From positions 1 through 41,268 of the forward strand of contig CANGPA010000012.1 in assembly GCA_947455645.1 (NCBI GenBank): a DNA stretch of 41,268 nucleotides, in the 5' to 3' direction. The position numbers and the translations under genes are program-made. Origin of the DNA: Hyphomicrobiales bacterium (lineage in GTDB: Bacteria; Pseudomonadota; Alphaproteobacteria; Rhizobiales; Beijerinckiaceae). Shown in pieces: positions 1 to 41,268 of this stretch (positions are counted from its first letter, which is position 1; the number at the start of each line of letters is the position of its first letter). A model generated the notes under the pieces. That model did no database searches, was not told the DNA's origin, and saw only the letters and a program-made list of their open reading frames with translations.

Positions 1-1860
1 AAAGGTGTCGTCAATAAATTCGTAGAATTCTATGGCGACGGCTTGAACGCGATGACACTCGCTGATCGCGCAACGATTGCGAATATGGCACCCGAATATG
101 GTGCGACTTGCGGCTTCTTTCCCGTTGATGGTGAGACGCTCAATTATCTGACCATGACAAGCCGCAAATCAGCACGCATCGCGCTGGTTGAAAAATATGC
201 GAAGGCGCAAGGTCTCTTCCGCACCAAGACATCACCCGATCCGGTGTTCACCGATACGCTTCAACTTGATCTTGGTTCGGTGACGCCGTCGCTTGCAGGT
301 CCGAAGCGTCCGGAAGGCCGCGTTGCGTTGACCGATGCGAAGACCGGATTTGTTGCTGCGATGGAAGCGGAATATAAAAAGGCGGAAACGCTTTCGGCGC
401 GCTATAAAGTCGAAGGCAAGAATTTCGACATCGGCCATGGCGATGTTGTGATTGCCGCCATCACGTCCTGCACCAATACTTCCAACCCGTCGGTGTTGAT
501 TGGCGCGGGCCTTTTGGCACGCAATGCGGTTGCTAAAGGCATCACGGTGAAGCCATGGGTGAAGACCTCTCTTGCACCGGGATCGCAAGTGGTTGCAGAA
601 TATTTGTCGAAAGCCGGATTGCAGAAAGATCTCGACAAGCTCGGCTTCAATCTCGTTGGCTTCGGCTGCACGACCTGCATCGGTAATTCAGGACCGCTGC
701 CGACAGAGATTTCGAAAGCGATCAATGACAATGGCGTTGTCGCTGCAGCCGTGATTTCGGGCAATCGCAATTTCGAGGGTCGTGTGTCACCCGACGTTCA
801 AGCAAATTATCTCGCTTCGCCGCCGCTCGTTGTGGCTTACGCGCTTGCCGGTTCGGTTCAGATCGATCTCACCAAAGAACCGATTGGCACCGATAAAAAG
901 GGCAAGCCCGTCTATCTCAAAGATATCTGGCCGACGAATAAAGAAATCGAGACCTTCATCGCCAAAAATGTCACGAAGAAAATCTTCAAGGAAAAATATG
1001 GCGATGTGTTCCGTGGCGATGTGAATTGGCGCAAGGTGAAAGCACCGACCAGCCAAACCTATGCGTGGGAAAATGCATCCACCTATGTGCAGAACCCGCC
1101 TTACTTCACAGGCATAACAAAAACAGCGAAGCCCGTGACCGACATTACGAATGCGCGCATTCTCGGTCTCTTTGGCGATAAGATCACAACCGATCACATC
1201 TCGCCAGCGGGATCGATCAAAGCGGCATCACCTGCCGGTAAATATCTTCTCGCCAACAAAGTGGATCCCGCCGATTTCAATCAATACGGAACGCGGCGAG
1301 GCAACCACGAAGTGATGATGCGCGGCACCTTCGCCAATATCCGCATCAAGAACTTCATGGTGAAAGATGCAGACGGCTCGACACCGGAAGGTGGATTGAC
1401 GGTGCATTATCCCTCGGGCACGCGCCAGTCGATCTATGACGCCGCCATGCAGTATGAAAAAGACGAGACACCACTCGTTGTGTTTGCGGGTGTTGAATAT
1501 GGCAATGGCTCATCACGCGACTGGGCGGCTAAGGGCACCAATCTTTTGGGCGTCCGCGCGGTTGTGGCGCAAAGCTTCGAGCGTATCCATCGCTCCAACC
1601 TCGTAGGTATGGGCGTGGTACCGTTCGTCTTCGAGGAAGGCACAAGCTGGAACACGCTCGGTCTCAAAGGCGACGAAACGGTTTCGATCCCGGGCCTCAC
1701 ATCTGTGAAGCCGCGTCAGAAAATGGAACTCTTGATCACGGATGCGCAAGGCAAGGTGACAAAGGTTCCGGTGATTTGCCGCATCGATACGCTTGATGAG
1801 ATCGAGTATTTCAAGAATGGCGGTATTTTGCACTATGTGCTGCGTCAGCTCGCGGCATAA
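1..1860 (+). CDS. acnA: Aconitate hydratase A, 3' part (5' end outside the window)
   Basis: This gene encodes the iron-sulfur enzyme that interconverts citrate and isocitrate in the TCA cycle. The frame is open from base 1, so the start lies upstream; 619 codons of a protein usually near 900 residues are present. The three cluster-binding cysteines are visible: one in [10 protein letters not shown] (codon at 469) and two in [10 protein letters not shown] (codons at 667 and 676). The C-terminal swivel domain carries the substrate-loop motif [10 protein letters not shown] near base 1510. The first in-frame start-like codon, TTG at 43, is internal and is not the real start. The gene ends in TAA and is followed 20 bases later by a strong terminator. 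The identification is firm; acnA rather than acnB follows from the domain order, with the swivel domain at the C-terminus. Confidence 0.97.
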
Positions 1861-1880
1861 GCCGAACGCGCTTTAGAGAT

Positions 1881-1914
1881 AAAAAACCCGCCGGAGCAAT
1901 CCGGCGGGTTTTTT
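1881..1914. terminator. Bidirectional rho-independent terminator between acnA and the RidA gene
   Basis: A perfect 15-bp inverted repeat (left arm 1881-1895, loop GCAA, right arm 1900-1914) has a GC-rich core CCCGCCGGA flanked by A6 on one side and T6 on the other. It can therefore stop transcripts from both directions. It serves acnA on the plus strand and the convergent RidA-family gene on the minus strand. Confidence 0.93.
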
Positions 1915-1933
1915 GTTTGAGCAGTTTAGAATA

Positions 1934-2323
1934 CTAAGGACGAACCCGCGCCGTGATCTCGATCTCAACTTTCATTTCGGGGCGCAACAATCCTGCAACA
2001 ATGTAAATGCCGCCTGCGGGGCGGATTTCACCAAGCACCTCGCCGCATACCGCAAGCACAGGCTCGCAATAGGCGCGATCTGTCACAAAATATTGCGCAC
2101 GCAGAATTTGATGCATCGATGAGCCTGCTTCTTTCAGAACGGCTTCAACGGTTTTGAATATGTTACGCGTTTGCTCAGCCGGATCATCCGGCAAGATCAT
2201 GGTCTTATAATCATAACCGGTCGTACCTGAGATAAAGACGAGATCGCCGTCGACAACGGCGCGCGAATAGCCGAAGGATTTTTCGAAAGGTGATCCGGTA
2301 GAAATCAAACGACGCATCGTCAT
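1934..2323 (-). CDS. RidA family (YjgF/YER057c/UK114) protein
   Basis: This 129-residue protein has the length and sequence pattern of the Rid family: N-terminal strand with FGYSRAVVDGDLVFISGT, central helices and the C-terminal segment KVEIEITARVRP. The best-known family members hydrolyse reactive enamine/imine intermediates made by PLP-dependent dehydratases, but several Rid subfamilies have other or unknown substrates. The arginine expected near the C-terminus in active RidA is plausibly that in GLLRPEMKVEIE, although the subfamily cannot be set by eye. The gene lies 62 bases downstream of tolB on the same strand and ends at the terminator shared with acnA, so it may be the last gene of the tol transcript. 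Start is ATG; a second ATG lies two codons on. Confidence 0.9.
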   Translation of the reverse strand: MTMRRLISTGSPFEKSFGYSRAVVDGDLVFISGTTGYDYKTMILPDDPAEQTRNIFKTVEAVLKEAGSSMHQILRAQYFVTDRAYCEPVLAVCGEVLGEIRPAGGIYIVAGLLRPEMKVEIEITARVRP

Positions 2324-2385
2324 GAAATTTTTGAACCCAGGGACTTCCGGTTTGCATTTAAAAAATCGTCAAGAGACAAGATCCC

Positions 2386-3702
2386 TTAATTGAGCAAAGG
2401 CGACCATGCAGGGTCGGACGAGAAATTTTGCGTTGGGACCTGAACCTCAACGCGCCCTGTTGTATCGACCATAAAGACATGAGAACCGGCATTGCCTGCC
2501 TGATCCCGGAAGAACATCAGATAACGGCCATTAGGCGCCCAGGTTGGGCCTTCATTGTGAAAGCCCTCTGTGAGAATGCGCTCGCCCGATCCATCGGGTT
2601 TCATGATGCCAATCGCAAATGTGCCAGCCTTCTGACGTGTGAAGGCAATATAATCACCCTTGGGCGACCAGACGGGCGTTGAATAACGGCCTTCGCCAAA
2701 GGAGATGCGTTTGGCGGCGCCACCGCCCGCGGGCATCACATAGATTTGCTGCGTTCCACCGCGATCTGATTCAAACACAATCTGTGATCCATCCGGTGAA
2801 TAAGAGGGCGATGTATCAATCGCATTTGAATCGGTAAGCCGTGTGGTGGCGCGTGAGCGCAGATCCATCGCATAAATATTGGAAGCCGAACCCTTGGCGA
2901 GACTCATCACGACTTTCTGACCATCGGGTGAGAAGCGTGGTGCGAAGGTCATGCCCGGAAAATCACCCACAACTTCGCGTTGCTTAGTATCGGCATTGAT
3001 CACATAAACTTTCGGATCGCCATCGCCGAAGGACATATAGGCAACTTCTTGCGAATTGGGCGAGAAGCGTGGCGTGACCACGAGTTCACTTCCGTCGGTG
3101 AGATAACGCATATTCGCGCCGTCTTGATCCATAATGGCAAGGCGCTTGACGCGTTTGTCTTTCGGCCCTGTCTCATCGACAAAGACAACACGCGTGTCGA
3201 AAAAGCCCTTCTCACCAGTCAAGCGCGAATAGATTCCATCCGAAATAATATGCGATACACGACGCCACAAAACGGGATCGGTGACATATTGTTGGCCGTT
3301 TAACTGTTGGCCGGCAAGCACATCCCATAAGCGGAATTCCGTTTTGATTTTGCCTGAGGCATCTTTGGTCACGCGCCCCGTAACCAAAGCTTGCGCATTG
3401 ATGGCTTTCCATGATGCGAAATTGGGTGTTGCATCGAAATTGATATTTTTTTCGATAAAAGCGGCTTTATCGATTGGCTGGAAAATTCCAGATCGTTTGA
3501 GATTGTTGCGGATGATTTCGCTCACCTGAGCAGCGCTTGCCGGATCAGTGCCGGTGAAATCGGCAATCGCAATCGGCATTGGCTGAAAATTGCCCTTATC
3601 AACCGTGATCGACAATTCCGCATATGCTGTGGTGTTGAACGTTGTCAAAGCAAGAACAGCGAGAGCAAGACCAGCGAAGACGGGGCGAATGATACGCGGC
3701 AT
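2386..3702 (-). CDS. tolB: Tol-Pal system beta-propeller protein TolB
   Basis: TolB is the periplasmic beta-propeller of the Tol-Pal envelope system; it binds Pal and links outer-membrane constriction to division. The 438-residue product has a signal peptide (about residues 1-28, ending TTAYA), an N-terminal TolB domain, then repeated PD40 blades with motifs such as [22 protein letters not shown] and [12 protein letters not shown] chose the ATG at 3702 rather than the upstream GTG-type extension because AAGGA stands about eight bases before it and the signal peptide then begins directly. It follows tolA with about 60 bases between them. No pal gene follows, which is unusual for this cluster. 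Confidence 0.96.
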
Positions 3703-3764
3703 GACATAATCCTTGAAGCGGAGCGCAGGAATAACAAAACAAGTGGGACTCAATAAGACCGTCA

Positions 3765-4781
3765 TTAGAGCATCGCCTTCATATCAAATGTGACAGCGAG
3801 ACTTTTCCAATCGGAATAATAGGATTTGAATTGCGGCGGAATCGTAAACGGCGCGCATTGGCGAATGGCCCGAATGGCGCTTTCCTCCATCGCGCGCATG
3901 GACGGGTCGCTGCTCGACTCGATGGCAGCAGGAATCCCGTCCAGCGATCCGTCGTCGCGCAATCCAATCCGGATCATTGGACGCAAATTATCGGCCCCCG
4001 TCACCCAAGCGGGCGGGCTCCAGCATTTGCCAATCTGATCGCGCAAAAGCCCGGCGAGTTGGTCGCGCTGGCTCAAGCTGAGTTTCGATGCCGTTCCGGT
4101 CGAACTGCCCGCGGTTGCAGTTTTTGAAACCTCGGTCGCGGTTGAGGCGGATTTCTGCGGCGTCTCTTTCGATTGCAGCAATTTTTCGAGCGCCGTCGCG
4201 TCGAAGTTCGGCTCCGCCTTTTTGGGCGTATCGGCAGGCTTTTGCGGCTGCGCCTTTTTCTGCTGCTCCAGCATTTTGGCAAGCTGATCCGGCTCGAATT
4301 TCGGCGGCTCGGGTTTGGGTGGTTCAGGTTTGGGCGGCGGTGCCTGTTTCAGCCCGTCCGGCTTCGGCTCTTCCGGTGTCGGCTGAGGCTTGGGCTCCGG
4401 CGGTTTGGGTTCCGGCGGTGCGGGTGTCGGCGGCGGCGGCGTTACCGGTTTTACCTCCGGTTTGGGCTCGGGCTGTGGCTCCGGCGGTTTGGCCGGCGGT
4501 GTTGGAATATCTTTCTTAGCCTCGCCCGAGTCGGGCTTGGGCGCGGGCTGATCGGCCTGTTTATCGGCTTTGATTTTTTGTTCGGGTTTGACGAGTTTCA
4601 CCGTCTTGTCGCCCTTGGTCAGCGCGGTGAGTTCATCCGGCGTGATCATATCAACCGCAATTGATTCCGGTTGTTCCTCGAAATTAGGCGCGGAGGTGAA
4701 GGCAATCAAAGTCGCAAGCAAAAGCGCCGCGTGGATCGCGGCGGAGAGCGGAATGCCAGGTTCGGACCAGTTGATCTTCAC
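3765..4781 (-). CDS. tolA: Cell envelope protein TolA (TonB/TolA type)
   Basis: TolA connects the TolQ-TolR motor in the inner membrane to TolB/Pal. The 338-residue protein has one N-terminal membrane anchor (about residues 10-30), a long periplasmic linker very rich in Pro, Lys, Glu and Gln (about 70-215), and a globular C-terminal domain (about 230-338) with the TonB-like pattern IGKCWSPP...VTFDM. The start is GTG. It lies 13 bases downstream of tolR and upstream of tolB, which fits the tolQRAB order. The low-complexity Pro/Lys linker generates long open frames on the opposite strand that are not genes. Confidence 0.93.
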
Positions 4782-4794
4782 CGGTTTCGATCCG

Positions 4795-5247
4795 TCATTT
4801 CGTTTGCATAGGCTCGTTGACGAGCGCGACCTTCTTGTATCCCGCAGCCGTCAGCGCAGCCATCACTTCGGCCACTTTGCCATAGGCAATCGCTTTATCA
4901 CCGCGCACGAAAATGCGTTCTTCGGGGCCGGTTTTCGCAATCGCCTGTAATTTGGGAACAAGCTCGGAGATGCTCGTCTCGGTATCCATCAAATAAAGTT
5001 TGCCATCCGCTTTCAGCGAAACGATGAGCGGTTGCTTATCGACATTGAGGGAAGCCGCACCCGTCTGCGGCAGATCAAGCGGCACGCCCGTCGTGAGCAT
5101 GGGCGCAGCAACCATGAAGATGATCAGCAAAACGAGAATGACGTCGATGAAGGGCGTCATATTGATGTCGGACATCGGCTGATGTCGCCGACCGCCGCGC
5201 CGTCGGCGACCGCCGCCACCCCCTCCGCCTGCTGTTGCCATGGCCAT
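4795..5247 (-). CDS. tolR: Tol-Pal proton channel subunit TolR (ExbD family)
   Basis: This 150-residue ExbD/TolR protein forms, with TolQ, the proton-driven motor that energises TolA. It has a Gly/Arg-rich cytoplasmic N-terminus (GGGGGGGRRRRGGRR), then the hallmark SDINMTPFIDVILVLLIIFM, whose aspartate in the membrane segment is the proton-carrying residue, and a periplasmic domain (about 60-150). The start is ATG with a GGGGAG element upstream; a second ATG lies two codons on. The gap to tolQ is 16 bases. The poly-Gly/poly-Arg start is longer than in many TolR proteins, but I draw no function from it. Confidence 0.95.
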   Translation of the reverse strand: MAMATAGGGGGGGRRRRGGRRHQPMSDINMTPFIDVILVLLIIFMVAAPMLTTGVPLDLPQTGAASLNVDKQPLIVSLKADGKLYLMDTETSISELVPKLQAIAKTGPEERIFVRGDKAIAYGKVAEVMAALTAAGYKKVALVNEPMQTK

Positions 5248-5263
5248 TGGTTAAGGCTCCCCG

Positions 5264-5983
5264 TCAGCCGGCAATACGTTGATCAACATGGCGCGACAGG
5301 ATTGCCGAAAACTCATCCGCAAACCCCTCGAGCCGAGATTGTTGTTTGGCCGCGCGCGATTGCAACCAATTATATGCGATAACGGCCGGAATGGCGGCGA
5401 ATAGGCCAATCGCCGTTGCAAACAAGGCCTCCGCAATACCGGGGGCAACCACCGCAAGCGATGTGTTTTTCGAAGCGGCAATGCCGCGGAATGCGGTCAT
5501 GATTCCCCATACGGTGCCAAACAGGCCCACGAAGGGCGAGGCTGATCCGATGGTCGCCAAAACCAGTAATTTAGATTCAAGCCGCCCGACTTCGCGCTGG
5601 ATCGTCACATCAAGCACTTTGTCGATACGCTGTGTGAGATTCATGAAAGAAGACGCATTGGCTTGGAGCGAGCGTTTCCATTCGCCCATAGCGGACATGA
5701 ACACCGCCGCCATATCGTGATTGTCGCGATCTTTCAGCGTATCATAAAGCTCATCGAGCGACTGGCCGGACCAGAATACATCTTCGAACCGATCCATCGC
5801 GGCTTGGGTGCGCGCATACAACATCGATTTGTCGATGATGATGCCCCAACACCAGATGGACGCGCCCAGAAGCCCCAGCATGACCAGCTTGACGACAAAG
5901 GCCGCCTGCCAAAACATACTCCAGAGCGTGATGTCACTTGTGGCTGCGGCAACACCATTGGCGACGATCTCAGTGGCTTCCAT
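5264..5983 (-). CDS. tolQ: Tol-Pal proton channel subunit TolQ
   Basis: TolQ is the polytopic inner-membrane subunit of the Tol motor (MotA/TolQ/ExbB family). The 239-residue product has a first membrane helix at about residues 25-50, a cytoplasmic loop, and the family signature around GSASPFVGLFGTVWGIMTAF followed by the last two helices, including VAPGIAEALFATAIGLFAAI. It is the first gene of the tolQRAB block, and the 203-base gap upstream presumably holds the promoter. An AGGA lies about 12 bases before the ATG. Confidence 0.96.
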   Translation of the reverse strand: MEATEIVANGVAAATSDITLWSMFWQAAFVVKLVMLGLLGASIWCWGIIIDKSMLYARTQAAMDRFEDVFWSGQSLDELYDTLKDRDNHDMAAVFMSAMGEWKRSLQANASSFMNLTQRIDKVLDVTIQREVGRLESKLLVLATIGSASPFVGLFGTVWGIMTAFRGIAASKNTSLAVVAPGIAEALFATAIGLFAAIPAVIAYNWLQSRAAKQQSRLEGFADEFSAILSRHVDQRIAG

Positions 5984-6044
5984 GCTGATTTTCCTGGCTT
6001 ATCGGTCTGGCATCTGACTTCGGTTGCGCGCTGCGCATGAAGCG

Positions 6045-6076
6045 CGACGGGACTGACGCGCGAGGGGAATGACGCG
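6045..6076. repeat. Imperfect 16-bp tandem duplication upstream of tolQ
   Basis: Two adjacent 16-base units, CGACGGGACTGACGCG and CGAGGGGAATGACGCG, match at 14 of 16 positions. They lie 62 to 93 bases upstream of the tolQ start, in the 203-base gap between tolQ and ybgC. The rest of this gap shows no gene. The role is unknown; a promoter-proximal position is all that can be said. Confidence 0.7.
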
Positions 6077-6186
6077 TAAATCCGGCAAAACAAGGGCCGA
6101 ATCGTCACATACCCAAACCCGAGCGACGGATCGCTCTGTTCAGACATCATCAATGTTAACGGAGTGTTACGATCAGGCGCTCGTGA

Positions 6187-6600
6187 TCACTTGGGCGCAA
6201 GTTTCATGCGTAATTCAGGCGGCAATCGTGCGGCGCGGCCGTCTGCAACCAAGGCAACCAGAACCTCGGCCGTTAAAAGGGGCTCCTCGTTCAAGAGAAT
6301 GCGCTGATGCAACAAAAGCGACGCGCCCTTAATCGTACCGATCCGTGTTTCGACCGTCACACTATCGTCCATACGCGCGGGCTTGAGCCACTCAATCGCC
6401 ATCCGCCGCACGGCGAAAGACAAAGCACCCTTTCCGCCTTCGCCATAAAGTGCGGCCTGATCAATGCCGCAAGCGCGCAAAGTTTCAGTTCGCCCGCGCT
6501 CGAGAAAGCGCAGATAAGACGCATGATAAACGACGCCGGAAAAATCCGTATCTTCATAATAGACGCGGATGGAGAGACGATGCGGCAAACGCTCCGTCAT
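6187..6600 (-). CDS. ybgC: Tol-Pal system-associated acyl-CoA thioesterase YbgC
   Basis: This is a 137-residue hotdog-fold thioesterase of the YbgC/4-hydroxybenzoyl-CoA thioesterase group, usually encoded with the tol genes. The active-site motif YYEDTDFSGVVYHASYLRF includes the catalytic aspartate, followed by ERGRTE. I chose the ATG at 6600 because TAAGG lies just upstream and this start leaves ruvB intact; an in-frame ATG at 6615 would overlap ruvB. The gene lies four bases after ruvB, so here it is coupled to the ruv genes as well as standing next to tolQ. Confidence 0.93.
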   Translation of the reverse strand: MTERLPHRLSIRVYYEDTDFSGVVYHASYLRFLERGRTETLRACGIDQAALYGEGGKGALSFAVRRMAIEWLKPARMDDSVTVETRIGTIKGASLLLHQRILLNEEPLLTAEVLVALVADGRAARLPPELRMKLAPK

Positions 6601-6604
6601 GACC

Positions 6605-7639
6605 TTAGTCCTCATCCGTGAACAAGCCGAATTGCGGAAGGTCACGCTTGGGCTCTGCAAGGCCCAAATGTTTGAAGGCAAGCGCGGTTAAAACGCGGCC
6701 GCGCGGTGTGCGCTGCAAGAAGCCCTGCTGAATGAGATAAGGTTCGATAATATCTTCAATCGCATCACGGGGCTCTGACAGAGCAGCCGCAATCGTCTCA
6801 ATCCCAACGGGGCCACCACCGAAACTCGTCGCAACAAGATTGAGATAACGCTGATCCATAATATCAAGACCAATAGCATCCACATCGAGCATGCGCAGCG
6901 CTTTGTCAGCGATCTCGCGTGTGACCGCTGCAACACCATCAACAATGGCAAAGTCGCGCACGCGACGCAGCAAGCGACCCGCAATACGCGGTGTGCCCCG
7001 TGCGCGCCGCGCGATTTCATTCGCGCCGTCATCCGTCATCGGCACACCCAACACGCGTGCCCCGCGCCGCACGATGAGATCAAGTTCATCAACCGTATAA
7101 AAATTCAAACGGATCGGAATACCGAAACGGTCGCGCAACGGTGTTGTTAAAAGTCCTGCACGGGTTGTGGCGCCCACAAGTGTGAATTTCGCAAGATCAA
7201 TTTTCACAGACCGCGCCGCAGGACCTTCACCGATAATCAAATCAAGTTGAAAATCTTCCATGGCCGGATAAAGAATTTCTTCAACCGAAGGATTGAGCCG
7301 ATGAATCTCGTCAATGAACAATACATCGCGTTCTTCGAGATTGGTGAGTTGTGCGGCAAGATCACCAGCTTTTGCGATGACAGGGCCTGATGTCGAGCGG
7401 AAATTGACGCCCAATTCACGCGCAACAATTTGCGCGAGTGTTGTTTTTCCTAAACCAGGAGGGCCGACAAACAGCACATGGTCAAGCGCTTCCTTGCGGG
7501 CTTTAGCGGCTTCTATAAACACTTTCAAATTGGCGCGCGCCGCGGCCTGTCCGGTAAAATCATCAAGCACCAAAGGCCTGAGCGATGTATCGAGATCATC
7601 ATCCCGCTTTTCTGATGTCATCAAACCGGGACGTGTCAC
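6605..7639 (-). CDS. ruvB: Holliday junction branch migration helicase RuvB
   Basis: RuvB is the AAA+ motor that drives branch migration of Holliday junctions with RuvA. The 344-residue protein shows Walker [13 protein letters not shown], Walker B DEIHRL, sensor motif ATTRAG and the C-terminal winged-helix domain ending in a typical TPRGR segment. The start is GTG at 7639, overlapping the ruvA stop by four bases, with GGAG about nine bases upstream; an ATG six codons on has a weaker site. Confidence 0.98.
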
Positions 7640-8250
7640 TTGGCCAACTCCTTCAGGCCCTGACGAATGAGCGCCGATGTTTCAGCGCTATCTCCAAGGG
7701 CTTTTACCGCCGCCGCAATCGCACTCATCGCGGAGGCTTGCGGATAGCCGAGATTGACCAGAGCCGAAATGGCGTCTGCCACAGGTTTAGGGGCCGCGCG
7801 TTCATTCACCGCCGTTGCCAATTGTGACAAACCAAGATCAATCGCTGCAAATGACGGTGACTTATCTTTGAGTTCAACGACAATACGTTGCGCGAGTTTC
7901 GGCCCCACGCCCGGTGCGCGCGCAATCATCGCTTTGTCTTGCGTGCCGATAGCGGTTGCGATTTCACCACCCGATAAAATCGATAAAATGGCGAGCGCGA
8001 CTTTAGCGCCGACGCCTTGCACGCTTTGGAGAAGACGAAACCACTCACGCTCCTGCTCGGTGGTAAATCCAAAGAGGCGAATGGCGTCTTCACGCACTTG
8101 GGTCTCGATGAACAAGATCACGGCAGACCCATTGGTTAGCGTTTGTAACGTGCGCGACGATGCCTGCACGACATAGCCCACACCATGCACGTCAATGAGC
8201 GCATGATCGTCGCCAATACCGTCGATTGTTCCCTTGAGTTTGCCGATCAT
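7636..8250 (-). CDS. ruvA: Holliday junction DNA-binding protein RuvA
   Basis: RuvA binds four-way junctions as a tetramer and recruits RuvB. The 204-residue protein has the OB-fold N-terminus starting [12 protein letters not shown], two helix-hairpin-helix motifs ([17 protein letters not shown] and [18 protein letters not shown]), and a flexible link to the C-terminal RuvB-binding domain (about 150-204). It overlaps both neighbours by four bases, the PaiB-like gene before it and ruvB after it, so translation is probably coupled across all three. Confidence 0.98.
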
Positions 8251-8906
8251 GCCTCTGCCTTTTTGCGCTTATGGGCGAGGCGGTCCTCGACAAGAGCGGC
8301 CATTAATTTTGCGTCATCTTCGGCGCGCGCCTGTAATCCTTCAATCACACCTTCAACATCAGCGTCGCTACGATTCTGGCTGACTTTCCATTTGCCATGC
8401 ATTGCAGTGATTGTGAGTTCAATACCGACAATGCCGCGCATTTGCGCGTCGATATAGGGCACAGGCGCATCATCCACCGCCCATGGTTTAGGATAAGCCC
8501 CTTCCATCATATCGGTGAGATCACGAATTTGCCGCGCGAGCCATGACGCGTCTTCGATAGCACGTGCATGGCCGCGCACTTGCACCATGGCGTAATTCCA
8601 AGTCGGGACAACTTTGCCCGTCTCGCGCTTGGTTTCATACCAGCCCGGATGCACATAATGTTGCGCGCCTTGAAAAACGACGAGCGCATCAAGGCCGTCG
8701 CCAATCTCTTTCCATTGACCATTCGCGCGCGCGACATGGCAACGCAGAACACCGTGTTCACCGGCTTCGGGATCAATCGCAAACGGAATGGGGTTGGCCA
8801 CCAAACCGGAGGCGCCGCCCGTGATCAACATACCGAGCGGAAAAGCGCGGATGAGTCCCTGCATTGCAAGCGGACTGTCTTCATTGAAATGCGGCGGTTG
8901 ATACAT
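8247..8906 (-). CDS. PaiB-like FMN-binding protein
   Basis: The 219-residue product belongs to the PaiB family, related to flavin-binding split-barrel proteins; Bacillus PaiB was described as a negative regulator of sporulation and protease genes. Family marks are the N-terminus [32 protein letters not shown] and [13 protein letters not shown]. There is no helix-turn-helix domain, so a DNA-binding role is not evident from the sequence. The ATG at 8906 lies 80 bases after ruvC, and the stop overlaps the ruvA start by four bases. Its place inside the ruv operon is unexpected. Function here is unknown. Confidence 0.88.
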
Positions 8907-8986
8907 CGAGCGCTTGATCCAGAAGATGAGAACGAACAGGGAATATAGACGGATTCGGTTCTAAAAAGACAGTGGGTGTCGGGTGA

Positions 8987-9490
8987 TCAATCGCGTGCCT
9001 GCATCCGCGCTGCCATCCCGCGATGTTGCGCATGGGTGATCGCAATGGCGAGCGCATCGGCGGCATCAGGCGTTTTTGCATCCGATTTCGGCAAGAGCAC
9101 TTTGATCATCATATGGATCTGATCCTTATCGGCATGACCAGCACCGACAATGGTTTTCTTCACAAGATTGGGGGCATATTCGGCGACGCTTAAACCGGCC
9201 AAAGCCGGCGCGAGAACCGCCACGCCGCGGGCTTGTCCGAGTTTTAAGGTTGCACGTGCATCCTTGTTGACGAAGGTCTCTTCGACCGCGGCTTCGTCCG
9301 GTTTGAAATTCGCAAGCACCTGCGCAAGCCCGTCATGGATTTGCCGCAAGCGTTCTGAAAGTGCGGCTTTATCATCAGGCTTGATTGTGCCGCAGGCCAC
9401 AAAGGACAATCGCGCGCCTTCGGTATCGATCACACCCCAACCCGTATTGCGAAGGCCGGGATCAATACCAAGAATGCGGATGATCGCCAT
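8987..9490 (-). CDS. ruvC: Crossover junction endodeoxyribonuclease RuvC
   Basis: RuvC resolves Holliday junctions by symmetric nicking. The 167-residue protein has the RNase H-like fold with the catalytic acidic residues visible in [14 protein letters not shown], in [20 protein letters not shown] and in the C-terminal [15 protein letters not shown]. It lies nine bases downstream of yebC and upstream of the PaiB-like gene, in the usual yebC-ruvC-ruvA-ruvB order apart from that insertion. Confidence 0.97.
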
Positions 9491-9499
9491 GTGTTGCGA

Positions 9500-10246
9500 T
9501 CAGCCCCCGAGCTTCGCCATAAATGCGTCAGAGAATTCGGCATTTGAAAACACACGTTGCACGTCGTCGTTTTCTTCCAAATTATCGAGAAGCTTCATGA
9601 TCTTCTCGCCCGCTTCGTCATCCACGGAAATATAGTTTTGCGGCCGCCAGACGAGACCCGCTTTGCGTGGTTCACCAAATTTATCCTCGAGCGCTTTGGC
9701 AACGTCGCGCAAGGATTCCATCGAGGTTACAACTTCGTGCCCATCTTCGGATGTTGCCACATCATCGGCACCCGCATCGATTGCGGCTTCCATCATCTGG
9801 TCTTCGCTTGCAACTTTAACGTCAAACTCGATCACACCGACGTGATCGAACATGAAGGAGACCGCGCCTGTTTCAGCAAGAGCACCACCGGCCTTGGTAA
9901 AATAGGAGCGCACTTCTGATGCCGTGCGGTTGCGATTGTCGGTCAACGCTTCGATGACCACAGCAACACCACCGGGTGCGTAACCTTCATAGCGAATTTC
10001 TTCGTAATTTTCGGCGTCGCCGCCAAGCGCCTTTTTAATCGCGCGCTCGATATTATCCTTCGGCATGTTTTCCGCGCGCGCAGCCTGAATGGCGGCACGC
10101 AGACGCGGATTCATATTCGGATCCGGCAAGCCCATTTTCGCGGATACGGTGATTTCGCGCGCGAGCTTTGAAAACATTTTCGACCGCATCGCGTCCTGTT
10201 TGCCCTTGCGATGCATGATGTTCTTAAACTGGGAATGGCCGGCCAT
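9500..10246 (-). CDS. yebC: YebC/PmpR family protein
   Basis: The 248-residue protein is a typical YebC/PmpR/TACO1 family member starting [18 protein letters not shown], with three domains and the conserved central [17 protein letters not shown]. Members have been described as transcriptional regulators and, for some, as helpers of translation through difficult proline stretches; which applies here cannot be told. It is commonly placed before ruvC, as here. Upstream, between this gene and ymdB, two copies of a 14-bp sequence lie in its leader. Confidence 0.96.
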
Positions 10247-10259
10247 GTCTGTCCTTGAC

Positions 10260-10295
10260 TTCGTCTTGAGCGGATTTGGAATTCGTCTTGAGCGG
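10260..10295. repeat. Two direct repeats with 22-bp period in the yebC leader
   Basis: The 14-mer TTCGTCTTGAGCGG occurs at 10260-10273 and again at 10282-10295, identical and with starts 22 bases apart, about two turns of the helix. Both copies lie within 50 bases upstream of the yebC ATG, where they could be a regulator site or part of the untranslated leader. The rest of the 118-base gap up to ymdB shows no gene. Confidence 0.8.
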
Positions 10296-10364
10296 TTTGA
10301 AGATGGACGCGCTTATAGAGCGCGAGAGGTTGAAAATAAAGGCGGGGGCCAAAAGCGGAGCGGG

Positions 10365-11189
10365 TCAGCTCTCCCAGAAATCGGGCAATGCAGGGGAGAG
10401 GCCCGGACCGATCCGCACCGGCGCGATGGCGATGGCAAGACCCGTCCGGTCATCGGTTTCAACCGCAACGCCCGATAGCGTGCCCTCGCCATTGGCGGCC
10501 TCAAGCCGCGCGCCGGGCGTCTTTTCAACAAAGCGGCGCACCGCCTCCTCATGCGCCATGCCGAGAATAGAATCATAATCGCCACACATCCCCGCATCAG
10601 ACAGATAGCCGGTACCCTGCGGCAAAATCCGGTGATCGGAGGTGGGCACATGGGTATGGGTGCCCACGACCAAGGAAACGCGGCCATCGAGATAGCGTGC
10701 CATGGCCTGCTTCTCGCTGGTGGCCTCGCCATGGAAATCAACGAGGATCGCATCGACGAATTGCCCGAGCGGGGCCTCGGTCACCGCGCGATCCACTGCG
10801 GCGAAAGGATCATCCAGCGCATCCATGAAGAGACGCGCCATCGCATTGATGACCATGACCCGCGCGCCGGTGGGCGTGTCGATGATCGTGGCGCCGCGTC
10901 CGGGTGTTGTGGGCGGATAATTGATCGGGCGCAGCAATTTTGGCTGCCGTTCAATAAAAACAAGCGCCTCGCGCTGGTCAAAGGAGTGATTGCCCAAGGT
11001 CACCACGTCAGCGCCCGCGTCGATGAGGTCGTTGCAAATCACCTCGGTGATGCCGAAACCGCCTGCGGCATTTTCGCCGTTGATCACAACGCAATCGAGC
11101 GACCAGCGCCGACGCAACCCCGGAAGCGCATCGAGCACGGCATTGCGGCCGGGTCGGCCAACAACATCGCCGAGAAAAAGCAAGCGCAC
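10365..11189 (-). CDS. YmdB-family metallophosphoesterase
   Basis: The 274-residue product is a metallophosphoesterase of the TIGR00282/YmdB type; the Bacillus member is a 2',3'-cyclic nucleotide phosphodiesterase. Metal-binding motifs are in order: FLGDVVGRPG at the N-terminus, NGENAAGGFG, VTLGNHSFD, DFHGEATSEK and GTHTHVPTSD. I chose the GTG at 11189 because the protein then starts directly at RLLFLGD and AGGAG lies eight bases upstream; the longer frame to 11321 adds 44 residues with no family likeness. The gene is divergent from the oxidase subunit IV gene. Confidence 0.93.
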   Translation of the reverse strand: MRLLFLGDVVGRPGRNAVLDALPGLRRRWSLDCVVINGENAAGGFGITEVICNDLIDAGADVVTLGNHSFDQREALVFIERQPKLLRPINYPPTTPGRGATIIDTPTGARVMVINAMARLFMDALDDPFAAVDRAVTEAPLGQFVDAILVDFHGEATSEKQAMARYLDGRVSLVVGTHTHVPTSDHRILPQGTGYLSDAGMCGDYDSILGMAHEEAVRRFVEKTPGARLEAANGEGTLSGVAVETDDRTGLAIAIAPVRIGPGLSPALPDFWES

Positions 11190-11235
11190 GCGAAAAACTC
11201 CTGAGAAAAAGCTGATATCGTCCTCGCATGACCGG

Positions 11236-11264
11236 TGAATTCTGTCATGTTGAATTCTGGCATG
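11236..11264. repeat. Direct repeat with 15-bp period in the ymdB/oxidase divergent promoter region
   Basis: TGAATTCTGTCATG (11236-11249) is followed after one base by TGAATTCTGGCATG (11251-11264), 13 of 14 identical. The first copy also forms an inverted pair CATGAC...GTCATG with bases from 11228. The block is 46 bases upstream of the ymdB GTG and 116 bases before the oxidase subunit gene, in the shared 190-base promoter region, so it may be an operator. Confidence 0.7.
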
Positions 11265-11379
11265 CGGGGTTACAAACTCTTGTCCTAACCCGGTTAACGT
11301 TACGGCTTCACATTGATCCATAACGCCTGATGCGATAGAGGATCAAAACTCAATCGCATTTTGAACGTAAGAGGGATTT

Positions 11380-11523
11380 ATGGCCAGTCACGATCACGCC
11401 GCCGGTTCCGGAATGGATTACCCAGAACATGAGCGCACCTATGAGCGCTTTGTTGGCCTTGTGAAATGGGGCACCATCGCGATTGTCGCGTTGCTCGTTG
11501 TGATGGCGTTGACCCTGATCTGA
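11380..11523 (+). CDS. aa3-type cytochrome c oxidase subunit IV (small alphaproteobacterial type)
   Basis: This 47-residue protein fits the alphaproteobacterial COX subunit IV family (COX4_pro_2): a short charged N-terminal part containing MDYPEHERTYERFV followed by one membrane helix, about residues 27-47 (VKWGTIAIVALLVVMALTLI). The ATG is preceded by GAGGGA. It is too short for most gene callers. It lies 91 bases upstream of pntAA, a neighbourhood seen in other Hyphomicrobiales. Its role is as an accessory subunit of the aa3 oxidase in the inner membrane; the catalytic subunits are not in this window. Confidence 0.88.
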   Translation: MASHDHAAGSGMDYPEHERTYERFVGLVKWGTIAIVALLVVMALTLI

Positions 11524-11538
11524 TCCGCTTTTTTCTTG

Positions 11539-11562
11539 CAGGATCGCCCCACAGGATCGCCC
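11539..11562. repeat. Direct repeat with 13-bp period between oxidase subunit IV and pntAA
   Basis: CAGGATCGCCC occurs at 11539-11549 and 11552-11562, identical, separated by CA. It fills much of the 91-base gap before pntAA. No promoter or terminator is obvious beside it. Confidence 0.65.
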
Positions 11563-11614
11563 GATTGGGGCATGGTACTTTGCGCCGGATGGATCGAGAA
11601 AGACAGGGACAGCC

Positions 11615-12754
11615 ATGAAAATTGCCGTCATTTCGGAAACGGTCGGCCTCGAGACGCGTGTCGCGGCGACGCCGGATACGATTAAGAAGCTGATTGCGCT
11701 GGGCGCGACGGTTTCAGTACAAGCGGGCGCCGGAACGTCTTCCGGCATTCCGGACGCGGATTATGCTGCAGCTGGCGCAACCATCGCAAACACCGCCAAA
11801 GACACTCTGTCTGACGCGGCGATTGTGCTGAAAGTACGCCGCCCCTCAGACGCTGAAATCGCGCTCACGCCGAAAGGCGCGCTCGTATTCGGCATCATGG
11901 ACCCCTATGATTCGGCAGAAGCCTTGGCCGCCATGGCCCAAGCGGGACTTTCTGCCTTTTCGATGGAATTGATGCCGCGCATCACCCGCGCACAGGTCAT
12001 GGATGTGCTCTCGAGCCAGGCCAATCTGGCCGGATATCGGGCTGTGATCGATGCATCCTCGGCCTATGGCCGGGGCATGCCGATGATGATGACGGCGGCA
12101 GGGACGGTTCCGGCCGCAAAAGTCTTTGTGATGGGGGCGGGCGTTGCCGGCCTTCAGGCCATCGCGACGGCGCGGCGCCTGGGCGCCGTGGTTACCGCCA
12201 CCGATGTGCGGCCCGCAGCCAAAGAACAGGTCGCTTCGCTTGGCGCGAAATTCGTAGCCGTCGAGGATGACGAGTTCAAACAGGCCGAAACGGCCGCCGG
12301 CTATGCCAAGCCGATGTCGGCGGAGTATCAGGCCAAACAGGCGGCCCTTGTCGCTGCCCACATCGCCAAACAGGATATTGTGATCACAACAGCCCTCATT
12401 CCGGGGCGCCCGGCACCCAAGCTCGTCAGCGAAGAGATGGTCAAATCGATGCGCGCGGGATCGGTGATCATCGATCTGGCGGTCGAGCGCGGCGGCAATG
12501 TGGCACTCTCCAAAGCGGGTGAAACGGTGGTAACCGAAAACGGCGTCTCGATCCTTGGACCGCTCAATCTACCGGGCCGTATCGCCGCCAGCGCCTCAGC
12601 CCTTTACGCCAAGAACCTGTTCGCCTTTCTTGAAACGATGATCGACAAGAAAGAGAAGGTGCTCGCGGTGAATTGGGACGATGAACTCGTCAAAGCGACC
12701 CTTTTGACGCGCGACGGTTCGGTCGTGCATCCAAATTTCCAATCAAAATCCTGA
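11615..12754 (+). CDS. pntAA: NAD(P) transhydrogenase subunit alpha part 1
   Basis: This is the NAD(H)-binding domain I of the proton-translocating transhydrogenase, which uses the proton gradient to make NADPH from NADH. The 379-residue protein shows the alanine dehydrogenase/PntA fold with the Rossmann motif [18 protein letters not shown] near residue 170 and the family segments [14 protein letters not shown] and DLAVERGGN. It has no membrane helices because the alpha subunit is split, as in other Alphaproteobacteria. The ATG has AGGGA upstream. It heads the pntAA-pntAB-pntB block. Confidence 0.97.
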
Positions 12755-12770
12755 CCTCACGGAGTCTCGC

Positions 12771-13220
12771 ATGGCGACCGACACCGCTCAAATGCTGCAC
12801 GACAAAGCGGCGGCTCTTGCCGATGCCGCAAAAGATCTCGCTGATATCGCGCAAGGTCTTGCGACCCAGGCCGGTTCCCTCGCGGGTGCCGCGGCTCACG
12901 GCGCAACCGGAGGCGCAATCGACCCCTTTGTGTTCGAACTGGCGCTGTTCGTTCTGGCCGTCTTTGTCGGCTATTTCGTGGTGTGGTCGGTGACGCCCGC
13001 GCTACACACACCGTTGATGTCAGTCACGAATGCGATCTCCTCCGTCATCGTCGTCGGCGCACTTTTGGCCATCGGCGTTGACGCGGCAACAGCGGGCGAA
13101 GACGGCGCACTGCCCGCGCGGCTTTTCGGCCTCGGCGCTTTGATCCTTGCGAGTGTGAACATCTTCGGTGGCTTCCTCGTCACCCAGCGGATGCTCGCTA
13201 TGTATAAGAAGAAGGGTTGA
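12771..13220 (+). CDS. pntAB: NAD(P) transhydrogenase subunit alpha part 2
   Basis: This 149-residue protein carries the membrane helices of the split alpha subunit. The N-terminal 40 residues are Ala-rich and amphipathic; three or four hydrophobic helices follow, with conserved [23 protein letters not shown]. It starts with ATG 16 bases after pntAA, with ACGGAG as ribosome site, and ends four bases before pntB. Confidence 0.96.
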
Positions 13221-13224
13221 GCCC

Positions 13225-14631
13225 ATGTCCGGCAATATTTCCGCTCTTCTTTATCTCGCCTCAGGCATTCTTTTCATTCTGGCGTTGCGGGGGCTTTCCT
13301 CACCGGCAACATCACGGCAAGGCAATTTCTTTGGCATGATCGGCATGGCGATTGCCATGGTGACGACCTTGCTGATTTCGCCACCGACAAGCGTAACCGG
13401 TTGGGGTCTCTTGATCGTTGGCCTTGCGGTGGGTGGCGGCTTTGGCGCCATTCTCGCGCGCCGCATTGCGATGACCGCGATGCCGCAGCTTGTGGCCTTC
13501 TTTCACTCGCTGGTTGGTCTTGCCGCCGTGTTTGTTGCGGCCGGTGCACTTTATGCCCCCGAGGCGTTTCACATCACAACCGCGAGCGGCGGAATCAAAG
13601 TCGCAAGCATTGTTGAAATGTCGCTTGGCGTTGCGATTGGTGCGGTGACGTTTACCGGTTCGATTATCGCGTTTTTGAAACTCAACGGCAATATGAGCGG
13701 CAAGCCCATCATGTTGCCAAGCCGCCATGTGATCAACATCGCGCTTGCCGCCGGTTTGATTGTTTTGATCGTTCTCTTTATGCTCTCACAAAGCACGATC
13801 TTCTTCTGGTTGATTACGCTGGTTGCGCTTCTGCTCGGCATCTTGATCATTATTCCGATCGGTGGTGCGGATATGCCGGTCGTGGTTTCAATGCTCAACT
13901 CCTATTCGGGCTGGGCAGCCGCTGGCATCGGCTTTACGCTGTCGAATATGGCGCTGATCATCACCGGTGCCTTGGTGGGCTCATCGGGCGCCATTCTCTC
14001 CTACATCATGTGTAAGGGCATGAACCGGTCCTTCTTCTCCGTCATTCTCGGCGGCTTTGGAGGAGAGACATCATCTGCGGGCGCTGGCGTTGTTGAAACG
14101 CGGCCGGTCAAACAAGGCTCGGCAGAAGATGCAGCCTTCATGATGAAAAACGCCTCGAGCGTCATCATCGTACCGGGTTACGGCATGGCGGTGGCGCAGG
14201 CGCAACACGCGCTGCGCGAAATGGCCGACTTGCTCAAAAAGGAAGGCGTCGAAGTCAAATACGCCATTCATCCGGTTGCAGGTCGTATGCCCGGCCACAT
14301 GAATGTGCTGCTCGCTGAAGCCAATGTTCCTTATGATGAAGTCTTCGAGCTTGAAGACATCAATTCGGAATTCGCGCAGACCGATGTCGCCTTTGTGATT
14401 GGTGCCAATGATGTGACCAATCCGGCAGCAAAGACAGATCCGCAATCGCCGATTTTCGGTATGCCGATCCTTGATGTTGAAAAGGCAAAGACCGTGCTCT
14501 TCATCAAGCGTGGTATGGGTTCAGGCTATGCGGGTGTGGAGAATGAATTGTTCTTCAAGGACAACACGCTGATGCTGTTTGCCGATGCCAAGAAGATGGT
14601 TGAAGAAATCAACAAAGCGCTTGGTCATTAA
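13225..14631 (+). CDS. pntB: NAD(P) transhydrogenase subunit beta
   Basis: PntB contains the rest of the proton channel and the NADP(H)-binding domain III. The 468-residue product has about nine membrane helices to about residue 265 and then the soluble domain with VPGYGMAVAQAQHALREM and FVIGANDVTNPAAK, which bind NADP. The start ATG at 13225 follows the pntAB stop by four bases; an upstream in-frame start at 13168 would lie inside pntAB and is not used. The gene is followed by a strong hairpin. Confidence 0.97.
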   Translation: MSGNISALLYLASGILFILALRGLSSPATSRQGNFFGMIGMAIAMVTTLLISPPTSVTGWGLLIVGLAVGGGFGAILARRIAMTAMPQLVAFFHSLVGLAAVFVAAGALYAPEAFHITTASGGIKVASIVEMSLGVAIGAVTFTGSIIAFLKLNGNMSGKPIMLPSRHVINIALAAGLIVLIVLFMLSQSTIFFWLITLVALLLGILIIIPIGGADMPVVVSMLNSYSGWAAAGIGFTLSNMALIITGALVGSSGAILSYIMCKGMNRSFFSVILGGFGGETSSAGAGVVETRPVKQGSAEDAAFMMKNASSVIIVPGYGMAVAQAQHALREMADLLKKEGVEVKYAIHPVAGRMPGHMNVLLAEANVPYDEVFELEDINSEFAQTDVAFVIGANDVTNPAAKTDPQSPIFGMPILDVEKAKTVLFIKRGMGSGYAGVENELFFKDNTLMLFADAKKMVEEINKALGH

Positions 14632-14668
14632 AAAATTCAGTCGCTAAAAATTAAAGCGACACAAAATC

Positions 14669-14710
14669 AAATGTCATCGATTGCCACACACCGCAATCGA
14701 TGACATTTTT
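14669..14710. terminator. Terminator after pntB, also facing the TPR lipoprotein gene
   Basis: A perfect 15-bp inverted repeat (14669-14683 and 14694-14708, containing TGTCATCGATTG) with a 10-base loop ends in T5, as expected of a terminator for the pnt operon. On the minus strand the same hairpin follows the TPR gene by seven bases with a weaker T-rich tail. A smaller hairpin (GTCGCT...AGCGAC, 14640-14660) precedes it. Confidence 0.88.
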
Positions 14711-14716
14711 ATGTGG

Positions 14717-15601
14717 TCAGAATAATTTCTTTCCGAAGAAAACGCCATTTGAGCTCGTGCCGCCGCTCAACCGCGCGAGCGCTTCTTTCGCAGTCGCATT
14801 GCTCATATCAACACCGAGTGCACGATTATATGCTTCCTTGGCGGCGTCTTTGTCGCCCTTCTTTTCGTTGGCAAGACCAAGGCCAAGCCAACCATCGACC
14901 AAATCAGGGTTCACATTCAAGCATGAGTTGAAATCTTCAATCGCGGAATCATATTTGCCGAGCGCAATCAGACTTTGACCACGCGAAAGATAAGGCGCTG
15001 CGACAAAGGGATCCCGGTCGATGGCCGCATCGAAATCATTGGTGGCTTTTTTGTGCAGGTCCTGCTTTTGAAAGATAAGACCACGCGCATGATAGGCTTG
15101 TGCCGATTCAGGATTAAGTTTGATCGCCTGAGTCAAATCGGCAATCGCTTCAGGAAACTTTCCCATTGACCGATAAAGATTGCCGCGACCGAGATAGGCG
15201 GCGCCATAGGACGCGTTGGCCATGATCGCGTGGTTGAAATCATTCAGCGCCAGATCATCTTGACCTTTCTGACGATAGGTCAATGCACGATTGGTGAATG
15301 CCGCGGAATAGCCCGGCTTCAACTCAATCGCCTTCGTAAAATCTTCTTCGGCTTTGAGATATTTGCCGACACGCGCATAGGCCGCACCACGCGTATTATA
15401 CGCCGTAGCATCGCGCGGATTAGCCTCAATGACCGATGTCAGGGATTCGATATTGACCTTTGCGGTCTCTACATCCTTGTCCATTTCGGCAACCGAAATA
15501 ATCGGTGCGGGCGCATTGGTTGTCGAACACGCCGCGAGTGTCAATGCGATCAGCGTCAGCGGGACATACCGGAAAAATGCGGAGGACTTTGTCAGGATCA
15601 T
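14717..15601 (-). CDS. TPR-repeat lipoprotein
   Basis: The 294-residue protein has a lipoprotein signal peptide with lipobox LAAC (Cys25) and then about six tetratricopeptide repeats (about residues 58-275), with repeated patterns such as AYNTRGAAYARVGKYLKAEEDF and AYHARGLIF. It should be membrane-anchored and act as a protein-binding scaffold, similar in shape to NlpI, but the partner is unknown. The ATG at 15601 has GGGAG eight bases upstream. The promoter region contains five 17-bp-spaced repeats. It is convergent with pntB. Confidence 0.85.
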   Translation of the reverse strand: MILTKSSAFFRYVPLTLIALTLAACSTTNAPAPIISVAEMDKDVETAKVNIESLTSVIEANPRDATAYNTRGAAYARVGKYLKAEEDFTKAIELKPGYSAAFTNRALTYRQKGQDDLALNDFNHAIMANASYGAAYLGRGNLYRSMGKFPEAIADLTQAIKLNPESAQAYHARGLIFQKQDLHKKATNDFDAAIDRDPFVAAPYLSRGQSLIALGKYDSAIEDFNSCLNVNPDLVDGWLGLGLANEKKGDKDAAKEAYNRALGVDMSNATAKEALARLSGGTSSNGVFFGKKLF

Positions 15602-15673
15602 GGTCCAGCTCCCAATGTCTTTAGAGACAAATTAAAACACAGGATCGAATGGTAGAAAGACGTTCGAGTCGAT

Positions 15674-15750
15674 GCAAGAAACGCGCAGGAGCAAGAAACA
15701 AGTAAGAGCAAGAAACAGGTAAGAGCAAGAAACGGTATCAAGGCAAGAAA
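15674..15750. repeat. Iteron-like array: five GCAAGAAAC cores at 17-bp spacing
   Basis: The core GCAAGAAAC begins at 15674, 15691, 15708 and 15725, exactly 17 bases apart; a fifth, GCAAGAAAA, begins at 15743. The middle units also share GTAAGA in the spacer. The array fills the region between the rpsU terminator and the start of the TPR lipoprotein gene, with the nearest unit 73 bases upstream of its ATG. On the minus strand a possible -35 (TTGCAT) falls in the last unit, with TACCAT 17 bases further on. Confidence 0.85.
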
Positions 15751-15775
15751 AAGGGCGCTCCTGAAAGGAACGCCC
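15746..15775 (-). terminator. Terminator of rpsU
   Basis: Read on the minus strand, GGGCGTTCCT-TTC-AGGAGCGCCC forms a 10-bp stem (one G-U) followed by TTTTTC. It lies 31 bases after the rpsU stop. Its T-tract overlaps the last unit of the 17-bp repeat array. Confidence 0.9.
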
Positions 15776-15806
15776 ATATTCTGTTTCAGACGCTTGCCGC
15801 CAACAA

Positions 15807-16043
15807 TCAGCGCGTAAACGTCTTTGGCTTTGGCGCCGGCAGAAGGCCTTCGCGCTGCAATTTCTTGCGGGTCAACTTGCGAGCGCGACGAACGGCTTCG
15901 GCCTCTTCGCGAACGCGCTTCTCGGACGGCTTTTCATAATGGCCGCGGAGCTTCATTTCACGGAAAATGCCTTCGCGCTGCATCTTCTTCTTAAGCGCCT
16001 TCAGCGCTTGATCGACATTGTTATCACGGACGAGTACTTGCAC
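15807..16043 (-). CDS. rpsU: 30S ribosomal protein S21
   Basis: This 78-residue, very basic protein is S21 of the small ribosomal subunit: [20 protein letters not shown] at the N-terminus, then [16 protein letters not shown] and an Arg/Lys-rich tail. The start is GTG, with GGGAT about nine bases upstream; a nearby ATG at 16050 is out of frame. It stands alone with its own terminator. The 209-base gap upstream, before purK, holds no gene that I can see, only a 9-bp repeat TTCTTGAAT at 16191 and 16205. Confidence 0.97.
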
Positions 16044-16252
16044 GCGTCATATCCCAAAGGTTTGAACCTGTTTCGGGTCGGACCCTCAATCAGATTTGAG
16101 CTGGAAATTCGAGCCGCCAAAGAACGGCGTGAGCGCGGTCTCTAACAGAAAGCCTGGACCCTGTCCACGGCGGAATCGCCGAAATTCGGATTCTTGAATG
16201 CGGTTTCTTGAATCAATAGAGGCCTTTGCCTGCGCGGCCCGCGTGACACCGT

Positions 16253-17323
16253 TCAAATCGTGACACGGGTTATATGGCCCATTTTGCGTCCCGGCCGGCT
16301 CTCGCTTTTGCCGTAAAGGTGAACATGGAGCCCCGGCTCGGCAACAAGCGAGGCCCATTGGTCGGCATCGGACCCGATCAGATTGCGCATATCGATACGC
16401 CCGAGACGGCGGGGGCTACCCAGAGGCCATCCCGCAATCGCGCGGATATGCTGCTCGAATTGCGAGGTTTCGGCACCTCCCAAGGTCCAGTGCCCAGAAT
16501 TATGGACGCGCGGCGCAATTTCATTGACGAGAAGCTGCTCCCCCTCACCCGATCCTGCGACGAAAAATTCAACCGCGAAGACGCCAACATAAGACAATGC
16601 CGCACCAATGCGACGGGCAGCATCTTTAGCCTCGACCTCAAGGCGCGGCGTGATATTAGCCGGCAGGATCGTTTCAGCCAGAATATGATGGGCATGGCGA
16701 TTTTCAGCCACATCATAAGCGACAACGTCTCCGGTAAGGCTGCGCGCTGCCACGACGGAGACTTCTCTCTCGAACGGTACGAAGGCTTCGAGAATGGCGG
16801 GAGTCCGACCGATCTGATCCCAGGCCTCGGCCAAATCGGTATCGGGGCGGATCATCGCCTGCCCTTTGCCGTCATAACCGAAGCGCCGCGTTTTCAGGAC
16901 AGAGGGGCGGCCAATCCGCTCTACCGCGTGATAAAGGCCCTCAAGCGTGTCGACCGGTTCAAAGTCCGGAACAATGAGACCCTGCGCACGAATAAACCGC
17001 TTTTCGATCAAGCGATCCTGCGTGGTCTCCAAGGCTTGGGGATTCGGCAATACGGGCACGAGCGCCGATAAAATTTCGGCTGTTCGGGCCGGAACATTCT
17101 CGAATTCATAAGTGACAACCGCAACCGATGCGGCAAAAGCGGCAAGCGCCGCTTCATCTTCATAAGGCGCTTCAGTTCTTTGAGCGGCGACATCGAAGGC
17201 GGGATTGTCACCGGCGGGCGCAAAAATATGGCATTTCAGCCCGAGCGGTGCCGCAGCCAGAGCCATCATACGGGCCAATTGCCCGCCACCCAGAATACCG
17301 ATGGTATCGCCCGGTTTCAGCAC
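16253..17323 (-). CDS. purK: 5-(carboxyamino)imidazole ribonucleotide synthase
   Basis: PurK uses ATP and bicarbonate to convert AIR to N5-CAIR in purine synthesis. The 356-residue ATP-grasp protein begins with the family hallmark TIGILGGGQLARMMALAA, and shows VLKTRRFGYDGKGQ, EAFVPFEREVSVVAARS and NEIAPRVHNSGHWT. The start is GTG, six bases after purE. The opposite strand carries a 265-codon open frame that is only a shadow. No clear terminator follows. Confidence 0.97.
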   Translation of the reverse strand: MLKPGDTIGILGGGQLARMMALAAAPLGLKCHIFAPAGDNPAFDVAAQRTEAPYEDEAALAAFAASVAVVTYEFENVPARTAEILSALVPVLPNPQALETTQDRLIEKRFIRAQGLIVPDFEPVDTLEGLYHAVERIGRPSVLKTRRFGYDGKGQAMIRPDTDLAEAWDQIGRTPAILEAFVPFEREVSVVAARSLTGDVVAYDVAENRHAHHILAETILPANITPRLEVEAKDAARRIGAALSYVGVFAVEFFVAGSGEGEQLLVNEIAPRVHNSGHWTLGGAETSQFEQHIRAIAGWPLGSPRRLGRIDMRNLIGSDADQWASLVAEPGLHVHLYGKSESRPGRKMGHITRVTI

Positions 17324-17329
17324 GACGGA

Positions 17330-17827
17330 TCAGGCCTCATCCGAAGGAATATCGGCGACGGCGGCGGTCTGCTTCGCGCGCCAAGCATCAAGACGGCCCG
17401 CGAGCGCTGAATCATGAAGCGCCAAGACGGCGGCGGCGAGCAGAGCCGCATTCACAGCGCCGGCTTTTCCGATGGCGAGCGTGCCCACCGGAATCCCGGC
17501 CGGCATCTGAACGATCGACAAAAGAGAATCCTGCCCCGAAAGCGCTTTTGATTCGACCGGGACGCCAAAGACCGGCAAGGGTGTCATGGCCGCCGTCATG
17601 CCCGGCAGATGCGCCGCGCCACCAGCGCCCGCAATAATCACCTTATGGCCAGCGTCCCGCGCGCCGCGCGCGAAGCTGTAAAGCCGCTCCGGCGTGCGAT
17701 GGGCTGAGACAATCCGTTTGACATAAGCGACGCCCAACGCATCCAGCGTCTCGGCGGCATAACGCATGGTTGCCCAGTCGGACTGGCTGCCCATAATGAT
17801 GGCGATGGGGGGAACGGAGACCGTCAT
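17330..17827 (-). CDS. purE: 5-(carboxyamino)imidazole ribonucleotide mutase
   Basis: PurE converts N5-CAIR, the product of PurK, to CAIR. The 165-residue protein has the class I PurE motifs [29 protein letters not shown] and [16 protein letters not shown]. It is the first gene of purE-purK, starting at ATG 17827, and the two gene products act in succession. Confidence 0.98.
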
Positions 17828-17903
17828 CGACGTACGCCTTTGCCGTTGAAAAAAGCTCCCTATCGCTCAAGGCCCGCTCTGGCAAGAGGCGGAGCCAGAC
17901 CGA

Positions 17904-18197
17904 TCAGGCGATGATGTCGGGCGTCAATTGGTCTTCGATCTGCCGAATACGGTCTTTCAAGATCAGTTTGCGGCGTTTGAAGCGACGGATCTGAAGTTGA
18001 TCAGCCTGTCCGATCGCTTCAAGCGCCTCAACCGCATCGCTGATGTCTTTGTGCTCGATCCGGAGTTGCTGCAATTCAGCCTCGAGCGCCTGACGATCAA
18101 TGCCGGGATCATTATCACCGTTCGCGTCGCCGGGGCCAGAATCGGACGAATCAACCATGCGCGCTTTCTGATCCTGAACGGGAGCGTAACTTGCCAT
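17904..18197 (-). CDS. DUF465 (YdcH-type) small coiled-coil protein
   Basis: The protein ends with the DUF465 pattern LQIRRFKRRKLILKDRIRQIEDQLTPDIIA, preceded by a long helix with heptad-like spacing (LEAELQQLRIEHKDISDAVEAL). Function is unknown in the family. The start is uncertain: I give ATG at 18197 (97 residues), but TTG 18233, ATG 18224 and ATG 18158 are also in frame and none has a good ribosome site. It lies 76 bases upstream of purE and is divergent from a second DUF465 gene. Confidence 0.78.
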   Translation of the reverse strand: MASYAPVQDQKARMVDSSDSGPGDANGDNDPGIDRQALEAELQQLRIEHKDISDAVEALEAIGQADQLQIRRFKRRKLILKDRIRQIEDQLTPDIIA

Positions 18198-18392
18198 ATT
18201 TATGCCAGACACGCACCGGATCATGCAAGCCAACCATTGATCGCGTTAAGGAGAAAACCTGAAACGGCAAGGGCTTGCTCATCAATTAGGCACGATGCTG
18301 CAGACCTTCTTTGTTTCAAGACTCGACAGCGGTTTGATTTGTGACACACTGATGAAGGCCGGGCGCGGCCCGGCTCCAACAGGAGGAGCGGA

Positions 18393-18575
18393 ATGTCGAT
18401 AGAGTCACATCTTGTCGAACTCGTACGCCGCCACCAGGCGCTTGAGCGTGAAATCGAACGTGAGCGGAATCATCCCGCTACAAGCGATACGCAAATCAAA
18501 GAACTCAAGCGCAAAAAGCTACATTTGAAGGAGGAAATCGAGCGCCTGAAACAGAAAACATCTGTAGCAGCCTGA
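18393..18575 (+). CDS. DUF465 (YdcH-type) small protein
   Basis: This 60-residue protein is almost wholly helical: VELVRRHQALEREIERER, then the DUF465 signature IKELKRKKLHLKEEIERLK. The ATG has a near-perfect ribosome site AGGAGGAG. Length and sequence are those of the short YdcH family; function is unknown. It is divergent from the longer DUF465 gene 195 bases away, suggesting an old duplication or a convenient pairing. No terminator is evident behind it. Confidence 0.88.
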   Translation: MSIESHLVELVRRHQALEREIERERNHPATSDTQIKELKRKKLHLKEEIERLKQKTSVAA

Positions 18576-18629
18576 CGCCGTTACCGAGACATTCACAGCC
18601 TGCTCAAGATAAAGTGCGTTTTGGGTTGG

Positions 18630-18703
<74 letters not shown>

Positions 18704-18883
18704 GCTAGGTTTTGCGCATATCATAATCCGCCCCGATTTGCAGCGGGACAGGAACGAGTTTTTTACGGTTTCATTTTTATGGTGTTTTGCTTGAAGATAG
18801 GCCGCTAACCGCGCTATCCCAAGGACGTCCCGCTTTTGTTTTATGGTCTGGATCAATTTGTATGCGGGAAAGGGTCATGAGCG

Positions 18884-20311
18884 GTGCCTAAACAAAGATC
18901 CCTAAACCCCTTTGCGCGCTTGGCCGCTGTTGCGGCAGCGATGCTTTGGCTTGCCGGTTGCGTTTCGGCGCCGGTTTCCGGATCACGACCTCAGGCATCT
19001 GTGCCGTCAGGATTTCCAGAGGCGGCGCTTGGTGCAGAACGCACCCATCTGATTGATACGTTTGGTGGCTCCTATCGTGCCAATGCCTCAACAGAGGGAC
19101 TTGTTCGGGAAGTCGTTGATCGCATCGTCGCGGCCAGCGATGATCCTGCACAACGCTACCGCATCACATTTTTGAATTCGGCATCACCAAATGCCTTCGC
19201 GCTTCCCAATGGTGAGCTTTACGTAACGCGCGGCCTCTTGGCCCTCGCCAATGACACGTCGGAGCTCGCGGCCGTGCTCGCGCATGAAGTGGCGCATGTC
19301 ACCGCCAATCATGCGGCCCGAAGGGCAGAGGTGGAACGGGCGGCATCAAACCTGCCAGCCCCGCTGGTGCAAGACGGATTATCTGCACCCGATATGACCC
19401 GTTTCGTTGTAGCAAGTTTCTCGCGGGGCCAAGAGCTTGAGGCAGACGAGATCGGCATCCGCACCATTGCCAAAGCCGGTTACGATCCTTACGGCGCGGC
19501 GCGGTTCTTGTCGTCGCTTGCGCGGCAGACAACATATTCGGGTGTGTCGCGTGGGAGCGGACGCTTCAGTTTCTTGTCGTCTCATCCATCAACGCCACAG
19601 CGGATTGCAGTGGCGCTGGAAGCCGCGCGCGATGCCGCTCTCAAAAGGCCGGGGGAAGCGGATCGCAACCGTTATCTACAAGCCATTAATGGTCTTGCCG
19701 CAGGTGATGATCCGTCGGGCGGCGTGATACGGGGCCGGCGGTTTTTACACCCGCGTTTTGATTTCACGCTCACAGCACCCGAAAGCTTCGCACTCGAAAA
19801 TTCATCCGAAGCCCTGATCGGATTATCATCTGATGGCTCGAGTGCCATGCGCCTCGATATTCTGCAATCGGACGCAAATCCTGAGACGGCGCTTGCGTCC
19901 GGTTGGATAGACGGCACGCATTTGGAAGCGATCGATAAAATCACAATCAACGGCTTTGAGGGCGCAACCGCTTTGGCCACCAGTCCGGATTGGACCTTTC
20001 GCCTGACCGCCATTCGCAAAGGTACAAATCTGTTCCGGATTATTTATGCGGCGCGCGGATTATCTCCGGCGCTCGACAAAATGTTTCAGGCGTCGATTGG
20101 AAGTTTTCGCACGCTTGAAGCTGATGAAGCCGCAAGTCTGCGTCCCCAACATATCGAGACCGTTCTCGCCGGTCCGGATGATACGGTTGATAGTCTTGCG
20201 GCCCGCATGAGCGGGATCGATCGACCCGGTGACCATTTCCTTTTGCTGAATGGTCTTGAACGGCCCCGCATTAAGGCCGGTGAACTTTATAAAATTCTTG
20301 TGACGGATTGA
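18884..20311 (+). CDS. M48-family metalloprotease lipoprotein (BepA-like)
   Basis: The 475-residue protein has a lipoprotein signal with AGC lipobox (about Cys26), an M48 peptidase domain with the zinc motif HEVAHVTANHAARR and the downstream glutamate in ELEADEIGIRTIAKAGYDP, and a C-terminal region (about 280-475) without known catalytic motifs that ends in a LysM-like stretch, HFLLLNGLERPRIKAGELYK. It is probably a periplasmic, membrane-anchored protease for outer-membrane protein quality control, as BepA is. The start is GTG at 18884: TGA lies in frame two codons upstream, and AAAGGG lies about nine bases before the GTG. The 180-base gap before it holds only the tRNA promoter side. Confidence 0.9.
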   Translation: MPKQRSLNPFARLAAVAAAMLWLAGCVSAPVSGSRPQASVPSGFPEAALGAERTHLIDTFGGSYRANASTEGLVREVVDRIVAASDDPAQRYRITFLNSASPNAFALPNGELYVTRGLLALANDTSELAAVLAHEVAHVTANHAARRAEVERAASNLPAPLVQDGLSAPDMTRFVVASFSRGQELEADEIGIRTIAKAGYDPYGAARFLSSLARQTTYSGVSRGSGRFSFLSSHPSTPQRIAVALEAARDAALKRPGEADRNRYLQAINGLAAGDDPSGGVIRGRRFLHPRFDFTLTAPESFALENSSEALIGLSSDGSSAMRLDILQSDANPETALASGWIDGTHLEAIDKITINGFEGATALATSPDWTFRLTAIRKGTNLFRIIYAARGLSPALDKMFQASIGSFRTLEADEAASLRPQHIETVLAGPDDTVDSLAARMSGIDRPGDHFLLLNGLERPRIKAGELYKILVTD

Positions 20312-20318
20312 TCATCAA

Positions 20319-20378
20319 AATAAGGGCGCCTGAGCGCCCAAATCTGGAATAAAAAATAAGGGCGCCTGAGCGCCCTTA
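20319..20378 (-). terminator. Duplicated hairpin: tandem terminators of carD
   Basis: The 21-mer that begins AATAAGGGCGCC occurs at 20319-20339 and again at 20355-20375, identical, with starts 36 bases apart. Each holds the stem GGGCGC-CTGA-GCGCCC; the second extends to a 9-bp stem TAAGGGCGC/GCGCCCTTA. On the minus strand the hairpin nearest carD is followed by TTATTTTTTATT, a good termination tail, so the pair looks like tandem terminators for carD. On the plus strand there is no T-run after them, although they lie just after the M48 protease stop. Confidence 0.85.
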
Positions 20379-20409
20379 TAGTGATTTGATCTCTTGCGGC
20401 TGAATTTGA

Positions 20410-21003
20410 TCAGGCCGCTTCTTCCTGATCAAGATCGGTTTCTGCTTCGGCTTCAGCCTCGACTTCTGCGGCTTTACTGCGCTTGGGCGATTTGGCGAGC
20501 TGCGCTTCGATCAGTTTCACGGCTTCGCTTTCAAGCGACGCATTCACCGCTGCAACTTCCCGCACGAGACGATCCAGCGCGGCTTCATAAAGCTGCCGCT
20601 CGGAATAGGACTGCTCAGGCTGAGCTTCTGAACGATAAAGATCGCGCACCACTTCAGCGATCTGATTGATATCGCCCGAATTGATCTTTGCTTCATATTC
20701 TTGAGCACGGCGCGACCACATGGTCCGCTTGATGCGCGCGCGACCGGCAACCGTTTCGAGCGCCTTGGCGACGACCGATGGCTCTGACAGTTTGCGCATA
20801 CCGACCGCTGTTGCTTTCGCCGTTGGAACGCGAAGCGTCATCTTGTCCTTGTCGAAAAAGATCACATAAAGCTCAAGTTTGAAACCGGCGACTTCCTGTT
20901 CCTCGATAGCCTTGATCCGGCCAACGCCATGGGTTGGGTAAACAACCGCTTCGCCCAGTTTGAATCCGTGAGTTTTGGCAGTTTTCTTCGAAGTTGTCGT
21001 CAT
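20410..21003 (-). CDS. CarD family transcriptional regulator
   Basis: The 197-residue protein starts with the CarD/TRCF-type RNA-polymerase-interacting domain (FKLGEAVVYPTHGVGRIKAI, about residues 13-70), followed by a helical DNA-binding CarD domain (about 85-165) and an acidic tail. CarD proteins bind RNA polymerase beta and stabilise open promoter complexes, acting widely on rRNA and housekeeping promoters. I chose ATG 21003, directly before TTTSKKTAKTHGF; the frame is open 21 codons further up but that part lacks family likeness. The 292-base gap to fdxA holds the fdxA terminator and presumably the carD promoter. Confidence 0.94.
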   Translation of the reverse strand: MTTTSKKTAKTHGFKLGEAVVYPTHGVGRIKAIEEQEVAGFKLELYVIFFDKDKMTLRVPTAKATAVGMRKLSEPSVVAKALETVAGRARIKRTMWSRRAQEYEAKINSGDINQIAEVVRDLYRSEAQPEQSYSERQLYEAALDRLVREVAAVNASLESEAVKLIEAQLAKSPKRSKAAEVEAEAEAETDLDQEEAA

Positions 21004-21236
21004 GGTGACGCGTTCTTTCTCTATCTTTGCGCCGTTGTCGGCGAGAACCGGCCAATCAGAATTCATTTTTTGAGCCGACAGGTCCTTTTCAGGAGACCTG
21101 CCACGACAAACAACGCCGCCCCACCCCTAACCCCGGGATTTATTCAAGCCGAGAAAGGGGGAGACAGTCTGATGGATCCGATCGATGAATTTCATACCAA
21201 ACCCGTCATTTCGACGGGATCTCAGGATACATATCA

Positions 21237-21260
21237 GAAAAATGAGGCTTTTCCAAGCCT
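21237..21260 (-). terminator. Terminator of fdxA
   Basis: On the minus strand AGGCTT-GGAA-AAGCCT forms a 6-bp stem followed by CATTTTT, 36 bases after the fdxA stop. A second small hairpin, CCCGTC...GACGGG at 21208-21224, follows. The rest of the 21004-21295 gap shows no convincing gene. Confidence 0.7.
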
Positions 21261-21295
21261 TAAGGCGCTTGGCAGAAAAGCGCGGCCGTCCTCGA

Positions 21296-21631
21296 TCAGT
21301 CGCCTTCACCCGGATTTGACGAGAACAAGGCCAGTTTTTCGGGCTTACCGTCAAATTCCTTAGCTTCTGGAAGCGCGTCCCGCTTCACAGTCACATTCGG
21401 CCATTGCTTGGCATAATCGGCATTGAGCTTGAGCCAGGATTCAAGCCCCGCTTCGGTATCGGGCTTGATGGCGTCCGCCGGACATTCGGGCTCGCACACA
21501 CCACAGTCAATGCACTCATCTGGATGGATGACGAGCATATTCTCGCCCTCGTAAAAGCAATCAACCGGGCAGACCTCGACGCAGTCCATATATTTGCACT
21601 TGATGCAGTTTTCGACGACGACATAGGTCAT
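21296..21631 (-). CDS. fdxA: 7Fe ferredoxin FdxA
   Basis: The 111-residue protein carries one [3Fe-4S] and one [4Fe-4S] cluster by family knowledge. Cysteines 9, 17, 21, 25, 40, 43, 46 and 50 are seen in [18 protein letters not shown] and [16 protein letters not shown], the usual FdxA pattern. It is a soluble electron carrier. I chose ATG 21631, giving the usual family start [10 protein letters not shown], with CGGAGCC just upstream; the longer open frame adds 23 residues without likeness. The gene stands alone between carD and the motB-like gene. Confidence 0.96.
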
Positions 21632-21752
21632 AGATGGCTCCGTTTGGCGCACTGAGCGATGTGTTGAGGGTTTGCTAACTGACTTGCCCGAGGCTTGCAA
21701 GACGTGAAAGTAAGCCGCCGCTTTTCAAAGTTGGGCGAAGCCGCGTATCCGT

Positions 21753-21778
21753 AAAAAAACGGAAGCCGCTAGAGCTTC
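21753..21778 (-). terminator. Terminator overlapping the 3' end of the motB-like gene
   Basis: On the minus strand GAAGC-TCTAGCG-GCTTC forms a 5-bp stem followed by CG and T7. The stem spans the last codons and the TAG stop of the motB-like gene, so the terminator is built partly from coding sequence. The rest of the 137-base gap before fdxA shows no gene. Confidence 0.6.
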
Positions 21779-22611
21779 TTGCCCGCCGGCATCGGAGGCG
21801 CTTCACGCAAGAGCAAAATATCGACGCGCCGATTGGCCGCGAGCGTCGGATTATCCGAAAAGAGCGGATCCGTATCGGCCTTGCCGGTCACAGAAGCGAA
21901 CCGGTCCTTGGGAAGACCCGCTTCGGAAAGAATGTTGCGGATGGATGCCGCGCGACCCGTCGAGAGGTCCCAGGGTGAGGCTTCCGTCATGCTTGCTTCG
22001 CCCGACCCGCCAGGCGCTGCTTTTGCGGTATGACCCGTTATCGCGATCCGGTTGGACAGTTTTCTAAGCGGGGAGGCGAGGCGGAACAAAGCTTCGCGGA
22101 CAAACGGATAGGGTTCCGTCGATCCGTCAGGGAACATGGATCGTCCGGTTTGATCGACGAGCGCCACATCGAGACCGTCCTTGGTTTCCTGAATGATCAG
22201 GTTTTTTGAGATTTCGGTCAGCTCGGGCATATCCGCGATCGCCTGCCGCAAGGTGGCTGCGGCAAGAGCAAAAGTGCGGTCATTGGTGGCGACGTCGAGA
22301 CCTTCCATCCGCTTTTCGCCAATCACCGGACCGGCCTGATCCGTACCGTTTTCGGGGGGTAGAAATTTTGCGTTTTTAAGAAAGGGCTTGGTGGGCGTGC
22401 CTTCCATTTCAATCATGGAGGCGAACTGGTTTTGCTGCTGCATGCCGAAGGCATCACGCATTGAACCGGCGACGAGTTTCATTTTGGCTTTGTCTTGCGT
22501 CGAGAAGGCGACGAGCATCACAAAGAAGCTCATCAGCAAGCCCATAAGATCGGCGAAGGTTACGAACCAACCGTGCCCACCACCATGTCCGCCGCCTTTT
22601 TTCCGCGCCAT
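21769..22611 (-). CDS. MotB/OmpA-family protein (stator-type)
   Basis: The 280-residue protein has a Gly/His/Lys-rich N-terminus (KKGGGHGGGHGW), one membrane helix with the MotB-type proton aspartate in FVTFADLMGLLMSFFVMLVAF (about residues 16-38), a linker, and a C-terminal OmpA-like peptidoglycan-binding domain with RIAITGHT and ANRRVDILLL. With the MotA-like protein encoded five bases upstream it should form a proton-driven motor anchored to the cell wall. No flagellar genes are near, so a non-flagellar role is possible. The start ATG is clear. Confidence 0.9.
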   Translation of the reverse strand: MARKKGGGHGGGHGWFVTFADLMGLLMSFFVMLVAFSTQDKAKMKLVAGSMRDAFGMQQQNQFASMIEMEGTPTKPFLKNAKFLPPENGTDQAGPVIGEKRMEGLDVATNDRTFALAAATLRQAIADMPELTEISKNLIIQETKDGLDVALVDQTGRSMFPDGSTEPYPFVREALFRLASPLRKLSNRIAITGHTAKAAPGGSGEASMTEASPWDLSTGRAASIRNILSEAGLPKDRFASVTGKADTDPLFSDNPTLAANRRVDILLLREAPPMPAGKKL

Positions 22612-22616
22612 GATCG

Positions 22617-23381
22617 TTAAGCCGCCGCCAGAGCTTCGCGATGTTTGACGGGCAGATAGGCCACAAGCATTTCACGCACGACGGCCGGGCTCTTGGCTTC
22701 GCGGATTTGCATCACGCCATCAATGACGAGCGCGCGACAAACATCTTCTTCTTCAAGTTTCAACTGCAGCTTATCGGCCATCGGCAGACAAATGAGGTTG
22801 GCGACCAAGGCGCCATAAAGCGTCGCGAGCAGTGAAATTGCCATGAAAGGACCGAGCTTTGACGGGTCTTCCATATGGCTGAACATTTGCACCATGCCGA
22901 TCAGCGTGCCGATCATGCCCCATGCTGGCGCCGCATCGCCAATCGACCGATAGAGCTTGCCGCCCTCCTCAAGCCGGATCAAAAAATTATCCGTGTCGCG
23001 CTGCAGTGTCTCGCGAATGAATTCGCGGTCATAGCCGTCGGCGATATAGCGAATGCCTTGCGCAAGAAATTTGTCTTTCACAACCACACGCTCGAGCGCG
23101 GCAGCGCCGGAGCGCCTTGCCGTGTCGGCAATTTTGGTAATTTCTTCGATCAATTCGCGCGGCTCAGACGAATGCATCAAAAACGCATAGCGGATACCGG
23201 TCGGAAACCCGTGCAACAGCGTGGAAAGCGGAAACCGGATCAAAGTTGCACCGGCGCAACCACCAAAAATAACGATGAGCGCGTGATCAGAGAAAAAGGC
23301 CGAGGGCGAGCCTTCCATCGTGGTCAAAAGACCAATCACGGCAAGACCGATCACCAAACCAAGGCCGGTTGCGAAATCCAT
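22617..23381 (-). CDS. MotA/TolQ/ExbB proton channel family protein (MotA-type)
   Basis: The 254-residue protein has four membrane segments in MotA order (about 4-22, 30-50, 148-170 and 182-202) and the conserved proton-channel stretch GDAAPAWGMIGTLIGMVQMF, including the MotA prolines. A cytoplasmic loop (about 55-145) carries charged residues that in flagellar MotA contact FliG. It is shorter than typical MotA (about 290). It forms a two-gene unit with the MotB-like gene and starts at ATG 23381. Confidence 0.9.
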   Translation of the reverse strand: MDFATGLGLVIGLAVIGLLTTMEGSPSAFFSDHALIVIFGGCAGATLIRFPLSTLLHGFPTGIRYAFLMHSSEPRELIEEITKIADTARRSGAAALERVVVKDKFLAQGIRYIADGYDREFIRETLQRDTDNFLIRLEEGGKLYRSIGDAAPAWGMIGTLIGMVQMFSHMEDPSKLGPFMAISLLATLYGALVANLICLPMADKLQLKLEEEDVCRALVIDGVMQIREAKSPAVVREMLVAYLPVKHREALAAA

Positions 23382-23430
23382 AGCAAGCCATCCGTTGAGG
23401 AATAACCGCTCAGGGCGGTTCTGGCTTACG

Positions 23431-23448
23431 TTAGGGAATATACCCTAA
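23431..23448. promoter_or_regulatory. Inverted repeat upstream of the motA/motB-like genes
   Basis: TTAGGG-AATATA-CCCTAA is a perfect 6-bp inverted repeat with an AT-rich centre, 50 bases upstream of the motA-like ATG and just beyond the corC stop. It is a candidate operator or -10 region. A weak hairpin AACCGC...GCGGTT (23404-23420) lies between it and the gene and may be a poor terminator of corC. Confidence 0.4.
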
Positions 23449-23475
23449 TAAATGGTAACGGAATTGCCTTGAAAA

Positions 23476-24780
23476 TCAGGAATCAGCTTTTGTGCGCGCC
23501 CGATTAAGCGCCGTGATCTTGAGCAATGTGATCCGATTGCGGGCTTTACGCAGGACTTCAAACCGATAGGAATGAAAAGTGAAGATCTGCCCGATATCGG
23601 GGATCGTCTGCGCTTCGTGGATGACGAGACCGGCGATGGTTGTCGCCTCATCATCCGGCAAGTCCCAATCCATCGCCCGGTTGAGATCACGGATCGGAAC
23701 AGAGCCGTCAACCCGGACGGAGCCGTCAGGCATCGCGCGCAGGCCTTGAACGCGGACATCATGTTCGTCACGAATGTCGCCGACAATTTCCTCAAGAATA
23801 TCTTCGAGAGTAACCAGCCCCATCACCTCGCCATATTCATCAACGACGAGTGCGACATGGATTTTTTTCGATAAAAATGCTTTCAGCTGATCTTGCAGAG
23901 ATGTCGTATCAGGGACAAACCACGGCTCAAGCGCAACCGCCTTAACATTCAAATCCGACGCACGGCCCCCGGCCGCATCATAAGCGCGCAAGAGATCCTT
24001 GGCGTGTAATATGCCAATGATGTTTTCGGGCGATCCCGACCAGAGCGGCAAACGGGTATGCGGTGAATTCAGCACTTCGCGCACAATATCTTCGGGCGAT
24101 TGATCCGCAGAGATCGTCCGCATTTTGGTGCGGTGGACCATGATGTCGGAGACTTCCAGCTCGGCTAAATCGAGCAAGCCGCCAAACATTTTATGCGCTT
24201 CAGTCTCGACGCCACCCTCGCTGTGAAGAAGATCAACGGCGCCTCGGAGTTCTTCCGTGGCCGACAAAATCGCATCATTGGCACCGATCCGAAATCCGAA
24301 GGGACGCAGAAAGAAGCGAACCAAGGTTTCAATCGCAATCGTAACGGGGCCAAACAAAGCGACCACGAAAGAGAGCGGACGAGACAAGACCAACGCCGCG
24401 CGATCAGGGCTGGTGATCGCAATGGTTTTGGGCATCACTTCGGCAAAAATAATCACGAGAATTGACATCGCGATTGTAGCGTAAAGCGTGCCTTCCGCGC
24501 CAAAGAACTGGATCAAAACACTCGTGGTAAATGCGGATGCACCGATATTGACGACATTATTGCCGATCAGCATCGCGCCAATAAACCGTTCCTTGGCCAG
24601 CAAGAGCCGGTTGATGATTTTCGCGCGATCATCCCCTGCGGTTTCGAGTGCATGCATGCGCGCGCGGGAGGCGGCGGTCAACGCAGTCTCGGAACCGGAA
24701 AAAAAGGCCGAAAGCGCCAGACAGACAATCACAATGCCGAGCGCAATCCAAGGATCGGTTAAGACGTCAACATGTTCCAT
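23476..24780 (-). CDS. CNNM/HlyC-CorC family membrane protein
   Basis: The 434-residue protein has an N-terminal DUF21/CNNM membrane domain (about 10-185), two CBS domains (about 210-330, with VHRTKMRTISADQSPEDIV and VDEYGEVMGLVTLEDILEEIVG) and a C-terminal CorC_HlyC domain with SVPIRDLNRAMDW. Family members are linked to magnesium or cobalt export. It starts with ATG 15 bases after the aroKB stop, so it is probably co-transcribed with it; the same order is seen in other Hyphomicrobiales. Confidence 0.93.
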   Translation of the reverse strand: MEHVDVLTDPWIALGIVIVCLALSAFFSGSETALTAASRARMHALETAGDDRAKIINRLLLAKERFIGAMLIGNNVVNIGASAFTTSVLIQFFGAEGTLYATIAMSILVIIFAEVMPKTIAITSPDRAALVLSRPLSFVVALFGPVTIAIETLVRFFLRPFGFRIGANDAILSATEELRGAVDLLHSEGGVETEAHKMFGGLLDLAELEVSDIMVHRTKMRTISADQSPEDIVREVLNSPHTRLPLWSGSPENIIGILHAKDLLRAYDAAGGRASDLNVKAVALEPWFVPDTTSLQDQLKAFLSKKIHVALVVDEYGEVMGLVTLEDILEEIVGDIRDEHDVRVQGLRAMPDGSVRVDGSVPIRDLNRAMDWDLPDDEATTIAGLVIHEAQTIPDIGQIFTFHSYRFEVLRKARNRITLLKITALNRARTKADS

Positions 24781-24795
24781 TATGGTTTACTCGGT

Positions 24796-26556
24796 TCAAC
24801 CTGCAAGATGATCATCTAGAAAAGCGCGGACATCGTCAGCGGCGATATCGGGCGCGATGAAGCTCTCGCCAATGCCGCGCGTGAGGATAAAAGTAAGCTT
24901 GCCGCGTTTGACTTTTTTGTCCTGTGCCATCGCTTCAAGAATCGCGGACGAGTCAGCTGTCCAACCGGGAATGGCATGGATATGGGTCGGCAATCCGACT
25001 TTTGCCAGATGTGCTTCAACCCGTTGTGCATCTTGTCCATGGGCAAGACCGAGCTTTTGCGAAAAGCGGAATGCGCAACACAGGCCGATCGAGACCGCTT
25101 CACCATGCACGAGCCGCTGGCCGTCATAAGCAACAATACGCTCAAACGCATGGGCAAACGTATGACCAAGATTGAGCAAAGCGCGTTCGCCCTCTTCACG
25201 CTCGTCGCGCATTACAATGGCGGCTTTTGCGGCACATGATGTTTTGATGGCATGCACGCGATCAGGGCCACCGGCAAAAATGCCGTCATGATGCGCTTCG
25301 AGCCATTCAAAAAATGGCGCGTCATTGATCAGGCCATATTTGACGACTTCGGCATAACCGGCTGCAAATTCGCGTTTTGAAAGCGTATCCAGCACATCGA
25401 CATCGGCCAGCACGAGGCTTGGCTGATGAAACGCACCGATCAGATTTTTACCCCAGGATGAATTGACGCCCGTCTTGCCGCCCACCGATGAATCAACCTG
25501 CGCGAGCAAACTGGTTGGAATTTGGATGAACCGCATGCCGCGCCGCGTGATCGATGCAGCAAAGCCCGCAAGATCACCAATCACGCCGCCGCCAAGTGCT
25601 ATGACAAAATCGCCGCGTTCCATTTTGGCTTCAAGGATCGCATCGACGACGCGCGCCAGAACCGTCATCGACTTTGTTTGCTCACCCGCAGGCACAATAA
25701 TGCGCGCGCTGCGAATGCCTGCAGCTTTGAGACTGTCCTCAAGCGTTGGCAAATGCACGGATGCCACAGTTTCGTCGGTCACAATCGCAACCGCCGCGCC
25801 GGAACTTAAAGCCGCAATCCGCTCGCCGGCCTCCTCTAGCAGAGAACTGCCAATCAGAATGTCATAAGAGCGGCCCGGAAGATCGACTTTGACAATCTCT
25901 GCACGCGTACGGGGTGACGCCATAACCGGAACTCCAACACCAAGCCGCTCGGCAAGGGCCGAGAGAATTTCATCGACAATCACCTCATGTGCCACGTCGC
26001 GGGACTGAATCGTCAGATCCGCTTCGGCATAGACCGGATAGCGCTGGTCGATGAGGTTTTTCAGCGTCCCTTCCGGATCGGGATTTTGCAAAAGGGGCCG
26101 ATTGGAGCGTTTGCGTACGCGCCGCATCAAGACGTCAAAATCGGCTTTGAGCCAGATTGAAATACCCGCGGAAGCGATCCGGCTGCGGGTTTCCGCATTC
26201 ATGAACGCGCCGCCGCCCGTGGCCAGAACCAACGGGCCGTCGCCTAAAAGCCGCGCAATCACCCGTTGCTCACCCAGTCGAAATTCGGTCTCGCCCCGTT
26301 TTTCGAAAATTTCCGGAATGGTCATTCCGGCAGCGAGCTCAATTTCCGTGTCCGCATCGGCAAAATGGAGTCCCAAGCGTTGGGAGAGGCGTTTTCCGAC
26401 CGAGCTTTTACCCGCCCCCATCATGCCCACAAGCACGATCGATCGCGCGCCCAAGGCGGCCCGCAAAAGGGCGGCGCTGTCCTGTCCGCTCGAAGTCCCG
26501 ACTGGTTCGGTTCCGTCCACGCGTAAATGCTCCCGGTTCTGTAGCGTGCGGGTCAT
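24796..26556 (-). CDS. aroKB: Bifunctional shikimate kinase / 3-dehydroquinate synthase (AroK-AroB fusion)
   Basis: This single 586-codon frame encodes two shikimate-pathway enzymes. Residues about 37-207 are shikimate kinase, with Walker A GMMGAGKSSVGKR (Lys50), substrate residues in FADADTEIE, and GGGAF. Residues about 212-586 are 3-dehydroquinate synthase: GGGVIGDLAGFAASITRRG, IPTSLLAQVDSSVGGKTGVN, EVVKYGLI, LNLGHTFAHAFE and HGEAVSIG. The two are joined without a stop near MASPRTRAE, where a separate aroB would begin. AroB makes 3-dehydroquinate; AroK phosphorylates shikimate three steps later. Start is ATG 26556, 38 bases from divergent xerD. The first 36 residues match neither domain. 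Confidence 0.94.
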   Translation of the reverse strand: MTRTLQNREHLRVDGTEPVGTSSGQDSAALLRAALGARSIVLVGMMGAGKSSVGKRLSQRLGLHFADADTEIELAAGMTIPEIFEKRGETEFRLGEQRVIARLLGDGPLVLATGGGAFMNAETRSRIASAGISIWLKADFDVLMRRVRKRSNRPLLQNPDPEGTLKNLIDQRYPVYAEADLTIQSRDVAHEVIVDEILSALAERLGVGVPVMASPRTRAEIVKVDLPGRSYDILIGSSLLEEAGERIAALSSGAAVAIVTDETVASVHLPTLEDSLKAAGIRSARIIVPAGEQTKSMTVLARVVDAILEAKMERGDFVIALGGGVIGDLAGFAASITRRGMRFIQIPTSLLAQVDSSVGGKTGVNSSWGKNLIGAFHQPSLVLADVDVLDTLSKREFAAGYAEVVKYGLINDAPFFEWLEAHHDGIFAGGPDRVHAIKTSCAAKAAIVMRDEREEGERALLNLGHTFAHAFERIVAYDGQRLVHGEAVSIGLCCAFRFSQKLGLAHGQDAQRVEAHLAKVGLPTHIHAIPGWTADSSAILEAMAQDKKVKRGKLTFILTRGIGESFIAPDIAADDVRAFLDDHLAG

Positions 26557-26594
26557 AGCATAGAGAAGACGAATCTTGCATCATCTCCCGCAAC

Positions 26595-27536
26595 ATGAAG
26601 AGTGTTTCCGACCAGAGCGCGTCTGCGATCCGCGATTTTCTCGCCATGATGGCGGCCGAGCGCGGCGCGGCCAAAAACACGCTTGAAGCCTATCGGCGCG
26701 ACCTTGAGGACGCGGCAGAGCGCCTTGCCGCCCGAAAAATCAGCCTGGATCGCGCCTCAACCCCTGATCTCAGAACGCTTTTTGACGATTATGCCGCCGC
26801 TGGCTTTACCGCCTCGACAACCGCGCGCAAACGCGCGGCGCTGCGGCAACTCTTCCGGTTCCTCTATGCCGAAAAACGCCGGTCGGATGACCCCGCTCAG
26901 GCGCTTGAGGGTCCGAAACGGGGGCGCCCATTGCCCAAAACCCTCGCCATCAAGGATGTTGATCGGCTGATTGAAACGGCTTTGCAGCGAGTTGATCAGG
27001 AGGGGTTGAGCGACGGCGCCCGTCTGCGCGCCGCGCGCCTCGCCGCGCTGCTTGAGCTTCTTTATGCCTCTGGTCTGCGCGTCTCCGAACTGGTTGCGCT
27101 CCCTTTACGCGCCGCGCGAACAAAAGACCGACTGCTCGCCGTCAAAGGCAAAGGCGGGCGCGAACGCCTCGTGCCGCTCACCGACCGGGCGAAAGACGCG
27201 ATGACCCGCTATCTCGACTTGGCCGGCGATGCACTCAAAGCCTCGCCGTGGTTGTTTCCGTCCGACAGTGAGAGCGGACATATGACGCGGCAAGCCTTCG
27301 CGCGCGATTTGAAAGCAGCAGCGGCTGAAGCAGGAATTCCCGCACGGCTCGTCAGCCCGCATGTGTTGCGCCATGCCTTTGCGAGCCATTTATTGCAAGG
27401 TGGCGCGGATTTGCGCATCGTGCAGCAACTCTTGGGTCATGCCGATATCGGCACGACCCAAATTTACACGCATCTTCCGGATGAACGTCTCAAAGGACTC
27501 GTGCGGGATTTGCATCCGCTTTCGAGCAAAGATTAG
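26595..27536 (+). CDS. xerD: Tyrosine recombinase XerD
   Basis: XerD resolves chromosome dimers at dif together with XerC, under FtsK control. The 313-residue protein has the N-terminal SAM-like core-binding domain (about 10-95) and the catalytic domain with arginine in YASGLRVSELVAL, lysine in VKGKGGRERLVPL, HVLRHAFASHLLQGG, the histidine in LLGHADIGTTQIYTH, and the nucleophilic tyrosine just after. It is called XerD rather than XerC from its place next to aroK. The stop codon interlocks with that of convergent metW. Confidence 0.94.
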   Translation: MKSVSDQSASAIRDFLAMMAAERGAAKNTLEAYRRDLEDAAERLAARKISLDRASTPDLRTLFDDYAAAGFTASTTARKRAALRQLFRFLYAEKRRSDDPAQALEGPKRGRPLPKTLAIKDVDRLIETALQRVDQEGLSDGARLRAARLAALLELLYASGLRVSELVALPLRAARTKDRLLAVKGKGGRERLVPLTDRAKDAMTRYLDLAGDALKASPWLFPSDSESGHMTRQAFARDLKAAAAEAGIPARLVSPHVLRHAFASHLLQGGADLRIVQQLLGHADIGTTQIYTHLPDERLKGLVRDLHPLSSKD

Positions 27537-28171
27537 ATTTTCCGTGAAAGCACGAACACGGCCTGCTCGCCAAACAAATTCCAAAACAAGCGCGGCAAGC
27601 GCGTTTCAACCGGCATGCCAAAACGATCGAGTGCAGAAGCATATTCGATCTGCGCGCCCATTTCGTCACACAGATCGATAAAATCATTGATCGTGCAAAA
27701 ATGGATATTGGGAGTCTCATACCAAGAATAAGCGAGATTCTCGGTGACCGGCATGCGCCCTGTGGTCAAAATCTGCAGCCTGATTTTCCAATGTCCGAAA
27801 TTGGGAAAGGAGACAATCGCGCGACGGCCAATGCGCAACATATGATCGATGACATCGCGCGGCTTGCGCATCGCCTGCAGCGTTTGCGACAAAATCACAT
27901 AATCGAATGACGCATCGGGATAATAAACTAGATCCGTATCGGCATCGCCTTGAATAACCGATAGGCCCTTCGCAACACATTCATTCACACCCGATTGAGA
28001 AAGCTCTATGCCGCGCGCGTCGACGCCGCGCTTCTCCGCAAGCAATCTTAGAAGCGAGCCATCCCCGCAACCGACATCAAGAACGCGCGATCCTGCTTCA
28101 ACCAGCGCGGCAAGATTATGCAGATCAACACGCGCGGATGCCGCGTCTTCCGTCAGCGTAATCGGGCTCAT
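27533..28171 (-). CDS. metW: Methionine biosynthesis protein MetW
   Basis: The 212-residue protein is a class I methyltransferase-fold protein with the SAM-site motif [15 protein letters not shown]. MetW accompanies MetX in many Proteobacteria and has been proposed to support homoserine acylation. It begins at ATG 28171, overlapping the metX stop by four bases, so the two are translationally coupled. Its TAA overlaps the xerD TAG by two bases in a convergent arrangement with no room for a terminator. Confidence 0.94.
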
Positions 28172-29361
28172 AATGCGGAATCTCCCGACGCCGGAAGACC
28201 CCGCGCTCGCGCAGCAGAATCAATGAAACCGCGCGTTGTCTTAAACAATTCAGGAACATCAAGCAGAAACGCATCGTGACCTTTGTCGGTTTCAATCTCG
28301 ACAAAAGATACCGATGCACCGGCCGCATTCAACGCATGAACAATGGCGCGCGAATCGCGTGTTGGAAACAACCAATCCGATGTGAATGAAACAACACAGA
28401 ACCGCGTTTTGGCATTTTGGAACGCGCGCGCAAGAACTCCACCATGATCTTTTGCAAGATCAAAATAATCCATCGCACGGGTTAAAAACAGATAAGAGTT
28501 TGCATCAAAGCGCTCAACAAAAGAGCGCCCTTGATAACGCAAATAGGATTCGACTTCGAAATCGGCATCAAATGAAAAAGTCGGTGCAGAACGGTCTTGA
28601 AAATTACGTCCGAATTTTCGATGCAAGGCTTGTTCGGACAAATAAGTGATATGCGCGGCCATGCGTGCCACAGCGAGACCTTTTTCAGGTCGCGTGCCCG
28701 CTTCAAGATAGCGGCCTTTGCGCCAATCAGGATCCGCCATCACCGCCTGACGACCCACTTCATGAAATGCGATATTTTGCGCGGTGTGCTTGGCAGCCGT
28801 TGCAATCGGCATCGCGGCGAACACCCGTTGCGGATAGGTCGCCGCCCATTCAAGCACTTGCATGCCGCCCATCGATCCACCCGCAACACAAAACAGCGTA
28901 TCAATGCCAAAATGATCAACAAGGCGCGCTTGCGCATTGACCATGTCGCGAATGGTGACGACCGGAAAATCAAGCGCATAGGCTTGGCCCGTATCGGGAT
29001 TGATTGAAGCCGGTCCGGTTGTGCCCAGACATGAGCCCAGCACATTGGAGCAGATGATGAAAAAACGCTCCGTATCGAAAGGCTTGCCGGGGCCAACCAT
29101 TGTCTCCCACCATCCCGGTTTTCCGGTGACGGGATTTTCATTCGCCACATGCTGATCGCCCGTCAGCGCATGGCACAGCAAAATCGCATTGGAACGATCA
29201 GCGTTGAGCGTGCCATAAGTTTGATAGGCAATCGCCCAAGGGCCGAGTGTGCCGCCGCCTTCAAGCGCCAAAGGGGCATCCGCACCAAAGCGCACGACCG
29301 CGCTCGAGGGATCAATCGCCTCGTTGCGCCGATCGGACTGTGTTGCCGCGCCGTGGGTCAT
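28168..29361 (-). CDS. metX: Homoserine O-acetyltransferase
   Basis: MetX acylates homoserine, the first committed step of methionine synthesis. The 397-residue alpha/beta hydrolase shows the nucleophile serine in [15 protein letters not shown], the aspartate in [12 protein letters not shown] and the histidine in GHDAFLLD. The ATG at 29361 is preferred because AGGA precedes it by five bases; ATG 29367 or a TTG further up are also in frame. It forms a unit with metW and is divergent from the chorismate mutase gene. I see no SAM riboswitch in front of it. Confidence 0.94.
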
Positions 29362-29389
29362 CGCCATCCTGAATTCGAAGGTGTCGTTC

Positions 29390-29418
29390 TTTATGCCGAA
29401 CTTAAATACTGGAATCAA
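29390..29418 (-). promoter_or_regulatory. Possible sigma-70-type promoter of metX-metW
   Basis: On the minus strand TTGATT (29413-29418) and CATAAA (29390-29395) are separated by 17 bases, at a plausible distance from the metX start. The match to the consensus is partial, so this is only a candidate. Confidence 0.35.
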
Positions 29419-29534
29419 GAACCTTGGTTTAAGATCAGATCGATCACATGGCTTTGCGTTTCGGGTGCGCCCGTTCTATGACAGGCCGCTTTCTGATTGA
29501 CCCAATTCACTTTAACACCGCGCGGACTTGCCTG

Positions 29535-30374
29535 ATGGCTGACCTCCCTTTGATCGAACCTTCGCTTGCGGATTTGCGCCGCGAAATCGACCGGATCGAT
29601 GCCGAGATGCATGCGCTGCTGATGGAGCGCGGCACTATTATTGATCGCCTGATTGCGGTTAAGAAGACGCAGGATTCGGGTTCAGCCTTCCGCCCGGGGC
29701 GCGAAGCCGCGATGATGAGGGTGCTCGCGGAGCGACATCACGGTCTGCTTCCCTTCGACACGGTCGAGAGCATCTGGCGGGTGATCATTTCAACCTTCAC
29801 CTATGTGCAGGCACCCTACACCGTCCACGCCGATGTGTCGGTCGGCGATGCGCCCATGCGCGATAGCGCGCGGTTTCATTTTGGCTTCACCGTACCCTAT
29901 GTCACGCATCAGGATGCGGCCTCGGTCATTGCCGCCGTCGCGCAGGCTGCAGGCGATCTGGGTATTTTTGCCCTCGCGCCCATGCAGGCTCCAAACGCTT
30001 GGTGGCAGGGGCTGATCGGTGCCCAGAGCCCGAAAATCATTGCGCGTCTGCCTTTTGTGGAGCGGTCGAACCATCCGGCTAGCACACCGGTTTTCGTGAT
30101 CTCGAAGCCCTTGGCCGATGCCGCCGTGCGGGAACGGATTGTATATGCCGCGCATGCGAAAGGATGGACGGACACGCTTGTGCCCAAGCTCGAAGCCGCC
30201 GCCGTCAGCGTCGAAGGCTTTGCGGCCGACGGGCAAGATCAGACCGCGCTTTTGATGTCCGCGCCGGAGGCTTTGAACCCTGCGGCACTGCTCGCGCTTT
30301 TCGCAAGCCTTGGTGTTGCTCTATCTGATACGACTGAAGTCGGCAGCCACGCGGCCCGCTTTCATCTCGCCTGA
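29535..30374 (+). CDS. Chorismate mutase-domain protein with an uncharacterised C-terminal domain
   Basis: Residues about 8-95 form an AroQ-type chorismate mutase with [20 protein letters not shown] and [10 protein letters not shown]; the enzyme makes prephenate from chorismate. Residues about 95-279 do not show the motifs of prephenate dehydratase, prephenate dehydrogenase or DAHP synthase, and I cannot name this domain. I chose ATG 29535 (279 residues); the open frame extends 29 codons upstream without family likeness. hisC and tyrC follow on the same strand, which fits a role in tyrosine and phenylalanine synthesis. Confidence 0.87.
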
Positions 30375-30445
30375 TTTCTGATCCCGTTCGGACCTGCCCT
30401 ATAACTTCTGTGCAAAATCATACATCCATGCAAAACGGTAGCCCC

Positions 30446-31552
30446 ATGCAAGATCGTCCCATCCCCCGCCCCGGCGTAATGGCCATCGACGCTTATGTGC
30501 CCGGCAAGAGTGCTGCGGCCGGTACCGGCAAAATCTATAAGCTCTCCTCCAACGAGACCCCGCTTGGCGCGTCGCCGAAAGCCATCGAGGCGTTCAAAAC
30601 CGTTGCCGACAAGCTCGAACTTTATCCGGATGGATCAGCATCGCGGTTGCGTGACGCGATCGGCGCACGTTATGGCCTTGATCCTGCGCGAATTGTTTGC
30701 GGTGCGGGTTCGGATGAGATTCTTTCCCTCATCACCAATGCCTATATTGGGCCCGGCGATGAAGGCATTTTCACAACGCATGGTTTTCTCGTTTACAAAA
30801 TTGCCATTCAAGCCGCGGGCGGCGTTCCCGTTGTGGCCGCAGAAAAGGACTTCCGCACGGATGTTGATGCGATCTTGGCAAAGGTAAGCCCGCGCACAAA
30901 AATCGTTTTTCTTGCCAATCCGAACAATCCAACCGGCACTTATATTCCGTTTGACGAGGTCAAGCGTCTTCATGCCGGATTGCCGCGCCATGTCGTGTTG
31001 GTGCTCGACGCAGCCTATGCGGAATATGTTCGGCGCAACGATTACGCGTCCGGCATTGAGCTTGTGGCGACGAGCGAGAATGTCGTGATGACGCGCACCT
31101 TCTCGAAAATTTATGGTCTCGCAATGTTGCGTTTGGGATGGTGCTATGCGCCAGCCGGAATCATTGATGCGCTCAATCGCATTCGTGGTCCCTTTAACGT
31201 GAATGGACCGGCGCTTGAAGCGGGCATTGCCGCGCTGAATGATGAAGAGCACCTCGCAAAAACGCTCGCACATAATGATCGCTGGTTGCCTTGGCTCGAA
31301 AGCGAAATCAGCAAGCTCGGCATCACAGTCACACCAAGCGTCGGAAATTTTCTGTTGCTGCATTTTCCGAAAACGACAGGCAAGACCGCGAAAGATGCCG
31401 ACGCGGCTTTGTCAGCGGAAGGTCTCGTTTTGCGTGGCGTAGCAGCCTATGGCTTACCCGATTGTTTGCGTTTGACGATCGGGCCTGAAGAAGCCAATCG
31501 CAAAGTCGTTGATGTGCTGACCAAATTTATGGCGGGAGCCGCTCGTGCCTGA
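30446..31552 (+). CDS. hisC: Histidinol-phosphate aminotransferase (HisC family)
   Basis: This PLP-dependent class I/II aminotransferase of 368 residues has the PLP lysine in [15 protein letters not shown] and the family start [11 protein letters not shown], with [10 protein letters not shown] and [11 protein letters not shown]. HisC converts imidazole acetol phosphate to histidinol phosphate, and many HisC enzymes also transaminate aromatic keto acids. Its place between chorismate mutase and tyrC suggests the aromatic role here. The start is uncertain: GTG 30410, ATG 30428 and ATG 30446 are in frame; I prefer 30446 because it gives the usual family length. Confidence 0.93.
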
Positions 31553-32501
31553 TCATCTCGGCGCTCCGCTGGACAATCCTGTTTTTGAACGCCTCGCACT
31601 GGTCGGACTTGGTTTGATCGGTTCATCTTTGGCGCGTGTCGCGCGTCGGAAAAATCTCGCGCGCGAAATTATTGCCATTGACGCATCGGCGACGGTGCGA
31701 GATCGCGTGCAAAAACTCGACCTTGCAAATCACGTCACCGGTGATGCTGCAGAAGGCGTAAGCAATGCCGATTGCATCATTTTGTGCGTGCCAGTCGGCG
31801 TTTGCGGTGTCGTGGCGGAAGCGATGAAAACCGGACTCAAAGCGGGCGCAATCATCTCCGATGTTGGCTCAGTCAAAGGCTCTGTAGTTGCCCAAGTGGA
31901 ACCGCATCTGCCCGCCGGCGTTCATTTCGTGCCCGCGCATCCCGTTGCGGGTACAGAACAATCGGGACCGGATGCGGGATTTGCATCGCTCTTTCACAAT
32001 CGCTGGTGCATTTTGACACCGCCCGATGGTACAAATTCTGATGCGGTTGCGCGGATGCGGGCGTTCTGGGAAGGCGCAGGATCGAATGTTGAGGAAATGA
32101 CTCCGCCTCATCATGATTTGGTTCTCGCGATCACGAGTCATCTGCCGCATTTGATTGCTTATAACATTGTCGGCACTGCGGCAGATCTTGAAGCCGTTAC
32201 GCAATCGGAAGTGATCAAATTCTCGGCCGGTGGTTTTCGCGATTTCACCCGCATTGCTGCGTCTGATCCAACCATGTGGCGCGATGTGTTTTTGAACAAT
32301 AAAGACGCGGTGCTCGAAATGCTCGGCCGCTTCACGGAAGATCTTTCAGCACTACAGCGCGCCATTCGGTGGGGTGATGGCGATGCGTTGTTTGATCATT
32401 TCACACGCACACGCGCCATTCGCCGTTCTATTATTGAAATCGGTCAAGACTCTGCCGCGCCCGATTTCGGCCGCCAACCAAAAGAAAATGACGCTCAATA
32501 A
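31545..32501 (+). CDS. tyrC: Prephenate/arogenate dehydrogenase
   Basis: The 318-residue protein is a TyrA/TyrC-type dehydrogenase making the tyrosine precursor. It has the NAD-binding motif [17 protein letters not shown] near residue 17, the catalytic-site segment [14 protein letters not shown] with its histidine, and [15 protein letters not shown]. The GTG start overlaps the hisC stop by eight bases and has GGGAG about eight bases upstream. Its 3' end overlaps that of a convergent DUF2125 gene by seven bases. Whether it prefers prephenate or arogenate cannot be read from the sequence. Confidence 0.93.
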
Positions 32502-33475
32502 AGCGGCTGCAAGTCGGCGAGCTTCAAAGGACCCAGCAACAGACGACCTTTGGTCATTGTGAGCGGCAAACGCACATCGCCCGCCATCATGTCGGCCAAT
32601 TGACCCATGCCGATTTCTTTTAAAAGATCGCGCAAGCCCGTTGCCGCAACATCGACTTTGCCGGTTGGACGCCGTTGTTCATCAAGGCTGATCGTTCCGG
32701 TCACATTTAGATTTTGCTCGCCGCGGTTGACGGTCAATTGATCGAGGATGAGCTTACCATCCGCCTTGCGCCAAGTTTCGATCGCATTGGTTCCGGAGCG
32801 TTCAAGCAAAGCGACACCTTGATTGATACGACCTGCAATATGGGCATCAAGGGGTGCGCCCGCGATGCTGTCGAGCGAAGCCTTGGCCACATCAGCTGCA
32901 AATTCAACATCGATCGGCGTTCCGGTTTCAACCGGACGCTTTCGAATGTGCGTTTCGATCTGCGCAAGATGAGCCGTCTCGTTTTGGGCGGTCGATTTGA
33001 TCACGACGTCTTTCGCTTCAAGCGAAATCCGGTCGGCCGTAACTGGTGTTTCGAGATGAACACTTGCTCGGAAAATCGACCAATTCATGTCGGTCGAATG
33101 ACCCTCGGAACTGACAAGCGAGAGCGGTGCCGCGATCTCGATAAGCATTAAACGGGGTTGATAGATTTGCGAGAGGGCCATCACCCTTGATGCGGTGATC
33201 GTGATGGGACGCTCGCCCAAAATGATGAGTTTGGCTTGGCGACATTCCGCTTCGATCCGGAAAGGAAATCCGCCGATGGAGCGCTCGCCGCAGGACCAGG
33301 CTCGGCCACGCGACGCTTCCGCCGCAATCGCTTGATCAAATTCTTTTTCCGCCAAGCTGGAAGCAACAAGCCACCATACCGAGGCGGCCACACCGAGCAA
33401 CAGGAGAACAAGAGGCATCCCATAAAGCCCGATCCGGGAATGGGCTTTAGACGCGGATGTCGCGGATGTCGTCAC
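32495..33475 (-). CDS. DUF2125 domain-containing protein (copy 1)
   Basis: This 326-residue protein has an N-terminal membrane anchor (GMPLVLLLLGVAASVWWLVA) and a large extracytoplasmic part matching the DUF2125 family, whose function is unknown. It shares with copy 2 the motif WxCGE...GFPFRxEAxC with two cysteines, and the C-terminal [20 protein letters not shown]. The start may be GTG 33475 (GAGG eight bases upstream) or TTG 33502. The N-terminus contains a 9-bp tandem repeat coding for TSATSA. Confidence 0.85.
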   Translation of the reverse strand: MTTSATSASKAHSRIGLYGMPLVLLLLGVAASVWWLVASSLAEKEFDQAIAAEASRGRAWSCGERSIGGFPFRIEAECRQAKLIILGERPITITASRVMALSQIYQPRLMLIEIAAPLSLVSSEGHSTDMNWSIFRASVHLETPVTADRISLEAKDVVIKSTAQNETAHLAQIETHIRKRPVETGTPIDVEFAADVAKASLDSIAGAPLDAHIAGRINQGVALLERSGTNAIETWRKADGKLILDQLTVNRGEQNLNVTGTISLDEQRRPTGKVDVAATGLRDLLKEIGMGQLADMMAGDVRLPLTMTKGRLLLGPLKLADLQPLY

Positions 33476-33582
33476 AAATAAGGCCTCGAAAGACGGGTTC
33501 AAAGCCTTCTACCGACTGGAGGGCGGATCGCCAAGCATCAGAGGGCTTGCCGCCGACAAATCACTCCGTTAGGTCACAGCTT

Positions 33583-34125
33583 ATGTCCGAAACCAAGCGC
33601 GACGATCTCTGGATATTTGGCTATGGCTCGCTGATGTGGCGTCCGGGCTTTGATTGGGTTGAGCGGCTTCCGGCGACACTCTCGGGTTATCATCGCGCCT
33701 TGTGTATTCTGTCGGTCCATCATCGCGGCACGCCCGAGCGACCCGGACTGGTTTTAGGTCTTGATCGGGGCGGATCATGTCGAGGCGTCGCTTTTAGGGT
33801 CGATCCTTCAAAGGCTGAAGAGACGCTGGCCTATCTACGCGAGCGCGAACAAGTGACATCCGTCTATCTCGAAACCCGACATCGGTTACGCCTGATCGAC
33901 GGGCGACTGGTTATGGGCGTTGCTTTCACGGTCGATCGCACACATGCGCAATATGCGCACGGGCTCACCCATGAATCCTTGCTTGAAAAAGTCAGGCACA
34001 GTGTTGGCGTATCTGGTCGCAACCCTGATTATGTCAGGGCGACAGTCGCCGAACTGGAAAAGCTCGGCCTCCACGATCACACACTCGCCCGTCTCGTAGC
34101 CGCACTTGATCGTGAAGGCGTTTAG
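33583..34125 (+). CDS. Gamma-glutamylcyclotransferase, ChaC family
   Basis: ChaC-type enzymes degrade glutathione to 5-oxoproline and Cys-Gly in the cytosol. The 180-residue protein has the substrate-loop motif WIFGYGSLMWRPGFDW near the start, and LREREQVTSVYLE, which holds the expected catalytic glutamate. The ATG at 33583 has AGGT nine bases upstream; the open frame starts 42 codons earlier within the divergent DUF2125 gene. It lies between two DUF2125 genes. Confidence 0.9.
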   Translation: MSETKRDDLWIFGYGSLMWRPGFDWVERLPATLSGYHRALCILSVHHRGTPERPGLVLGLDRGGSCRGVAFRVDPSKAEETLAYLREREQVTSVYLETRHRLRLIDGRLVMGVAFTVDRTHAQYAHGLTHESLLEKVRHSVGVSGRNPDYVRATVAELEKLGLHDHTLARLVAALDREGV

Positions 34126-34177
34126 GACCGAAACGACCGATTGACCTCATCATTTGTGGCCATGATTATTTGAGACC

Positions 34178-35170
34178 TCAATACAGAGGTGCCAATTCAC
34201 CCATCCGATAAGGCCCAACCGTCACCACACCATTGGTGACGACAACAGGCAAACGTATTTCAATCTCGTCACGATCCATATCGGGATTAAAGACCACACC
34301 GCCGAGGACATTGCCAATACCGGTCGCATGAATGTCAAAGGATCCGTCCAAGCGGTGATCGTCCGTGATGCGGGTATTGCCTCTGAGATACAAATCCTGT
34401 TTGGGACGCTTGAGCGATAAGTGATCAACAACCAAACGCCCGCCCGATTTTTGAAATGCGTCAAGGCCATTGACGTTCAAAAGGGCCGCCGCGCCATCAA
34501 TACGACCTTCAAATGTTGCGCGGTAGCCGGGTGCCCCCAAAGCCGCGAAATCAAGAAAATCCGCTGACGCATTGATATCAATCCCATTAAGGGCGCCGGC
34601 AGAAAGATCGCTCGAAGCAAGATTACGACGAATATCGGCTGTGCCGTGAGCAAGCTTCATTGTGCCACGCGACAGAATATCATTGATGACGAGTTCTTCC
34701 GTGGTCACAGACATTTCTTTCGGATCAAATCCAAATCCGGTGCGAAGAGCCGCTGTGAAGGCGTGCCACTGCGCAACCGTTGATGTGTGATTGTCTCGCG
34801 CCAATATCAGTGGTGATCCAATTTCAATCCAAACGTGGAACGGATTGAAGATCGAACTGGTGAGAAGCAAGGAAGGGACCGACATCTCAACCGGAGACGC
34901 CCCCGCAACTGTAGCCGTCAAAGACTTGCATTGGGCTTCGGTGCGGAAGGGAAATCCCGTATAAAACCACTCACCGCAGGCCCAAATTCGACCCTGAGTC
35001 CGTTCGTCTTCGATGAAGCGGCTGATTTGCGATTTCATCATACTGGTGGCCGTCAACCACCAGACAGACATTAGGACGGCAAGTGCAAGCAACGTGCTTA
35101 AGACCGCAAAAATATTTCGGCGTATCGAGCGGCGTTCAACCCATGTATGACCGAGCGTTGCCGTTTGCAT
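34178..35170 (-). CDS. DUF2125 domain-containing protein (copy 2)
   Basis: This 330-residue paralogue of copy 1 has an N-terminal anchor (about 20-42), ACGEWFYTGFPFRTEAQC with the two conserved cysteines, and the same type of C-terminus, VTNGVVTVGPYRMGELAPLY. The start ATG has AGGAGG at a good distance. Function unknown. It lies convergent with chaC, 52 bases from its stop. No terminator is evident between them. Confidence 0.87.
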   Translation of the reverse strand: MQTATLGHTWVERRSIRRNIFAVLSTLLALAVLMSVWWLTATSMMKSQISRFIEDERTQGRIWACGEWFYTGFPFRTEAQCKSLTATVAGASPVEMSVPSLLLTSSIFNPFHVWIEIGSPLILARDNHTSTVAQWHAFTAALRTGFGFDPKEMSVTTEELVINDILSRGTMKLAHGTADIRRNLASSDLSAGALNGIDINASADFLDFAALGAPGYRATFEGRIDGAAALLNVNGLDAFQKSGGRLVVDHLSLKRPKQDLYLRGNTRITDDHRLDGSFDIHATGIGNVLGGVVFNPDMDRDEIEIRLPVVVTNGVVTVGPYRMGELAPLY

Positions 35171-35249
35171 GACGAATCCTCCTCACGCTTACGTTGCGTT
35201 AAGAGTGTATGTTAAATTTTAATTTTGGCAATGGGCTATTCTGTGACCG

Positions 35250-36467
35250 TCAAAAGCCCGGCAAGGCCTCGCCCCGCATCAATTTCGGCAGATGCGGATT
35301 GGAGGCTGAGGCTTCGCGCATGAGGCGTGTTTTCACCGAAGGGAGGCGGTCAACAATGCCAAGACCAAGATCGCGCAGCAAACGCACCGGCATCGCATCA
35401 TTTGAAAACAAACGATTGAGCGCATCAGTCACGCTGGCCATCGCAACCGTATCGGCGCGACGCGCGCGGTCATAAGCATCAATCACTTGGGCGGAGCCGG
35501 GATCAAGTCCCAATGCACAATGATCGGAAATGAGTTCAACCAGTGCCGCAACATCACGCAGTCCCAGATTTAATCCTTGGCCCGCAATGGGATGAATGAG
35601 GTGAGCAGCATCCCCAACCAGAGCAAGCCGCGCGGCGCCGAATTTGCGTGCAAGGCCAAACCCCAAAGGATAGGCGCGAGGGCGTGTCAGCAGGGACAGG
35701 CGACCCAATTTGAACCCGGCCCGTTTTTCGATTTCATCGAGAAGAGACAGATCATCACGCGCAAGGAGCGCCGGGACCCGTTCATCACGTTCGGTCCAAA
35801 CCATCGAAAAGCGTTTGTCTGCTAGGGGCAGAATGGCGAAGGGCCCCGATGGCAAGAAATGCTCTTCCGCCCGGCCTTCCAGCGAGCGCTCCGTGCCGAT
35901 CGTCGCCACGATACCGGATTGTCGATAAGACCAATGCGCCCAGCCGATATTGGCCTGTTCACGCAGGCGCGAACGCGCGCCATCACACGCAATCACGAGG
36001 CTGGCGCGCATTATCCGCTCTTGGGACAATGTTAAGGTTGCGCCCGCTTCATCGGCGCGAGAATCTTCAACGCTGCCTTCGATCACTTCGACACCGGATG
36101 ACACCAAAGCCGCGTGCAGCGCCTTTAGCGGTGCGGCTTCAGGCACCATATGGGCGAAGGGCTCGCCGGGCGTAGCCTCGCCACCAAATGTCAGAAAAAT
36201 CGGCCGTACCGGATCTTCCAAACGGCTATCTGTGATCACCATCTCGCGAATGGGTTCTGCCGCACCGGCAACACGGTGCCAAATGCCGAGCGCTTCGAAC
36301 AAACGTCGTGAACCCGCTGATAAAGCAAAGGCGCGATCTTCAGCTTGGGGACCGGCGCGATCGATCAGGGCAACCGACAAGGCGCCGCGTCTGACCCGCG
36401 ACAGAGCGAGCGCAAGACTGGTGCCCACGAGCCCGCCACCGGCTATGACGACATCGAACCGCCGCAT
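35250..36467 (-). CDS. UbiH/UbiF/COQ6-type FAD monooxygenase
   Basis: This 405-residue flavoprotein monooxygenase probably hydroxylates an intermediate of ubiquinone synthesis. It shows the FAD dinucleotide-binding motif VVIAGGGLVGTSLALALS at the N-terminus and the second FAD motif ALVGDAAHLIHPIAGQGLNLG, as in the UbiH family. Which ring position it hydroxylates cannot be decided. Start is ATG 36467; the 147-base gap to divergent tesB holds both promoters. Confidence 0.92.
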   Translation of the reverse strand: MRRFDVVIAGGGLVGTSLALALSRVRRGALSVALIDRAGPQAEDRAFALSAGSRRLFEALGIWHRVAGAAEPIREMVITDSRLEDPVRPIFLTFGGEATPGEPFAHMVPEAAPLKALHAALVSSGVEVIEGSVEDSRADEAGATLTLSQERIMRASLVIACDGARSRLREQANIGWAHWSYRQSGIVATIGTERSLEGRAEEHFLPSGPFAILPLADKRFSMVWTERDERVPALLARDDLSLLDEIEKRAGFKLGRLSLLTRPRAYPLGFGLARKFGAARLALVGDAAHLIHPIAGQGLNLGLRDVAALVELISDHCALGLDPGSAQVIDAYDRARRADTVAMASVTDALNRLFSNDAMPVRLLRDLGLGIVDRLPSVKTRLMREASASNPHLPKLMRGEALPGF

Positions 36468-36614
36468 GACCTTGTCACTCCTATTCCGGATCTGCTTCTA
36501 CGCGGGCAAAGCAAGCCGTGCAATGCGACGAAATTGGATTCCGGGGCGTTTGGAGGCTGGCGCTTCCTGAGGAACTGGCGCAGTCTTGCGCGCGTTGAAC
36601 CTCAAAGGACCGAT

Positions 36615-37484
36615 ATGAGCGCTGTTTCCGATTTGCTTTCGATCCTCGATCTCGAACGTCTCGAGGATAATTTGTTCCGTGGCCATAATCCGGAAGCGGG
36701 TTGGCAGCGGGTTTTTGGTGGACAGGTGATTGGGCAAGCCCTCGTTGCCGCCTGTCGCACCGTCGAGGCGCGCGCACCCCATTCCCTTCACGGCTATTTT
36801 CTGCTGCCCGGTGACCCGAAAACGCCTATCATTTACGACGTCGAGCGCATTCGCGACGGTCGTAGTTTCACAACGCGCCGGGTCAAAGCGATCCAGCACG
36901 GACAACCCATCTTTACGCTGTCCGCTTCCTTTCATCTCGATGAGCCTGGTTTCAGCCATGAAATCCCCATGCCGGATGTTCCGGATCCGGATTCACTGCC
37001 GAGCGAACAGGATATTCGGGAACGCGTGATGCCGCTAATGCCCGATCCGGTGCGCAAATATTTCGAGCGCGAACGGCCGATTGAGCTAAGGCCCGTCGAA
37101 TTCAAACGCTATATGTCGCGGGAAGGTTTGCCGCCGCGCTTTCATGTCTGGATTCGCGCCACAGGTGCTCTGCCGGATGATCCGGCGATCCATCAATGTG
37201 TGCTTGCTTACGCGTCCGACATGACGCTCCTCGATTCAACACTCGTGGCCCATGGCCGCACGGTCTTCGAGCGGGAAATTCAAGCGGCAAGCCTTGATCA
37301 TGCGCTTTGGTTTCACCGCCCCTTTCGGGCGGATGAATGGCTTCTTTACGCGCAGGACAGCCCCTTCACCGGAGGTGCCCGAGGCTTTGCACGGGGTGCC
37401 ATTTTCAAACGCGATGGCACCCTCATCGCCTCGGTGGCGCAAGAGGGCTTAATCCGCTTTCGGCCGGATCTGGCCAAATCCTGA
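36615..37484 (+). CDS. tesB: Acyl-CoA thioesterase II
   Basis: The 289-residue protein is a double-hotdog thioesterase that hydrolyses medium- and long-chain acyl-CoA. Motifs include NLFRGHNPEAGWQRVFGGQVIGQAL and, in the second hotdog, LAYASDMTLLDSTL with the catalytic aspartate. The ATG at 36615 has AGGA upstream; the open frame starts 90 codons earlier, inside ubiH antisense, and is not coding. A small hairpin TGCCTA...TAGGCA follows the stop without a T-run. Confidence 0.95.
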   Translation: MSAVSDLLSILDLERLEDNLFRGHNPEAGWQRVFGGQVIGQALVAACRTVEARAPHSLHGYFLLPGDPKTPIIYDVERIRDGRSFTTRRVKAIQHGQPIFTLSASFHLDEPGFSHEIPMPDVPDPDSLPSEQDIRERVMPLMPDPVRKYFERERPIELRPVEFKRYMSREGLPPRFHVWIRATGALPDDPAIHQCVLAYASDMTLLDSTLVAHGRTVFEREIQAASLDHALWFHRPFRADEWLLYAQDSPFTGGARGFARGAIFKRDGTLIASVAQEGLIRFRPDLAKS

Positions 37485-37500
37485 ACTGCCTATTATTTAG

Positions 37501-37995
<495 letters not shown>

Positions 37996-38020
37996 TTTTT
38001 GAGCTGCAGGAGATAAACCA

Positions 38021-39490
38021 ATGACGCTTTCCCGTTTTACAAAATCGGCGCTTGGAGGGCTTGCCCTTACTGCGCTCGCGGCTGGTGCCGCCTATGCCGG
38101 CGATGCGCCGGTTGCCAATAAAGGCGATACGGCTTGGATGCTCATTTCCACCGCCCTCGTTCTAATGATGTCGATCCCTGGTCTCGCACTGTTCTATGGT
38201 GGCCTTGTCCGCTCGAAGAACATGCTCTCGGTGATGGCGCAGGTCTTCGCGATTGTGGCGCTCGTGGGCGTCATTTGGGTCGTCTATGGTTACTCGCTCG
38301 CCTTCACAAATGGCGGCGGGCTTAATGCCTATGTCGGCGGCTTGTCGAAAGCCTTTCTCGCCGGTGTGACACCGGACTCCACGGCGGCAACCTTCTCGAA
38401 TGGCGTTGTCATTCCTGAACTCGTCTACATGGTCTTCCAAATGACCTTCGCGATGATCACGCCCGCCCTCATCATCGGCGCGATTGCGGAACGCGTTCGG
38501 TTCTCCGCTCTGATCGTGTTCGTTGTCTTGTGGGTGACGGTGATTTATTTCCCGATCGCGCATATGGTTTGGTATTGGGCCGGTCCGGATGCCTTGGGTG
38601 ATGCGGCAAAGGCCTTGGCGGCAGCGGCTGATGATGCGGCCAAAGCAACAGCACAAGCCAATCTTGATGCGGTTTCTGCTGATGCAGGTCTGATGTTCCA
38701 ATGGGGCGCGCTCGACTTTGCAGGCGGCACCGTCGTTCACATCAATGCCGGTATTGCAGGCCTTGTTGGTGCTCTCATCATTGGCAAGCGTACGGGCTAT
38801 GGCAAAGAACTCATGGCACCGCATTCGTTGACGATGACCATGATCGGCGCCGCGCTTTTGTGGGTCGGTTGGTTCGGCTTTAACGCTGGCTCCAATCTCG
38901 AAGCCAATGGCGTCACGGCACTGGCTTTCGTCAACACGATGGTGGCAACCGCTGCAGCCTCGCTCTCCTGGCTCTTTGTTGAGTGGATTGCCAAGGGCAA
39001 GCCTTCTCTGCTCGGTCTTGTGTCGGGTGCGGTTGCCGGTCTCGTCGCCATCACGCCAGCGTCTGGCTATGCGGGCCCGATGGGTTCGGTTGTGCTCGGC
39101 CTTCTTGCCGGTGGTGTCTGCTTCTTCTTCTGCTCAACAGTGAAGAATGCATTCGGCTATGACGACTCGCTCGATGTGTTCGGCGTTCACTGCGTTGGTG
39201 GCATTATCGGCGCCATCGGCACGGGCGTCTTGGTCAGCAAGGGCCTCGGCGGAATGGGTCTCGTTGACTATGTGTCAAATCCGGGCTCAGCCGTTGAAGG
39301 TGCCTACTCGATGAGCGCGCAAGTCTGGACGCAAGCGAAAGCGGTTCTGCTCACTTTGGTGTGGTCGGGTGTTGGTTCAGCAATTCTTTACAAGCTTGTT
39401 GATATCGTCATCGGACTGCGTGTTCCCGTCGAACAGGAACGCGAAGGTCTCGACATCGCGAGCCATGGCGAACGCGCCTATAATTACTGA
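38021..39490 (+). CDS. amtB: Ammonium transporter AmtB
   Basis: The 489-residue protein has a signal peptide (about 1-26, ending AAYA) and eleven predicted membrane helices. The twin histidines that line the ammonium pore are in GGTVVHINAGIAGLVG and FGVHCVGGIIGAIG. An Ala-rich loop near residues 195-220 (ALAAAADDAAKATAQ) is longer than in E. coli AmtB. GCAGGAGA is the ribosome site. Two terminators follow. Confidence 0.97.
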   Translation: MTLSRFTKSALGGLALTALAAGAAYAGDAPVANKGDTAWMLISTALVLMMSIPGLALFYGGLVRSKNMLSVMAQVFAIVALVGVIWVVYGYSLAFTNGGGLNAYVGGLSKAFLAGVTPDSTAATFSNGVVIPELVYMVFQMTFAMITPALIIGAIAERVRFSALIVFVVLWVTVIYFPIAHMVWYWAGPDALGDAAKALAAAADDAAKATAQANLDAVSADAGLMFQWGALDFAGGTVVHINAGIAGLVGALIIGKRTGYGKELMAPHSLTMTMIGAALLWVGWFGFNAGSNLEANGVTALAFVNTMVATAAASLSWLFVEWIAKGKPSLLGLVSGAVAGLVAITPASGYAGPMGSVVLGLLAGGVCFFFCSTVKNAFGYDDSLDVFGVHCVGGIIGAIGTGVLVSKGLGGMGLVDYVSNPGSAVEGAYSMSAQVWTQAKAVLLTLVWSGVGSAILYKLVDIVIGLRVPVEQEREGLDIASHGERAYNY

Positions 39491-39498
39491 TCTAGAAT

Positions 39499-39527
39499 CC
39501 GGGGCGGTATGCCGCCCCGGCCCTTCT
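39499..39527 (+). terminator. First terminator after amtB
   Basis: CCGGGGCGG-TATG-CCGCCCCGG is a perfect 9-bp stem with a 4-base loop, eight bases after the amtB stop, followed by CCCTTCTTTG. The tail is only partly T-rich, so it may be leaky. Confidence 0.75.
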
Positions 39528-39581
39528 TTGAGTTAAGTCAGTTTTCTTCGCGTTTCTTCAAATTCCTCCCAAGACTCGAGC

Positions 39582-39612
39582 AGGCGGCCTTATGGCCGCC
39601 TTCTTTTTTGCG
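39582..39612 (+). terminator. Second terminator before ftsK
   Basis: AGGCGGCC-TTAT-GGCCGCCT is an 8-bp perfect stem directly followed by TCTTTTTTG, a strong terminator. It lies 62 bases past the first hairpin and about 80 bases before the ftsK start. The rest of the 39491-39692 gap shows no gene. Confidence 0.88.
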
Positions 39613-39692
39613 AAAATAGCGCAAGGTTAATCACGCATTAACCCCAAGACCTCTATTCAAATGAAGTCCCCTTGTACCCTGACGGTTTGTCA

Positions 39693-41201
39693 ATGCGTCT
39701 TTCCCGTTCCCGTCATCCTGAAATAGCCGATTTGCTCGGTCACGTTCGGCTGTTCCTTGGCCGGCGCGTATCCGAAATGACGGGAATCATCATTCTCGTT
39801 GCCGTTATCTCTGTTCTGATCGCGCTGGTGACATGGTCCGCACAAGATCCAAGCATCAACCAGGCGGTTAATCGTCCGGTCAGCAATTTCATGGGTCGGC
39901 CCGGTGCAATTCTGTCGGACATTCTGATGCAATTGTTCGGGCTTGCGTCTTTGGCCTTTGTCGCGCCCGGCGGTTTTCTCGGTTTGAAACTTTTGTCGGC
40001 ACGCCCAGTTGGCGCAATGCGCTGGCGTATCGGCCTATGGATTTTGGGTGCGCTGTCGGTTGCGGGAATTTTGAGTGCCTTGCCCATTATGGGCGCATGG
40101 CCTTTGCCGATTGGTTTGGGCGGTGTCGTGGGCGATACAATGCTGGTTCTGATTGCATCGATTCCACCTTTTTATGGCATGACGGCAAAACCGATTGCGC
40201 TGTTGCTCTTTGGCAGTTTTGCGTTGGTTGGGTTGGCCGCTGGCGCGGGTGTGAGTTTGCGGCGTCCTGAACCAGGACATTTCGATCGCTATGACGATGA
40301 CGCGATTGATGATGTCTATGATGACCATGATGACATCACCGAGACAGCAAAATCCAAAAATCCATTCATGCGCGTTTTGGGATGGGGCATCTTTCCATTC
40401 ACCTTTGCGATTCGCGCGCTGAGAAACTGGGTTCAACGCCGTATCACACCCGATGATCCCTTCGCCGCGCGACAAACACAAAGAAGCAATCGTCGTGAGC
40501 CGGGCCTTGATTACGATATGCCGGCTGAGGACGAGGTGGCCGTTGAGGATGATGTTGAGCCGCGCGTCGTACCGCGCAAAAAACGCGCGCCAGCAAAGCC
40601 TATCAAAGCCGCAAACGCCAATGGCCAGCTTGATCTTTACACGCTGCCCTCACCCACGCTTTTGGCTGAAGCGAAAAAGGCCATTGGCCCCGTGATGTCG
40701 AGTGAAGCGCTCGAGGAAAACGCGCGTCAGCTTGAAGGCGTGCTTGATGATTTCGGCGTGCGTGGTGAAATCGGCAATGTGCGCCCGGGGCCTGTTGTCA
40801 CGCTTTACGAACTCGAGCCCGCACCCGGTATCAAATCATCCCGTGTGATTGGTCTTGCAGATGATATTGCACGCTCGATGAGCGCCGTTTCTGCGCGTGT
40901 TGCCGTGGTGCCCGGACGTAATGCGATTGGCATCGAATTGCCCAATCAAAAACGCGAAACAGTTTATCTGCGTGAACTGATCAACAATGCCGACTTTGTT
41001 GGCAGCCAGATGAAACTCGCTTTGGCGCTCGGCAAAACAATCGGTGGCGAACCTGTCATTGTTGATCTCGCACGCATGCCGCATTTGCTTGTGGCGGGCA
41101 CGACCGGTTCAGGAAAATCGGTTGCCATCAACACAATGATTTTGTCGCTTCTTTATCGGTTGAAGCCTGTAGAATGCCGCCTGATCATGTTTGATCCGTA
41201 A
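39693..41201 (+). CDS. ftsK: DNA translocase FtsK, interrupted by an in-frame stop
   Basis: FtsK anchors at the division septum and pumps DNA to align dif sites for XerC/XerD. The N-terminal part has four to five membrane helices (about residues 30-205), followed by an acidic linker (RYDDDAIDDVYDDHDDITE), and the motor domain with ELEPAPGIKSSRVIGLADDIARSMS and Walker A GTTGSGKS (residues 469-476). The frame stops at TAA 41199-41201, right after LIMFDP, where the conserved motif continues with lysine and MLELS. This cuts the protein to 502 residues and removes the rest of the motor. The ATG 39693 is preferred over TTG 39672. The Walker A is intact but Walker B is downstream of the stop. Confidence 0.93.
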   Translation: MRLSRSRHPEIADLLGHVRLFLGRRVSEMTGIIILVAVISVLIALVTWSAQDPSINQAVNRPVSNFMGRPGAILSDILMQLFGLASLAFVAPGGFLGLKLLSARPVGAMRWRIGLWILGALSVAGILSALPIMGAWPLPIGLGGVVGDTMLVLIASIPPFYGMTAKPIALLLFGSFALVGLAAGAGVSLRRPEPGHFDRYDDDAIDDVYDDHDDITETAKSKNPFMRVLGWGIFPFTFAIRALRNWVQRRITPDDPFAARQTQRSNRREPGLDYDMPAEDEVAVEDDVEPRVVPRKKRAPAKPIKAANANGQLDLYTLPSPTLLAEAKKAIGPVMSSEALEENARQLEGVLDDFGVRGEIGNVRPGPVVTLYELEPAPGIKSSRVIGLADDIARSMSAVSARVAVVPGRNAIGIELPNQKRETVYLRELINNADFVGSQMKLALALGKTIGGEPVIVDLARMPHLLVAGTTGSGKSVAINTMILSLLYRLKPVECRLIMFDP

Positions 41202-41268
41202 ATGCTTGAACTCTCCGTCTATGACGGCATTCCGCACCTGCTCACACCGGTTGTGACGGATCCGCGCA
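41202..41268 (+). pseudogene. ftsK: Continuation of the ftsK reading frame after the stop (cut by the window end)
   Basis: Directly after the TAA, in the same frame, the sequence reads MLELSVYDGIPHLLTPVVTD, the normal continuation of the FtsK motor domain, with no further stop before the window end. It begins with an ATG that abuts the stop (TAAATG). A change of AAA to TAA alone accounts for the break. Confidence 0.85.

Follow-up and report, generated by a model that had tools for sequence, protein, structure and literature searches.

In plasmid iterons, a core sequence is conserved among direct repeats that follow one another at regular intervals. Repeats that adjoin a promoter element have been described in two other bacteria. 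In Haemophilus influenzae, the last heptamer repeat upstream of hmw1A has bases in common with the -35 box of one promoter; the copy number of the heptamer varies, and more repeats lead to less expression (PMC8262952). In Helicobacter pylori, a T-tract beside the -35 element of sabA tunes the promoter (PMC4081817).

The array analysed here lies in a stretch of 41,268 nucleotides of a Hyphomicrobiales bacterium (contig CANGPA010000012.1), which is referred to as the window. It shares with plasmid iterons the direct repeats, their conserved core, and their regular step; unlike them, it has no replication gene beside it and no plasmid match, and its site is an apparent gene promoter. As in hmw1A, the gene is preceded by a tandem array whose last repeat has bases in common with a -35, here a putative one; however, the hmw1A units are 7 bp long and lie between two promoters, whereas 17-bp units are present here as four copies and one at the terminator, and they have diverged. 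With sabA, it has in common a repeat adjoining a -35 element. The copy-number effect of hmw1A and the rheostat effect of the sabA homopolymer have been demonstrated; the resemblance of the 17-bp array of the window to both is one of anatomy. A search of the open-licence literature revealed no tandemly duplicated -35 like that proposed here, a result of little weight because '-35' with its sign is unsearchable.

On the minus strand, the locus is ordered as rpsU, terminator, array, and TPR lipoprotein gene (Table 1). The product of the TPR gene is a predicted lipoprotein based on the N-terminal LTLAAC read by eye, and a TPR match at an E value of 0.001 or better was obtained in all 60 genomes searched, including that of the window. 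The terminator scan found one terminator, against a mean of 0.6 (sd 0.8) in shuffles, and is by count alone near the shuffles; 11 of the 12 genus genomes have a similar hairpin and T-run in the corresponding position.

On the plus strand, GCAAGAAAC starts at 15674, 15691, 15708, and 15725, in three steps of 17 bp, and GCAAGAAAA starts at 15743 after a last step of 18 bp. The minus-strand form of the repeat unit is GTTTCTTGC, and both flanking genes are also on the minus strand. The outermost copy reads TTTTTCTTGC on the minus strand, and the T-run in that copy is the terminator's own. Nine bases are identical across four copies at an even step, while the spacers differ between copies. Tandem Repeats Finder reported the region 15674–15733 with period 17, 3.5 copies, 88% matches, and a score of 85, which was the top score among its 24 rows in the window and confirmed the head-to-tail arrangement. 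When the window was resampled 20 times (first order), exact 9-mers at equal spacing (40 bp or less) never occurred more than two times, and the paired pattern had three matches in the genome against none for its reversed control; thus, the array exceeds chance. The copy number is given as assembled, the source genome being an assembly of 156 contigs. A sequence-only reading of the window had described five repeats at exact 17-bp spacing, flanked by the rpsU terminator and the TPR gene, and had taken the lack of a nearby replication gene as speaking against an origin. The spacing could be confirmed for four copies (17, 17, and 17 bp) and not for the fifth, at 18 bp. The placement was borne out, within the apparent promoter region of the TPR gene and with the fifth copy overlapping the U-tract of the terminator. 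Nothing points to an origin either, the adjacent genes being rpsU and the TPR lipoprotein gene. Replication iterons were rejected because a 241-bp stretch had no match in 72,556 plasmid records and no replication gene is adjacent. A known RNA element was also rejected, with four weak Rfam matches (E up to 1), none near the gathering score.

Table 1. Features of the locus between rpsU and the TPR lipoprotein gene (window coordinates)
Feature	Coordinates	Strand	Remarks
rpsU, ribosomal protein S21, upstream gene	15807..16043	-	Pfam PF01165, E 4.2e-21
rpsU intrinsic terminator	15748..15775	-	stem 15753-15775 and U-tract 15748-15752
Fifth copy, TTTTCTTGC, terminator-fused, 18 bp from next copy	15743..15751	-	
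Copy A, GTTTCTTGC	15725..15733	-	
Copy B, GTTTCTTGC	15708..15716	-	
Copy C, GTTTCTTGC	15691..15699	-	
Copy D, GTTTCTTGC, bears putative -35	15674..15682	-	
Putative -35 hexamer TTGCAT	15672..15677	-	TTGC-N19-TA in 11/11 terminator-bearing genus genomes
Putative -10 hexamer TACCAT, 17-nt spacer	15649..15654	-	
TPR lipoprotein gene, downstream	14717..15601	-	ORF, Pfam TPR families

Copy D, the copy nearest to the gene, contributes to a TTGCAT hexamer; 17 nt further on comes TACCAT, which precedes the start codon by 47 nt, and transcription would be expected to start near 15642. The single TTGC-N19-TA match in the gap of the window uses copy D. For copies A to C, a TA...T hexamer was sought at 16–18 nt and none was present. 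As the carrier of a -35, the last copy is favoured by the presence of TTGC-N19-TA in every terminator-bearing genus genome, yet the proposed promoter agrees with only 7 of 12 consensus bases, a weak match, and the promoter scan found 0 promoters at the array site. One other hexamer pair scores 8 of 12 but lacks TA...T. When four gaps were shuffled, TTGC-N19-TA arose in 1.0 to 6.3% of cases. Among 181 sampled upstream regions, the spacing of 19 (5) was not enriched over those of 17 (8), 18 (12), and 20 (7), and a promoter signature derived from the same regions was discarded as too weak (15 matches on each strand; TTGC in 8/15 versus 5/15). We infer that the site carrying TTGCAT and TACCAT is the working promoter of the TPR gene.

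The genus set consisted of 12 genomes including that of the window, and in one of them (G001) neither terminator nor promoter was recognised by the patterns used. In each of the 11 terminator-bearing genomes, the gap from the T-run to the TPR start contains exactly one TTGC-N19-TA, although these rows share ancestry and are not independent observations. A stricter -10 pattern, TA..[AT], is matched in 9 of the 11, and the distance from the -10 to the TPR start is 43–51 nt in these genomes, with the starts of the relatives extrapolated from the alignment. In seven pairs compared with the window, TTGC agrees at 4/4 positions each time, while only 4 to 9 of the 19 spacer sites are alike; the -10 hexamer agrees at 5/6 positions in the four nearest relatives and at 2 to 3 of 6 in three more distant ones. 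Two short blocks at a fixed distance with poorly matching DNA around them may represent the trace of a sigma-70-type promoter. Further, two relatives (G004 and G011) share TTTCTTGC at the site of the putative promoter; therefore, the 'conserved core' of the array would correspond to the -35 region of the promoter.

The exact paired pattern is present in 1 of the 12 genus genomes, the window's own. Direct reading of the gap in the 11 others revealed no array, and the ten terminator-bearing ones among them have a single site each. The distance from the T-run to the TTGC of the -35 is 6 nt in six genomes, 24 in two, 40 in two, and 75 here, and the five TTGC sites of the window lie 6, 24, 41, 58, and 75 nt from the T-run. 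Such distances would be expected if units were gained one after another. That 24 and 40 match the ladder was recognised only in hindsight and may be due to chance. A TPR protein tree placed the window's genome as sister to the four genomes with 24 or 40 nt (support 100/98 for the five and 97/94 for the four). The simplest history would be that this clade acquired units of approximately 17 bp in the interval from the terminator to the promoter. Loci L034–L052 were excluded from all counts, as L034–L040 correspond to genomes already counted and L041–L052 are at most 56% identical. In six genus species (L009–L014), the T-run of the terminator runs directly into the putative -35, as TTTTTGTTGCCC or TTTTTATTGCCC; therefore, the terminator and the next promoter touch.

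GANTC, the CcrM methylation motif, could be found at 15666–15670 of the window and in the same gap in L005–L014. Each of the 11 terminator-bearing genus genomes has it between the T-run and the -10, with three different locations across the set. In the sample, sequence upstream of genes contains one such motif per 481 nt, and it falls in the last 100 nt of only 18% of the 181 upstream regions. Among family-level loci (L016–L033), 8 of 18 have it within the span of -160 to +45 around the extrapolated start. A GcrA gene is present in the genome (E 2.2e-53). Control of the TPR promoter by GcrA/CcrM is a possibility.

The reading that we favour, with a probability of about 0.68, is that a 17-bp segment with the -35 of the TPR lipoprotein promoter was duplicated in tandem in the lineage of the window species, giving rise to the array. 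The element is likely a tandem repeat over a promoter -35, and local multiplication of one promoter half, an ordinary event, is the most likely origin rather than a purpose-built landing site for a regulator. Slippage or unequal recombination would have produced the copies, which lie between the rpsU terminator and the TPR promoter. Copy D would still act as the -35, using TTGCAT, 17 nt, and TACCAT; the three copies further upstream (A to C) lack a -10 within usable reach; and the fifth merges into the U-tract of the terminator. The extra copies would have little function of their own beyond a longer terminator-to-promoter distance, perhaps with slight tuning of output. A further result counts against the duplication: GTTTCTTGC has 41 occurrences in the whole genome (G000) against 18 for its reversed control, and the excess persists after subtracting the 4 copies of the array. 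A role of GTTTCTTGC as a general promoter box was rejected, since 0 of the 26 occurrences fetched (out of 37 non-array ones) have TA...T at 16–18 nt. Stop-free frames of at least 200 codons contain 21 of these 26.

Other tandem arrays were sought in a 441-kb sample of the genome, of which a crude ORF call leaves about 37 kb as intergenic. Nine further rows scored 70 or more, and six of them were inspected. Two lie inside a long frame and four outside (longest stop-free runs 0, 84, 87, and 135 codons), the latter with periods of 38, 7, 18, and 18. Short intergenic tandem arrays are not rare in this genome, and four are apparently non-coding. The array at L093:14152-14312 consists of 38-bp units in 4.2 copies with stops in all six frames, and its units end in inverted CAAAATGC/GCATTTTG. 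A heptamer, CCTACTG, is repeated 10.4 times at L102:17284-17356 and is a candidate for length variation. The 18-bp array at L097:15328-15389 (consensus GCGTGACCATTATTTTTA, 3.4 copies) is preceded by a terminator-like hairpin and T-run.

Among the alternatives, a copy-number switch survives best, though it is unlikely. Similar to phase-variable promoters, slippage would alter the number of units and thereby determine how strong the TPR promoter is. The overlap of the last copy with the putative -35, as for the last heptamer of hmw1A, is consistent with such a switch, as is the variation of the terminator-to-promoter distance between species. However, the units have already diverged (88% matches), by which slippage would be lowered, and no other genus genome carries an array (12 genomes, one per species). 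Copy-number tuning of the TPR promoter would have a precedent in hmw1A.

It is improbable that the repeats form an operator array, in which a DNA-binding protein would recognise the GTTTCTTGC repeats cooperatively and regulate the TPR gene. The nine identical bases of the four evenly stepped copies and a position upstream of and over the -35 would suit a regulator. However, the multiple sites are not kept, being missing from the 11 other genus genomes, and no second paired site was found in the window's genome. A step of 17 bp is about 1.6 helix turns and sets neighbouring copies on different sides of the helix. Copies A, B, and C differ at 4 of 17 sites, all within the spacer. The chance that four random sites share some 8-base arc of a 17-base circle is 0.25, and the core and spacer pattern therefore needs no selection; for the 6-base arc actually spanned by the variable sites, the chance is 0.07. 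None of the tests run indicates selection for a multi-site array. The sequence-only reading had taken the conserved core and drifting spacers as a sign of a selected multi-site array for a protein. This is not sustained, given the single genus genome with the pattern, a core explained by the -35 in the last copy, and clustering of variable sites expected by chance at 0.25. Copy number, whose variation among close strains that reading had named as favouring a neutral repeat, differs between species, at one genome per species. Among 298 sampled family genomes, one other (G288) has a lone pair, which was dismissed as chance because the reversed control also matched 2 of the 298.

A polymerase-recycling ladder appears very improbable. 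RNA polymerase that stays on the DNA past the rpsU terminator would be caught at successive -35 copies, slide along the ladder until it reaches a -35 with a -10, and fire at that promoter. In six genus species, 6 nt separate the terminator from the -35, and the gap is bridged here by -35 copies. Single-molecule work describes bacterial RNA polymerase that slides and re-initiates after termination, which agrees with such a ladder, but this re-initiation is usually antisense (PMC6978322). In addition, all ten other terminator-bearing relatives lack any ladder. If true, polymerase recycling would couple the lipoprotein gene to rpsU. Least credible is an assembly artefact, with a wrong copy number or an array created by the assembler, for which the 156-contig state of the genome would speak, while the differing spacers and the length of the whole array (approximately 78 bp), which should lie within ordinary read length, speak against it.

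The proposed tandem duplication of the -35 segment is mostly a caution that half of a promoter, once multiplied, can look like an evenly spaced iteron array in which the core is preserved without change. The site hints that the distance from a terminator to the promoter that follows can increase stepwise, by about one repeat unit at a time. It would be of greater importance if copy number were found to vary and to set expression, or if the short distance from terminator to promoter served to couple the two genes.
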